Of a stretch of DNA of 64,000 nt, positions 1-64,000 are shown piece after piece. The notes below the pieces were generated by a model. The model made no database searches. It saw only the letters and a list, made by a program, of their open reading frames with translations, and was not told the origin of the DNA. The position numbers and the translations under genes are program-made. The number at the start of each line of letters is the position of its first letter. Within the stretch, counting starts at the first letter, position 1. Origin of the DNA: Tetraselmis striata (taxonomy: Eukaryota > Chlorophyta > Chlorodendrophyceae > Chlorodendrales > Chlorodendraceae); assembly GCA_006384855.1 (NCBI GenBank), contig VCJN01000374.1:82965-146964 (forward strand), written 5' to 3'.

Positions 1-170
1 GTATGCATGCCCGCGCCCACGCGCCGCCTCCGCACCGCGCGCGCCGCCCGCCCGGACATGGTACGGGTTGTCCTCACCACGTGCATTTGCGCCTTTTGAG
101 GACATGCTGTGTAAGGATTATATCTTCAATTTTTTGTTATAGCGCCATAATTTTTAATTAATATTAACAA

Positions 171-290
171 CCAGTGACGAGTTCCTAGTGCATATGAGTA
201 AAAGTATAGCAACTCGCGCCATAACAAGACGAGCCGAGGCTCGTGCCTTTGCGCCGCGCATCCCCCTCCGTCGTTATGCCATGTACGGGG
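171..290. repeat. Dispersed repeat, left copy
   Basis: About 120 bp resembling, in direct orientation, the sequence obtained by reading 5981-5996 straight into 6897-6990. Shared landmarks are the word ccagtgacgag, then a stretch with ctagtg.atatgag, and a final match around cgccgcgc/atcccc. The second copy is split by a non-LTR insertion, so this copy shows what the empty site looked like. The family itself is not recognised. Confidence 0.6.
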
Positions 291-324
291 TCAAGTATAT
301 CGAATGTTCTTCAAGGGGAATGGG

Positions 325-400
325 ACAAGATTATAGCGTAAACGGTAGAGGCCACTATACTTCACTTATGACTCACTGAAAATGAAACAATTTACTAGCT
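325..400 (+). repeat. Inverted repeat arm, left
   Basis: About 75 bp containing gcgtaaacggtagaggcca and cacttatgactcactg. The reverse complement occurs at 5726-5800 with a few changes. The two arms bracket the whole satellite-rich block of about 5.4 kb. They could be decayed terminal inverted repeats of a large element or two copies of one dispersed repeat in opposite orientation; no target duplication was recognised. Confidence 0.6.
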
Positions 401-1184
401 TTAAACCCTGTGCAGGTTTTTAGGGTTCGCGTGTACTGGCACAAAGTACATGATCACTTGGTGGCGGCGGAACGAGGCAGAGGCGGCGGGTCGAGGCAGG
501 TTCTCCGAAGGTAGGTAGGTAGGTAGGTAGGTAGGTTGCCGCGAAGTCGAGGCAGTTCTCCGCCTCCCACACATATCTAACAGTTCTCGCTGAAACAAGT
601 AGGAAGTAGGGCTGCGGGGTCAGTATGGGTTCCCCCTTGCGGGCTATACACGAACTTCGCGCTGCACTTGGGGAGGTGCGGGAACTCATTCAAGATCATG
701 AGGGAATGTTTAGTAGGGAAGTTCTCGAGATGGCAACAAGTTGTATCGGGTCTGCCGTCGGGTATGCCCGTCTCCTCACGTGGGGCAGCCTTGCGTGATG
801 TTGCGACCTTGGAAGAGTCGTTAAGGGGGGGGGGGTGGCCAGCGCCCCCCTGCGTCTTTGGCCAAAGTAATGGCGTCTGAAGAGGGTGCCGCAGGCAGCC
901 CCGGTATGCAAGGCATCGCTAAGCGTTCCGACACGGCAGTTGCAGGGGCCACACGGCCCACCCCGGCTGGGGCTGAGGTACAACCACACCATATCGGTCA
1001 CTGGCTTCCTGCCGAAGACGGCCACACTGAATATGCCGACTACAAAGCGGTCAAGTCGGTAATCTCAGGCCTCTCTACTAATTGGCGGTTCTTGTATGCC
1101 TCGGCGGCTACAAAGGTATGCTGCCCCTCCTCAAACAATTTCCGCGTGCAGGTAGCAGTCACCTGCGGTTGAAGCAACGGATAC
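401..1184. other. Non-coding, no gene seen
   Basis: Contains an (AGGT)n microsatellite at about 509-537 and a short G run at 827-835. The open reading frames here are short, overlap on both strands and show no domain. Nothing else is recognised before the satellite block begins. Confidence 0.5.
509..537 (+). repeat. (AGGT)n microsatellite
   Basis: Seven uninterrupted tetranucleotide units read directly from the sequence. Confidence 0.9.
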
Positions 1185-2320
1185 ATTGCAGCAAGGCCGC
1201 CCACCTTGCGGCTGGCGTCGCTTCTTTTGAGGCCGGTTGCGACTATGCAGCAGCAAGGCGAGGGGGTACGTCGCTCGTGCAGCTAGCAGTCGGGGGGATG
1301 TGGGTAGGTTGAACGCGCGATGGCGACATAAGTAGCGAGCCATAAAAACGCAAAGGTGGACAACAATATTATGTCGCAGCAAGGCCGACCACCTTGGCGA
1401 CGTGTGTCGCTTCTGTTGAGGGCGGCTGCGAATCGTTGGCGGCGGGCGAGGAGATGCGTCGCTTGTGCCAGCTTTTGCACTCGGGGGCTGTGGGTCGAAT
1501 GTGCGATGGCGACATTATAATTAGCAAGCCGAAAACTGAAACAGCCCAGCATAGCCTTACCTCGCAGAAAGGCCGCCCACCTTGGCGACTCGCGGCGCCT
1601 CTTGCAAGCCGGCTGCGACTCGTCGGCAGCAAGGCGAGGTGGTGCGTCGCTCGTGCCAGCTTTTGCACTCGGGGGCTGTCGGACGAACGTGCGATGGCGA
1701 CATAATTAGCAAGTCGGAAACTAACTAAAACAACCTAGCATAGCCTTACAGCATCGCAGTAAGGTCACCCACCATGGCGACTTGCGTCGCTTCATTTGAG
1801 GCCGGCTGCGACTCGTCGGCAGCAAGGCGAGGGGGTGCGTCGCTCGGTGGCTGTGGGTGGAACGTGCGATGGCGGCATAATAATTAGCAAGCCGGAAACT
1901 ACATGAGCCCATAACCCATAGCCTTACATCACAGCAAGGCCGTCCATCTTGGCGACTTGCGTCGCTTCATTTGAGGCCGGCTGCGACTCGTCGGCAACAA
2001 GGCAAGGGGGTGCGTCGCTCGTGCCAGCTTTTGCAATTGGGGGCTGTTGGGTCGAACGTGCGATGGCGACATAATTAGCAAGCCGAAAACAACAGAAGCC
2101 CGGGATAACCTTACATCGCAGCACGGCCGCCCACCTTGGCGACTGGCGTTGCTTCTATTAAGGCCGGCTGCAACTCGTCGGCAGCGGGGACAGGAAGTGC
2201 GTTGCTCGTGCTAGTTTTTGGAGTCGGGGGCTGTCAGTCGAACGTGTAATGGCGACATAATTAGCAAGCCGTATAAAAATACAAAGGTGCACCACAACAT
2301 TATATCGCAGCACGGCCAAC
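1185..2320 (+). repeat. Satellite block A (units ~174-194 bp)
   Basis: Six to seven tandem units. Each contains in order: cgcagcaaggccgcccacc, a ggcgac.ggcgtcgcttc.tttgaggccggctgc segment, a gtcgctcgtgc segment, a ctcgggggctgtgggt segment, and gcgacataattagcaagcc. The last landmark falls near 1327, 1509, 1697, 1871, 2065 and 2253, giving spacings of about 182, 188, 174, 194 and 188 bp. Units are diverged by substitutions and small indels. The block ends in a long C tract at 2320-2341. Short ORFs inside it are repeats of one another and are not genes. Confidence 0.9.
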
Positions 2321-2384
2321 CCCCCCCCCCCCCCCCCCCCCACCCCCCCCACCCCCCCTCTCCACCCTGCCCTCTATCCCGCCT

Positions 2385-2690
2385 TTTCCGCATCTCTTGC
2401 AATGGGCATGGTGGTTGTCGCGCCTTTACCAGCCTCCGAGCCGCTGGCATCCGGCACGCCCTCACCACCGCCTAATGCTAGCGCCAGTCCAGAGAGTGTG
2501 GCTGCCGACGCGCCGGCTCCCTGCCCGCCGCTCTCCCTAGCCTGGCTATCGCTAGGCGTAGGCAAGCCCTCGGCCGCATCGCCAGCGGCAGCCGCCAAAC
2601 TCGGCGACATGTCTGCCGCTGGCGGGCCCTGCCCCTGACCCGCCACTTACTGCGTATCGGCCCAGCTAGGTCCAATGGCCAGGGCCGCCA
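2385..2690 (+). repeat. Segment duplicated at 4860-5165
   Basis: About 290 bp with strong similarity to 4860-5165 in the same orientation, including atggtggttgtcgcgcc and tcggcgacatgtctgccg. It follows the poly-C tract of satellite block A exactly as its twin follows that of block B. Together with the satellites it therefore forms a segmental duplication of roughly 1.5 kb. Confidence 0.85.
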
Positions 2691-3130
2691 CGCGACGAGA
2701 GCGTTTGGCATGCGGGTTAGGAGCAGCGCCGCGAGGGGGTTCGTCGCTCGGGCCAGCCTTTGCGCTTGGGATCTGCGGGGGCCAACGTGCGATGGCGACT
2801 CAATTAGCATGCCGTAAAAGTAACAAGTGCGCAACGGCAACAAAGGTGCAGCGGGTCCAACCCACCTTGGCGACATGAGGCGCCCCTGTCGAGGCCGGCT
2901 GCGACTCGGGAGCAGCGCTTCGAGGGGGTGCGTCGCTCGGGCAAGCCTCTGCGCTCGGGGTATGCGGGGCCAACGTGCGATTTCGACTATATTAGCGAGC
3001 CGTAAAAGTAATAGGTGCGCAATGGCAACACGTGCAACGGGGCCAACCCACCTTGACGACTCGCGTCGCCCTTGTCGAGGCCGGATGCGGCTCGGCAGCA
3101 GGCACGCGAGGGGGTGCGTCAACACGACTG
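2691..3130 (+). repeat. Diverged satellite units
   Basis: Two to three further units of the same family (landmarks near 2795 and 2985, 190 bp apart) in a more diverged form, with caattagcatgccgtaaaagt in place of the usual ataattagcaagcc. They probably represent an older subfamily. Confidence 0.7.
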
Positions 3131-3734
3131 CCATACAACACGACTGCGACTCCGAGTACCAGGTCACCCAGGCGCGCATTGTCGCGTATACCAACAGTAG
3201 GCGAGGATTGCTGCCCCAACCTTGTCGCTTCTTGCAAGCCGTCCACAGAGTTTGTTTTCGACTGAAGTGCGTTTCTGCGGGCGACAATGGGGTTTCCTGC
3301 GACTGCGACGAGTCCACAAGGTGCCGGCAGTGCAACCACCTTTATCTATGGCGGGCACTTTTGCATACATCACCAGGGTCTCAGGCTCCGCTGCGCCCGG
3401 CACCACTTAAGCGGTGCCCACCCCATAGTAGAGCTGGCGATCCTGCGCTCCGCCCTCTTCCTCACGTCCTGGGGAACGATGGACCAGGACCGCGGCGGCT
3501 TGACTGCAGCGGATGGGACGGACTTGTGCGGTGCTCCGGGGGAGGTGGGTGAAGAGAAAGTGACGGGAGTGGCACTAATCGGCGGCGGGATCGCTCCTCA
3601 CGGCCGCGCTTGGAGCCAGCACCACCCTGCCCGCGTTTGCCCTTGCCTTTTCCCCCTTTTTGCTTCTCCCGGCATGCACAGGCGTCACCAAAGGATTGCC
3701 GCAACTGTGAGCAAACTGTGAGGGTCGTTCGGGC
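3131..3734. other. Spacer between satellite blocks
   Basis: Sequence not clearly related to the satellite unit. ORFs on both strands are short and overlap each other; no domain is recognised. Confidence 0.4.
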
Positions 3735-4815
3735 CTTTTGCAGCGGGGGTAGCGGGTGCGTCGCTCGTGCCATAATTTGCAGTCGGGAGGTATGGGTCGA
3801 ATGTGCGATGGCGTCTACATAATCAGCAAGTCGGAAACTAAAAAAACCCAACATAGCCTTACATCGCAGCAAGGCCGCCCACCTTGCGACTGGCGTCGCT
3901 TCTTTTGAGGCCGGTTGCGACTCGCCGACAGCAAGGCGAGGGGTGCGTCGCTCGTGCAGCGAGCAGTCGGGGGGGGGGGGGGGGGGGGCGAACGCGCGAT
4001 GGCGACATATTTAGCAAGCCATAAAAATGCAAAGGTGGATAACATCATTATGTCGCAGCAAGGCCGCCCGCCTTGGCGACGTGCGTCGCCTCGGTTGAAG
4101 CCGGCTGCGACTCGTCAGCATCGGGCGAGGGGATGCGTCGCTCGTGCAAGGTATGGGACTCGGGGCTATCGGTGGAACGTGCGATGGCGGCATAATAATT
4201 AGCAAGCCGGAAACTGCAAAAGCCTAGCTTGACCATACATCGCAGCAAAGCCGCCCACCCTTGCGACTGGTGGCGCATGCGAGCCGGCGGCGACTCGTCG
4301 GCAGCAAGGCGAAGGGGGTGCGTCGCTTGTGCCACGTTTTGCACTCGGGGGCTGTGGGTGGAACGTGCGATGGCGACATAATTAGCCAGACTAAAACAGC
4401 CTAGCATAGACTTACATCGAAGCAAGGCCGCCCACCGTGGCGACTGGCGTCGCTTCATTTGAGGCCGGCTGCGACTCGTCGGCAGCAAGGCAAGGGGGTG
4501 CGTCGCTCGTGCTTTGCAATCGGGGGCTGTGGGTGGAACGCGCGATGGCGACATAATAAGCAAGCCGAAAACAACAGAAGCCCAGGACAGCAACATTACA
4601 TCGCAGCAAGGCCGCCCACCTTGGCGACTGGCGTTGCTTCTTTTGAGGCCGGCTGCAACTCGTCGGCAGCGGGGGCAGGGAGTGCGTTGCTCGTGCTAGT
4701 TTTTGGAGTCGGGGGCTGTCAGTCGAACGTGTAATGGCGACATAATTAGCAAGCCGTATAAAAATGCAAAGGTGCACCACACTACCACAGCATTACATCA
4801 CAGCACGGCCACAAC
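3735..4815 (+). repeat. Satellite block B (units ~176-191 bp)
   Basis: Second run of the same satellite family, with landmark ..cgacataattagcaag.. near 3809, 4000, 4185, 4371, 4547 and 4737 (spacings 191, 185, 186, 176, 190). It includes a G homopolymer at 3969-3988 inside one unit and again ends in a C tract (4815-4838). Confidence 0.9.
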
Positions 4816-4859
4816 CCCCCCCCCCCCCCCCCCCCCCCGCCCCCCGCCCTCCATCCCGC

Positions 4860-5165
4860 CTATTCCACAGCTCTGACCGTGAGCATGGTGGTTGTCGCGC
4901 CTTTACCAGCCTCCGAGCCGCTGGCATCCGGCACGCCCCCACCCCCGCCTAATGCGAGCGCAAGTCCACAAGGTGTGGCTGCCGACGCGCCGGCTCCCTG
5001 CCCGCCGCTCTCCCTAGCCTGGCTATCGCTATGCGTAGGCAAGCCCTCGGCCGCATCGCCAGCGACAGCCAAGCTCGGCGACATGTCTGCCGCTGGCGGG
5101 CCCTGCCCCCGACCCGCCACTGACTGCGTATCGGCCCGGCTATGTCTAACGGCAAGGGCCGCCAC
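4860..5165 (+). repeat. Segment duplicated from 2385-2690
   Basis: Twin of 2385-2690, at about 90 % or more identity by eye. After it the two blocks diverge; a G homopolymer follows at 5278-5301. Confidence 0.85.
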
Positions 5166-5725
5166 GCGACGAGAGCGTTGGGTGGGGGCACGTCGAGCAG
5201 ACGCAGCCCTTGGTCGAGCGGGTCGGGCGGACCGGCTGGCAGACTCTCGAGAGGGTGGCCGCGTGCGGGGGGGAAGCGGGGGGGGGGGGGGGGGGGGGGG
5301 GCGGGGGTTGCTAGACACCTCCATCGCGATGGGACCTACCCCAGCCTGCATGGCAGTAATCGATAGCGTGAGCTGCAAGTCTCTATAGCTGCCTACTCAC
5401 CAGCCGTGCAAACCTACGCCGAAGGTAGGCGGAGTCCATTCATGTAACGGATCCGGGCGTTCGCGCCTTTTTGTGTAAGTTAAGACCATGCATGCCTGTG
5501 TCGCGTGGGATCCTTTCCTATGAATAGTCGCTAACTGTCTGCCACGGCCCGGTTTGGGTTCTGGGCAGCCTTGGCGGTGGTGGAAAGGTATACTAGTAGC
5601 GACTAGAAGTACTGCGCAGCCCCCCTCCACTCGAGTGGGCGGGATAAGGGATGGCGGCGGCGACGGCGAGTACAGTACTTTGCGCTGTATATGTATGTCT
5701 GTAGTACATTGTTTGGCGCGTGAGC
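5166..5725. other. Non-coding, no gene seen
   Basis: Includes the G tract 5278-5301 and otherwise unremarkable sequence without a recognisable gene. Confidence 0.4.
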
Positions 5726-5800
5726 TAGTAAATTGTCCCATTTCCAGTGAGTCAAAAGTGAAGTATAGTGGCCTCTACCGTTTACGCTATAATATTGCGC
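5726..5800 (-). repeat. Inverted repeat arm, right
   Basis: Reverse complement of 325-400 with a few differences; see that entry. Confidence 0.6.
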
Positions 5801-5832
5801 TTTTCCCTTCTTTAAGCTATATATGTGATCCT

Positions 5833-5920
5833 TAGTCGCCATCATCGCTAGTGTGCGGAGACTGGACGCCTGCTACTTTTGACGTAGTATCGGAACGCGT
5901 CCTAATGCGTCCATATTGCG
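5833..5920 (+). repeat. Direct repeat of 7052-7135
   Basis: Shares agtcgccatcatcgct, then tgtgcgg, and aacgcgtcc..atgcgtccat with 7052-7135. The two copies flank the non-LTR insertion and its host repeat. Confidence 0.6.
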
Positions 5921-5996
5921 AGGATGATATATATCATATTCTCGAAGTAATAGTAGCGCTATATAGTCGATTAATGGTATAACCAGTGACGAGATA

Positions 5997-6886
5997 ATAT
6001 AAATTACATCAGGGCTTTCACAAAAGCGCACTACAAACAGAACTAACAGCAACTATGAAAGGTTGCCAGCAAAAGAGAGACATAAGCCTGAAACCAAGGT
6101 CGAGCAGGAGGACATGGAGCCAAGAATCAAGAAGGAGCCAAGGGAACCACGAAGTCACTTAGCTGCCAGGAACTAAAGGAACCCCCGCCCCGGGGTAGGC
6201 TATCAGGCGCGGCGAGGACGCTTGCAGCCAATGACCCGGGTCATAGCAACACATGCCGACGAGCGACGCGACGCAGGCGCAGGAGCACCATCACGTGCCG
6301 CACGCTCGGCCGCGACCCCGCCAAGAACGTTGTCTGCATGTGCCATGTTGATGAGCAAGGAGAAACGGCGGCGCCACGCAGACAAGAGCTGGCCGATTTT
6401 TTGGTCAGTGTGTGCGTGGCTAGCTTTCCCGAGCTCCACCAAGAAAGCCTCGGCGTGTGGGGCCAGCGAGCCAAACTCAGAAACGGCGAAAGGAACAAAG
6501 CGAAGCATGCCGGCAGCGTTTCGGACACCCTCGTCATACTTCTGGATTTTGTGGCGCTCTGCAGCCCGCAAAGCAGTCGTTGGATCCGAGGTTGACACGC
6601 CGAGGATAGGGGCAATGGTGGTATCGACAGCAACCGCGTTTCCGCGGATACCGCCATACCCAAAAAGCCCAACATCGGCCGGCCGCCCGTCGCTGCCCTT
6701 CGGGAGAGGAACAAGCACCGACGGGTCCGTGAGGATCTGGACACCCACGCCCAGCGCGGACTTCACGTCGTGGCAAATGTCGGAAAGACCATGTGCCGCC
6801 CACTCGTGTGCGGCGTGATTGGAGTCGCCCCCAGAGCAACGTGCCACGTGATCAGCGTTTGCGACCGCCCAAGTTGAAGGAGACAC
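5997..6886 (-). mobile_element. Non-LTR retrotransposon copy 1, 5'-truncated
   Basis: Minus-strand 3' end of a non-LTR element whose longest relative in the window is 23920-27255. It is flanked by the perfect 10-bp duplication TGACGAGATA (5987-5996 and 6887-6896), which marks a target-primed insertion. The 6203-6886 frame gives the C-terminal part of the polyprotein. After it comes a conserved 3' UTR whose minus-strand end contains gccctgatgtaa. No poly-A tail is present. The insertion splits an older repeat (compare 171-290). Confidence 0.88.
6203..6886 (-). pseudogene. C-terminal domain of non-LTR polyprotein
   Basis: An uninterrupted frame of about 227 codons equivalent to the C-terminus of the element at 23.9-27.3 kb. 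Visible pieces are GRPADVGLFGYGG, a central AVDTTIAPILGVS, then AAERHKIQKYDEG and VPFAVSEFGSLAPHAE. The spacing of the PADV, AVDTT and K..KY pieces resembles the restriction-like endonuclease end of R2/CRE-type non-LTR elements (family knowledge; assignment inferred). It lacks the reverse transcriptase because of 5' truncation, so it is a dead copy even though the remaining frame is open. Confidence 0.7.
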
Positions 6887-7051
6887 TGACGAGATACTAG
6901 TGGATATGAGCCTGAGTATAACAAGTAGCGCCGTAGACTAGCCAAGGCTCGTGTCTTCTCGCCGCGCGATCCCCTCTGTCGTACGAGTCGAGTTGCGACT
7001 GATCTTTAGTCGCTAAAGCTATGTACCTTCTACTTTTACATGTATAGTCCG

Positions 7052-7135
7052 CAGTCGCCATCATCGCTAATGTGCGGGGTCTGGATGCATGGTATCCTAT
7101 CGCGTCGTAACGCGTCCATATGCGTCCATACATGT
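7052..7135 (+). repeat. Direct repeat of 5833-5920
   Basis: See 5833-5920. Confidence 0.6.
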
Positions 7136-7139
7136 ACGA

Positions 7140-10100
7140 CTCCATACTTCGATACTCCGCCACGCGGCCGCATCTGTGATGTTGCGTTTTTGCCACTCAG
7201 CGGATTTACACGATGCATTGAGCGGTACACACTTGCAGTATAAACGGCCGTTGATATCACTGCATCACCCGTTGTGGCGGCGATATTCGTCGGAAGACGC
7301 CCGTTTTATAGTGATGCGTCGTGAGGGGGGCGGTGTCGTCTACTAAACTGGCGCCGGAAATAGCGGCGAGCCCGGCTGCCCTGCGGATTGATCCTCCGCC
7401 TAGAGCGGGGCGGCGCGCTGCCGGAGCGGCGCGCCATGGGCGACGGCGGGGCGGCATGCACTTCGGTGCAGCGGCTGGCCGTCATCTTTGAGGGAGCGGT
7501 ATCTCGGTTCACGGGCGCAACTCGCGACGCGCCTCACAACAGCCCCCGCCTCTTCCCGGCGGAGGCCAACATCGTGTTGGGGTAGGCCAGCCACGCAGCG
7601 ACCCCGACCACCCCCGAGCCCAGCACTTGCGGAGCTGCCGGCGGGACGCCTCGGCTGCCTCAGCCGGAGCGTCTCAGTTTTGCTACTGGGGAAGGGCCGG
7701 AAGGGGAATGAGCGTCCGTGGGGGCGTCCTAGCTGCACCTTCCGGGATAGCAGGCGGCGGTTATCATTATGCGTGAGATTGGCGGGTTTGTATGTATGGG
7801 GCCCTAACAAGCACGAGGAACGTCCGCCAGAGAGAAGAAGGGTTTGGGTAGGGTCTAGGAGGGGATTACAAAAATATAAAAGAAATAAAAAGGAGGCGGG
7901 TTCCGCATGTTATATTCGGGACATGGCCTTCAAAAGGCCACACGCTATGTGCAACGACAACATGCAACATACCCTATATGCGAGTTCGTGTGGTCGGACC
8001 ATAACTCGGCTGGCCCATGTAGCACCAGCGACTACGCGGGAACAAAGCTGTAGGAAATTTCAAATTTCATGTTTCAAATGCTAGCCGCTTCACTAGCCGC
8101 CGACATTTTATACTTACTTGGGACAATTGCAAAACATGGTAGAAGTATAACTTTATTCGCCGTCCAGTCTCCCTCATGTGGCTGAGGTGGGGCCGGATTT
8201 GCCCCCCCCCCCCCCCCCTTAACTCCTCTCCAAAGGGAAGGCCTCTCATCACCGGGACCGGGGGCCGGTCGTTCCATGCACCCGACCACATCCAATAACT
8301 GCTTCCCGTCACGCCGCCATGCGCCGGCGCGATGCTCATACATGAAGAGGCGTTGTGTCCCGTATCGTAGTGAGATGCGCACGCTGTTGAGCGTGAAGCT
8401 GGTGATGCCCTCTAGGCGCGAGGCCAGCCCCTGCTTAGCGGCGTACCACTAAATATGCACCAATGGGCCAGGGACATGAGTAACGCGGCATTCTTGCAGC
8501 GCCAAGTAATCGGGATGCTGGCACAGCAACCGGGAGGGGGGGGGGGTACCGTGAGGTAGCACTCGTTCTCGGGCGGCATAAACTCCATGGTGCGCCTTCC
8601 CTTCCGCTAGGGGTCAGCCTGGCGGCGTTGTACACGCATCAACTGCTTCCTGCGTCCCACGTATATATGTTAACTCCGCCCCCTGAGGCCGCTTCGTCGC
8701 CCCGTGCGTCTCGCAGATGCTCACGTGATCCGCGCCGGCCTCCATGAACGGCATCGCCGTGCGGGACTACAAAGACCCCCCCCCCCCCCCCCCCCAAATC
8801 TGCCCTTCTTCGAATGCACACACCAATCGTGTGTGAATTCATGGTCAAACCCGCCGGCTTTTTGCAAAACATGGTGCAATAGCCGGCCCGTGCCCCGGCC
8901 GCAATTCGGGACCCCCTCCCGGCGCCCCCAGGCAGTGCAAGCATTCCGGCATGCGACTGGAACATCGTGCGGTAAGGCGGGTCGGTGCACCCGCCCACAA
9001 TTGCTGCCGCCAACCGATGCTCGATGTGCTTGCTGTTCGCCGCGGGCGAGCCGAAGCGGCGATATGAGACAGTAGGTGCCCCTTCGCGCGTGCCGTATCG
9101 GCAGTACGGCTTACATTGGCGCCCCATTGCGCCGATCCGCCGCACCACTCGCATTTGCGGCGGTTACTATGGGCGTCCGTGTTGCTTGGTGCAGCCTGCC
9201 GGATCCTCGCCATGTTGTCATCGCATGTCACGCATCTTGGCGGCGCGTTGGTTTGTGGCCCTGTCGTCGCCCCACCGGATGATGCGACGACGGAGCGCCG
9301 CTTATAGAAGAACGGGCTATTCCACCGGCCGTCTAAACCATGTTATGCAATTTGCTATATCCCAATTTGCACCATGTCTTGCGATTACGCCCTGTATTGC
9401 AATCTGCCACTGCTCAAGATTGCATCATATTTTGTAAAAGTCAAGTTTGACCGTGTTCTACTAATAAAGTCATAATTGTATCCGAGAGGTCCCGGGCGGG
9501 TTCGATTCCTGGTCAATGTATTTCGGCTATATCGGCCCGGCCTCTCCCGGGTTTACCTGGTTGATGCATTAGCCCTGCGGGGATCGAATGACGCAATGGT
9601 CGAAGGGGCTATGCCAGACCTACGACTGCAATTGGCGCAAGAGGTCAAGTGCTTTGGTGGCTTCGGCCGATATCCCGGGGCGAACTTTACTTACTTTTTC
9701 TTTCTTGTACACTGTTTTCCCTACTTACTTTCATGTCCTACTGCGCATGACGCGAGTGCTGCCGCGTAGTAGTGCCGCGGCGCATGCACCGCTGAGATGT
9801 ATGTGGTAGAATTGAGCTGGCCGCCGCCACCCCCGTAAGCAGCAATCCGCTCTCGGCGGCCCGGCCGATGCGGCCCATCGCGCGCGCTCACTGTTGCTAA
9901 TTCTACTGATGCGACGACTGAGGCCCGCGAGCTACCGTCCGTTGCCCCGCACTCCCTGCGGCATGAGTACATGTACTAGTAGCGCAATAGCGCAGCAGCG
10001 CAGAAAGCAATCGTAGTGCGTGCGCGGACTCTACGTAGAGTACTTGTAGTGCCGCGGTGTTTCAGGGCCCGTTGACACTGCTACGAAGTGCGCAAGTTAT

Positions 10101-12235
10101 TCTGGATTACTTATCACTTTCCAGGCGGCCCTTAACACCGGGCGAAGTACTGCGTATGTACTAAATCCGGGCGAGCGGCGCGGCTCTATAGGTGATGATA
10201 GTGTACTCCTGTGAAACGGTGGACAACCCGACGACCGGACGACCCACCACCAGGCCAACTGCCGGCCAGCGCCCGCAGAGGCGTGAAGAGCAGGCTCCAC
10301 ATGAGACTATCACCACAGCCAACATGGACATCAGCAGACCCGAGGAGCAATAGGAGGCTGCGGTCGGCGCCACTATCGATTCGCCGCGCAGCGGCAGAGG
10401 CCAACCCCCCAAGATCCCAACAAACATTGCCGCGAAAAAAACACAGGCACCCGACTCCCATGTACTGTCCGCCGTCTCCTCCGCGTTTTGAGCCGCCAGT
10501 CCCGCCAGCCCCCAATCGATCTTCCCCTTGGTAGCGACTGTGCCACACAAGTCGCCATGCTATTCAGCGATCTGGCGACCCGCAACCGTGCGACGGGGGT
10601 CGACCTGCGCCGCAGCCGTATGTTTCTGAACCCGATCCGTACCCTCAGCCCCAAGCTTGGGGTATACACATCAACTCACGACGTCCGGGCGGTGACCCGA
10701 CACGCCCATATGCCGGCTGCCGCCGCTCCGGCAGGGGTGAGCAATGCCGGCCTCGCCACTAACACGGGATCTGACGCGAAACTCGTCGCAACCAGTACCA
10801 TGCACCTACATGGGTGGCAGAGGATGGCGATTGTTCACCAACCGGCGCCGACTACAACCGCCCAGTCGGCGATGCACCACGGTCAGCTCCCCCGGGAGCT
10901 CCCGCCACCACCAACTAGCCAGCTACAAGCGGCCCACAACCCGGCCGCGGCAGCCCCTCAAGACACGGAGATGGCCGGCGACGACTCGCCACCGGAAGTC
11001 GATCAGCCGGCGACATGCGACGATCCAGCCCCGCACCCCGAGCCGGCTCCACCGGCCGAAACCCAAGCCCCCACCGCGACAGGAGATGCCTCGGAGGCCA
11101 CCGCCCCCCCTTGAGCAATCCTTCACAGCCAGGACACGAGCCAAGGCGTCCCGCATGGCCCAGCTCGCGGCAGAGGCTCACCGCCCCCGTCGCCCCCCGC
11201 GCCGGACGAACCCCTTGCAACTGCAGGTGGCCCGTATGCGGATGCTCTCCGCCGCCAAGGCACCCAACCCCAAGCCGGACGCACGCCCACGACTATCAGC
11301 GCCTCAACACAAGAACTACGGACGTTTTTAGCCGATACGCCCGGATGCATGGTTTCGAATTTACCAGCACTTTCCCCGAAAGTATTACAAACCGTGTATC
11401 GCCCGACCCACGGGCTTGGTACATGTACGAGACGAAGTCATCATGCCATTAAACGCAGGATACTGTGCCAAAAATATTAGAGATGGAGGGCATTGTAGCC
11501 CCCACCCCACCAAGCTAGCCGGCTCGGCGGTACATAAATACTGAGCACCATGCAGCTATCCCGGTTAGCTCCCCTCCCCCATCACACCTCAGTAGCAGCA
11601 GGCGGGACGCCTCCGGCTGCCTTAGCGTGCCTGCTGAGCTCTGGATGGGATGGGTCTGACTTAGGTAGGGTCAGCAGGGGGGCGCTGCTGTCTTAGCTAT
11701 AGCCCACTGGAGGAGGAGGGGCTAGGAAATAAAGGAGGATGGCCGATAGCTTGAGCTGTGATAACACTTCGTGTTCCCCACTGTGGTTAGAGATAGCAGG
11801 TCCTAAGAACAACTCAGTCTGAGCGGGTGGATGCAGCAGACTAGGCGTTGTAAACAATTTCAATTTCAATTTCGGAATTTCGTCAACCTAGTAGACGGAA
11901 CTCCCACTCCTACCAATATCATGGCCCAAGCACTTAACGGTGGAGATTCCTCATGCGCGCCGCTCGCAGTGGTATGAGTTGCACCGCCACCAACTCCGCG
12001 AGATTCGAGACATGATGGAGGCGGTGCGCATTCTTGCGTACTTGTAGTAGTGCGCTTTAGGAAGCAACTTTATTTACGTTGCCCGCAATGTTGTACTTAT
12101 CGGTAGTTTATTGTTATTTGCGCTTTTGTAATCCAAATCAATACGTATGCGAGTATATACATACATAATATTGTCTCTATTTGTATAAGGATTAGTAGTC
12201 GGATTAGTACTCCGTGAGCGTTCCCCCAAGTACTA
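7140..12235. other. Gene-poor stretch, nothing recognised
   Basis: About 5 kb without a gene I can support. It contains C homopolymers at 8202-8218 and 8776-8795. ORFs such as 10488-11114 (+, proline/alanine-rich) and 10161-10550 (-) overlap each other on opposite strands and have no recognisable domain. The word ggttcgattcc near 9510 matches a Pol III B box but no tRNA folds around it. The part near 11450-12200 is more AT-rich, with gtaggaaatttcaaatttc-like and caatttcaatttc words. Confidence 0.4.
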
Positions 12236-12239
12236 CTAC

Positions 12240-13350
12240 GATTCCATGTTCCGCGGTGCCGCTTGCCGCCCATTCGGCCTTCTGGCGGCTCCTGTCCTCT
12301 CCGTCGGCGAGCCCTGCCCTTGTGCTTTTTGCTCCTTCTCGGTACAAGGCATGCTGGCCCGTTTTGAGGCTGCCGGCGTGAAGTTCACTCCTTCGGCTTT
12401 GGCGGTCGCGTACGATGGCCACGTGGCACGTTGCTCTTGGGCGGCTCCAATCACGCCGCACCCGAGTGGGCGGCACTTGGCCTTTCCGACGTTTGCCACG
12501 ACGTTAAGTCCGCCCCATGCGTGGACGTCTAGATCCTCACGGACCCGCCGGTGCTTGTTTCTCTTCCGAAGGGCAGCGACGGCCGGCCGGCCGATGTTGG
12601 GCTTTTTGGGTATGGTGGTATCCGCGGCTGGAACACCGTTGCTCTATGTAGTCGATGCCAACATTGCCCCTATCCTCGGCGTGCCAAGCTCGGATCCAAC
12701 GACTGCATTTCGGGCCGCAAAGCGCCACAAAATCCAAAAGTATGACGAGGGTGTCCGAAACGCCGCCGGCATGCTTCGCTTTGTTCCTTCCGCCGTCTCC
12801 GAGTTCGGCTCGCTGGCCCTGCACGCTGAGGCCTTCTTGGTGGAGCTCGCGAAAGCTAGCCACACGCACACGGGCCAGAAAATCGGCCAGCTCCGTCTAT
12901 GTGTCTGCATGACGCCGCCGTTTCTCCTTTCTCATCGACATGGCGCATGCATACAACGTTATTGGTAGGGTCGCGGCGGCGCGCGCGGCACGTGATGGTG
13001 CTCCTGCGCATGTACCTGCGTCGCGTCGCTCGTTAGCCGGTGTTGCTATGATCCGGGTCATCGGTTGGAAGCGCACCGCTCGCCGCGGCTGATGGCCCAC
13101 CCTTGGGCGGTGGTCCCCATTGGTTTCATGTTCCCCTTACGGATTTTCCCCTGCTCGTTCCTTGGCTTTTAGTGTTTCCCTGGACCCTTTGGTGCCTTGG
13201 CGACTTGGTGACCTCCTGGTTCTCATGGCTCTTCCTTGGTTCTTGGCTCCCTTGGTTTCATGCTTATGTCTCTCTCTTTTGCTGGCAACCTTTCACAACT
13301 TCTTTTAGCTACATTTTTAGTGGGTATATATTAAAGCACTCATGTAAAAC
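12240..13350 (+). mobile_element. Non-LTR retrotransposon copy 2, 5'-truncated
   Basis: Plus-strand copy of the same family as 5997-6886. The recognisable coding part (12246-12968) has frame changes relative to its relatives: the VGLFGYGG and HKIQKYDEGVRNAAGMLRF pieces fall in different frames. The 3' UTR continues to about 13350 and ends gcactcatgtaaaa. No clean target duplication was identified. As in the other copies there is no poly-A tail. Confidence 0.8.
12246..12968 (+). pseudogene. Degraded non-LTR C-terminal coding remnant
   Basis: The upstream part of this frame does not match the relatives. From about 12660 the frame gives NIAPILGVPSSDPTTA and HKIQKYDEGVRN, while the preceding VGLFGYGGIRG piece is in another frame (12551-12745). 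At least one frameshift is therefore present. Function in life would have been the endonuclease-like C-terminal part of the retroelement polyprotein. Confidence 0.7.
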
Positions 13351-13937
13351 AATAACAAATTAGTAGCCGCAAAAATTGGATCTCCAGCACTGCAGTCGTG
13401 CTGCTGTTTAATTTTGTCGTGCTCTTAGTCCCCAGTTGCTCTTAATCGCTCTTAATATCATCATCATCAGTTACATGTAGCATCTATACTGTCACATAGC
13501 CGCCTGTGGCGACTACTAGTACCCGGCGGCACTAAGGATTACGTGCCGCCTGTTGCGCAAGTCTTTCAGCACGAATAAAAGGGCTGCCCGTCGTCCCATT
13601 GCTGTCGGCTGTCCAGCCCAGGCAGAGGAAACTGATGAGCAGCCTGACGTTACGGAGTTGAGACAGCTAGATGGCGCGGTGCCGATACGACTTGCATAGC
13701 TCAGACTCAGTGACGCACGAATCCAGCGCCTGGCATTGCAGCAGCAGCAGCAGCACGTGAAGTAGGGGAAGCAGCGTGTACGAGTTCGTAGTTGTATGCA
13801 CGAAGACTGTGAGCAGCAGGTACTCTGATATTCCAACGAACAATCTTACAACCCAACACCACAATTGTGGCTAAAGGGAGCACCAATCAGTGTACCCCGA
13901 GCGTTTATACAGCATCGCCGCTTGAGCTAGAAGTCTC
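13351..13937. other. Non-coding, no gene seen
   Basis: Holds a short (cag)n run near 13738-13755. No coding feature is recognised. Confidence 0.4.
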
Positions 13938-14375
13938 TCAAACACCTGTTCGCTCTGTGTCGAAAAATGTCCAGGGTAGTGGCGCCGCCTTCTGCGTCAG
14001 CGTGGGTGGGGCATCGAGGAACGACTCCAGGTTCCGACAGGTGAGGAACTGGGCATCAGTTTGTGCTCGGAATCGATGGACAAGAGCCTCTGACGAGGCC
14101 ACGGGAGTCGAAGATGCAGGTTTGTAGACAGCCTGGTTTATCTCCTCGATCTCTTGAGATCGCCGGCTTGCGTATCTGTGTAGCGATGCACGGCCCTCGT
14201 CGCTGTAGTTGGAGCAGCTCCGTCGGCGGTCGCTACAGGTACCAGTGTCTAACTGCGAGAAGCCCGCAGACATCGCGCTGTCTTGGCCTCGGCTTGGCTC
14301 AAAGCTCCCAGACAATTTCTCGCCGTGGATCGATTTTCGACGCTCAGCGTGCTGCTCAAGGCTTGGCCTGCCCAT
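13938..14375 (-). CDS. Hypothetical 145-residue ORF
   Basis: Minus-strand ORF with an ATG at 14375, beginning MGRPSLEQHAERRKSIHG and ending in WTFFDTERTGV. It is serine- and arginine-rich with no recognised domain, signal peptide or membrane segment. A TATA-like TTATAA lies at 14408-14413 on the same strand, but it is so close to the ATG that a transcript would have almost no 5' UTR. It could be a chance ORF or one exon of a gene. Amino-acid composition looks more natural than the neighbouring shadow ORFs, which is the only reason it is listed. Confidence 0.25.
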   Translation of the reverse strand: MGRPSLEQHAERRKSIHGEKLSGSFEPSRGQDSAMSAGFSQLDTGTCSDRRRSCSNYSDEGRASLHRYASRRSQEIEEINQAVYKPASSTPVASSEALVHRFRAQTDAQFLTCRNLESFLDAPPTLTQKAAPLPWTFFDTERTGV

Positions 14376-15024
14376 GGCTATCAGTGAAGGTCCGCACTGC
14401 TGGAAGCTTATAAGGCGCAGCGCAGGGCGCGGGCGTGAGACAAATGGCAACCTTGGCAGAGCTCCTCAGGTTGTCCACCCCGCGTGCGACGGTGCTTGAA
14501 GAGCCTTGTTTATACCAGAGTAGGAAGCAGACTATAGATAGTAGTAGAGGGCAGTTCGTGTATACAGTCTGTTGATCAAGGTAGTAGATGCGGGTTGCTG
14601 TCGAGCGCGAACTGGCTAAGCGAGTGGGAATGGTGTGTTCCACTATCGACCGTTTCCGTCTTTTCCCGCTCTTACATGTAAACGCTGCTACCCGCAGCGT
14701 GGCGCCTGATGGGCGGCGGGCGGCGCTGCAGGCGCTTGGCGTACTCGTACCAGTAGGCCAGTACTGGCACCGCCGTAAATTGCCTATGCGAGCAGCAGTA
14801 TCATGTCGCTACTATAACATTGGGTCATCGTACGGGTACCAGTACTATAATTAATGTAATAATCCGCCCGCGGCCGCGGGCGACGGTCGGCGCTAAAAGC
14901 TCGCCCTGGGACATCGGCGATATGTACACAGCGACTAGTTCGTCGCGCTGCCATGCTGACGGTGATGCACGCGCCATGCCGCCCCCCTCGTCATGTACTA
15001 TCGCCAGCACTGGTAATCGCCCTT
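14376..15024. other. Non-coding, no gene seen
   Basis: No recognisable coding or structural feature apart from AT-rich words near 14815-14860. Confidence 0.4.
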
Positions 15025-15122
15025 ACAGGTACTGGTGTGAATTACAAAAAGGGCAGTTCCCCAGAATTAGAAAATCAACACAACAAGCCGCCTAAAAGCG
15101 GCCCGCATCCCGCATAAGGCGG
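15025..15122 (+). repeat. 98-bp direct repeat, copy 1
   Basis: Starts acaggtactggtgtgaatt, ends gcataaggcgg. A near-identical 98-bp copy lies at 15322-15419. A short piece (actggtgtgaattacaaa) recurs near 19344. In the second copy this segment overlaps the stop codon and 3' UTR of the minus-strand retroelement fragment. Confidence 0.85.
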
Positions 15123-15270
15123 AAATGCTTCGGCAATTTGCTTGATGACTATAACGGAGCGTCGCCTACCCAGGGCTTTCCGTAACTGGATTGCTGCCTA
15201 AACGGCCGTCGTAGAGACGCTGCAAGGGTTTCACTGGTGCCAGTCCTGTCCCGGGGGCGAAAAAAAAAAG

Positions 15271-15323
15271 GCGGGATGGATGAGTGATGCGCACACGGTT
15301 CAGAGTCCGGGCCACGCGAGCAC
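15271..15323 (+). repeat. 53-bp direct repeat, copy 1
   Basis: Starts gcgggatggatgagtgatgc and ends cacgcgagcac; repeated at 15416-15468, where it encodes the C-terminus of the minus-strand retroelement ORF. Together with the 98-bp repeat it shows a local duplication of the element's 3' end. Confidence 0.85.
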
Positions 15324-15419
15324 AGGTACTGGTGTGAATTACAAAAAGGCCAGTTCCCCAGAATTAGAAAATCAACACAGCAAGCCGCCTAAAAGCGGCC
15401 CGCATCCCGCATAAGGCGG
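15322..15419 (+). repeat. 98-bp direct repeat, copy 2
   Basis: Second copy of 15025-15122, with two or three substitutions. Confidence 0.85.
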
Positions 15420-17341
15420 GATGGATGAGTGATGCGCACACGGTTCAGAGTCCGGGCCACGCGAGCACGTGTGTGTGTAGGTGATCCTCGGACGTGCTGT
15501 GCAGCTTCAGCAACGGGATGGGAGACGAATCTGCGCCGTCTGATGAGGCAGCGAGCACGCTCTCGAGCGGCCACCAAGCTCAGGACCCCGAGGAAATCTC
15601 TTGCGAGCAAGGCCTCCTGGTGAGCCCGGGTGATGCACCGAGTGCCCCGCGATGAGAGGGCACCCCGGTCCGCAGCCAAGCATGCGATACCACGCACTGT
15701 GCGGTGCACCCCCTTGCTCACCTCACCCACTGTGCCGAAGACCATGCCCGTGTACTCCGACATATCCAGGATGTCTCGAAGAGGACCCTTCTGTCCGGGC
15801 TCCGTGTTGTGCCACGCCGCGTCCCGCGCAGCCAACCCCCGTTGTATGTCGCCCAACAGGGAGCGCTCAAACCGATCCACAGCTGTGGCCCGGGGCACTG
15901 AAGTGTACTTGACCCCGTACCGCATAGTCTTGAACTCTAGCAGCGTGGACTTCAAGCTCCGGGGATCATAGCTCCCGGTCACGACGTTGAACGCCGGAAG
16001 GGAGAGCTCTGCGTCCGGCACTAGGTCCTTGAGTTCATCCCGGGGTACGGTGTTGCCGAGAGGCACTGCCTGCTGGAACAAGTCATCCACCTCCCGCCGT
16101 ACCGCGATACCTAGGTCGTGAACACAGTGATCGCGGAAGGCATCTGCGATAGCGTCGTGCTGTACACGCCAGTGAGCGTCTCCAGGCGCCGGGAGGTTCA
16201 TGAGCGCGTCGCCGTATAGATCAACAATGACGGGGTTGTGCTCCGTCGAGGGCAGAATAATCTGGCACCCAACCACCGGGGCCAAGCACGGGCTAGGCAG
16301 AAAGAAGTACCCGGCAGCGACCTCTCGCAGCTCATGCGGAGTCATGGCTGTCCGCGCGGTGGGGATGGCCACTGTCCACATGCCTGACGCCGCGTCGAGC
16401 TGGTTGAACAAGATCCGTTCCCTACATGTGGCAGGGAGAGCGCACACCTCATTTCGAAGCCGGGAGTTGTTGGCCTGGTCTAGAAATGCCGTCAGCTCCT
16501 TTTGCGAGCCCGACGCAGCCTCCACTTCCCGCTCCATCTGGCGTGCATCTGCGTCGCCGAGATGGCCAGCAGTAGCCGCTTGGAGGCGGCCCCACGCCTC
16601 GCGCATCTCCGCGGCGTAGCTGTCCGACCCATGAGCATCGTTGAGGAAGTGGTCATACTGGCGGGCGGAAGAATTTGCGTTGAAGCTGCCTCGGCCAAGT
16701 ACGGACCCGAGCTGTGGGTCGAAGAAACCAGGGGTGGGGGTGTTGGTGCCGGAGTTCCTAGTCAGGAACCTTGGGAGGATGGCGTTCATGCAGCCGATGA
16801 AGGCGGCATCACGAACGGTAGCCATGCGGCGGATGCCAGCTCCCTTCAATCGAGTGGGGAGGTGAAGCCTGCTGCGCGCCCTGGCCACTGCATCCTCGCT
16901 CAAGGTAGCTACCTCCGCTGCCATGGGGTCGGGGTCGTGCAAAAGCTCCGCCAAGAAATCGGTGACCACCGGATTGGTGTCGGTGCCGTACGTGGAGGGA
17001 TCAAAAGAGACCCCTAGCACCCGTTCGACCGCCGCGAGGATGGTGGCATCCACCGCCTCCGCAAAGGCCTCCACCTCGGACGGAAGACAATTGCGGAGCC
17101 AATACCCCGCCTTGTGTTGCATGCAATGCTTGAGCAGGGCCCATGCGTGGTGATGCAAGGCGTGGGTGTACCGACGGCTGGGCTTGGCAGACAGAAGCTT
17201 GCTCAGGCTAGCGTCCACCTCCTCTCGTAGCTCCTCCGCCTTGCCGCGCATGTACGCCTGCACATACTCTGGCGATCCGAGCGGCACGTTGAGGACCGCG
17301 ATGCCGTGATGGCCATCTAGCTCTGGCCACTCGATGGTACT
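15389..17341 (-). pseudogene. Retroelement polyprotein, C-terminal part
   Basis: A long open minus-strand frame: 632 codons from a chance ATG at 17287, with coding-like sequence continuing upstream to about 17341, where it stops abruptly. The sequence has the layout seen downstream of the reverse transcriptase in algal non-LTR elements. It starts with GIAVLNVPLGSPEYVQAY, then LPTRLKGAGIRRMATVRDA, a FDPQLGSVLGRGSF piece, and later VPDAELSLP followed about 20 residues on by LLEFKTMRYGVKY. The PD...EFK pattern fits a PD-(D/E)XK nuclease core (inferred). The RT itself is missing, so this is a 5'-truncated copy. The C-terminus runs into the duplicated 53- and 98-bp repeats. It has no in-frame stop over 1.9 kb, which suggests fairly recent insertion. 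Confidence 0.7.
15416..15468 (+). repeat. 53-bp direct repeat, copy 2
   Basis: Second copy of 15271-15323. Confidence 0.85.
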
Positions 17342-17459
17342 GTATTGTATAGCGACGAGAGTATACCGTTTACTGCGTTATCCTGGGTGTATATTAGCGA
17401 GTAGCGACTGTGTGTACAGAATCTGTACCCTGTCCATCCATCCTTACTGAAAATACAAT
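17342..17459. other. Junction sequence
   Basis: Short AT-richer spacer between the truncated retroelement and the next repeat; no feature recognised. Confidence 0.4.
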
Positions 17460-17530
17460 TACATGAGCTAGCAGCAGAAGGCGATATCGGAAATCACCAA
17501 AGAAAAGGGCAATCAGAAAGGTCGTCTACA
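17460..17530 (+). repeat. TIR-family sequence, solo
   Basis: Starts tacatgagctagcagcagaa. It is related to the ends of the element at 27273-28302, and closest to the inverted internal copy at 27433-27510. No partner in opposite orientation was found nearby. Confidence 0.6.
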
Positions 17531-17624
17531 GCGACTGCAGGGTGAAAATCCTTACTGAAAATAACAGAAAAAAACTTAAAGCCCGCCGTATTATATTATT
17601 AAAAGCGCGAAATAAGAATATCAT

Positions 17625-18031
17625 TTAAACTACTTCCATGAGCAGGCGGGTAGGCACTGGGCAGAGGGAGGCACAGCCAGTTTTGCCAAAGGACCAGTGT
17701 CGGTGAATTACATCGGCGCTGAGGCCTGGCAAGACAACCAGGATGGGAGTGGAGGGTGGGTGTTGCGCAAGCAACAGCAAAAGGGATGGACTGTGCCGAG
17801 TCCGTGTCCCGCCTAAATAGCCAGTGCTGTTGAAGGGTCTAGAGCTGCTGCCACCAACCCTCCGGTGCCGGGGATGCCGGCGGCCGACGTACGAATCGGC
17901 GCAGGAAGATTCCGGAAATTTCCGGAGCATCGTGGCGCCGATTGCACACGGCCGACTAGGGCTGGCACCGCTATAGGATTGGGGCATCACTCCGTTGTCG
18001 TTTTCTAACCTCAGTTAATACTTAACAACGA
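17625..18031 (+). mobile_element. Tandem modular element, unit 1 (407 bp)
   Basis: Begins ttaaactacttccatgagca and ends cttaacaacga. The first 65 bp match the first 65 bp of unit 2 and the last 271 bp (17761-18031) match the last 271 bp of unit 2, nearly identically. The 71-bp middle is unrelated to unit 2. No coding capacity. Alternatively the 271-bp direct repeats may be read as terminal repeats around 18032-18909. No primer binding site is visible after the first one. Confidence 0.7.
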
Positions 18032-19180
18032 TTAAACTACTTCCATGAGCAGGCGGGTAGGCACTGGGCAGAGGGAGGCACAGCCAGTTTTGCCAAGGAA
18101 GCCGAAGCAAGGCCACAGCGGCCTGGCGGCGCGCGCTTCCCACGTGCCCGCTAGGCCGGTGTTTGAGAACAAACAACACACCGACGGATGCGCGGGCCGG
18201 CCGCACGAGCGGCGGCTGTCTCCACGCTCCCCGTCCATCGCTTGTGCGCAAGCTGCGGACGCTCCACTTGCCGAACAGCGAGCACGGCTCGCGCGACGCA
18301 TCGGAAGCGCCGCGGAGCCGATCGTGCAGGCGAACGCGGGACGCCAGGCTCACGCAGGGACCATAGTGTCGCGACGACACGCGCAAGAAGATGCGATTCG
18401 GCCCCCTCTCCAACGTTTCCACCACGAGGCGCTCGAGTAGCGCTCCAGTGACACGTCGCGCGCGATAAGGTGGCCAGTAATTTTAGACGAAAGCTCCGGC
18501 GGCGCCACACGTCGGAAGCAGTAGTAAAAACCCGGCAAATCAGCGCACGACGCGCCGGGATGTCAGCAGGGTAACAACTCGGGTGTCGTCTCGCGCAAGG
18601 GTGACGGACTCCCGCCACGCCGAAGGCAAGCAGAGGTCGGAGGGATCCGGGCTGCAAGCACCATGGACGGCTGATACCACAGGAGTGTCGGACGTCACGC
18701 TGGCGGGCGAGCAACGCGGGGCCGGCGCGCGATGGGAAAAGCGCCGGCGTGCCACGCCATACGGGCCGGCGCGGCTGGCACGCCCGCTCTCCGCGATTGG
18801 GCGGCCCATGAACAACCTAGCAGCGGAACGCCATCGCTGCGGAGGTTTAACGTGCACCGATGATGCCGAGCACACGGTCCCTCACGGCGCAGAGCACCGT
18901 GCGATTGTCTGTTGCGCAAGCAACAGTAAAAGGGATGGACTGTGCCGAGTCCGTGTCCCGCCTAAATAGCCAGTGATGTTGAAGGATCTAGAGCTGCTGC
19001 CACCAACCCTCCGGTGCCGGGGATGCCGGCGGCCGACGTACGAATCGGCGCAGGAAGATTCCGGAAATTTCCGGAGCATCGTGGCGCCGATTGCACACGG
19101 CCGACTAGGGCTGGCACCGCTATAGGATTGGGGCATCACTCCGTTGTCGTTTTCTAACCTCAGTTAATACTTAACAACGA
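18032..19180 (+). mobile_element. Tandem modular element, unit 2 (1149 bp)
   Basis: Directly abuts unit 1. It shares unit 1's 65-bp start and 271-bp end but carries an 813-bp middle (18097-18909) of high GC content. ORFs exist on both strands of the middle, none with a recognisable domain. The arrangement suggests unequal recombination or tandem insertion within a non-autonomous family. Confidence 0.7.
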
Positions 19181-21759
19181 ATAATAATATACAGCGGATC
19201 CATGTAGTATCGACATGTAGCGCGGCCGCACGGGCGGTACGTCGTCGTCGTAATAGACTTTGCATCGGAGCAGCGGCATTATAATTTAAAAATAATATCA
19301 TATATATGCCTCTTCCGGCTTACGACTACCAGCAGCGTCTCTACTGGTGTGAATTACAAACTACGACTACCAGCACTACCTGCTGCTGACAATATTTTAA
19401 CAAGATCGGACGTCAGATCCTGTTGCCAGTGGCGTCAAACGGCTATGATCGCGAGTACCGTAACGATTCAGCAGGGAGTTTCATATGTCTTAAAAGTATT
19501 AAGCCCTGACGATGTAAAAACAAAAACTCAGCAGGGAGTTTCATAAGCACTACTACGGAATGAAATAGTAGTGATGGAGCTCCGCGCGCAGCGAACTTCA
19601 CTATTCTTATACACACTTCCACATAAGTCCGAGTTTTCCATTTTCGATCGCAAAGCGCATGCATGGGCGAGGATAACGCCGGCTGCATGTGCATACATGC
19701 TAACTACAGTGGGAATAGTTCGGGCAAACGCCTATTCTGCGCTTTATATATACCCACCCGCGCGACAACACGACCATTTGTGGGCGCCCTTAAAAAAACG
19801 CGAAATCGGTGCATGATGAGTTGGCGCTAGAAAATTGTGGGTTGCGCCAACGGTCCAAAACCGATGGAAATGGCGGCACTCGTCGCACCAAACTCGGTGA
19901 ATACGGCCCTTGACACAAGTTGCACACACCGTGCGTGTAGGCCACTGAAAGCATGCCGCTATAGGCACGCCGTGACACCCCAACGACAAGTTGGCCCCTA
20001 TGGCGAGCGGTTATGGGGTGAAAATGCTGTTGTTTCTGTGGCGAACGCACGTAGGAGAGGCGCTCGATGCCCCCCTTGGCGTAGGGTAATGCTCTACTAT
20101 GGGGGCGCGTGGTGGAATGCCAGTTGCACCGTTTCGTGGGCGGGGTGGCGCGGTAGGGGCGTGGACTTTAATTAATATGAAATTCCATGAAAAATGCTGT
20201 GGAAAATGGCATTCTGTATTGGCTGGTAGATGTGTGTATCGCTAGGAGGCGGCACATGCCAAGTGTTGGTGGTCCGTGGTCATCCACACACATAACACTC
20301 TCGCGCAACCGAGTATGGGGCTTAGACACGCACTTGGCGCAAAGCCACGCGCCCGACATGGGTGGGCACATGAGGCAGTGATGAGGGGCAACTTGGATGA
20401 TCATCTTTGGGGATTTTTCCGGGGCCCCAAGAAATCCATTTTTTTGATTTTGAAAGGTTGCTTTCGACGCAGATTTGAACGAGGAATTGTGTGGTAGTTT
20501 TGAAACTTTTTCTGAGCAACCCCTGAGAAGTTATGGCGTTCTAAAGCCAAGGGGGTGTTGCTGAGCGTGGCCAACACTGATGCCATGTCAGTATCGCAAC
20601 ACATGTACTAGCCGCCGCCCACACGGCTGCACCCCAACCAAATGCACCCGAGTCCCTCGCCAATGTGTTTCCTCACGCGTTCATGGCCATCCCGCCGTTT
20701 GGTTGTCCATTCACGCGCGTCGGCGTGTGCGTGATACCGGCCCTGGTTTTGGTGCAGTTGCAAGCGCCGCCCATCCACACACCAAGTGCAGCGTGACACT
20801 CTAGTCAAATGTCTTTACGCTTCGGTTTGAGCCACCCGTCATGCATGTCTTATAAAACCTTCTGAGATTCCAGGGTTTCATCTCATATACCCTACGTTCA
20901 GGTACCCTAGACTTCTGAAGTCTTGAGACTGCCGAAAAGGGACCCCAAACTTATGTGCAGGGGTGTAGTAACGATTCCTTAATACCTAAATACCGAAACG
21001 CCCACCCACCCAATACCCCACTCCCAATCCCCCCATCAACCCACTGCCTGGGTGGACCCGACGACCGTCCTCGGCCCTTTGAATCGCGAACCCTCCCTCC
21101 CCCTCCACTCTCGGCTGGGGTTGGGGGCGGGGCTCGTGCACGGGTGGCACCTTGGTAGCCTTGGCGCCGCCTGTGCTGCCACTGCCGCGGGGGAGCAATG
21201 CGAGCCGGACACCGGCGTCTTGTGTCGTTGCTAGCCATGTCAACTCCCCGTTCGCAGTTCATTGAGCACCCTCTCCCTTCCAATCATGTAGGCGCTTCCA
21301 CCCCACATTCGGCCTATTGCCGCTATTGGAGTGGCCCGGGACGCTGTGCTAGGGAGGGAGCTCTTGGTTCGGCGGACGGGGACGCCACCGAGCAGGCGGC
21401 GAGTTTGGGGGTGGGAGGTCCGCGTCGGTTACCCGCCCGTGGCGCCCCGTTCTTGGTTGAACCCTCCCACTTCCGCTGACTCCTTGCTGCAAGACCTCTT
21501 CGAAGCTCCTTTCCCCTCGGCGCGTCCAGCTCACATTCGGCCTAGTGCCGCTATTTGAGTGCCCCGAGATTGTGTGTTGGGGGGAGCTTCCCTACTGCGT
21601 GGAGCGGCGGCTGGCGGGTGGCGATGCATGGTCGGTGGCTGCCATGGCGGTTCCCGCCCTTGGTGGCCAGTAGCTGAATTTTCTTCTGGATCTCTGTATA
21701 GAATTCTTAAATGTTGTAGCAAGCACATGTAATAATAGTTACCCTTACTTAAGACCTTA
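19181..21759. other. Gene-poor stretch, nothing recognised
   Basis: No supported gene. A short direct repeat, cagcagggagtttcata, occurs near 19470 and 19530. Minus-strand translations at 19744-20404 contain cysteine-rich pieces such as CATCVKGRIHRVWCDEC and LCAKCVSKPH that look zinc-finger-like, but frames are short and broken. This might be a decayed transposon gene. An inverted repeat near 21780-21847 belongs to the next element. Confidence 0.4.
21757..21759. repeat. Target-site duplication TTA (left)
   Basis: Matches TTA at 22692-22694 on the other side of the element. Confidence 0.6.
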
Positions 21760-22691
21760 GGCCACTTACGCAATCGGCTCGAGTATTTCAGTATTTCAAC
21801 ATTGCCTCGGGAGCCCAACAAATACCTAAATGTACTGAAATACTCGTACCGCCTAACGGAATCCGAGCCACGGCATTTTGATATTTTCTGCCGGATTTGA
21901 AATGAGTTTGAATTCATATAGAGTGACCGCTCGCTGCCCTGTGGCAGCCGGCGCCGGCGCCAGCAATAAGGCTACGACCTCCATCTCCTCAGCTTCTTTC
22001 TTGTACATGGCGATCATGAGCGACTCGTTTCCCTCGTCGCGGGTCGCGCCTCGGTAGACTTCGTTTCGGCCCGGGCATACAAGATCGCCTCCAACGTCGT
22101 CATCTCCCGCCCGCGGCCGCGAACGCCGCCTCCCTTGCAGTGGCTGTCATCCTCGAGATCATGCCTAGGGTCAACAACATGCGCCTCAGCAGGCGAGACG
22201 GGGCCGACGTTCTTGTCAAATGGCGCCTCGTCAGCCGCGCCCGTAGCGGGCGCTATGTTGTATGCCAATGCCATCTCCGTCCGCCGCATGTATGCCACGG
22301 ACGGGGACGCACTCATGCTCGCCACGAGTACGTTGACCAACGAGGGTTGGAGAGGGCCGGAATAGAAGGCGATATGTTGACGTCTGAAAAGGATATCACG
22401 CAGCAACCGCAGCCCGACGGGTTTGTGATTCATCAGCAAGCACCGCACCCGCCCCCCAGCCCGGCAATTGGGAGTCCGAACCAGTAATACAACCGTTATT
22501 ACTATGCTCAAAAAAAAAATTGTGCGCCGAGAGAGTATTTTCATCAAAAGGTTACCCGAGACTACGTAAGCAAGTATTATCAAATACTAGAAAAGAAGGA
22601 TTGCGTCGGGGGCGCCGTGGCGGTACGTATTGGAGTACTTTGATCACAAAATACTAAAACACCTAAATACTCTTTCATTGCGTAAGCGGCC
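21760..22691. mobile_element. Tourist/PIF-Harbinger-like TIR element (932 bp)
   Basis: The first 15 bp GGCCACTTACGCAAT (21760-21774) and the last 15 bp (22677-22691) are inverted repeats with one mismatch, flanked by TTA on both sides. GGCC-starting TIRs with a TTA/TAA duplication are the hallmark of PIF/Harbinger and Tourist elements (family knowledge). Homology continues weakly inward (gagtatttagg-type words). A further 14-bp internal inverted repeat (cgagtatttcagta at 21779 and its complement ending 21847) lies just inside the left end. No transposase DDE domain was recognised. The minus-strand frame around 22014-22365 gives plausible protein (RTEMALAYNIAP, then EMTTLEAILYARAE) and could be a remnant of an accessory gene. 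Confidence 0.7.
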
Positions 22692-22694
22692 TTA
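22692..22694. repeat. Target-site duplication TTA (right)
   Basis: See 21757-21759. Confidence 0.6.
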
Positions 22695-23919
22695 TACTCG
22701 CTATATATACATGGGTTAGCTGCAAAAGGCGATCATGAATTCACCAAAATGCACTAGGAAATGCCCTAGGAAGCGTGCGTAGCGCGGCGTCGAGTAAGTC
22801 AAGAGCGTCCTTCTTGGTGCGGGCGGTGGTGGCGTTGGGCGCTCGAAGCGTTGCCATGTATCAGCCGTTGTTGCCACCGACTCCGCGGCGTCGTGAAAAA
22901 GGCCATTGCATATATATAGTAGGACGCGTCGGTACGCATCCCCGAATAATGCCGTCATTTTCGCCTCCGTGAAGTAGAGGTCCGCCTCGTCGCGCCGGGC
23001 CCTAAGAGGCTGGGCGTCGCACGCCCAAAGGGGAAGATGTCGTAGTACGCGCGGGGGAGGTCGTCTACCCATCCTGGGGGGGGGGGGGGGGGGGGGGTTC
23101 GATGAATTCGCCGCAGTCGTCGCCGCCGTCGTCCTCCGTCGCAGCTATTGCCCGGGCGTCGTGCACCGGGTCGCTACCAACCTCGTCCTCGGCGTCGTTG
23201 GTGGCGGGATTGACACTCTGCTCTTTGACTCCTACATTTCTAGCCGGGTGGATAGGCTGTCGAACTGCAGCTTTAGCGCTTGCAAAATCGTAAGCGCCGC
23301 CTCCGTTGTCGTCAGCTCCACCGGCTCCGGCATCTTGTCAGGGGATTTCTATGTGGACTGGTCGTTCGAGGAACCGCCCGCCTTCTCCCGCCCGCCAACG
23401 TAGTTGGGCGGTGTAGGGAGTGGGTGAGTCGGTCACTAATGTACACTCACACCGTGCGCCCATGCTACGAGAGAGGCGATGCTGCCGCGCAAGCTTTCAA
23501 GCTGGCGCAAAGACAGAAGGTGGCTGGACTCCCGTCGCTGCCCCGGTGCGTCATACAGCAGGGCTGACTGAGGCTAGCGCATGCGCCGCTGGTCGTCGGC
23601 GTTGCCTAGACATATATAGCGGCGTTGCTAGCGGAATACGAAACTGCCGTTTGCCCGCGGTGTATGTATCTCAACCTCTATATTACCAATATGACCATAC
23701 AATGGCGGTACTCGTTGTATATCGGTACTACAGGTACACATCTTTAAGTACACCCCATATCTATATACGTTGTAGGTACCGGTGTTTAGGGTTTATATGT
23801 CCCTGGGGTCGACATCATACATACCCATGCCCGTTCAGACTCATATACACAGCATGTATGCTCGTTTGTGCATGATATATTTGAGTACCAGTACTCGCCC
23901 TTATACCGGTACCCCTACT
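22695..23919. other. No supported gene
   Basis: Contains a TIR-family word (tacatgggttagctgcaaaa at 22709) and a G tract (23076-23097). The minus strand of 22716-23400 reads, in pieces, TTTEAALTILQALKLQFDSL and EAKMTALFGDAYRRVLLYIC. This looks like a broken protein-coding remnant, possibly of the same transposon, but no family is recognised. Confidence 0.4.
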
Positions 23920-26900
23920 GCCGATGATACTTTTGGTGCTGGTACCCGTACACCAGACGGCGCTCGCTTGGTTTCTTGTTCCGGTGGCAGCAACTCTAGG
24001 CGTTCCCCCGCGGTCTCCACCCCCTCCGAGTCGGCAGGTCACAGCCAGCCAGCGCAGCCAACCATTGCTCACCACCGGCCCTTGGTCGTCACTCCGATGC
24101 CCCCATTGCCCTCGAGCCCTCCTCCCGAGACCCCGCCATCCCCGGTGCCGCTATCACCGGGTGCTGGGCCGAGCCAGCCTGCGACCCTCCATTGCGTCGG
24201 GTGTGCTCAACCCTATATATCCACGCGTGAATGATTTGCGGGCGCATATGACCTCCTCGCCGGCATGTTTAGCCGCCCGCCCGGCCGACGGATGTCCAGT
24301 TCGTGACGCAGATCGGCATTTGATGTCGGCGTGCCAGCGCTGCAGCTTGTGGTTCCATGCTTTCGGTCTTTGTCGGCACCTTCGGTCATGTGCGGTGGGC
24401 GCTGCCCAGCCGGCTTCCGTCCTTCTCCCTCGCTCCGGGGGTGGGCCACATACCGCGGCGGGTTTAGGCGATATGCCCCCGGCTGCTCGCTGGTGTTTAG
24501 ATCGTGGTGCCCGCGGCGGCGCCTCGCAACTTGATTTCTTTGAGTCGACTCTCCTGTCCTTCCGGTCAGCTACTTGCGCTAATGGATGCCCTAAGTCCGT
24601 GGTTGCCCTGGTCAAATCCCACCACGACGCCGCCCTTACCTACGCTCTCTCGTTCAAGGGCCGCGCGAGCCAATATGAGGCTGCCCATGCTGCGTGGAGT
24701 GCCGGTTCTTCAGGTTGATATTGCGGCCCATGGCTGACTCCCCGCCGGGGTCTTTACCCCCCGGCCCGGTGGCGGACTACCGCGAAAACCGTCTGTCGCA
24801 TTGGGAGCGTGGTGACCTAGACACGTTGTTCGCTCTCGCGCGTACGCATGCATATGTTCGGGCTACTCCTCATGATTCCGTGGCTCCGGCGTCGGCCAAT
24901 AGTGGGGACCCACCGCCGGTTACCAAACGCCAAGCTGCTCGGGCCTCGGCCTTGGCTGCGGTGGGCGAGTAACGCCGCGCAGCTGCCGCCCTTCACTCAG
25001 TCCCGCTCGCGCCCGCTGGCCCGCGGCTTCACGACGAGCTCCTCCGGTTGCATCCCCAAACCCCGGACCATGTTTCTTGCGCGCTCCCGCCCGGATCCAT
25101 TCATGTTGCACCGCCTCACTTTCCTCGAGGCTTCGGTGGACGTTTGCGAGGTGTTGTCCAGCAGCCCCAATGGTTCTGCCCCATTCCTCGATGGCATCCG
25201 CTTTGAGGCTCTCCGTGCCCTCTGCTCGCGCTCCCACCTCCGTGGCATAGCTGAGGCCATCGCGAATTTGGAGGTCCCTTCTGGCGTCGCCCATTTCCTT
25301 TCCTCTGCTACCTTGGTTCCCCTAGATAAGCTCACGCCGGCGGAGCGCAATGCGTTGGAACTTAGTGCAGGAGACATGAAGGGGTCCGTTCGGCCCATTG
25401 GCATCGGCGGCGTGCTCGTCCGGTAGGCTATGCGCGTCCTCTTGCGCGCTCATGGCGAGCCCATCGCCCAATGGCTTGCCGCCCGCGGCCAATTCGGTTT
25501 TGGCGTTAAGGGTGGCGTGGAATTAGTTCAATTTCTTGTGCAATCTCTTAGACTCGGATCCATCCCTCGTCTTGGTGCAGCCAGACGCCGAAAACGCGTT
25601 CAATTCTTTCTACCGTTCCGAAATGTTCCGCACACTACTCGAGGCCCCGGTTTGGCAGTCTGTTGCGATCGGCGATCATGCGTTATGGTCAAGAGTCCAA
25701 TCTGTACGTTTTCGACGGCTCCCAACTCGGTTTCTCTCTCCGGATTCCAAGCCGTCGAGGGGTCCGCCAGGGTTGCGTCCTCGGCTCCGTCATGTTCGCA
25801 GCCGTCGCTGCCCGAGTGTATGCTCGCATCGCCGCGGCTGCCCCCAGTCTCTCAGTGTTGGCAGCCTTCTCTGACGACGCCAACCTCGTCGGCACTTGTG
25901 ACGGACTTGCGCTTGCTACGTGGGTGGCCCCGTCCGCTTTTGCCGCCGTTCGGTTAAGCGTCAACAGTCGCAAACGACATGAGTATTGTCGGCTTGACTT
26001 TTCATCCCCGTTCGGCGCCCTTCCTTTTGGGCATTTCTTGCATGGTGTTGCAGCCTCCTCGTCCGGAATCAAGGTGCTTGGTGTTCCTGTGGGCTCGGCC
26101 ACTTTCGCCCGGGACCTGTTGGACAAAAAGGTCGAAAATTTTCACCAATTTGGCTCCCGGCTTATCGGTTTGGCCGACCACTTCCACTCCCACATTGCTA
26201 CTCGTTTGCTGCAAGTTTGCGGCCGTCGTTTCGGCCACCACCTCCGCTCCACGCCTCGGGGCTTGGGTCGCTCTGAGGGGGTATGGCGACACTAATACGT
26301 CCTTCTTTGAAGATACAGACGCCGCCGCGTTTTCAACGCTCGCCGGCATTTCGGGTGTTTGCCCCGACCTCTTGGATACACCCTTGCTGCGCACGCAGCT
26401 CTCCCTCCTGGTCCAATTTGGGGGCCTCGGCATCGGCGATAATGTGGTTATCGCAGATGCCTCCCACATCGGCGCTGCCGCCCTTGTGGTTGGCCAAGCT
26501 GTGACTTTTGTTGATGTTGGGCTTTTTGGGTATGGTGGTATCTGCGAGAACACGGTTGCTGTCGATACCACCATTGCCCCTATCCTCGGCGTGTCAAGCT
26601 CGGATCCAACGACTGCATTGCGGGCTGCAGAGCGCCACAAAATCCAAAAGTATGGCAAAGGTGTCCGAAACGCCGCCGGCATGTTTCGCTTTGTTCGTTT
26701 TCCCCGCTTCCGAGTTGGGCTTGTTGGTCCCGCACGCTGAGGCCTTCTTGACGGAGCTCGCGAAAGCTAGCCACACACACACTAGCCAAAAAATCGGCCA
26801 GCTCTTGTCTGCGTGGCACCGCAGTTTCTCCTTGCTCATCAACATGGCACATGCAGACAACGTTCTTGCTTGGCGGGGTCGCGGCGGCGCGCGCGGCACG

Positions 26901-27255
26901 TGATGGTCCTGCGCCGGCGTCGTGTCGCTCGTCGGCATGTGTTGCTATGACCCGGGTCATTGGCTGCAAGCGCACTTGCCGCGGCTGGTGGCCTACCCCG
27001 GGGCGGTGGTCCCCATTGGTTTCATGTTCCCCTTTCGGTCTTTCTGGTCGTTCCTTGGCTTCAATGCTTCCCTTAACCCTTTGGTTCGTGGCAGCTTGGC
27101 GATTTCGTGGTTCCCTTGGCTCTTCCTTGGTTCTTGGCTCCCTGGCCTCCTGCTCGACCTTGGTTTTAGGCTTCTGTCTCTCTTTTGCTGGCAACCTTTC
27201 ATAGTTGCTTATAGTTCTGTTTGTAGTGCGCATATGTTAACGCCCTGATGTAAAA
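23920..27255 (+). mobile_element. Non-LTR retrotransposon copy 3, longest copy, decayed
   Basis: Plus-strand element with all recognisable modules in order but broken into many frames. A cysteine/histidine motif (CQRCSLWFHAFGLCRHLRSC, ~24337-24396) is followed by the RT region (~25140-26230). The C-terminal nuclease-like region (~26500-26900) and the conserved 3' UTR, ending near 27255 with cgccctgatgtaaaa, complete it. The 5' boundary is approximate. Copies 1, 2 and 4 correspond to its last 0.7-1.1 kb. Confidence 0.82.
24235..26990 (+). pseudogene. Non-LTR reverse transcriptase polyprotein, broken
   Basis: Pieces of one polyprotein appear in successive frames. They are a CxxC...H...C zinc-finger-like motif near 24340; FLDGIRFEALRALC and VRPIGIGGVLVR before the RT core; DAENAFNSFYRSEMF (RT motif A region, ~25585-25630); GVRQGCVLGSVMFA (~25757-25800); and AFSDDANLVG (~25867-25895), in the position of the (Y/F)xDD box. 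The C-terminal VGLFGYGG...AAERHKIQKY part follows. There are in-frame stops (for example 24970, 25422) and several frameshifts, so the gene is dead. The RT type with 'PGPDG'-like and 'GxRQG' motifs and a restriction-like C-terminus suits R2/CRE-related elements (inferred). Confidence 0.8.
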
Positions 27256-27272
27256 AATCCTTTCTTACTAGA

Positions 27273-28302
27273 TACATGAGCTAGCTGCAAAAGGCGATCA
27301 GGAAATATCATGCATGATATGAAAAATCCAGCAGGTACTGGCACTTGTCACATCCCGTACGTGTATGTACATACTACAGCATACTACCAGCAGCAACGAG
27401 GATTGATAGCAGTAGCAGTTCCAGCGCGGAGTTTCTGTAGAGGACCTTTCCGATATTGTCCTTTTCTGGTGATTTTCTGATAGCGACTATCGCCTTCTGT
27501 AGCTCATGTAATTATATTGATAGCAGCAGCAGGTCGCTCGTGGACGATAATGAGTAGACTACTCCATCCTGCCCGTACCCGTATTGGTTTGAATTGTATT
27601 ATTCCGCCTGTAAATGTACAGGTATGTGGTACGACGAGTAGCGACTATATGTACGCGTCGGGGACAGGCGGTACAGTACCTGTATCCGGTTTACATTTGG
27701 AAATACCGCGACGTGCTCCGTATCCATAGCGTCGGACGAGTACTCCGTGTGACGATGGACTGACGAGGCGATGAGATTAGCGATGTATTGATGACTGAAT
27801 GAGGACTCGCGGTCGAGATTGTGGACTGACCGTATGAAACGTGCGCGGAGCGCCGGAATGTTCCTGCTGCAAGCGTGTTATTACCCCCACGTAATCCTGA
27901 AGCTGCTCTGCCGAAACGAACTCAGAACGCGGAAGGGATAGCTCATGCCTGGACTCTGATGCACCGGCAAGGCAAATACTGGTACTAAAACTCTGCGCAG
28001 TCCTTGTACAGTACTGCCTCGCCTGTAGAGGTAACAGAATATATTTTTCCCCGCCCCCCGGGGCAGGACTGGCAGTGAAACCAGGGTAACCAACCCCTGG
28101 TGAAACCCTTGCAGCGTCTCCACGATGACGGCCGTTTAAGCAGCACCTTTAGCGACATAGTTACGGAAAGCCCATGTGAGGACTACTACAGGGCGCGGTA
28201 GCTGTTTTTCCAACGGACCCGGGAGGACAGGACACAATTGTACTGTCACAATTGAAATAACCCTTGGTTTCCTGATCGCCTTTTGCAGCTACCCGTCATG
28301 TA
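27273..28302. mobile_element. TIR element (1030 bp), non-autonomous
   Basis: The left end, tacatgagctagctgcaaaa plus ggcgatcaggaaa, and the right end (28268-28302) are inverted copies with an indel of a few bases near the tip. A second, more diverged inverted copy of the same end sequence lies inside at 27433-27510. Related ends occur at 17460 and 22709. No transposase is encoded. Target duplication is unclear. Confidence 0.6.
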
Positions 28303-29382
28303 AATGATACAAATAACCTTCGCAGCGTTAGCTGGTACAAGTATGAACAACGGACCCACGCCAGACCCCCAGAACGCGCTCTCGTACCAGGTAACACGCT
28401 CAGCTTTCCACTTTTTTTTATCTACTATTATTTCTACTCAGTGAAGGGCATGTAAGGGTACCGTATCTTATCCACAACGAATGCGGACGCCCCCCCGCCC
28501 CCATGGCCCCGCCGTCATACACAGCATCAAAGGTACTGGTAGCTGTAGGGATATGGGATCTTTCTTTCCGATTTTCCGGTCGGGGTTCTGATGACTGAAG
28601 GTACCAGTGGTTACGCAAGTCCGAAAAGTCGCCTACCTAGAATAGTAGTCGCTGGCGCAAAATTGCTCCTACATCAGGAGCAATGCTCCCTACCCGGCGC
28701 GAACGGCGCGCGCGCTGATGTAAGCTCGAACGAGCACAGGTACCCGTAATCCTCACCACAAATCGTATCTGCTGCTCGAATCTTCTATTAATCTTCTATT
28801 AACAACATCGTGTAAGAACAACATCGTGTATTCGCGCCGGCGGTTGTGTTTAGTCGCTACCGCCGGGGCTCTCGAGCAAATAATCCGTCGTGTATCGGTT
28901 TTTCATTTCCGCCCGGGGACAGGACTGACAACGTGGCACTTGCTATAGAAAAACCCTTTGCTGGCGGTCTTTTTAGAATACCCGTACGGTCAATCGAATT
29001 GCCCGCCTCTCGTCCTCGCGCTCTGCTTAATCGGCGCCAAATATTTTACTGAAACAGGGACGACGGTACAGGTACCCTATCCCACCAGCTACATCAATCG
29101 CCAGCTCCGAAACGTCGCCGACGGTACCCATACCCGTACTAGTCGCTGCTGCTCAATTCCTGACGCTCGCGTACAGCAATTGAGCAGTAACCGTAAGATT
29201 AGATGGAGCAGCAGAGCAGTAGCAGACTCGCCAACAGTGAAGCAGCGCGCGAGTAAGGGTAGATAAACCATATACGAGACACGGTCGTCGCTCGGCACTG
29301 GTACGGTTTGTACCCCAAATGGGCCGAAGAAAAGCATGACGTGTATCATCACGATGTTGCTGACACGGCGCGAAAAGGGGCA
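28303..29382. other. No gene seen
   Basis: No recognisable coding sequence. The next recognisable landmark is the split-direct-repeat end at 29383. Confidence 0.4.
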
Positions 29383-29773
29383 TTTCAAACTACATGCAAT
29401 CGAGTCTGGTTTTGCCAAAAAATGTGCTGAAGGAGCGCCATTTTATTGCAAGGAAGATTCACCCCCGGGGGGGGGGGGGGGGGGGGAGGTCGGAGGAGGA
29501 GCCTGCATGGCGGAAACGAAAAACGGGAGAGCGGTGCTGCGAGGCAACGAGCTGGATGATGGCAGGCGAGCTACTGATGGCTGTTTGGGAGCGCAGGGCT
29601 CGCGGGCGATGGGGGAGCCCGTGACGAAACCTGATGGTACCGGTTAAACGCACCACTAGACCGTATCGTACAGGTCGCACTAGGACATTTAAATTGTTGG
29701 GAAACCCCATAAACAAGTTTAGATCACTTCAAAGATGCAATCCAGTCTGGTTTTGCCAGTTGCACACGGTTTG
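29383..29773 (-). mobile_element. End of a split-direct-repeat (DIRS/PAT-like) element, older relative
   Basis: The order of landmarks parallels 42885-43215. A word like catttcaaa.....gagtctggttttgccaaaaa (29383-29420) is followed by a spacer with a G tract (29467-29486). Next come gaaaccccataaacaagttt and agatca (29701-29732), and then a second ttcaaag...agtctggttttgcca (29733-29759). This is the B2-A2-B1 end seen in the Gag-recombinase elements, in the same orientation (minus) but diverged. The gypsy element is inserted at its inner side. No recombinase coding sequence was recognised beyond the gypsy (36474 on). Confidence 0.65.
29769..29773. repeat. Target-site duplication GTTTG (left)
   Basis: Five bases directly before the 5' LTR, repeated at 36469-36473 directly after the 3' LTR. 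Confidence 0.95.
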
Positions 29774-30185
29774 TGTTATACTCCATTTCCCTATAGCCAT
29801 AATGTTCTGCTATACTAGCAGGTATAACCCCCGCAAAGGTAGTACGACTACGCATCCGCGGAGTCGCTGTACATATTAGTATTGCGGGCGTAAATACTAG
29901 TAGTATAAGGCCGAAGACTGTTCTGGAATTCTCTAGAGTTCTCTGACTCAAGCCTTACGTGGCTAACACAGCACGGGTATCCCATGACACCCGGCTAACA
30001 TAGCACAGGTATGACTATGACCTCGGCGGGTATAAATACCGCCTCGGACTAGTCTACTAGGCAGAATTCAGAGACAGAACTATAACCCAGGAACCCCTGT
30101 AACCAGAAGAGATTGGCCATACTTTCTAAATCCTTCCGCTGCATCCTAAAGGGCCTAAAGAACAGGCTTAAGCTAGAGCCTAACA
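29774..30185 (+). repeat. 5' LTR (412 bp)
   Basis: Starts TGTTA and ends TAACA, a perfect 5-bp terminal inversion. Identical by eye to 36057-36468. It carries a TATA box, tataaata at 30031-30038, so transcription should begin near 30060. Confidence 0.97.
30025..30043 (+). promoter_or_regulatory. LTR TATA box within a palindrome
   Basis: The TATA box tataaata (30031-30038) sits in the centre of GGCGG...CCGCC complementary flanks, so the core promoter can form a small hairpin. It is present identically in the 3' LTR at 36308-36326. Confidence 0.7.
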
Positions 30186-30187
30186 CT

Positions 30188-30205
30188 TGGTTTCGGAGCT
30201 TAGAC
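30188..30205 (+). other. Primer binding site
   Basis: TGGTTTCGGAGCTTAGAC, two bases after the 5' LTR. It differs at two positions from the common plant initiator-Met PBS TGGTATCAGAGC, so the primer is probably initiator tRNA-Met with an algal 3' end (inferred). The same first 15 bases occur in the TRIM at 38213. Confidence 0.8.
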
Positions 30206-30224
30206 AGCGGTAAGCGACGTAAAG

Positions 30225-31385
30225 ATGGCTACACCAGGAGAGACGCCACCTGAGGACAGCGGAAGCTTTCCGGTAGCGGCCACTACCGGCGAAGCACAGC
30301 CGATTCCGCTCGAAGGAGGTCAAGAGGGCACGCAACCGACCCTCGTAACTATGATGAGCATGCTTCAACGACTAGCCGACCGAGTCGAGACTATGTCGAC
30401 GGAGCAAGCGAAGATGCAAGATGTAGCGCAAGCTACAACGGCGGCAACGGCGGAGATTCGCCGCTTGGACGAGTACGTGCGACAAGGCTTCAGTCATTTC
30501 GACGACCGAGTGAACCGGAGCCGAGTTGTAGAGCAGCAGATGCGAGACCAGCTTCGTTCTGCCCGGACCAGCGACATGCCTGGGCTCATGCCGAGCGATG
30601 TGAAACCAGCGAAGATCGAGAAGCTATCGACTACGAATATCGACGAGCTACGGAACTGGTTTCGTCATGCACGGGGTTACCTGAAATATCACAATGTAAA
30701 CCCGGAGGAACCTCGTAGCGTGTACTGGGCATCTGGCTATTTTCACGGACCCGTATCCAAGTGGTGGTACGCGCAAGTGGCGAGTACGCACGACGAAATT
30801 GGCGGCGGTTTTACCGGTATTACGCACATGGAGGCGGCACTAATCACCGAATTCTGTGGACGTACACCGGCGAAGCAAGCTCGTATCAATCTGGATCGCG
30901 CGACACAGCGGACTACAGTACAGAAGTACGCGAATTATTTCCGCGAGCAACTACTGGAGTTACCACATCGCCACGAGGAAGATAATGTACATGACTTCCA
31001 GCGCGGACTGAAACCCCATATTCGAAAGGAGGTTGCCCTGAAAAACCCTAAGACCCTGGCAGAAGCTGTACAGGCAGCTCTGGCTGTTGAAGCTGCGGAG
31101 CGGGAGACAGATGTGCACCGCGAGATCCGTCGCGAGCGCCTAAACATCATGGACGACGATGGCGACGACGACGAGCAGTACTACAGCAGTGCTGAGGGTG
31201 AGGCTACAGAACAAGAAGACGACCTGTTGATGGCGCGGCGATTGACCGAGGAGGAGTTTGAGAGATTTAAGAAGGAAGGTCGCTGCTTTATCTGCAGGGC
31301 GAAAGGTCATGTTGCGTCCGCGTGCCCGAGCAAGAAGAAGAAGATTTCTGAATATCGACCCAGAAAGACCCGGCCGGGAAACTAA
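30225..31385 (+). CDS. Gag polyprotein (gypsy)
   Basis: 386 residues from the ATG at 30225. It forms the nucleocapsid/virus-like particle that packages the element RNA in the cytoplasm. Visible parts are an N-terminal region with a likely coiled coil (MLQRLADRVETMSTEQAKMQ) and a central retrotransposon-Gag domain (roughly residues 140-270, with W-rich YFHGPVSKWWYAQV and later FQRGLKPHIRKEVA). An acidic stretch (DDDGDDDE) and a CCHC zinc knuckle, CFICRAKGHVASAC at about residue 353, follow, then a lysine-rich tail. It ends at TAA 31383-31385 immediately after a slippery heptamer. The frame is intact throughout. Confidence 0.95.
   Translation: MATPGETPPEDSGSFPVAATTGEAQPIPLEGGQEGTQPTLVTMMSMLQRLADRVETMSTEQAKMQDVAQATTAATAEIRRLDEYVRQGFSHFDDRVNRSRVVEQQMRDQLRSARTSDMPGLMPSDVKPAKIEKLSTTNIDELRNWFRHARGYLKYHNVNPEEPRSVYWASGYFHGPVSKWWYAQVASTHDEIGGGFTGITHMEAALITEFCGRTPAKQARINLDRATQRTTVQKYANYFREQLLELPHRHEEDNVHDFQRGLKPHIRKEVALKNPKTLAEAVQAALAVEAAERETDVHREIRRERLNIMDDDGDDDEQYYSSAEGEATEQEDDLLMARRLTEEEFERFKKEGRCFICRAKGHVASACPSKKKKISEYRPRKTRPGN
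31376..31382 (+). promoter_or_regulatory. -1 ribosomal frameshift site GGGAAAC
   Basis: Read in the Gag frame as G GGA AAC, a canonical X XXY YYZ heptamer, directly followed by the Gag stop TAA. A -1 slip here enters exactly the Pol frame, which is open from 31352 onward (its preceding stop is TGA at 31349-31351) and continues without a stop to 34732. A GC-rich potential stem (31399-31404 with 31408-31413) lies downstream. Its spacing is longer than usual, so a longer or alternative fold may be the real stimulator. Confidence 0.75.
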
Positions 31386-34300
31386 GACGTGAGTCGGCCG
31401 CGCGCGGCGCGCGACAGGGTGAAGGACTGTCCCCTAAAACGGCTCGCGAGACTACAGAAGTACAGCCCTCGTATCCTCGAACGACACTGAGGCCTGATTT
31501 CCTCCATAAGGATTTCAGCGACTGGATGGTACATCGCGAATTATTTCACGAGTACACGAAGAAATACGGACCCTGCGACCTGGACGGAGCTTGCGATAAT
31601 GACGGCCTGAATTCTCAAGTTTCTGGTAGTTTTTGCTGTCCGACGCGCCCATTTCAGGAACAGGATCTCGGAGAATATCGGCGTATTTGGCTAAATGCCC
31701 CGTATGACCGAATTGAAGAATTTTTGGGCCACTACCTTCGACAGAAGTTATTGCATCCGCATCTACGAGCAATTATTGTGGTCCCAAAATGGTCGCGTAA
31801 GCCGTGGTTTCGACTACTTAGAAATTTTCGTCTGGTGGATGAGTTGCCAGCGGAGACTTCTGTGTTTACGTGCCCAACGAACGATGGCATAGAAGGTGCG
31901 AGACAAGATGTTGGCCCCACTCGATGGGCGACACAGATCTACGCTGACGATGGCGCCGGCGTACGGTTTCTACCGCAGCACCTGAGAACCCCACCGAAGC
32001 CTGAGTGGACGCACTCGAAGGTTCTAGTAACCGATGGAAGACGAGTGCTTCTGACTGTAGAAGACAGCGGACTGATTTGGTTTCCAGAAGGCAAGCGCGG
32101 CGACACGGACGCGACGCCGGAGACAACAGCAGTACGACGATTACTCGAGCAAACTGGGTACCGGGTACAGGAGAGCAATCTACGGTACCTCGGCACTCAG
32201 CGGGCGGGAGACAACCGGTGTCCTGTATACCTGTATCGCGCTCGTCGTAATACTGTACCTACGAAGCCCCCTTTGAACCGTGCACTATGGACAACCTGGA
32301 AGAAATTATTGGAGGCACGAAGTACGGGTTATCTGGAGACGGAGACAGTACGCTACCCACTACGGTACGAAAGCTTCGGCGAACAAATTGATGAATATGT
32401 CAACCGTAACGTCCGACTACCTGGCGAAGACTCCACATCGCGTTTGTGCAACGTATCTTCACCGAGTGGTACCCGACTGCTGACTATTACTGGCGAATTG
32501 CGAGGACGACACTGTAAAATACTGGTGGACTCTGGTGCAACCGAAAATTTTGCGAGTACCGAATGGGTGCAATTGCATCAGTGCCCTACAGTATCCGGAG
32601 GAAAACACCGTATAAAACTGGCGAACGGCAGTATGAGTACCAGTACCAAACGGCTGAGGAGCGAAGTACTTACCGTAGGAGCTTTCGACTATAAATTGGA
32701 CGCTATAGTTACAGACCTGGAGAAATTCGACATTATTCTCGGACAACCTTGGCTGGAAACAGTTAATCCTGACATCGACTGGACTGCTAAAATTATTAAA
32801 CACCGGAAGACTGGACAACACATTGCTACAGCGGAACAGTATACAGTACCTACGACGGTTTACCACCTGGACGCGGCTAAGATGGCGAAGGAACTGAGGA
32901 AGAGTCGCGGCGAGGAACTGTTTGCTGTTGCGGTACGCGAGGTGTTCGATGCGGTAGCTGAGCTGCGCACGGACCAGTCGACCGAGTGGACCGAGGAGCT
33001 CAAGGAGTCCCTTATGGAGTTTGCAGACATCATCGCGGAGCCTACTGACCTGCCACCGGAGCGCGAGTTCGACTTTGAGATCAACCTGGAGAGTGATGAA
33101 CCCCCCAAAGAACGAACGTACCGTATGTCACCAGCGGAGTTGCAAGAGGTACGGTCACAACTGGAGGAATTGTTGGCAAAAGGGTGGATTCGTCCGTCCA
33201 AGTCAAACTACGGCGCCCCGATTTTATTTGTACGTAAGAAAGACGGCACTCTGCGTATGTGTGTGGACTACCGTAAATTGAATGACCTTACGAAGAAAGA
33301 CCGGACCCCGCTTCCTCGTATCGACGAATTATTGGACTCATTGCATGGTGCGACTATTTTCAGTACTCTGGACCTGTACAAAGGCTACCATCAAGTACGA
33401 ATTAAACCGGAAGACATCCACAAAACAGCGTTCCGGACACACTATGGACTCTACGAGTACTGTGTGTTACCTTTCGGCTTGACAAACGCCCCAGCTGGAT
33501 TCCAGACTATGATGAACCGTGTTTTGAGCCCATATCTCGGCAAATTCTGCGTGGTATACCTGGACGACGTGCTGATCTACAGCAAGACAGCTAAAGAGCA
33601 TCTCGAGCACATCAGATTGGTGCTACGGGAGTTGCAACGACATCACTTGCATATCAAGCTGTCGAAGTGTTCGTTCGGCGGTACTAGCGTGGAGTTTTTG
33701 GGCCATATCGTCGAAGCAGGACAGATCAAGATGGACCCCCGGAAGGTGGAAGCAGTTCAACAGTGGCCCGTGCCGAAGACAGTAAAGGACGTACGAGGTT
33801 TTCTCGGCCTTGCTGGCTATTACCGCAAGTTCATCCATAACTTCGCGGCTATTGCGGCGCCACTACATGACCTGACGAAGAATCAACCGGAGTTTGTGTG
33901 GACGCCTCGTGCTGATGCGGCGTTTCGTGCATTAAAGGACGCAATGGTACGAGCACCTGTACTGAGTATACCGGACACATCTGCGGACGCCCGTTACACA
34001 TTGTATACAGATGCTTCTGGATTTGCAGTGGGAGCTGTGCTGCTGCAAGATCAAGGCTCAGGACTTCGACCTGTCGCGTACCATGCACGCAAGATGAACA
34101 AACACGAAGTTCACTACCCGGTACATGAGCAAGAGTTGTTAGCGGTTCGTGATGCACTCATCAAGTTCCGATGCTACCTTGATGGAGCGGCGGGCTTTAC
34201 GGTCATCACCGACCATGACACACTACGGCACTTCTTTCGCCAACGCGATTTGTCGACGCGGCAAGTACGATGGCTGCAAGTGTTTGCGCCTTACCAACGA

Positions 34301-34732
34301 CATATGGACATCGTCTACAAGCGAGGAGCTGCCAATCATGCGGACGCCCTCTCTCGGCGACCCGACTTGAAGGATGCGCTACAGAAGCTAGATCTGCTGA
34401 ACAACTGGTCAGAAGACGAGGCTGACTGCGAAATAAATTCAGTTTTATTTGCTATGGAGTCGCGACTACAGGCGGACAACAAGTTTAATGACGAAATCAA
34501 GACCGCATATGACTCCGACGAGTACCTGAAATCGCGGAAGGCTTTACCATCCTGGCTAGTACGTCACAGTAATGGTCTACTGTACGCCTACGGCTCACGA
34601 CTTTACGTACCAAATGTGGCGGACCTGCGACAACGAGCACTGTACGAACTACATGACGCGCCTACTGCTGGACACCCAGGAGGACGACGACTACTGGCGC
34701 GTACTGTGGAACTGTACTGTAGCCCCGTATGA
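31382..34732 (+). CDS. Pol, N-terminal part: Dam-like, Nudix-like, PR, RT, RNase H
   Basis: Entered by -1 frameshift; the first ATG is at 31526, and residue numbers here count from it (1068 residues). Residues ~1-115 resemble phage-type Dam N6-adenine methylases: DLDGACDNDGLN, WLNAPY at 55-60 in place of (D/N)PPY, then IIVVPKWSRKPWF. Residues ~160-245 resemble a Nudix fold: VLVTDGRRVLLTVEDSGL, then a degenerate Nudix box ending RRLLEQTGY. The aspartic protease follows (LVDSGATE at 333-340, FDIILGQPW near 402). RT has DYRKLND, DLYKGYHQ, LPFGLTNAP and YLDD at 678-681. RNase H has YTDASGFAVG, with D829. The frame ends by a stop inside the integrase zinc-finger region, so Pol is split in this copy. 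The two N-terminal modules look catalytically degenerate. Confidence 0.93.
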   Translation, partial: LRRESAARGARQGEGLSPKTARETTEVQPSYPRTTLRPDFLHKDFSDWMVHRELFHEYTKKYGPCDLDGACDNDGLNSQVSGSFCCPTRPFQEQDLGEYRRIWLNAPYDRIEEFLGHYLRQKLLHPHLRAIIVVPKWSRKPWFRLLRNFRLVDELPAETSVFTCPTNDGIEGARQDVGPTRWATQIYADDGAGVRFLPQHLRTPPKPEWTHSKVLVTDGRRVLLTVEDSGLIWFPEGKRGDTDATPETTAVRRLLEQTGYRVQESNLRYLGTQRAGDNRCPVYLYRARRNTVPTKPPLNRALWTTWKKLLEARSTGYLETETVRYPLRYESFGEQIDEYVNRNVRLPGEDSTSRLCNVSSPSGTRLLTITGELRGRHCKILVDSGATENFASTEWVQLHQCPTVSGGKHRIKLANGSMSTSTKRLRSEVLTVGAFDYKLDAIVTDLEKFDIILGQPWLETVNPDIDWTAKIIKHRKTGQHIATAEQYTVPTTVYHLDAAKMAKELRKSRGEELFAVAVREVFDAVAELRTDQSTEWTEELKESLMEFADIIAEPTDLPPEREFDFEINLESDEPPKERTYRMSPAELQEVRSQLEELLAKGWIRPSKSNYGAPILFVRKKDGTLRMCVDYRKLNDLTKKDRTPLPRIDELLDSLHGATIFSTLDLYKGYHQVRIKPEDIHKTAFRTHYGLYEYCVLPFGLTNAPAGFQTMMNRVLSPYLGKFCVVYLDDVLIYSKTAKEHLEHIRLVLRELQRHHLHIKLSKCSFGGTSVEFLGHIVEAGQIKMDPRKVEAVQQWPVPKTVKDVRGFLGLAGYYRKFIHNFAAIAAPLHDLTKNQPEFVWTPRADAAFRALKDAMVRAPVLSIPDTSADARYTLYTDASGFAVGAVLLQDQGSGLRPVAYHARKMNKHEVHYPVHEQELLAVRDALIKFRCYLDGAAGFTVITDHDTLRHFFRQRDLSTRQVRWLQVFAPYQRHMDIVYKRGAANHADALSRRPDLKDALQKLDLLNNWSEDEADCEINSVLFAMESRLQADNKFNDEIKTAYDSDEYLKSRKALPSWLVRHSNGLLYAYGSRLYVPNVADLRQRALYELHDAPTAGHPGGRRLLARTVELYCSPV

Positions 34733-35970
34733 AACAGACTGTCACTAACTACGTGCGACGCTGCCCTACCTGTCAACGTACTAAGGCGGCCCGGCATAAG
34801 CCATACGGCTTACTTCAGCCCCATGACGTACCGTCACGACCATTTGAGGTAATATCCCTGGATTTAATCACAGATCTTCCGGAGTGCCAGGGGTATGACT
34901 CAGTAGTGATTTTCGTATGTCTACTGTCAAAGCGAGTAATTGTTGAGCCAACTACGAAGACAGTTACTGCTGAAGGCCTGGCGGAGATTATGCATCGCTC
35001 AGTTTTTCGTCATTTCGGCCTACCGGCTAAACTCATCTCTGACCGAGACCCCAGATTTATGTCGGAATTCTGGCAAAATATGTTCAAGACCATGGGTACT
35101 AAGCTGAACATCTCTACAGCTTTTCATCCAGCAACCGATGGCCAGACGGAACGCACTAACCAAACTTGGGAGCAAGTGCTACGCTGCTACGTGCACCCCC
35201 TGCACGATGATTGGGTCAACCACCTCACCAACGTGGAGTTTGCGATCAACGCTGCTCAGTCGACTTCGACTACTATGTCCCCTTTCAAGGCGACTTTGGG
35301 ATTCGAGCCGACTACACCTGCTACTACTCAACTCGCAACCGAGCCGACTCGAGCTCTTCCGGAACACGTCAAGTATGTACAGGAGCTTCATCGCTTCGCG
35401 CATGATTGCGTACTGGAGGCTCAAACTCGTATGCAGACTGCAGCTAATCGTAAACGACTACCCGTACCATTCAAGACCGGCGACAGAGTTAAGCTGAAAG
35501 CGTCTCATCTGAAGTTTATTCAGCAACCCTGTGCTAAGCTACGCGATCGCTACGTGGGCCCCTTCGTCATTACAGAGCAGATCTCACCAGTTGCTTTCCG
35601 ATTGCAACTACCTGCGGGCGTACGAGTCCACGACGTGGTGCACGCGAGTATGCTGGAAAAGTGGTATGACGACCCTGACCAACCGGCGAAGTCTGAACGA
35701 GTACCGATTGTCCACGACGCAAACCGATTCCATGTTCAGGACATACTCGATGTTGCCTTCAACAACAATGGCACTGGACTACTGTTTCGAGTACGATGGG
35801 CGTTCCCGTACAACGTACCAAGCGAAGACACCTGGGAGCCCCTACGCGGAGTCAAGCACCTGGACATTTTCCGGTCGTTCTTACTGTCTAAACCATACCG
35901 ACAGTTTACTGAGAGCCCAGACTTCATTCGGTTCCGGAATCGTTACCCAAGCCGAGTACCTTCCGCCTGA
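34729..35970 (+). CDS. Pol, C-terminal part: integrase and chromodomain
   Basis: 413 codons in the +1-shifted frame, overlapping the upstream stop by four bases. It begins with the second half of the HHCC zinc finger (RRCPTCQRTK); the two histidines (LHDAPTAGHPG) are at the end of the upstream frame. This makes a single-base indel the simplest explanation of the split. The catalytic DDE core is complete: SLDLITDLPE, LISDRDPRFMSEFW and ATDGQTERTNQTWEQ. A chromodomain follows at about residues 334-387 (FHVQDILDVAF, LLFRVRW, EDTWEPL), which in chromoviruses directs integration to modified chromatin. A ribosome could reach this frame only by another shift; a mutation or a sequencing error is likelier. 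Confidence 0.93.
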   Translation: MKQTVTNYVRRCPTCQRTKAARHKPYGLLQPHDVPSRPFEVISLDLITDLPECQGYDSVVIFVCLLSKRVIVEPTTKTVTAEGLAEIMHRSVFRHFGLPAKLISDRDPRFMSEFWQNMFKTMGTKLNISTAFHPATDGQTERTNQTWEQVLRCYVHPLHDDWVNHLTNVEFAINAAQSTSTTMSPFKATLGFEPTTPATTQLATEPTRALPEHVKYVQELHRFAHDCVLEAQTRMQTAANRKRLPVPFKTGDRVKLKASHLKFIQQPCAKLRDRYVGPFVITEQISPVAFRLQLPAGVRVHDVVHASMLEKWYDDPDQPAKSERVPIVHDANRFHVQDILDVAFNNNGTGLLFRVRWAFPYNVPSEDTWEPLRGVKHLDIFRSFLLSKPYRQFTESPDFIRFRNRYPSRVPSA

Positions 35971-36043
35971 ACTTCAAAATCAAGACCAAGACTTTAGTTT
36001 CCTGTAGTCCTGTGACACCTGCACAGCGAGGACGCTTGTGCTT

Positions 36044-36056
36044 AAGGGGGAGAGAG
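36044..36056 (+). other. Polypurine tract
   Basis: aagggggagagag, ending one base before the 3' LTR; primes plus-strand DNA synthesis. Confidence 0.9.
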
Positions 36057-36468
36057 TGTTATACTCCATTTCCCTATAGCCATAATGTTCTGCTATACTA
36101 GCAGGTATAACCCCCGCAAAGGTAGTACGACTACGCATCCGCGGAGTCGCTGTACATATTAGTATTGCGGGCGTAAATACTAGTAGTATAAGGCCGAAGA
36201 CTGTTCTGGAATTCTCTAGAGTTCTCTGACTCAAGCCTTACGTGGCTAACACAGCACGGGTATCCCATGACACCCGGCTAACATAGCACAGGTATGACTA
36301 TGACCTCGGCGGGTATAAATACCGCCTCGGACTAGTCTACTAGGCAGAATTCAGAGACAGAACTATAACCCAGGAACCCCTGTAACCAGAAGAGATTGGC
36401 CATACTTTCTAAATCCTTCCGCTGCATCCTAAAGGGCCTAAAGAACAGGCTTAAGCTAGAGCCTAACA
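36057..36468 (+). repeat. 3' LTR (412 bp)
   Basis: No difference from 29774-30185 was found by eye; TATA box at 36314-36321. Confidence 0.97.
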
Positions 36469-36473
36469 GTTTG
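36469..36473. repeat. Target-site duplication GTTTG (right)
   Basis: See 29769-29773. Confidence 0.95.
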
Positions 36474-37398
36474 TTTGCGACTACGAGCGTGGGCAATCGG
36501 AAGGCGCGCCAACCAAACGAAAGCGGAAGATGTCTTGAGAGGTAGAAGGGTCTCGCGCCGAGAGGTTTAAGAACCTCGATCAAGGCGCAAACGCAGACAA
36601 ACGGACGTAGATGGGCGATGTGGACGGCGTAAACGTTGGCCTGAAATAGGCCGGACGTGTCGCGAAACCAAAGCGCCGTTCCTCAACGGCGCCATGCATG
36701 CCATGCAATTGCCACGCGCACATGAATTGCAAGGGCGCACGGCATTAATTGGAATTGTAAGCCAGCAGCATGAGCGGGCAGGTTGGCGACGAGTGCCCAG
36801 CACAGCGGCACAAATAGGGCGAGTACGAGTTGGCAGTTAAGAGCCAAGGTGCTAGAGCTGCCCCATGGCGGGCAGCTGCGGGTTGTTGTGGTCCTTGTGA
36901 CGCACGACGACGCTACAGTAAGATGCGTCGGAGACCCGCCGGAACGAGCCGCGTAGACGCCTCCCACTGCGACCAGAGCAGACGTTGCTGCGGCACGGTT
37001 AGGGCGAGGGCAACGAGCCCTCTCAAAACACAGGCGCATGAGCGGCGCTCCATCCCCATACCGGACCAATTACGCGGGTAGTTACGGAAGACCACAACGC
37101 GTAACGACCGTCGATGGCACAACGCCCTGCTGCGAGGACACAAGGGCCGGGTTGAAGTGTCTTGCAGGACGGCTAGCAGCCGTCCCGACGACACGGACGT
37201 CCTCCTCCGCAGTCCGCACCGATTTGTTGCGGTAGGCGTAGTTGTCGTCGTGGACAAATGTGGCGAGCAACCGCCATGGTGCCGAGCGCGTCCACCTCAC
37301 CTAATAACCTCAAGAGTTGAACACTGCAAGAGGGTGCTCCACCGCGGGCCCCACGAAGGCATGTAGTGCGACTCGGCTCGGATGAGGTGTTAGCCCCC
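36474..37398. other. No supported gene
   Basis: Flank of the gypsy insertion, expected to continue the older split-direct-repeat element, but no recombinase motif was found in any frame. Minus-strand ORFs are short and broken. Confidence 0.4.
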
Positions 37399-38055
37399 CT
37401 AATGGGGACCCCCTAGCTTTAGTTCCTTACCGTGCGCATCGCCACCCAAAAACGTCCCATCTGCAAATCCATGGCAATAGTAACGAAAAACGACTTCGGG
37501 CGCACGAGTTGGGAAAACCACATTACCGAGGGGTTGTCTATCGATGCTGATGATGTGACGCATGTGCGGGGCACGACGACTCAATCCGGGAAAAGGAACC
37601 TACATGCGGACTTTATCAGCCTCTGCGACCCTCCCGCGCACAAGCACGCAAAGCTGCTGCCGAAGGCAGCGAGTTTGAAGATGGTATGCGAACTGTTGGT
37701 GGTTGTAGTCCTTATAAGTAGCACCCCGACCGGGGCCGCAGGGGAAGGCTTGCGTGGCGGCCATGTTATTCTTGACCGCGTTGGTGTTGTGCGTGACGAT
37801 CCCGCCCGCCTTCTTTTGATCTTGCTTCAGCAGGCCCACAAATCCGTGGAGCTCTGGCGAGGCGGCGGTGCCGCACCGGAGCAGCGACGGGAGTGCACCT
37901 TCTCCTTTGCGCCAGCTTGACACCTTGCACGCCCTCCCACCCTCCGTTTTTCTCATTGCGGATTGCATGGCGCCGTTGGCACATTTTCCTACCAAAATGT
38001 AAGCAGCGAGTCGCTTCATTGGCAAATTATGCGGCCCCTCCCTGCTTGGATCCAT
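37399..38055 (-). pseudogene. Unknown minus-strand coding remnant
   Basis: Two minus-strand frames (37600-38055, then 37399-37584) read as plausible protein: VGLLKQDQKKAGGIVTHNTN and MAATQAFPCGPGRGATYKD in the first, FPTRAPEVVFRYYCHGFADG in the second. Not recognised. It may be a fragment of a transposon gene, broken by at least one frameshift. Confidence 0.3.
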
Positions 38056-38080
38056 TCTTCCGTACCCCTCCTATTCATGT

Positions 38081-38209
38081 TGTTGGGACAGTACCTCGTA
38101 CAGTCCTGTGGTGTGGTCCTCGGCCCGGTTCAGACGGGTATTCAAGCTCTACAATATCGGATGATGACATCCAAGTCCGATCGGCACCCTTTTCGAGCTT
38201 GATATCTCA
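38081..38209 (+). repeat. TRIM left terminal repeat (129 bp)
   Basis: Starts TGTTGG, ends CA; its first 31 bp recur at 38478-38508 with one or two differences. Confidence 0.7.
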
Positions 38210-38212
38210 ATA

Positions 38213-38227
38213 TGGTTTCGGAGCTTA
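38213..38227 (+). other. TRIM primer binding site
   Basis: TGGTTTCGGAGCTTA, three bases after the terminal repeat and identical to the first 15 bases of the gypsy PBS at 30188. Confidence 0.75.
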
Positions 38228-38409
38228 GGTGGCGAGCCTGTATGACAACAAACCCGGGTTCGACTCCCGCTTGAAGCATTTCAAGATTTCATGGGTTCCC
38301 CTTCTTCCGCTATATCCGGTGTAAGACCGATTCGCAGCTTCAGGTGACGCGATCATCAAATCCCAGAAATTCTCCTGCATCAAGGCTCAAGCGCGGATGT
38401 TTCCGGCTT

Positions 38410-38790
38410 CTATGGCTCAGGTCCTAGGATCTCTACCCAGACTTCCCTGTCCTCCCTCTCTTCGGAACCGGGAGGGGTGTTGGGACAGTACCTCGTACAG
38501 TCATGTGGAGTACCGCGGACGCAGGACTGATGGCGGCAGAGGCGCAACGCAAGGCTCCCGGATGACCCCATCAGGAAAGCGCGGAAATGAAGAAAGGTAG
38601 TCAGCGACAGCGCTTTAGCGAAGAAGTCGGCCAGGTGGGCCGGGGTAGGCGTGTAGTGCATGTTGATGATGCCGTCTTGGTAGAGTTGGACCGCATACTG
38701 AAACTGGAGGTCAATGTGGCGTTCCGCGCATGTAATTATACCATGTTGCACCTGAACCATGCATGCGCGGTTGTCCCCGCATACTTGCAC
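38410..38790 (-). pseudogene. Copia RNase H C-terminus remnant
   Basis: The frame contains CGDNRACMVQ, then ERHIDLQFQYAVQLYQDG and PTPAHLADFFAKALS. This is the well-known end of copia RNase H (cDN..., KHIDi.yhf.Re, t..q.ADi.TKal). It is in a different frame from the RT at 38736-39617, so the gene is broken between them. Confidence 0.8.
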
Positions 38791-39617
38791 CGGGGCAGCA
38801 GTGGGGTGGCTGAGCTTGGCGCAGAAGAACGTGAATAACCGCCAGACATGTGCAGACCCCGCAGAGCGCCACGACGAACTCCGCTGCGGCAGTAAACATG
38901 GCCACGCTGCCTCCGAACGTGCGCACGGTAGGTGATTGGAGTGTTATGAAAGTTGGTATTCAGCGTACAGGGCAGGCGGCGAGGCTTTCTCTCCGTCATG
39001 TGAAAGGTAGTCAGAATGTCAATGATGCAGGTTTCCCGATGAAGATGGATCACGCCGTCCGGTGCGGAGCCGATGAAGTCGAAGTCACGTAGAAAGGAAG
39101 AAAAGCACAGAAACCATGCCTTGGGTGCCTGCGGCAGATCGTAGAGTGCCTCAACGGGGTTCCAAGCCCGGTCCTTATGGCGACAGCCGGGGGAGAGGTA
39201 GTCATAGGTATCTGCATTTCGGTCGGCGTTGAGGAAAACACATCGGACGTCGAACTGGTAGAGCTCCGAGGTGAGTTGAACCGTGATAGCAACGGTGGTG
39301 CGCAAGGCGACGAAGTGAACGACTGGGGCATAGGTCTTGGCGTCATTATAGGTCTCGCCGGTGGTGAGTATATTGCCGCGGACGATCACGCCGGCCTCGC
39401 GCCTGATGGTGTTGCCATCTTTGTGCTGCGCCGTGAAGGCCCACGCCATCTGTTGGATGACCGCGGACTCGTTGTTGCGTCGAAACTCAGGGACGTTGAC
39501 CCAGACGAAAAGTGCCATCGTGGTGATAGAGTTGATCTCATGGTTCATGGACGTCTTCCAATCATCCGGGCGAGTGTTGCAGATGTCCTCCTGATAGCTG
39601 CGCGGCGCCGTGGACAC
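38736..39617 (-). pseudogene. Copia reverse transcriptase, degenerate
   Basis: Recognisable Ty1/copia RT order: DDWKTSMNHEINSI, WAFTAQHKDGNTIRREAGVI, TYAPVVHFVALRTTVAI, YQFDVRCVFLNAD and EALYDLPQAPKAW. The catalytic YVDD box is represented by CIIDIL, so the first aspartate is lost. The frame then departs from copia sequence. Reverse transcription from this copy is not possible. It lies about 300 bp downstream of the methyltransferase-like region, which leaves no room for an integrase. Confidence 0.85.
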
Positions 39618-39931
39618 GCGGACAGTGGGTGCCGGTTAGGCGAGGGCTGTCAGCCGCGCTGAGTGGGGGCGCACAACCGCCGCGATCGCGGATGCCACCA
39701 GTGTTGGGTGGAAGTCGCTGAGGTCGACATAATGGGAAGGTAGTTGCGCATGTTTGCTGGTGTGAGGAGCCGACAGTGCCGTGGCGTCCCCCTCCTGATG
39801 GCGCGGAGGGTGCTGCTTGTTGTGATGTGGAGGTGGGGGGCCCTCCTGCGCCGAAGCAAGCGCCGCCGATGGCAGCATGGGTGGCGGTGCGTGGGGCCCG
39901 TCCTGCTGGCCCGAGGGTTGAAATTCGTCCA

Positions 39932-40954
39932 TCATGTAGTCAGCGTTGGAGAACTGAAAGGCATAGGGAGAGGCGAGGTCGTGCACCCGGCAACCGGGTT
40001 GTAGATGTTGTAGCCACTGAAGGGGCCGGGGTCGGCGAGCTTGATGGCGGCGACGTTGTTGACGCAGTTCCGGTTGTCCTGCGGTTGAGTGATAATGGTC
40101 CACAGAAGGGTGTTGCGGTGAGTCGCCGAGTCGCAGGACGCCGCGCGCACGATGTTGCATGCGCCAAGTGAGGAGAGTACTTCATGTAAGGCCAGCGCGT
40201 CTGGGAAAGTCTGCACAATATAGCGCACTGGTGTGGGCTGAGAAGACAGGTAGAAGCGGATGAAGTTGATGTTGGAGGAGAAGGCACGAGAGCGATGGTC
40301 CTGCCAGTCAAGGCGTGAGCCCGTGCGTGACCATGGTTGACACTGTGTGCTTGACATGACGAGGGTGAACGGGCGCAGCCGCTCCAGCTCCGTGATGGTG
40401 ATGTCGTTGATGTTCATGGGGGTCCCGTCATGACAGTCCTGAAATGCTGATGGAGGCAGGCGGCCCGGGTATTCGCTGTTGATGACATGTACGTGATGTG
40501 GCCACATAGTGCGAGCCCCCGTTGATGGGTCGGCGCCGATGAACGCGTGGATGGAGAAGCCGTATTCCACCACAGTCTCCACCTCAAATGCCGGTGGGCC
40601 ATGGCAGGGCGAGAAGAGATGCTCGATTACCAAAGAAGAGCTTGGCATATGGAGGAGTGGGGCAGCGGTGAGTATCGGGAGCGGCGGTGGCAGGTCTCCA
40701 CGTAGGGCGCCCTGCCCCGTATGAACATCGTGGGCCGCCAGTGCCGCTGAGGTTGGGAATGCGGGTGAAGCGAGGCAGAGAGGTTGAATTGGGGTGGGAA
40801 TGGGTTGAGAGCGGAAGTGGCGGGCACGCGATGGGTGTGAGAACGGGAACTGGAAGTTGTCGTCAGAGTTGGAGTAGGGGACGTGCCAGGATTCATGTAA
40901 TTCATCGTCTTCGTCGTCCTCGCTCTCCCCCTCCTGCGCTCCGGTGGCTGCCCC
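39932..40954 (-). CDS. C5-cytosine-methyltransferase-like domain in copia element
   Basis: The frame is the same as Gag and is open from the codon after the Gag stop. The domain starts at the first in-frame ATG (40648; 238 residues), preceded by an acidic linker (GESEDDEDDE) and a proline-rich stretch. Residues 5-50 give SLVIEHLFSPCHGPPAFEVE and VVEYGFSIHAFIGADPS, matching the motif I-III layout (LFsGiGG...GF.v....d). Residues 80-120 give NINDITITELERL and then TQCQPWSRTG, the motif IV 'PCQ' region with the catalytic cysteine kept (Cys103, codon 40340-40342). VRYIVQTFPD (141-150) stands for the ENV motif. THRNTLLWT (176-184) resembles motif VIII. The glutamate of ENV is replaced by Gln and the motif-I glycines are poor, so activity is doubtful. 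The target-recognition domain and motifs IX-X are not recognised. The role in the element is unknown. Confidence 0.72.
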   Translation of the reverse strand, partial: GAATGAQEGESEDDEDDELHESWHVPYSNSDDNFQFPFSHPSRARHFRSQPIPTPIQPLCLASPAFPTSAALAAHDVHTGQGALRGDLPPPLPILTAAPLLHMPSSSLVIEHLFSPCHGPPAFEVETVVEYGFSIHAFIGADPSTGARTMWPHHVHVINSEYPGRLPPSAFQDCHDGTPMNINDITITELERLRPFTLVMSSTQCQPWSRTGSRLDWQDHRSRAFSSNINFIRFYLSSQPTPVRYIVQTFPDALALHEVLSSLGACNIVRAASCDSATHRNTLLWTIITQPQDNRNCVNNVAAIKLADPGPFSGYNIYNPVAGCTTSPLPMPFSSPTLTT

Positions 40955-42256
40955 TCATGGGCCGGTGGTGGTGCAGGTGAGCATGACGGGCAGGCCGCTG
41001 TGGTGTGGTGCCAACGAGGACACACTCATTACCGGGTAGGCCTCCTGGCCTCCTGTCGGCTGCTGGTCGGAGTCGTTGTTGGCCGGGTGATGTCCGTGGT
41101 GGTGATGTCCGGCCGGGGAGACGAAGCCGAATGGCTGGTGATGGCGCTGCATGTCGTCGTTGTCGCTCTGGGTGGACCAATATTGCAGCCGCTGGGGCCT
41201 GTTTGGATGGTTGTAGTCGTTGCGCAGGTTGTGGGTGTAGTTGTTGTTGACGTGACGCTCCGCAGGCGCGCGCTTACAGTTACCATAGATAGGGTTGTTC
41301 ATGGTGCTGGGTGGGGCGGTGTCACCCAGGAGACGCAGGCCGTTGGCATGGCGCCTGGCCAAACACTGCTGCTGAGCATGGCATGGACGGTCACACCTGA
41401 TGCAGACGATGTTGGGCCTGGTGGCATATAGTTGGTCCATGGGGTCACAGGAATTGAGGGTTGGCGTGCGGGAACGGGCGCGCTGCTGACGCTGACGCGT
41501 GCGCGCCTCTATGTTCTGTCCGGCACTTATGATGGTTGCCAGCCTTTTGTTGACATTGGTTGCCGAGATGGTGGCGTCGACAATGTGATCGTATGTTGGG
41601 TGAAGTCCTGGGATGAGGTAGTTGATGGCCACGTACTCGAATGTCCACTGACCATGTGCCTTGCGCAACAAATGCCAGAGGTTCCGGCAGCGGCGAACGT
41701 ACACCTGGACCGGCTCATTCGGGAGCTGGCCTGCTGTGATTTCTTCCTCCAAGCGCTTGCGCTCCTCTATGGCAGACCCCTGGAGTTCAATAAATAGGGC
41801 CGTCCAGGCCGCATATACACACTTCCTGGAGTCCATGTTGATGCTGTCGACGATGGCCAGTGCCATGGGATAATTCGCTGTCGCGTGGCGCAGGGCTGCC
41901 AGAAGAGTGAGCTGCTCCTGGTGGGTGCTTTTGCCCTTGGTGGTGTCCAGGTAGCCGGCGCTGCCGAGGGAGATCTTGATGGCCTGAGCATTATCACGCG
42001 TAGAGATGTTCCGGTCCCTCACGGGGACCGTCGCGAGGTCGAGTGTCGGCTTCACTGCAGACGGCTTGATCCATTGGATGTCACTGGAGTCACTGTCTGA
42101 CGCACCGTGTGGGCTGAAAGCGCCTTCAGAACTGGTATCACTGTCACTAAAGTCAGGCGGCGGTGGGTCGCTACCAGGGTCCTTCTTGACCGCACTCCTC
42201 CCAGCTAGATTAGGCAGAGGGGTGCTCATCATGCCGGTGGTGATGATGGTAGACAT
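40955..42256 (-). CDS. Gag (copia-like)
   Basis: 433 residues from the ATG at 42256 (MSTIITTGMMST). A serine/aspartate-rich N-terminus is followed by a copia-type Gag domain: GYLDTTKGKSTHQEQL, WTALFIELQGSAIEERKRL, VQVYVRRCRNLWHLL and LIPGLHPTYDHI. A CCHC zinc knuckle, CIRCDRPCHAQQQC, follows at about residue 290. Gag coats the element RNA in virus-like particles. The frame is intact, and its TGA stop (40955-40957) separates it from the methyltransferase-like frame, which continues in the same phase. A fused protein would need stop-codon readthrough, or the TGA may be a mutation. Confidence 0.85.
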   Translation of the reverse strand: MSTIITTGMMSTPLPNLAGRSAVKKDPGSDPPPPDFSDSDTSSEGAFSPHGASDSDSSDIQWIKPSAVKPTLDLATVPVRDRNISTRDNAQAIKISLGSAGYLDTTKGKSTHQEQLTLLAALRHATANYPMALAIVDSINMDSRKCVYAAWTALFIELQGSAIEERKRLEEEITAGQLPNEPVQVYVRRCRNLWHLLRKAHGQWTFEYVAINYLIPGLHPTYDHIVDATISATNVNKRLATIISAGQNIEARTRQRQQRARSRTPTLNSCDPMDQLYATRPNIVCIRCDRPCHAQQQCLARRHANGLRLLGDTAPPSTMNNPIYGNCKRAPAERHVNNNYTHNLRNDYNHPNRPQRLQYWSTQSDNDDMQRHHQPFGFVSPAGHHHHGHHPANNDSDQQPTGGQEAYPVMSVSSLAPHHSGLPVMLTCTTTGP

Positions 42257-42884
42257 GGTGGAAGGATGGCGCACTTATCCTGGAAGATGTATATAATTGT
42301 AGGGGTGGGCGGGTGGGAAGAAAAGTCTCGTCGCACGTCGCCGTCGATCGTCGAAAGCTGTAGAGGGTCGAGATACACGCAGGTTGAAGCCTCTGGCAGG
42401 CGTCGAGCACGGGGCAAGACGTCGAACCAAAGGAGAGGGCCCAAAAACCTGTCGGAGGGAGATTGTCGAAGTGATGGCTGAGTGGCACTGTCACTGATGG
42501 AAAGAGAGTCGGCGTGTAAGCGTCGAATCACGTCGAGTGCCAGCAAGCGAGATGCAAACTGGGAAGGCAAAGGGCTGCTATGATGAGCCGTGGGCGATGG
42601 ACGAAAAGTAGTCGCTGTCGCCGTGGTGATGGTTGAGTGGCACTGTCACGAGAGAGAAAGGGTGAGTCGGAATATTTCTGGAAAAGCAGTTGACTGAATT
42701 ACAAGGAGCCAAGGCTGACAATATATACCAGCCGGCTAGGTGTCAATTAGGACGGACACCTCTCCGTCTAAGAAGGCCAATTGCAAAGACGCCTAGGTGT
42801 CACGCTTTGGTAACAACTGGGTGCCGTACTTCTGCCATACGGTCTAAATTAGGCACATGTACGGCAGCCAGCTGTTCACTGGAA
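42257..42884 (-). promoter_or_regulatory. Copia leader with TATA-like box
   Basis: Non-coding leader upstream of Gag. TATATAT at about 42720-42727 on the minus strand could be the element's core promoter. No LTR partner was found at the other end of the element, so LTR limits cannot be given. Confidence 0.4.
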
Positions 42885-42910
42885 TTTCAAAGTTGAGTCT
42901 GGTTTTGCCA
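42885..42910 (-). repeat. Split repeat B2
   Basis: 26 bp, tttcaaagttgagtctggtt plus ttgcca on the plus strand; same as B1 at 43190-43215. Confidence 0.85.
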
Positions 42911-43003
42911 AAAAGGTCGCGCAGGCTGTTTTACACGGTCAAGAGCCGAAATTGGCAGGAAGGTTTAGCGAAAAGCGTGGAGGGAAAACGGAGTCAGGGG
43001 GGG

Positions 43004-43189
43004 CGCTGCGTGGAACGCAGCGAAAACTGGAAGATGGCAGGCTCAGCTGTTCTGGCTGCTTTCATGTCTACTCGTGCTGCACCCAACAAGGGCGCAACAA
43101 CAGTTACTAGTTCCCGTACCACTGCGCAGCACTTGTAGCTGAAAAGCGGTTAGGTCAAGGATGGAAACCCCATAAACTAGTTTAGATCA
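43004..43189 (-). repeat. Split repeat A2 (186 bp)
   Basis: Nearly identical to A1 at 45899-46084 (one difference noticed, tttcatg versus ttttatg). Confidence 0.92.
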
Positions 43190-43215
43190 TTTCAAAGTTG
43201 AGTCTGGTTTTGCCA
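43190..43215 (-). repeat. Split repeat B1
   Basis: 26 bp directly joined to A2; same as B2. Confidence 0.85.
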
Positions 43216-43268
43216 GTCTTGAGCGAACGTAGAGAGCGGTGGATTGACGGAGAAGGGGTAGCGCCAAG

Positions 43269-44930
43269 TCATGAAGGAGGCACTGGGAAGGCCACCGCTG
43301 CGGAGTCCTGTTGGACTTGGAAGTGGCGGAGGGGGGCGATGTGTCCAAAGAAGAACCACGCGCCAGGAGAAGGAAGAACGTTGGGGTCGATGTAGTCCAG
43401 AACGACATCGGAGTTAGTGGCCCAACCGCCCTGGTAGCGGATGTGGGACAGTGGCGCTCCGATGGCGTTTGCAGCAGAGGCTGCGCCCTTGCGTAGACTG
43501 TGTGAAGTCCAGGAAGTGCCAGCAGGAGGGGCTGCGTTGACTAGGTTGACCGCTGTAGACAACCAGTCTGACATCGTAGCCGCAGTCCAAGGTTTTGACT
43601 GCTCAGCCACATTTACAGCCCAGAAGTTGGAGGCAGCCAAGCCAACAGTAACCAGGGGGACAGACTGGACGTTGTCGATGAAGTAGCGTAAGAGTCGTGC
43701 CACTCGAGGGTGCTCGGACACCGGAAGGAGCAGTACGCGCAGGTCGTCGGGTCCCCGACGGCCAGCGCGACCCTTCTCGCGGTAGACCTGCAAGGTGATG
43801 TTGTAGGTGTCGACATGCACATCTTGCGCTCGACAGGAGACGCCAGTAAGGCCCCTGGCAAAGAACAGGAAGTTGACAACCGAAGCCAAGAGGGCTCGGT
43901 AGTCGAGGTGGGACTCTGGATAAGGAGCAGACACAATTAGCTCGGCCTTTGAGACGAAGCGGTAAGCTACATCCGCAGGCAGAGGGACACGCAAAGGGGC
44001 AGCGTCCAGCCGGCGCTGCCGCAACATTAACCCACGCCTTGCCGAAGTGAGGTGTAGGCTGTCCTTGGCGATCGGGACGAGGTTGTGCAGCTCGAAGAAG
44101 GTGTTGATGGCAGACAGGTAGGGCTGCAGCGACTTAGCTGCGATGTGACCTCGCTCCCCGATCCAGGCAACGTACCGAACAACAGTAGCAGTAGTCGCCT
44201 CCAGCGGGCTGATGTTCTCGGAGTCGTGGCAGAACTCAGCGAACTGAGACAGTCTGCCGGCGTAGCTCTTGAGGGTCTGCGCGCTGAGGGAGCTGGAGAG
44301 CAGGTCCAGCGTCCGCTGGCCTAGCTCGTCTGAGCCGAACGCGTCCTGCAGCCGAGATCGCAGTGACGCAGCCCATGGAGCGATAGCTGCGGGCTCGTCG
44401 ATTACGTAAGTGCGTCGTTTTACTGACAGAGTTCCACTGGCACGGCTACTGTTCGCAAAGTACTCGGCAGCAGCGGTTAGGTTCCCGGCGGTTGGCCGGT
44501 AGTTGCTGGACGGGTTTGCAGTAGCTTCAGTACGGGTTTGCGGGGCTAGGTTCAGGTAAGAGGGCCGCCCCGCGCGCCCGTCGCGCTCGTAGCGCCTGTC
44601 CCGTGCGTAACGTACACGCGCGAAACTTGGTCGTTGCGAACCGGTTGTAACACGTAGTGTAACAACCGACGAACGCAGAGATGGGGTTGTAAGAAAGGCG
44701 GATGGTTGAGCCGCCATGTGCAGGTGTACGGATGGTTGAGCCGCACTCGGTTGTAGCTGTAAGAAGCGCCGCACCGAGGAAGGTCTAAATAAAGTCTGTA
44801 AGGTGGGGGGGTCAGGTCCTGACACAGGGCGCTCATCCCGCCGTTGAGCTGCAAGGGTGCGTTTTGCGGCGGTCACCGAAAGGTGGCCTCGCAAGGCTCC
44901 TGCAGCTCCGACGAGCGGCGCCCCACGCCA
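43269..44930 (-). CDS. Tyrosine recombinase (DIRS/Crypton type)
   Basis: The frame is open from just after the Gag TGA; the first in-frame ATG at 44717 would give about 482 residues. The N-terminal third is basic and low in complexity. The SAM-like core-binding domain (SLSAQTLKSYAGRLSQFAEF, TVVRYVAWIGERG, LQPYLSAINTFFELH) and then the catalytic domain follow. The catalytic arginine is in FARGLTGVSCRAQDV, a lysine in YREKGRAGRRG, HxxR in SHSLRKGAASAAN, tryptophan in GGWATNSDVV and the tyrosine nucleophile in LDYIDPNVL. It would cut and rejoin circular or linear element DNA at the target through a 3'-phosphotyrosine. All catalytic residues are present and the frame is intact, so this copy may be active. 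No RT or RNase H accompanies it. Confidence 0.9.
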   Translation of the reverse strand, partial: WRGAPLVGAAGALRGHLSVTAAKRTLAAQRRDERPVSGPDPPTLQTLFRPSSVRRFLQLQPSAAQPSVHLHMAAQPSAFLTTPSLRSSVVTLRVTTGSQRPSFARVRYARDRRYERDGRAGRPSYLNLAPQTRTEATANPSSNYRPTAGNLTAAAEYFANSSRASGTLSVKRRTYVIDEPAAIAPWAASLRSRLQDAFGSDELGQRTLDLLSSSLSAQTLKSYAGRLSQFAEFCHDSENISPLEATTATVVRYVAWIGERGHIAAKSLQPYLSAINTFFELHNLVPIAKDSLHLTSARRGLMLRQRRLDAAPLRVPLPADVAYRFVSKAELIVSAPYPESHLDYRALLASVVNFLFFARGLTGVSCRAQDVHVDTYNITLQVYREKGRAGRRGPDDLRVLLLPVSEHPRVARLLRYFIDNVQSVPLVTVGLAASNFWAVNVAEQSKPWTAATMSDWLSTAVNLVNAAPPAGTSWTSHSLRKGAASAANAIGAPLSHIRYQGGWATNSDVVLDYIDPNVLPSPGAWFFFGHIAPLRHFQVQQDSAAVAFPVPPS

Positions 44931-45785
44931 TCATTCGTGCTCACCTTCGCGGCCGCGTCCACGTCCGCCACCACGTCCTCGCCCCCGCCCGCGACCTGCA
45001 GCTGCAGCCGCTACTCGAGAAGTAGCGGTCGCCTTGGCGCTGCTGGCAACGGTCGCCTCGAAGACACGACGCTCGTAGTCTCTCATCAGGTCCCCAAAAA
45101 TCGCAGAACCCAGATGCTCCGCAGCAGGCTGAAAATGCTGAGCTCGCAGCACATCCAGAACGCCTTGGTCACCGTGCACACGCTTGATCTCATTCAGCCT
45201 CCGCAGGAAGGCTAGACGAAAACGAAACGCCTTGTCGATGGCCTCGGCGTGATTCCGAGCTCTCGCGAGGTAGGGGGTGAAGTCCTGGTTAGTGGTGGGG
45301 ACGTAAGGTAGCAGCTCGTCGAGCGCCACGAAAAGGGCGGCCATGTGAGCCCCGAAACACGACATCCACAAGTACTCCTCCTGGGCCGGCAGACGCCGGT
45401 CATCCTGCTTGAGGTACTCGTTCGTTAGGTCGGTGCTCAACGGGAAAAGTCCAGGCACTCGGCTGACCGGTCGAACGGCCTCGTAACCAGACTCTGCTCT
45501 CTGCAGTAGCTCTGGCACCGCGAGGTAATCATCCTCGGCACTCACGGATTTTGCTCCGACACGGCCGCTCTGGGCTAGCTCTAGCAAGTCGGGGCGCTCT
45601 GCGGCTCCCCCGCTGCCTGTCGGCTGTCCCGCGAAGCGCTGCCCGGAGCCGGAGCCATGTGCACCTTCTCCATCAACAGCGCGATCACGAGCCGTCAATT
45701 GTGCTACAGCTGTAGCCAATGCACGCACATCTGCTTGCAACGACGTGAGCGTCGGCTCAACGACGGGTTCTTCTCCATCTGACAT
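44931..45785 (-). CDS. Gag-like protein of recombinase element
   Basis: 284 residues from the ATG at 45785 (MSDGEEPVVEP). An acidic N-terminus with a short coiled-coil-like helix (LTSLQADVRALATAVAQL) and a Gly/Ser linker come first. A helical core follows (DDYLAVPELLQRAESGYEAV, LTNEYLKQDDRRLPAQEEYL, DFTPYLARARNHAEAIDKAF, LDVLRAQHFQPAAEHLGSAI), then an RG-rich tail (GRGRGRGRGGGRGRGRE) suited to RNA binding. There is no zinc knuckle. The position before the recombinase matches DIRS-type Gag, so the call rests on context and composition. It ends in TGA, followed in the same frame by the recombinase; copy 2 has the same TGA-TGG junction. Confidence 0.75.
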   Translation of the reverse strand: MSDGEEPVVEPTLTSLQADVRALATAVAQLTARDRAVDGEGAHGSGSGQRFAGQPTGSGGAAERPDLLELAQSGRVGAKSVSAEDDYLAVPELLQRAESGYEAVRPVSRVPGLFPLSTDLTNEYLKQDDRRLPAQEEYLWMSCFGAHMAALFVALDELLPYVPTTNQDFTPYLARARNHAEAIDKAFRFRLAFLRRLNEIKRVHGDQGVLDVLRAQHFQPAAEHLGSAIFGDLMRDYERRVFEATVASSAKATATSRVAAAAAGRGRGRGRGGGRGRGREGEHE

Positions 45786-45898
45786 AGTAACGCACGGACG
45801 TACGGACGAGAATATCACACTCGGATGGCGAGCCGGGTGTGGTCTTGAACAACCTGGGGTGACCTTGCTCGCAACGGGTTACGAGACAGTTTTTACAT

Positions 45899-46084
45899 CG
45901 CTGCGTGGAACGCAGCGAAAACTGGAAGATGGCAGGCTCAGCTGTTCTGGCTGCTTTTATGTCTACTCGTGCTGCACCCAACAAGGGCGCAACAACAGTT
46001 ACTAGTTCCCGTACCACTGCGCAGCACTTGTAGCTGAAAAGCGGTTAGGTCAAGGATGGAAACCCCATAAACTAGTTTAGATCA
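45899..46084 (-). repeat. Split repeat A1 (186 bp), element 5' end
   Basis: Nearly identical to A2 at 43004-43189; begins (minus strand) tgatctaaactagtttatgg. Confidence 0.92.
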
Positions 46085-46513
46085 AAATGCGGATTTCACA
46101 GAGAGAAAAAGCGGATTCAGGGTACCAGGGTACCCTGGGTCCAACACATGTCATTGCGGCGCGCGCGCGGGGACTCGCGAGACCCCCGGCGGCGCGCGCT
46201 GCTGCTGCGCGTGCCTCCATCGGCGGCTGCCGCCGACAAATTCGCGACGTTGCCCACCAGGACATGCTGTCGCGCTGCGCCGCGCACCTCCACGGCACTA
46301 CCCGCAAGCTACGAGTGCGAGAACACCAAACGACCGCGCGTCTGAGTAGGTAGATACAAGTAGCATCTGGCCTACTCATCTTCCCCGTCAGCGCCGTCAC
46401 CCTATCGTGAGCAGCCCCGGGAGTTACCTTGGCCCGACAAACCCGCGTCAGCGCCCAGCTCCCCCAGCATCTGTTGGGCAGGCGAAGCACCCTTGTACTC
46501 CAGCTGCAACAAG
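46085..46513 (+). other. Upstream region of host gene
   Basis: 430 bp between the mobile element and the first recognised exon; presumably contains the promoter and 5' UTR or an upstream exon. No TATA box was recognised. The plus-strand ORF at 46087 has no recognisable domain. Confidence 0.4.
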
Positions 46514-48627
46514 ATGTACAAACGGCGTGACTGGTTGCTGCTGCACGGCCCGGATGGCGGCGACACTAGTGAGAGCGACAGCGACAGCGAGTTCGATCAG
46601 GAGGGCAGCGACAGCGAGAGTGGCTCCGAGGGCGGCTCAGGGGATGTAAGCGGTGAGACACCTGTGGTCTATTGCAAGCGGGTGTGCTCTTTACGGGCCA
46701 GTGAGGGGCAGGAATGGGGGAGGGGGAGAGATCACACCGCGATTAGATGCCATAGGGACCCTTACATTCCACTGATTATCCACAGAGCGGGACATCAACA
46801 CTGATGGCAATGTGGAGGGCTTGGATGGCAGCATCCCCACAGGACGGATGGAGGACATATCCGAGGACGACTTTGATGGTGACTTGCCCGCGCCCTTCAT
46901 CGTGGCCTGCGTGCTCAGCACCAGCATCTGCAAGTGCCATGGTAGGGCAGGCTGTGGTGCTGCCTGCTTAGGGTGAGCCAGCCCTTCTGATGCGCTCACA
47001 TAGCTGTGCACTCAGGCAGATGCATGTGCCATACAAGTACACTGCTATCTGCAAAGTTTACGGGATTCCCCTTGCGTATAAACATGCTCCCCCCCCCCCC
47101 CCCCCCCCCCCCCCCCCGCCACAACACGCACTCACACACGCACACTCCTTGTCCTGCTAGGGATCTGCAACTTCCATACTTCCGCGCCCTCCCTGTTGTG
47201 GGCCGGGCATGTTAATGCACATGCCCTTGCTGCGGTGCTAAGGGCATTCTTGGCTGCGAAGTGGGGTCAGGCGCCAGGAACTCCTTGAAAGGAGGCCGCT
47301 CTCCTTGCAGTGAGCGGATTTGGCTGAGATGGGCGTAGGGTGTGCTCAGCGGCCGACTGAGAATGCAAACCGTGTATGCAAAGTGATTTGTCTTTCGTGA
47401 TCAGCCGCTCAGTTCCCCAAAGATGGCCGGGATTCCCTTACATGGGAGATATAAAATTGTGTAATGCAAAATCTAACGGCGCTCATTACAACTGAGATGC
47501 AGATGGGGATAGCGAGGAAGAGGCGGAGGATGAGGATGGCGCGGAGCTCGCAGCTCAGCTGGCGGACTGGCTGGGCGATAAGCCCCCCAGCGGTGGCCGC
47601 CCGCTACGATGCATCGCGTGTCCGAGCCTGCCGCTCCTGCTGAATGAGGGCAACCTGAAGAGGTGCTTGCCGCGTTATCACCACACGCACGCCCCCATGC
47701 CTAATTCTGCGCGGTTCCCTCCTGTTCCCACGGCCCTTTCTCATAGATCATTTACAGGCAGAGGGGCAGACGGGTGCAAGCCTGTAGAGGGCATGAAAGC
47801 GAGCCATCCATACAGTGGCCTTCGGCTGCTCACCTCTGACGGCGTGCCCCCTCGTTTGTATCCCTCTCCATTGAGCACGGATAGCCATGTGGCCTCCAAG
47901 CGCCACGTGAAGCTGGTGCAGGCTCAGCTACCGGATCACGGCGGGCTGCCGGCTGACGCACCGGCGCACTTTCGCTTTGCGGAGCGGGTGCGCCCGGAGG
48001 CAGAGCAAGCAGAGACACATGCTGAGCGCTTCAGCCGCGTCACCTCGGCGGCCAAAAAGGCGATGCCGGAAGGTAGGCTAGCAATCGAGCTTCCCTGCCC
48101 GTCCACATGGACAGTCTTTTGCCGGCCTTCATGAGGGTGCGTGGCCGGGGTTAAGCACCAGATTGTGTTTGCGGCGTGGGCCGTTAGGTGCTGACAAGCG
48201 TAAGCGCAAGGGCAAGAAGCTGGGCAAGCGGCAGCGGGCGGCACTGAAGGCGGGTAGGAGTGAAGCTGGGACAGACGCAGGGAAAAAGGCTCAAAAGCCG
48301 TCACGCAAGGTGCCGCCTGCTGGGGCCGAGCAGGACGCGGGGGCGGCTCCTCGCAAGCGCCCGCGGAGCGGCAAGCCTGAGGCTAGCAAGGCAAATGGGG
48401 CGTCGGCAGCAGTGAAGAAGGACGGCGCCGCGAAGCAGAGGAAAGGGACGGGAGCGACTCTGGTGAAGAAAGGTGCAGACCGTGGCCTTGCTCTGAGCAT
48501 GCAGCAGCTCTGGAAATGCACATGGATGCGATGGTGGCAAGACCAACTCTCTGCTCCTTCCCTCCCTCTCTTTCTCACTCTATCTCGCACCCTTTCTGCC
48601 TCGCGTGAAATATTCTTGATTGTATAA
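46514..48627 (+). CDS. Zinc-finger, acidic/basic nuclear-type protein, five exons
   Basis: Exons 46514-46645, 46788-46941, 47503-47662, 47885-48072 and 48188-48627 join in phase at GT-AG introns to give 357 codons. The start ATG gives MYKRRDWLLLHGPDGGD, followed by acidic serine-rich sequence (DTSESDSDSEFDQEGSDSE). Exon 2 gives RDINTDGNVEGLDGSIPTGR and an acidic patch. Exons 3-4 build a U1-type C2H2 finger across the intron: CIAC, 14 residues, then H-VASKR-H. Exon 5 is very basic (KRKRKGKKLGKRQRAALKAG and several KR-rich clusters), like a nucleolar localisation tail. Such fingers bind RNA or RNP particles. The exact family is not recognised. The last ~40 residues (LPLFLTLSRTLSASRE) look non-coding, so a further splice near 48470 is possible. 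Intron 2 holds the longest C tract (47089-47117). Confidence 0.75.
47089..47117 (+). repeat. C homopolymer (29 bp) in intron 2
   Basis: Uninterrupted run read directly; lies inside the second intron of the zinc-finger gene. Confidence 0.95.
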
Positions 48628-51459
48628 ACACCGGCATCCTCCCATCCATGCTGCAACCGAAATGCAGAAATCAGGCACATAGGCCTGCGTGAATACCTCC
48701 GTGCGCTGTTATTTACCTGGACCAGCATTGCCCAAATTCAACCTCTACCCGCTCTGGCCGCTTCCACTATTTGACTGCCGATCCACACTGCCGGCTGGGG
48801 GTGGAAGTTTCTGAGTGGGCGCTGCCTCTGCTGCTGTTTTTCAGAGAAACTTGCCAAGAGGGGCAAGCTGACCGAGTGAGGCGGCGCGACAGACGGCAGT
48901 GGATGCACTTCGCAACCCTACCGTAGTCCGGCCGTGGTGAGCTTTATCTATAGTGAGTGGAAAGAGCGGCAAATGATGCCTCGGCATTGTCTCATATGTA
49001 ACCGATGACATCATTGCAATGGCGGCTACGCCTGCACATTGGAAGCGAACTGCTGCCGCAAAGCCAAACACATTGGCAGACAATTGAACCCTATGTGGTA
49101 GAGAACAGCAATTGACACTGGGAAATATTGTGAGTTGTGGGTACCGCATTTGTTTGAATGCCAAGCAGATTGCCTGCATGTGCGTGAGCCTGGCTTAAAA
49201 AGAAGAACGGAGGAAACAGAGATACAAATGCATCACGCAGCGGATTGATAAATGCACCTGTGAGCGGGCCGTATCTGCTTGCACAAACAGTCGAGCTGTG
49301 TAGGGCGATCGGATGATGGCATATGAATATACCCTGCCAAAACATTTCAATCGTGGGATGATGAGCAATGGGGTGTTGCTCACGCGCGGCGCGCCTGCTT
49401 AATGGGGCCATAAAATATGTATAGAGAGCAGCGCCACCACATGGCTCCATAGAGAGTTGGAACCAAGTCAGTCCGGAGCAGTCATGGTGCAGGGCTACAT
49501 CGCAAGCCATATAGTGAGTAGTGCAGAAGCGGGGCGCAGGGAGGTGGGTGGTTCCCTGGGCTGTTGGTGTTGACGCGCACAATCGCTGCTGTGCAGAGCT
49601 GCAAGGATAAACATGTTAGAGAGTCTAAAGCATAAGTATAGTGATAGACAACTCCGTTATTGACCGTGCTGAAACACGGAGCACGACCTCAGCAAGGGGC
49701 TGCAGGCTGCAGCGATCAAAACAGCAGTGCGTATCCTATAATCCACGATTGTATGGGTCGCCGCACAGCGGAGTGCATCGAGAGCTCAGCATGGATTGGT
49801 CATCATGTAAGGTCCGTAATTAATCTGGGCGCTGCGGCTACTTTGCCGTTGTTTACTGCTGAAAGTGGCGGTGGTGTTACCGATACATGAATAAATAAGT
49901 CAGCAGCAATACCCACCCCTGTGATGCCGCTGTGCGGATGACCAGATGTTAAATATGGCTGCATGCAAGGGTATGACTATATATGAACTGGTACTCTAAA
50001 AGGGCGTATTGGCAGTGGTGCATGCCCTGATGATAAGGACGGGCCCATCATCTGAGACTTTAACAAAGCATTGATCGAATATAATGTGATTGTCATCGGA
50101 CATTGTAGCGATCAATGGATGTTATGCATAAGCACCCCTCCCACTCAGACTAATCTAAGGAGCTTTCTACACTATTGAGTTTTTAGATAGTTTCGGAGCA
50201 CGGCCTGGTGGTTTCTGAGCAGGGTACCCGGCGCATAATGGCACGTACGTACCCGGGTAATATTTGTGACATTTTAAGGTAGGATATCCACTCATCACGT
50301 GAGTCTGCTTCCTAGTTGTCTGGATTTGTCCTCGCTGCTTGAATATGGATGACGAGTGGGTTATACTTATTGCTGTCATCGTTTGGTAGTCCGGCCAGGC
50401 AACTAAGGAGGTGGTGTTCGTTGCATCGGCCTCTGCCATTGCCAGCGGCGGCGCCTTGTCTGGGTTCCTCGGGATTACGTGTGCGCCAGTTTTACATTTT
50501 TATTAATCTCTCCCAGAAGGCAGCGAAAAAATAAAAAAGACTAGACCCTATCGGCTATTTTTTTGCCAGCCCCTGACACCCCCCAAGCGCGGGAAGGGCG
50601 CATACAGTACTGTGTAATATACCGAGGCAGGCTGAGACCGGGGGCATACGTCTCACAATAACATCACATGTCCATGCAAGGCCTGAAATTTCAATGCGGA
50701 TGCTTGCTGGATGCATCCTATGCGTGCATGTGCTGATTATGTGCATGTGCACTATCCTCATACCGGGCTTCCGCATTATGGATTATGTGTCGCCCACACC
50801 GGCATCGGGGCTGCCGCTGTTGGCTTGGGCTGAGGTGCCTTAGCCTAGGACACGGCCGCTGGCGCGGATCCTGGGACGGCCCTACATCGTGTGACGACTG
50901 ATGCGAATGCGGGGTCACGGCGGTTATTATTGGTCAGAAAAGTGGCGATTCAGCGACAACCGGATGTCGCTGGTATGTTGCTCGCCGCAGGCAGGCAATG
51001 CGGGACGCCGTCTTGCGTTGCTCGCCGGCGTGAACCGCTTCAGAAAGCCGCAGAAGCGGGTACAGATAGACCCAGAAATTGTCACGGATAGTACCCAATT
51101 TCATAAAGGGAACCCGGAACTCGATATTTATGGCCCTCAGGACCCCTCTGGGCAAGGCACTACAATGACTATTTTCTGGCGGATTTCGATGCCTTTGGGC
51201 CACATCCACATCCCGGACATGTTTCCCGCCGCCCTCAGAATGTGCCGGACCCCATAGGGTCATCCGCTAGCAAGTATCACCCCCTCTTGTCTCTCCCAAA
51301 GGCGGCAGATGCGAAGGGATTATAAGCCCAACCCCCCCCCCCTCCCCGCCGGCTAAATCCCGGGATTATGTTATTGAGATGGCTCTCGCCACCTCTGGAG
51401 TACTGCGTCATCGTGGGTGGGGACTAGGAATAAGGCCGATGCGACTCAATAGTTAGAAA
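48628..51459. other. No supported gene
   Basis: About 2.8 kb with only short overlapping ORFs and no recognisable domain or repeat structure. The 3' UTR of the upstream gene must lie at the beginning. Confidence 0.4.
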
Positions 51460-51793
51460 ACACTGATACATTACATGCATGATACAACTCCCATCGGCCG
51501 CCGGAAGTATTGTTTGTGTCGGTGTTGGTGCCGCTCGACATAGTGAAATACATGGAAAGGGTCAGTCAGTCATTGTCTTGATCGATGGAATGTCGGTTTT
51601 TTCCCTTCGTGTAGAGCATGAGCAACAACATGTTGACATGAAAGCAGCGGCAACAGCTTACTATTCCATCTTCCGGTTTCCATACGTTGTGTAGTTACAC
51701 ATAACGATTAACAGTCCCGTAACCTATTGCGGGCAAGATTACCGCCGTGTGTTTTGGATCACACCCGGCTCACCCGTACGTCCGTGCGTCACT

Positions 51794-54168
51794 ATGCCAG
51801 ATGAAGAAGAACCCGTCGCCGAGCCGACGCTCGAATCCCTTCAAGCAAACATGCATGCGCAGTATACTTTGCTGCGAGAGCTCACATCGTCGTTGGCCCA
51901 ACCAACGATGCGTATTAGGCGCGAAATTGAAATTGAAATTGATAACGACGTGCTAGCCTGTTGTTTCCCACCGCTGAGATTTAGTTGTTCTAAGGGCATG
52001 CCATCTCTAACCATAGCAAGGGACAAATATAGTGTAATTACAGCTCAAGCTTCCGGCCATCCTCTTTCGTTTCCAATCCCCACGTCCTTCCGTCACATGA
52101 TCAGTAGTTGTGTTAGTTTCCGGATAGCTACGGGTAGTCGCCAGAACGTGCGACTACCCCTAATTGGCAGTTTGGGGCGGATTACGAATGCACTACTCGC
52201 CCCGCCCTCGAAAAGGTTTTCTTGTTAATCGGTTATGCACCGGCACCGCGAAATTTTCGGTCGCCGTGTTGCGTAATTGCTCCACTTGCCGCCATCGCTG
52301 AAAATATCCTGCAGGTCGCGGCTCTTATCTCCTCGCCGCGCCGACTGTGGCGGTCCGCTAGCCTCGGCCGCGGTCCGCCGATCGCGGACCGCCAATCCGC
52401 CGCCGCTCCGCCATCGCGCCCGCCCGAGCTCCTCGCAATAGGGTCCCCGAGGGGGGCGGGAGGGGGACAGGCGGGCATCCCCCCCCCCCCCCCCCCCACT
52501 TCGTCCGCGTCTCATTGCTCCGTGGTCGGCATGCCCACGCCGCTCTGGTCGCCGCTCTCCGCCGCAGCGCGCCATGTCGATGTAGCCGCTTGTCCGGGGT
52601 CATGGGCTGACCGCTAGCTCACTCCTCCCGATGCCTGGTTGCAACTCCCTCAGGGCAGCACTCCGGCTCCATCCCCCTCATCTAATCCCCTAACCCCTCA
52701 ACTTTTGTCGCCGCCAGGCCCAGCCTCTCCGCCCCGGCCCGAACCCCCCTCCCCGCCTTCAAGTGCCGGGTTTCCGTCTCCTCGCGGTCGCCGCCCTTCG
52801 CCCGTTCTCACGGGACGGCTGAGGGCTTCCCGGGTGTTTCGAACGGGTCGGGCGCATGGTGTCACCGTGCACTCCGTTGTTCTAGGCATGGATTCGAGTG
52901 ATTCATAGGTGGAACGCATACGGGAGGTTGGGTACGCCCGATCTAATGAAGTTTGGTCGCGGGTCGTACCGAGGTACGAGAACATGATTTCACTACGAAG
53001 AGCCCTCGCGAGTAGGCTGCCCCTGTCCGAGTCGTACACACCCCCCTCCCCACCCGTAGGCGGATCTTGGGGAGGCCGACGCAAGGCCGAGGTCTTACGG
53101 GGATTATTTTCAGGAGCTCCACGCGGCGCCTGCATGCGCTACCGGGACTACGACTTGTTTTTGAAAAGCCCCCGATCGGGCTCCCCGGTCGTCGTAGTGC
53201 ACCGGCACAACCGGCCACCCGGCTCGCTCCCCTGCCCCACTAAGCCAGGCACCGGTCTCAGGGTAAGGGTTATTACTAGCGCCCACAATTGGTTGGAGGT
53301 GGGGGTGGTGCCGCCGGGCATGTTGCACCCACGATCCTCCGCTCTTGGTGGCCCGCTACCATGCGGCGGGCGCCTCATGGACGCGTTGTTGGTGGAGACA
53401 GAGCACATGGCTCTGGGTCCGGGCACCGCGGCACGGAGCGGCCGACAGGCTGTAGGGAAGATGTAGAACGCCCCAACTTGCTAAAATGCTAGCGATTTGT
53501 CGGTTCAAACTACACAGCGGCCGTGTCGGTTCAAAATCCGCGAGTGGAGAGGACGACGACTACCTCGTGGTGCCAAAAATACAGCAGAGAGCGGAGCGTG
53601 CGACCGGTTTACAGGTTGCCTGGGCTCTTCCCGCCGCGCGTACCGACCTCGCGAACGACTACCTCAAGCAAGATTACCGGCGCTTGGCGGCCCAGGAGGT
53701 GTACATTTGGATGACGTGTTTTGGGGCCCACGCTGCCGCTCTCTTCGTGGCTCTCGACGAGCTCCTATACCCTACGTTCCGGCTATTGATCAAGACTTCA
53801 ACCCTTATCTCGCGCATGCTCGCAAGAACGCTGAGGCCATCGACAAGTAAGGCATTCCGTTTTCGCCTGGCCTTCTTGCGGAGGCTGAATGAGACCAAGT
53901 GTGTGCACGGTAGTGACCAAGGGGTGTTGGACGTGTTGCGGGCTCAACATTCTCAGCTTGCGGCGGAGCATTTTGGCTCTGCGATCTTCGAGCGTCTTCG
54001 AACATAATGCGTAACTACGAGCGCCGGGTTTTCAAGGCAACGGTGACCAGCAGCGCCAAAGTCGCCGCTACTTCTCGCGTGCAAGCAACTACACTCGCAG
54101 TTCGCGGGCGCGGACGTGGGTGTGATGGCGGTTGCGGGCCGGGTCGCGACGAAGGTGAGCATGAGTGA
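51794..54168 (+). pseudogene. Gag-like protein, copy 2, interrupted
   Basis: The ATG at 51794 gives MPDEEEPVAEPTLESLQAN, matching copy 1. The match stops near 51925 and resumes near 53400 (upstream part lightly garbled), then runs through DLANDYLKQDYRRLAAQEVY and AFRFRLAFLRRLNETK. Frameshifts occur near 53780-53850 and 53990. The end GEHE-TGA-TGG corresponds exactly to copy 1. Confidence 0.85.
51930..53395. mobile_element. Insert in copy-2 Gag
   Basis: About 1.46 kb with no counterpart in copy 1. It contains a C tract (52479-52497). Its right part (about 52926-53385) recurs in inverted orientation at about 57285-57700, so it is probably an element of its own. No coding domain was recognised; ORFs on both strands overlap. 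Confidence 0.6.
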
Positions 54169-54359
54169 TGGCATGGGGCGACTTCCGTCGGAGCTGCTTG
54201 CGATTTGCGAGGCAATCTTTCGGTGACCGCCGCACGGCGATCCCTTGCAGCTCAATGATGGAATGAGCGCCCCGTGTCGTCCGGACCGGGCCTCCCAATC
54301 CTACAGGTTCATTAAGACTTTCCTCCATACGGTGCTCGTTACAACACCAACCGAGTGCG

Positions 54360-56744
54360 GCGCAACCATCCTCACACATGCACCTGGCGGTTAAACAACC
54401 CGTCGCCCGTACCATATTTCTTCACTACATCCGTCGGTTGCTACTATACAAGTTACAATTCGTTCGCAACGACCTTCATTCGCGCGTGTACGTTACGCCC
54501 GAGACGCGCGTTACGAGCGTGGCGGGCGCGCGGGGCGACCCTCCTACCTAAAACTTGCCCCACAAACCCGTAATGGTGCCCAGTCTAACCCGTCCATCAG
54601 TTGCCGTTCCGCGCTACCGGCAACTTGACAAACGCCGACATATATATATTTGGCCGGGATGGCCCGACCCCTTGTTACCGCGTCGGTCAAACGACGCACT
54701 TACGTGATTGACGAGCCCGCGGCTTTCGCCCCATGGGCAGCTTCCCTTCGGGCTACTCTCGAGGAGGCGTTCGGCTCGAACGAGCTGGGACGGCGCGCGC
54801 TCGACCTCCTCTCAAGCTCCCTCAATGGCCAGACTATACGGAGCCACTCCGGTAAGCTGTCTCAACTCGCCGAGTCATGCCACGACTCGGAAAACATCAG
54901 CCCGTTGGAGGCGACTACTGCCACCGTAGTTCGGTTCGTCGCCTGGATAAGTGAGCGGGGCCACATTGGGACTAGATAGGTCGTTGCACCCCTATCTATC
55001 GGCCATCAACACGTTCTTCAAACTTCATTACATCGATTCCATCGCTAGGGACAGCATGCACCTCACCGCCGCATGTCGTGGCCTCTTGTTCAGGCAACGC
55101 CGCTTGGATGCGGTCGTTTTGCGAGTCACATTGCATGCTGATGTAGCTTACTCCTTCGTCGAACGTGCCGAGCAAATTTTTACAGCTCTTCCCGCCCCGG
55201 TGAGTACCAGTACGACTTCCGGCCCCTCATAGCCTCGGTTGTCACCTTCATTATTTTCGCCCGGGGGCTTACTAGCGTGTCCTGCCGAGGGCGGGACGTG
55301 CACGTCGACTCGTGCATCATTACCCTACATGTGTACCACGAGAAGGGCCACGCCGGTCGGCGCGGTCCCGACGACTTGCGTCTGCTCCTCTTCCCGTGAA
55401 AGAGGACCATCGCGTCGCCCGTGTCAACACGCACCACTACATCGACGACGTCTAGTGAGTCGCCCCCCCCCCCCCCCCCCCTTGGCTTTTGTTACCTTGG
55501 CCGAGATTTACTTTTGGGCGGTCACTCATAGGGATCACTCCAAGTCGTGGACTGCCGCTACAATGACGGACTTGCTCTCTACGGCCATTCGTCTCGTCGG
55601 TGCTGCTCCTCCTGCCGGCACTACTTGGACCTCTCACAGCCTTCGAAAAGGTGCAACCTTTGCTGCGATCTCCATTGGAGTCCCGCTGTCCCACAACCGC
55701 CACCAAGGCGGGTGGGCAACCATACACATCATTTTTCCGTTGTAACCCGTAACCACGGTAACCCGTACAACATTGCGAAAACTTCCCGAATTGTTATAGC
55801 GAAATGCGGTTCGCGCTGTTGTTCAGTGTGAACTTGCGGTAGTGCGACGCGCACATATCGCGCGGGCCATTGCCCATGCTCTAGCCCCTAGCCACGCCAC
55901 GACTGTCAGTCCCGGATACCGCGACCGCCCGTAGCTCCAGCTATACCTCTTGCTGCGGCGATGGGGGCCGGGTCGCGACCGCCAAGGCCGCGTGCAAGTG
56001 ACGTGTTGCTGGATCGTCTACATGGCAACCCCGCAGCAACCGATATGCGCGCCGCCCCCATCCAGTCACCAACTTCGCCCCGATGCCGCTGGCTCGGTCG
56101 TACGAGTTAGTTAACAACTTACAATGTATATACCTTCTATTTTGACTAATCTGCCTTTCTATCTGAGCGAGTTTGGCCGTAGTGGTGTATGGTGTCAGCA
56201 AAACGTGAATCCGTGATGGGGTGTTGGTCAATCGGGCGGCAGTCGCGAGGGTCGACCTCGCGGCCGCCGTTCCACGACATCCACGCGCCCCCATGCAGCC
56301 ATGATCGCCCTCTGTCCTCAAAGAGGGCAGAGGGTGGACCTACGGATTACGCGGAAGCTGATGGGCAGGACGAGGGTGTGATAGCGGATGCGTGATGCGC
56401 CGCCCGCAGTGCCCGGGAGGATACTGCGGGCGGCGACGCGGGCCCCGCGGCGCAGGGGCGCGCAGCGCGCGCAGACCGATTACTCGTATCTTATCCGGAT
56501 AGCAAAAATTCGTACGGGTTGCCGCGGGAACTAATGTGCAACTCCGACGTTGTCCCGGACTACATCGACTCCAACGTCCTCCCTTCACCTGGCGTGTGGT
56601 TCTTGTGCGGCCACATCGCGCCTTTCGCCACTTCCAAGTTGAACAAGACGTCGTTGGCAGCAATGGCCCTTTCGGTGCCCCCTCCATGACTTGGCGCTAC
56701 CCTTGCTTCGTCAAGTTGCCTCTCTCTTCGTTCAGTGTTCACTA
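54360..56744 (+). pseudogene. Tyrosine recombinase, copy 2, interrupted
   Basis: Pieces equivalent to copy 1: VKRRTYVIDEPAAFAPWAAS from 54687, a frame break after ISERGHIG near 54970, and further breaks near 55200 and 55398. The SHSLRKGA piece is near 55634 and HQGGWAT near 55713. After an 815-bp insert the sequence resumes with NSDVVPDYIDSNVLPSP at about 56539. The catalytic residues are still readable, but the gene cannot be expressed as one protein. Confidence 0.87.
55722..56536. mobile_element. Insert in copy-2 recombinase
   Basis: About 815 bp between the codons for GGWAT and NSDVV. The word gcaac occurs on both sides (55717-55721 and 56537-56541) and may be a 5-bp target duplication. 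Ends contain loosely inverted words (cggtaacccgtac near the left, cgtacgggttgccg near the right). No coding domain. Confidence 0.5.
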
Positions 56745-57075
56745 GCAAAACCATACTCAACTTTCCTAACCGCTTTTCCGTTCTAAACTAGTTGATGGGG
56801 TTTCCTCGTTTCCAAACTTACCGCTTTTCCGGCTACATATGTGATGCTAAGTGGTGCATGTTACTAGTTCACCCATCACTGCTCCCCTCCATTTGCATTA
56901 GGAGTACACATTAAAGCAGCCCCAACAATTGAGCCTGCCATTTTCCAGTTTCGTTGCGTTGCACACAGCGCTCTCCCTGACTCCACGCTTTCATTGTACC
57001 TCAATGCCAATCTCGGCTCGTGTCCGTGTACAACAGCCTAAGCGACCTTCTTGGCAAAACACTCAACTTGAAATC

Positions 57076-57284
57076 CTTATCACCTATAAAGTCATGTATG
57101 TGTATGTATATATATGCAGGTAGTCCCGTATGGATACGAGGACGCTCCGTGTAGCGACTACCGCCCACAGGCTGACCGAGGGCCACCTGATGTAAACACG
57201 CCCCGTATGCACACGGGGATTCGGGTGAGCCGATATGTTTACGGGTCGCCTTGCATGTATACATATTTCTATATATATAACGGC
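57076..57284. other. Spacer
   Basis: AT-richer sequence with TATA-like words; no gene. Confidence 0.3.
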
Positions 57285-57700
57285 ACCCGCCGCAAGGCAG
57301 CGGCTCACAAGGAGCGGAGGATCGTGGGTGCGGAAGGCCCGGCGGCACCACCCCCGCCTCCACGTGGTGGGCGCGTTGGTAGCCTCTAAGACCCGTGCCC
57401 GGTTGGGTGCGGCAGGGGGCTCAGAGGGGTGGCCGGTTGTGGGGGTCCTCGGATCTTGCGACGACCCGGGAGCCCTACGAGGGGCTTTTCAAATAATACT
57501 CGAGGTCCCGGTAGCGCCTGCAAAAACCATGTACGCGGGGGAGGGGGGGGTGGGGGGGGGGGGGGGGGGGGAGGGGCTGCTTGGCCTTGCGTCAGCCTCA
57601 TTCCCGAGATCGGCCTACGGGTGGGGAGGGGGGTCTGTACAACTCGGCAGGGGGCAGCTTACGCGCGAGAGCTCTTCGAAATAAAATAGCGTATTCGTAC
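57285..57700 (-). repeat. Inverted copy of 52926-53385
   Basis: Reverse complement shares gtggtgccgccgggc, cacccacgatcctccgctc and gcgggtgcc with 53300-53370. Further matches continue through to the ggcctacgggtggggagggg region (complement of 53045-53070). It includes a G tract at 57552-57571 that the other copy lacks. Confidence 0.75.
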
Positions 57701-58560
57701 TTCGGTGCGACATGCCCGGTACGGGGGACGTACAATACTCGGCACAACCTTGCACGGTAGCGGCTGTGCTAAATTCAGCCGTGCACGGGGCCCATGAAAG
57801 CCGCCCTCGGGCGGTGACCTCGGCCATCGCAGGAGCCTTCATCTCCGAACTCCGAAGACGTCCATGGACACCGCTGGCAAGGCCAAGGCGGGGGCTGATC
57901 TACAGCAGCGCGACGGCCGAGCGGTCTCGATGCTTGGCCGTGGCCGGTGGGGCGCGGCGCTGGAGCATGCTGCGACCTCCGGGGGAGAATAACGACGGGA
58001 ACATGCGCATATGTGACGCGGTCACGTTGTCACGAGTTTTTGCGGGCGGGCTAGCGAGTACAGCAGGCTGTCGCCTTGCATTGCACGAGCTTAAACCCAT
58101 GTATGGCTCATGTGTAATATTGCACCGTACCATCGATGCAAAGTTAGTACATTGCCTGCAACATATATGGCCTTACGAGTAGGGCTGCACGCTACATGCT
58201 TTGATTAAAGAGGAACTTGTGCCGGTTCGTGCAGCCGTGCCGTAAGACCCGGCTGCCTATTTGATTTCAACAGAAGTTGCCTTTTAAAAATAGAATGGCC
58301 CGTTTAGCAAAGACTGAGCGGGAATAAAGTTGTAGGAAATTACAAATTTATTTTTATAATATATATGATATATGTAATATACAAGGCATGTCCCCTGCTT
58401 AAGATGGTCGATATTATGTAGAGAAAGCTCGCTACGTACACAGTGTTGGTCGCTGCTAATTTCCGAACCGTGTCGCGAGATCTCGGTATGTATATAACCG
58501 CCTCCAGCGCGCGCGAAGAATCAGGCAGGGGGGTGGCAACGGCTTCATATAAAGTAGATC
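57701..58560. other. No supported gene
   Basis: No recognisable gene. A plus-strand ORF of 156 codons (57712-58182) is open but has no known domain. Confidence 0.3.
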
Positions 58561-58568
58561 ATTCCTCA

Positions 58569-59305
58569 CAGCATCAATGCGTTAACATATGCGCATTAAA
58601 AGCAGTACTAAAAGCAATTGTCAAAGGTTGCCAGCAAAAGAGAGATATCAGCCTAGAAACCAAGGGTCAAGCAGGAGGCCAAGGAACCAAGAACCAAGGA
58701 AGAGCCATGGGAACCATAAGCCACCAAGTCGTTAAGGAACCAAAGGGTCCATGCAACCACTGAAAGCCACGGAACGATAAGAAAATACCGAAAGGGAAAT
58801 ATGAAACCAACGTGGACCACCGCCCAGAGGTGGGCCATCAGCCGCGGCGAGTGCGCTTTCAGCCGATGACCCGGGTCATAGCAATACATGTTAACAAGCG
58901 ACGCGACGCAGGCGCGAGAGCACCATCACGTGCCGCACGCGCCCCCGCGACCCCGCCAAGACGTTGTATGAATGCGCCATGTTGAAGAGCAAGGAGAAAC
59001 GGCGGCGCCACACAGACAAGAGTTGGCCGATTTATTTTTGGCATGTGTACGTGTGGCTAGCTTTCGCCAGCTCCACCAAGAAAGCCTCAGTGTGCCTAGC
59101 CAGGGAGCCGTAGTCGGAGACGGCGAAGGGAACAAAGCGAATCATGCTGGCCGCGGCGTTTCGGACACCCTCATCGCACTTCTTGATTTTGTGGCGCTCT
59201 GCTGCCTGCAATGAAGTCGTTGGATTCGAGCTTGACACGCCGAGGATAGAGGCAATGGTGGTATCGATAGCAACCGTGCTCCCGCGGATAACACCCTACC
59301 CAAAA
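58569..59305 (-). mobile_element. Non-LTR retrotransposon copy 4, 5'-truncated
   Basis: 737-bp 3' end of the same family as 5997-6886, minus strand, bounded by ATTCCTCA on both sides (58561-58568 and 59306-59313), a likely target duplication. The 3' UTR is shared with the other copies. Coding remnant frames (58859-59345) contain NPTTSLQAAERHKIKKCDEG and FVPFAVSDYGSLARHTEAF, with frameshifts. Confidence 0.82.
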
Positions 59306-59313
59306 ATTCCTCA

Positions 59314-59974
59314 TATACCGGCACTGCTGGTTTACACGCTCTCACCGGGGACGACCCGCATGGCGATGCTCCGAAACCGGCGTTGCCGCGTGAGTTCTCG
59401 GGGCATTAGGGGTGACCCCTGGTGCCCTAAACCTGGTAAGGATACCAGTAATACCAGTGCCAGCACGTACAGGTGTACAGTTTTCACCCCGCCCCCGCCT
59501 GGACAGGCGGACCGGCAGCAGTGACGAAATCCTTGCAGCGTCTCTACGACGGCCGTCTGGGCAAAGATCCAGTCGTGGGAAGCCGGCCGCCGGGTACAGG
59601 TATTGTACGGGTATTGTATGGGTAGTAAAGTCGCAGGCGGGCGGTAGTTGCCCCGCCGAAGACGATGATGACCTCCCAGACTGATGATGGGTGTCGTTCC
59701 GCGGGGTAGAGTCGGGTGAAGGCAACTTCTCCGACTGCACAACAGCAGCCTGCTCGCAGCAGTAACTCGACGAGCAGCACAGAGTGGGCATCTCGCGCGC
59801 ACGTCGTCCTCGCGTTGGCCAGTCCCCCCCCCCCCCCCCCCCCTTCGCTGTATATTGCAGTCGCTCCCGCATCACGTGGTTGCGACAGGGGTAGAGAGAC
59901 GACGGCAGCAGTAGCGACGTGGTGCACATCGTGCCCTCCGCTGGCCGCTGTCCGGTTGCCCAAACTCGCGCGGC
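59314..59974. other. Region upstream of ABCI10-like gene
   Basis: Contains a C tract (59824-59843) and presumably the promoter; no TATA box or upstream exon was recognised. Confidence 0.4.
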
Positions 59975-61362
59975 ATGGTGGGCCTTATCGCCGCGACGCC
60001 GACCTCGCCGCTGACGAAGCCTCGCAGCCCCCCACCTCCCCGTTGCGGCAGGCGCTGTATTGCCCGCGCATCGCTGGGCACGGCCCTCGAGGCTCGCGAT
60101 CTACGCGTGGCCCTGGGCCCGCCGCATCGGCGGCGCACCGTGCTTAAGGGCGTCGACCTGGTCGCGGGCCGTGGCAGCTTCCATATGCTCCTGGGACCCA
60201 ACGGCTGCGGCAAGTCCACGCTACTGCGCACGCTGGGCGGCCTCATCGAGGCCGAGTCGGGCACCCTCAGCGTGGCACAGCCCATGGCGTTCGTGTTCCA
60301 GAACCCGGACCACCAGGTCATCATGCCCACTGTCAGAGCTGACGTAGCGTTTGGCCTCGGCAGGTGCGACCTGGAGGACTCCCATGGTCTGAACGAATGG
60401 TGGCGTGGTGTTTGTATGTGTATGTGTATGTGTGTGTGTGGGGGGGGGGGGGGGGGGGGGGGGCAATAACTTGTGCCTGGGATGAGCTCCCTAGCTGCAC
60501 AACACTGTTGCCTCGCACCCTAGCTTCACCCTTGGTGAGCTGCATGCTGGGCTGCATGCCGCCGCCTCCTGCATGAGGAATCATATTCATGCCAGCAGCT
60601 CAGCCCCCCCCCCCCCCCCCACCCCCACCCCCTCCTTCAGTAGCTCAACCCCTCTGCCTCCTTCCACCTGCCGCCCGGCTTCCATCCTGCGGCCTCATTG
60701 CCATGCAGGTACCCCAACATGCCGCAGCACGAGGTGCACGCCAAGGTGAAGAAGGCGCTGGAGGCAGTAAACCTGGGAGAATTTGCCGATAGTCCCACCC
60801 GTAACCTGTCAGGTGGTCAGAAGCAGCGCGTTGCCATTGCCAGTGCGCTGGTCGACCGGCCGCAGGTGCCCCCCCCCCCCCCCCCCCTCCTCCTGCCTTG
60901 GCCCCAGTCCCTCTTTATCTCATCACTACATGCACGCAATGTCACCTTCCGCTGGGGTGCTGCCTCCAGGTGCTGCTGCTGGACGAGCTGACCACGTACC
61001 TGGACGAGGAGGACCAGCGCGCGGTGCTGGAGGCGGTGGCGCGCGTGGTGAAGGGGCCGCGTGGGGTGACGGCGCTGTGGGTCACACACCGTCTGGAGGA
61101 GCTACGCTATGCAGACGCTGCCAGGTGCGCCGGGGCCGGGCGGGTGACACAGTGTGCTGGGTGGGAGTAGCAACATGAGGCACGTGCGTGCTGGGCGCCA
61201 ACCCAAAGGGGGGGAGGGGCTGAATGCTGGTGGGCTCCTATTCACCCCCCCCCCTCCCCCTCCCGGGGCTGCATTAGCTACATGCAGGATGGCGTTGTGA
61301 AGGTGTCGGGGTCGCCGCGCAAGGTCATCGATCACCTGCGAGCTGCAGGCGCAAGCGTTTGA
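59975..61362 (+). CDS. ABCI10: Chloroplast ECF/ABC transporter ATPase, ABCI10-like
   Basis: Four exons, 59975-60363, 60709-60865, 60970-61124 and 61278-61362, join in phase at GT-AG introns to 261 residues. This is a stand-alone ATPase of the CbiO/EcfA type; plant ABCI10 works with ABCI11 and the membrane protein ABCI12 in a chloroplast ECF-type module linked to metal homeostasis (family knowledge). The first ~35 residues are Pro/Arg/Ser-rich and lack acidic residues, as in a transit peptide. Walker A is [14 protein letters not shown]-loop [14 protein letters not shown], signature [12 protein letters not shown], Walker [14 protein letters not shown] and H-loop [13 protein letters not shown]. 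All catalytic residues are intact. The FQNPDHQ and DELTT..DE words are typical of this plastid group. Introns 1 and 2 contain G or C homopolymers of 17-24 bases. An additional upstream exon cannot be excluded. No other transporter subunit lies in the window. Confidence 0.93.
60440..60463 (+). repeat. G homopolymer in ABCI10 intron 1
   Basis: 24 G in a row after a (tg)n stretch; the same intron also carries a C run at 60604-60620. Confidence 0.95.
60869..60887 (+). repeat. C homopolymer in ABCI10 intron 2
   Basis: 19 C starting four bases after the splice donor dinucleotide begins (gtgccc...). Confidence 0.95.
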
Positions 61363-62549
61363 GGGAGGGGAGCACCGTGCTGGGTTGCCTCTCCCCATCG
61401 GCTGTCCCATCTGCTGTCTGGACGCAGAGCCCCGAGAGGAAGGGCACCCCCTCGCACGCCCCGGCAAGCAACCAGGACATTGCATTGCTATGGATTCAAG
61501 CATTATAGAACAGGGGCCACGACAGAGCGGGCGCTGCTGCTTTCATGAAATGTCCACCCCGCCAGCCACGCGGCGCATGCTCTCCCCGAAATGTCCGGCG
61601 CGCTTACCAGGAGCGCGATTTATCTCAATTTGCGTGCTTGTGTGCGGTGGTTCTGCTGGGGACGACATGCTAGCAAGCGGGCCGATAATCACAACAGCAT
61701 CGCCAAGGCATGAGAATTCTGCAAAAGGGGGGGGGGGGGGGGGGGGGGGGGGTCGCAGAGTGGTGGGACCTCAAGGCTGAGGTGGAAGAAAGCGGGATGT
61801 TCACAGGTTGTTGTGAGTGGGCTGCGGCGGGACTCCTATGGCCGATAGTCACTGCTGATGGTATGCGGACGAGGAGATGCTGATGCTACAGATGGCTTCA
61901 CTTGCTGCTGTGCCTTGGTGCCATCTGCACCATCGTCTTCGCAGCTTACCAATATTCCTACTTATGGCTTTTAGTGCGGAGCATGATGATTGCGACGTGG
62001 TGTGTCGGGGCATGCTGCAACCCCAGGGTTTCCTCCTAAATAGTCACGCCCGCATTGACAGCCACGTGTGTGCTCTGCCACCACTGTTGGTACAATTGCG
62101 CATACGCGCCAAATGGCGCTGGTAAGTACAGCAAACTTGCATCAATACTTTTGTGAAGAGGTGTAATCCCAGGTAATTATCCGCACCACCAAAATTACGG
62201 ATAGCGCAGGTATGATGCTCTCCAGCTCTCCCGCCGGTACTGCAAGTTCTGTTGCTATGGCGATGTATGTGCATAAGTAACGGTTCGTCAGGTTGCGTAA
62301 TTTATGGGATCCGCAATGTAAATTACACGGATATGATTTTTACTACATAATAGTCGCTAGCAATGATAGGATTCTAATAAGGATTGGTAAAAAGTAAAGT
62401 TCGCCCCAGGACATCGGCCGAAGCAGCCCCTGCCCCGACTTGACCTCTTGCGCAAACTGATGCGGTCGTAGGTCTGGCATAGCCCGTAGACCATTGCGCA
62501 TTCAAACCGCAAACCCCGAAGGTCTAATGCATCAACCGGATAAGCGCTG
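61363..62549. other. Downstream of ABCI10, no further gene
   Basis: Should hold the 3' UTR. Contains a 26-bp G tract at 61727-61752. No recognisable coding sequence. Confidence 0.4.
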
Positions 62550-63281
62550 TTTCAAAGTTGAGTCTGGTTTTGCCAAAAAGGTAGCGCAGGCTGTTTTACA
62601 CCATCAAGAGCCGAAATTGGCCAAAAGGTAAAGTGAAAAGCGTGGAGGGAAAGCGGAGTTAGGGAGGCGGGCTCAGCTGTTATGGCTGCTTTATGTCTAC
62701 TCGTGCTGCACCCAAAAGGGGCGCAACGACAGGTGCCTAGTTCCTGTACCACTGAGCAGCACTTGTAGTTGAAAAGCGGTTAGGTCAAGGGAGGAAACCC
62801 CATAAACTAGTTTAGATCAGTTCAAAGTTGAGTATGGTTTTGCCAGTCCTGGGCGAACGGAGAGAGCGGTGGATTGACGGAGAAGGGGTAGCGCCAGGGC
62901 ATGAAGGAGGCACCGGGAAGGCCACCGCTGCGGAGTCCTGTTGGACTTGGAAGTGGCGGAGGGGCGCGATGTGGCCAAAGAAGAACCACGCACTAGGTGA
63001 AGGAAGAACGTTGGGGTCGATGTAGTCCAGAACGACATCGGAGTTAGTGGCCAAGCCGCCTTGGTAGCAAATGTGGGACAATGGAGCTCCGATGGCGTCA
63101 GCGGCAGACGATACTCCCTTGCGAAGGCTGTGTGAGGTCCAGGAAGTGCCGGCGGGAGGGGCAGCACCGAGAAGACGAATGGATGTAGACAGCCAGTCCA
63201 ACATTGTAGCGGCGATCCAAACTTTTGACTGCTCGATTGGGGTGACCGCCCAGATGTTTGTTTCAGCCAAGGCAACATAAG
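62550..63281 (-). mobile_element. Gag-tyrosine recombinase element, copy 3, 5'-truncated
   Basis: B2 (62550-62575), a slightly shortened A2 (to 62819), B1 (62820-62845) and the recombinase C-terminus, all in the order of copy 1. The match stops at about 63281, where another retroelement begins; Gag and most of the recombinase are missing. Confidence 0.88.
62812..63270 (-). pseudogene. Tyrosine recombinase C-terminus, copy 3
   Basis: Contains GTSWTSHSLRKGVSSAADAI, CYQGGLATNSDVVLDYIDPN and WFFFGHIAPLRHFQVQQDS. The catalytic tryptophan of GGW is changed to leucine. The copy-1 stop is absent, so the frame runs on through B1. Only the last third of the protein remains. Confidence 0.88.
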
Positions 63282-64000
63282 CTATGACTGACCAGATGTT
63301 TGTGACCGCCCAGATGTTATGTTCCCCCCCATGGGATGTGATATGAGGTGGTCAATTTGGAATATATGTCCATGCAGCACAGCGATGTACTCCGTGGGCA
63401 TGACCATGTTCGTCATGGTGTTGAAAAGTATCTCGTGGTCGGTGGAGTCGAAGGCGCCCTTGAAGTCAACATAAACCGTGTATAGTCCTTGTGGTGTTCT
63501 TTGCGTCAGCATATGCGGTCATGATTTTGGTCAGTCCATCGTGTAGCTGCATTGCGCTTTGGACGAAGCCATCATTTGTGCCGCATCGATGCCATGTTCC
63601 CCGGCGTACGCAGCCCCGATCTTGTGTTGGCACGCTGTCCACAGCTTCAACACTCGGTTCATGAAGGCAATGGGTCGATAGTTGCCGCATTCGGCCGGGG
63701 AGCCCCGGTTGCATAGCAGATATGTGACGCTCGTGCACTAGGTTGAGGGGTTGTGCACGTGGTTAGCCATATGCTGGAAGAGGACATGGAGGGCTGAGGT
63801 GGTGCTTTCCGGCAAGCACTTCAGGATTTCGTTCGAGATTGAACGAGCCCGGGAGTGGTGAAATTCGGTACTGAGGAAGCGTTTGGTCTCGTGCATAAGG
63901 TTGCGGGAGTATTGGCAGGAGAGACGGACGTTGGGGTCGCCCTTAGGTTCGATTATCTTAAATGGGTCGGGATTGCTCGGAAGTTCCCAAAGGGGTGTCC
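63282..64000 (-). pseudogene. Non-LTR reverse transcriptase fragment
   Basis: Minus-strand frames 63466-63738 and 63282-63512 give TNDGFVQSAMQLHDGLTKIM and then YTVYVDFKGAFDSTDHEILF. The latter is the RT motif-A region (fiDf.kAFDs..h) of LINE-type elements. The copy is broken by a frameshift near 63490 and cut at 63281 by the neighbouring element; it continues beyond the window. It is a different family from the element at 23.9 kb. Confidence 0.75.

Follow-up and report, generated by a model that had tools for sequence, protein, structure and literature searches.

Has a DNA methyltransferase taken the place of protease and integrase in a Copia retrotransposon of a green alga? The question was raised by a locus of Tetraselmis striata, studied here within a 64-kb window (the whole stretch of DNA analysed), for which an earlier note made from the sequence alone had proposed this arrangement. 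The feature in question is a minus-strand frame of 340 amino acids (aa) with a truncated domain resembling the DNA methyltransferase (DNMT) DNMT3, identified by translation, Pfam and profile match (39932..40954). As the note had described, it directly follows a Gag frame (439 aa; 40955..42274, minus strand; weak CCHC-type match at E=0.019, below the cut-off), which ends in a single TGA and is in phase with the methyltransferase (MTase) frame at 40954-39932. A Copia reverse transcriptase (RT) remnant detected by Pfam (38736..39635, minus strand; RVT_2, E=1.6e-15) begins about 300 bp past the MTase-like frame, again as noted. An open frame at 38410-38943 (minus strand) holds the C-terminal remnant of RNase H (38491..38943, taken up to the last base matching related elements), whose likeness to a full-coding relative, L009, was read by eye. 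Measured against the Ty1/Copia order of protease, integrase, RT and RNase H, the window copy keeps the RT and the RNase H piece only. BLAST placed the inner part of the 5' LTR at 42450..42884 and its outer ∼63 bp at 46084..46147, both on the minus strand; no 3' LTR was detected by BLAST at the other end. The two parts of the 5' LTR are severed by a tyrosine-recombinase element (42885..46083, minus strand) that Pfam, repeats and LTR comparison mark as foreign to the Copia element.

The inserted element has a recombinase-like ORF of 553 aa, an ORF of 315 aa without a Pfam match and 186-bp direct repeats that are 99.5% identical; a similar recombinase ORF was seen at L021 8036-9694. Elsewhere in the window, a Gypsy pol (31352-35970, plus strand) has a NUDIX domain over the cut-off upstream of its protease, and in the same region a Dam-like N6-adenine MTase match of 24.1 bits (cut-off 28.1), so that a second retroelement of the window may carry an accessory domain that modifies DNA.

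The identity of the 340-aa frame was assessed by three comparisons. The Pfam DNA_methylase search (PF00145) that the earlier note had proposed as a check gave a match below the cut-off (E=0.0057, 16.6 bits; cut-off 22). Against single PDB chains, the top two matches were unrelated LRR-extensin chains (E 0.01-0.02), followed by tRNA C5-MTases (E 0.02-0.03). A profile built from eight retroelement MTase domains of other families, with no member of the window family inside, matched residues 112-294 at 114.9 bits, whereas the best score among 1000 shuffled versions of the frame was 4.2 bits, so the likeness reflects homology. The matched remnant (40016..40636, minus strand, this and the following positions being computed from residue numbers) spans motifs I to VIII, the N-terminal two thirds of the domain. 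It keeps the catalytic Cys of motif IV, in CQPWS (about 40340-40342), and has QTF in place of ENV in motif VI (about 40205-40213); it lacks the target-recognition part and motifs IX-X. The MTase reading of the letters is confirmed in part, and the window copy is not a complete C5-cytosine DNA MTase.

Relatives were sought in the same genome (224 Mb, 2903 contigs). With 150 matches listed and 119 of 467 candidates scored, the counts are lower bounds. At least 36 places carry a close relative of the window copy (≥75% identity over ≥80% of the query), and together these form subfamily A; among the matches listed, 24 of the 36 have no internal stop. At least 36 further matches (53-67% identity over at least 264 residues, ending near residue 313) are of a second type, subfamily B, and the remaining matches listed are shorter pieces or mixed. 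In public protein collections, the nearest proteins were T. striata gene models in 27 of 27 cases in a first search (best 92% identity) and in 8 of 13 in a second (best 99%), which places the host at T. striata or very close to it (Chlorophyta, Chlorodendrophyceae). That a chlorophyte Copia element carries a C5-cytosine MTase domain was thus borne out.

Subfamily B shows what the deleted copies lack. It has a single ORF of up to 2162 aa encoding a Gag-DNMT-protease-integrase-RT-RNase H polyprotein. In L009 and L011, Pfam gave, in order, a weak CCHC-type match, DNA_methylase (E=3.9e-9 and 3.8e-9, respectively), GAG-pre-integrase, an integrase core just below its own cut-off, SH3_retrovirus and RVT_2; the protease was read from DSGASSH immediately past the MTase. 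Eight B copies were read. In two of them, L009 and L010, an uninterrupted frame extends from Gag to RNase H, recognised by motif; the two share 99.96% identity across 6997 bp and occupy separate genomic places. L012 and L013 also keep an open frame to the end but are short of 327 bp of RNase H, and in the remaining four the frame breaks in RT or RNase H, so that six of the eight are broken or incomplete in this part. Matched LTR pairs of 451-509 bp (A and B pooled) are 98-100% identical; the LTRs end in TG..CA, and identical 5-bp target-site duplications flank 9 of 11 elements examined, the exceptions being L015, with an irregular end, and L011, cut by the end of the locus. These features identify recently active Copia elements. 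Six A elements with LTRs 98.0-99.8% identical have likewise moved recently.

Alignment of the subfamilies revealed how the arrangement at the locus arose. A junction, LADPGP|FSG..IYNP, is common to all nine aligned A copies and the window copy, where it reads LADPGP|FSG.NIYNP (40013..40018, minus strand, computed from residue numbers), and three more copies (L038, L039 and L041) match the query across it in the genome search. At the corresponding place B has the C-terminal half of the MTase, the protease and the integrase; these, down to the integrase core, are what the window copy has lost, about 1.65 kb in A relative to B. The A copies compared have further deletions in RNase H and, relative to full-coding copies, inside the RT. 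All 13 distinct A reads have lost the ENV glutamate. The catalytic Cys is replaced by Leu in nine, is otherwise lost in L039 and persists in the window copy, L038 and L041, so ENV was probably lost before the Cys.

The RNase H loss of B copies L012, L013 and L020 is precise, about 327 bp, with borders CAG^GC..CAG^TC that are either intron-like (GC-AG) or CAG microhomology; the LTRs of these copies are 99.6-100% identical, and A copies L014, L017 and L018 share the junction. Splicing was considered as the origin of the A deletions and set aside: intron-like borders occur at the RNase H deletion only, the others looked at being without them.

A true replacement of protease and integrase by the MTase, in an element working as found, would fit the multi-copy state of subfamily A, its many stop-free frames and its recent movement. 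Copies of the same family with both protease and integrase downstream of the MTase, the loss seen in the alignment, the missing catalytic residues and a near-neutral remnant (below) make it very improbable, and as an ancestral architecture the replacement is refuted by the intact relatives. The order in intact copies from the same genome is Gag-MTase-protease-integrase-RT-RNase H rather than the Gag-MTase-RT that the earlier note had expected. Nor was its suggestion that the element could modify its own DNA supported at this locus, the ENV glutamate and the C-terminal half being lost here and in 12 other deleted copies. The common junction, the lost ENV, the split 5' LTR and the undetected 3' LTR instead mark a dead copy of a deleted derivative. 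We conclude, with a probability of roughly 0.85, that the locus holds a decayed member of a Ty1/Copia subfamily with internal deletions, A, whose sister, B, is full-coding and has a complete DNMT3-like MTase. LTR derivatives that have suffered internal deletions and rely on a full-coding partner are a known class. Subfamily A resembles them in keeping LTRs and target-site duplications and losing protease and integrase, and differs in that Gag and a dead MTase fragment persist within a long open frame.

Selection was compared between the subfamilies. Pairwise dN/dS was estimated by the Nei-Gojobori method, and a per-site test counted each variable site once with identical sequences dropped (for the MTase, 7 distinct of 9 B reads and 10 distinct A sequences). 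Among eight B copies, the two MTase parts had pairwise dN/dS values of 0.14 and 0.20 and protease-integrase had 0.15, as compared with 0.81 for the remnant in 10 A copies. Replacement and silent changes numbered 13:15 (p 0.0011) and 12:12 (p 0.0056) in the B MTase parts, 13:19 (p 2.7e-5) in B protease-integrase and 59:26 (p 0.13) in the A remnant; the A versus B contrast for the MTase reached p 0.04 only, with small counts and related copies that are not independent. Judged by these substitutions, the B MTase is under purifying selection over both halves, and the A remnant evolves near neutrally. Gag was loose in both subfamilies (pairwise dN/dS 0.56 in A and 0.72 in B; per-site p 0.009 and 0.0004), which counts against a simple selection story. 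The RT value of B (0.63) came from frames broken in several copies and was set aside.

Two further Copia families, F2 and F3, were found to have an MTase directly upstream of the protease, beside F1, the family of A and B. The F2 element L036 has a 2299-aa ORF and the F3 element L044 one of 2144 aa; both have the protease-integrase-RT-RNase H order of Ty1/Copia. The F3 MTase scored 18 bits, below the Pfam cut-off, so Pfam-based counts of DNMTs would miss this family, of which there are presumably at least eight copies (eight ORFs of 2144-2147 aa among 150 scored of 897 candidates; one read). Across three F2 copies, replacement and silent changes were 27:40 in the MTase (p 2.5e-9), 30:29 in protease-integrase (p 2.7e-5), 50:26 in the spacer (p 0.05) and 4:4 in Gag (p 0.10). 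A fourth Copia element, L045, has a 1561-aa ORF, a length common to many rows listed (one read), with no MTase match between Gag and protease. The F2 RT lies nearer that of the DNMT-less L045 (47%) than that of F1 (35%); one gain of the DNMT followed by loss, two gains or exchange are therefore all possible.

Homologous DNMT domains occur in other retroelements: P0037 and P0038 (Gypsy with a PHD finger), P0040 and P0041 (Gypsy), P0039 (a LINE-type polyprotein with DNMT, PHD, RNase H and a PCIF1-like domain) and L037 (G000:C2687), a LINE-like polyprotein of T. striata in which the DNMT is accompanied by RNase H and a PCIF1_WW-like domain. The N-terminal stretch of P0039 looks protease-like by eye. 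Two trees were built from 23 mostly near-complete retroelement domains out of 106 matched rows, the rest being fragments or near copies; the first additionally held five bacterial-type rows and the window remnant. The 16 Gypsy or unclassified rows comprised four Gypsy polyproteins, two fragments with Gypsy domains and 10 of unknown element type. The Copia DNMTs were monophyletic in both trees (94/88 and 95/91) and were joined first by the Gypsy-PHD DNMTs (92/94 and 97/95) and next by the LINE DNMTs (99/97 and 100/100). The other Gypsy and unknown rows formed a sister group, so that the Gypsy DNMTs are split between two positions. Grouping all T. striata retroelement DNMTs in one clade was rejected (p-AU 0.005), and two other alternatives gave p 0.069 (not rejected) and 0.046, all with groups named after the first tree. 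This grouping and the rejected T. striata clade suggest that Copia and LINE DNMTs are each sorted by the class of their element and not by the host. RT similarity shows a different pattern from the DNMT tree.

The earlier note had envisaged a separate capture of the domain. The single Copia clade would allow one capture from T. striata, independent of the Gypsy and LINE cases. This clade adjoins Gypsy-PHD and LINE DNMTs of other sources, however, the all-T. striata clade fails, and the one multi-exon host DNMT read, L048, gave only 47 bits with the retroelement profile; a separate capture is therefore unsupported, and we regard it as unlikely. Passage between elements would fit the shared clade at least as well.

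Six intronless frames of 325 aa in the genome (L024-L029; 98.5-99.1% identical to that of L024) encode bacterial-type C5-MTases, with PF00145 matches as strong as 3.1e-42 over the whole domain. Other long frames adjoin them, and they possibly belong to an endogenous DNA virus or large transposon. A viral source of the Copia MTase was considered and rejected: among the matches listed from IMG/VR, with at least 71 loci confirmed, the best had 37% identity over 96 residues.

What might the enzyme of full-coding elements do? In their MTase the C5-cytosine core motifs follow one another in the canonical order, and all copies read (12 from B, three from F2 and one from F3) retain the catalytic Cys and EN(V). 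Its predicted fold is that of DNMT3, with DNA-bound structures ranking top among the structure families compared, and by this model it is closer to DNMT3 than to other C5-MTases. In the mechanism we propose, the DNMT would be made within the Gag-Pol polyprotein and packaged in the virus-like particle, where it would methylate CpGs of fresh cDNA, or those of integration-site DNA, and the new insertion would arrive already marked. We put packaging and pre-marking at a little under even odds. The proteins of B would mobilise subfamily A in trans, and the MTase remnant of A, no longer under selection, would have become inactive.

CpG decay was examined as a possible sign of self-methylation. CpG-to-TpG/CpA changes were enriched 2.3-fold in F1-B, 2.2-fold in F2, 1.5-fold in A (an earlier count had given 2.2-fold for F1-B and F2 and 1.3-fold for A) and 1.2-fold across 11 LTR pairs, as compared with 3.4-fold in the Copia family lacking a DNMT (15 of 956 CpG sites versus 13 of 2786 other C/G sites). 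Relative to this family, F1-B (p 0.43) and F2 (p 0.31) did not differ significantly and A was lower (p 0.04). CpG decay was rejected as evidence of self-methylation, since enrichment was as high without a DNMT, and lower in A. The excess in the DNMT-less family (L045, L120, L121, L032-L034) hints at a general CpG methylation of transposons in this genome.

The predicted role in the particle is weakened by the absence of a CpG excess beyond that of the DNMT-less family, by the broken or incomplete frames of six of eight B copies, by the divergent motif I of the window family (FSPCHGPS) and by the yeast results for two published retroelement domains (below). The domain might instead have a role other than DNA methylation: it might bind nucleic acid or serve in assembly as part of the polyprotein, or it might methylate RNA or tRNA, acting on the genome or the tRNA primer, as the divergent motif I, the unexceptional CpG signature and the inactivity in yeast of two published retroelement DNMT classes (PMC5890265) would allow. 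The conserved catalytic residues, the predicted DNMT3 fold and the purifying selection on both MTase halves argue otherwise, and we consider this doubtful. Alternatively, it might act on host chromatin, silencing neighbours or its own insertions, with limited damage and host-element compatibility as the result. In its favour, slower transposition to the benefit of the host has been proposed for known elements (PMC5890265). Against it, the DNMT-less L045 family also thrives in the same genome, and we hold this role to be still less likely. DNMT3 proteins in general are de novo methylases, which would suit a chromatin role. Our wider reading, which we hold tentatively and with less assurance than the packaging step, is that a DNMT3-like lineage may live mainly in retrotransposons and pass between algal Copia, Gypsy and LINE elements; in at least three Copia families it would have a fixed place between Gag and protease, marking CpGs in the particle, with subfamily A living off the machinery.

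Carriers of DNMTs among retroelements already reported are LINE, DIRS and Gypsy elements of dinoflagellates and a charophyte. As described by de Mendoza et al. (2018; PMC5890265), KnitGypsy-Dnmt3 of Klebsormidium nitens is likewise a DNMT3-like domain in a green-lineage LTR polyprotein under purifying selection; it is set apart by being a Gypsy element, with the domain in Pol, of a charophyte. The chlorophyte families described here have RVT_2 (Copia) RT in all three, not Gypsy-type RT and integrase. SymbioDIRS-Dnmt3 and SymbioLINE-Dnmt of Symbiodinium are also retroelement-borne DNMTs, in hundreds of copies, carried by tyrosine-recombinase and LINE elements rather than Copia; the Symbiodinium Copia elements are described there as without any DNMT (PMC5890265). 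In yeast, the SymbioDIRS domain produced CpG methylation, and no signal of methylation came from the domains of KnitGypsy-Dnmt3 and SymbioLINE, a result the authors call inconclusive (PMC5890265). By analogy, the SymbioDIRS activity would be the nearest experimental support for a methylation role. One sentence in a 2025 paper (PMC12344493) names 'LTR Copia' as a DNMT3 carrier; in the part concerned it cites de Mendoza 2018 and describes no such element, domain order or chlorophyte case. Its wording, 'LTR Copia and DIRS', departs from the cited work, in which the streptophyte element is an LTR Gypsy. In our trees, the DNMT domains closest to the Copia group are those of P0037, P0038 and P0039 (33-37% identity to L009); these polyproteins belong to other retroelement classes, Gypsy and LINE, and carry PHD fingers. 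At the level of titles and abstracts in the open-licence literature, no Copia element with a Gag-DNMT-protease order and no Tetraselmis case was found.

What is new is thus the third LTR-retroelement context reported here: a Copia Gag-DNMT-protease arrangement in a chlorophyte, young, multi-copy and present in three families. Cytosine methylation is the usual weapon of hosts against transposons, and elements with their own de novo methylase would invert this picture, raising the question of why a parasite encodes the mark that hosts use to silence parasites. In T. striata, three DNMT-bearing families beside a DNMT-less Copia family and DNMT-dead derivatives provide a built-in comparison for the role of the enzyme.
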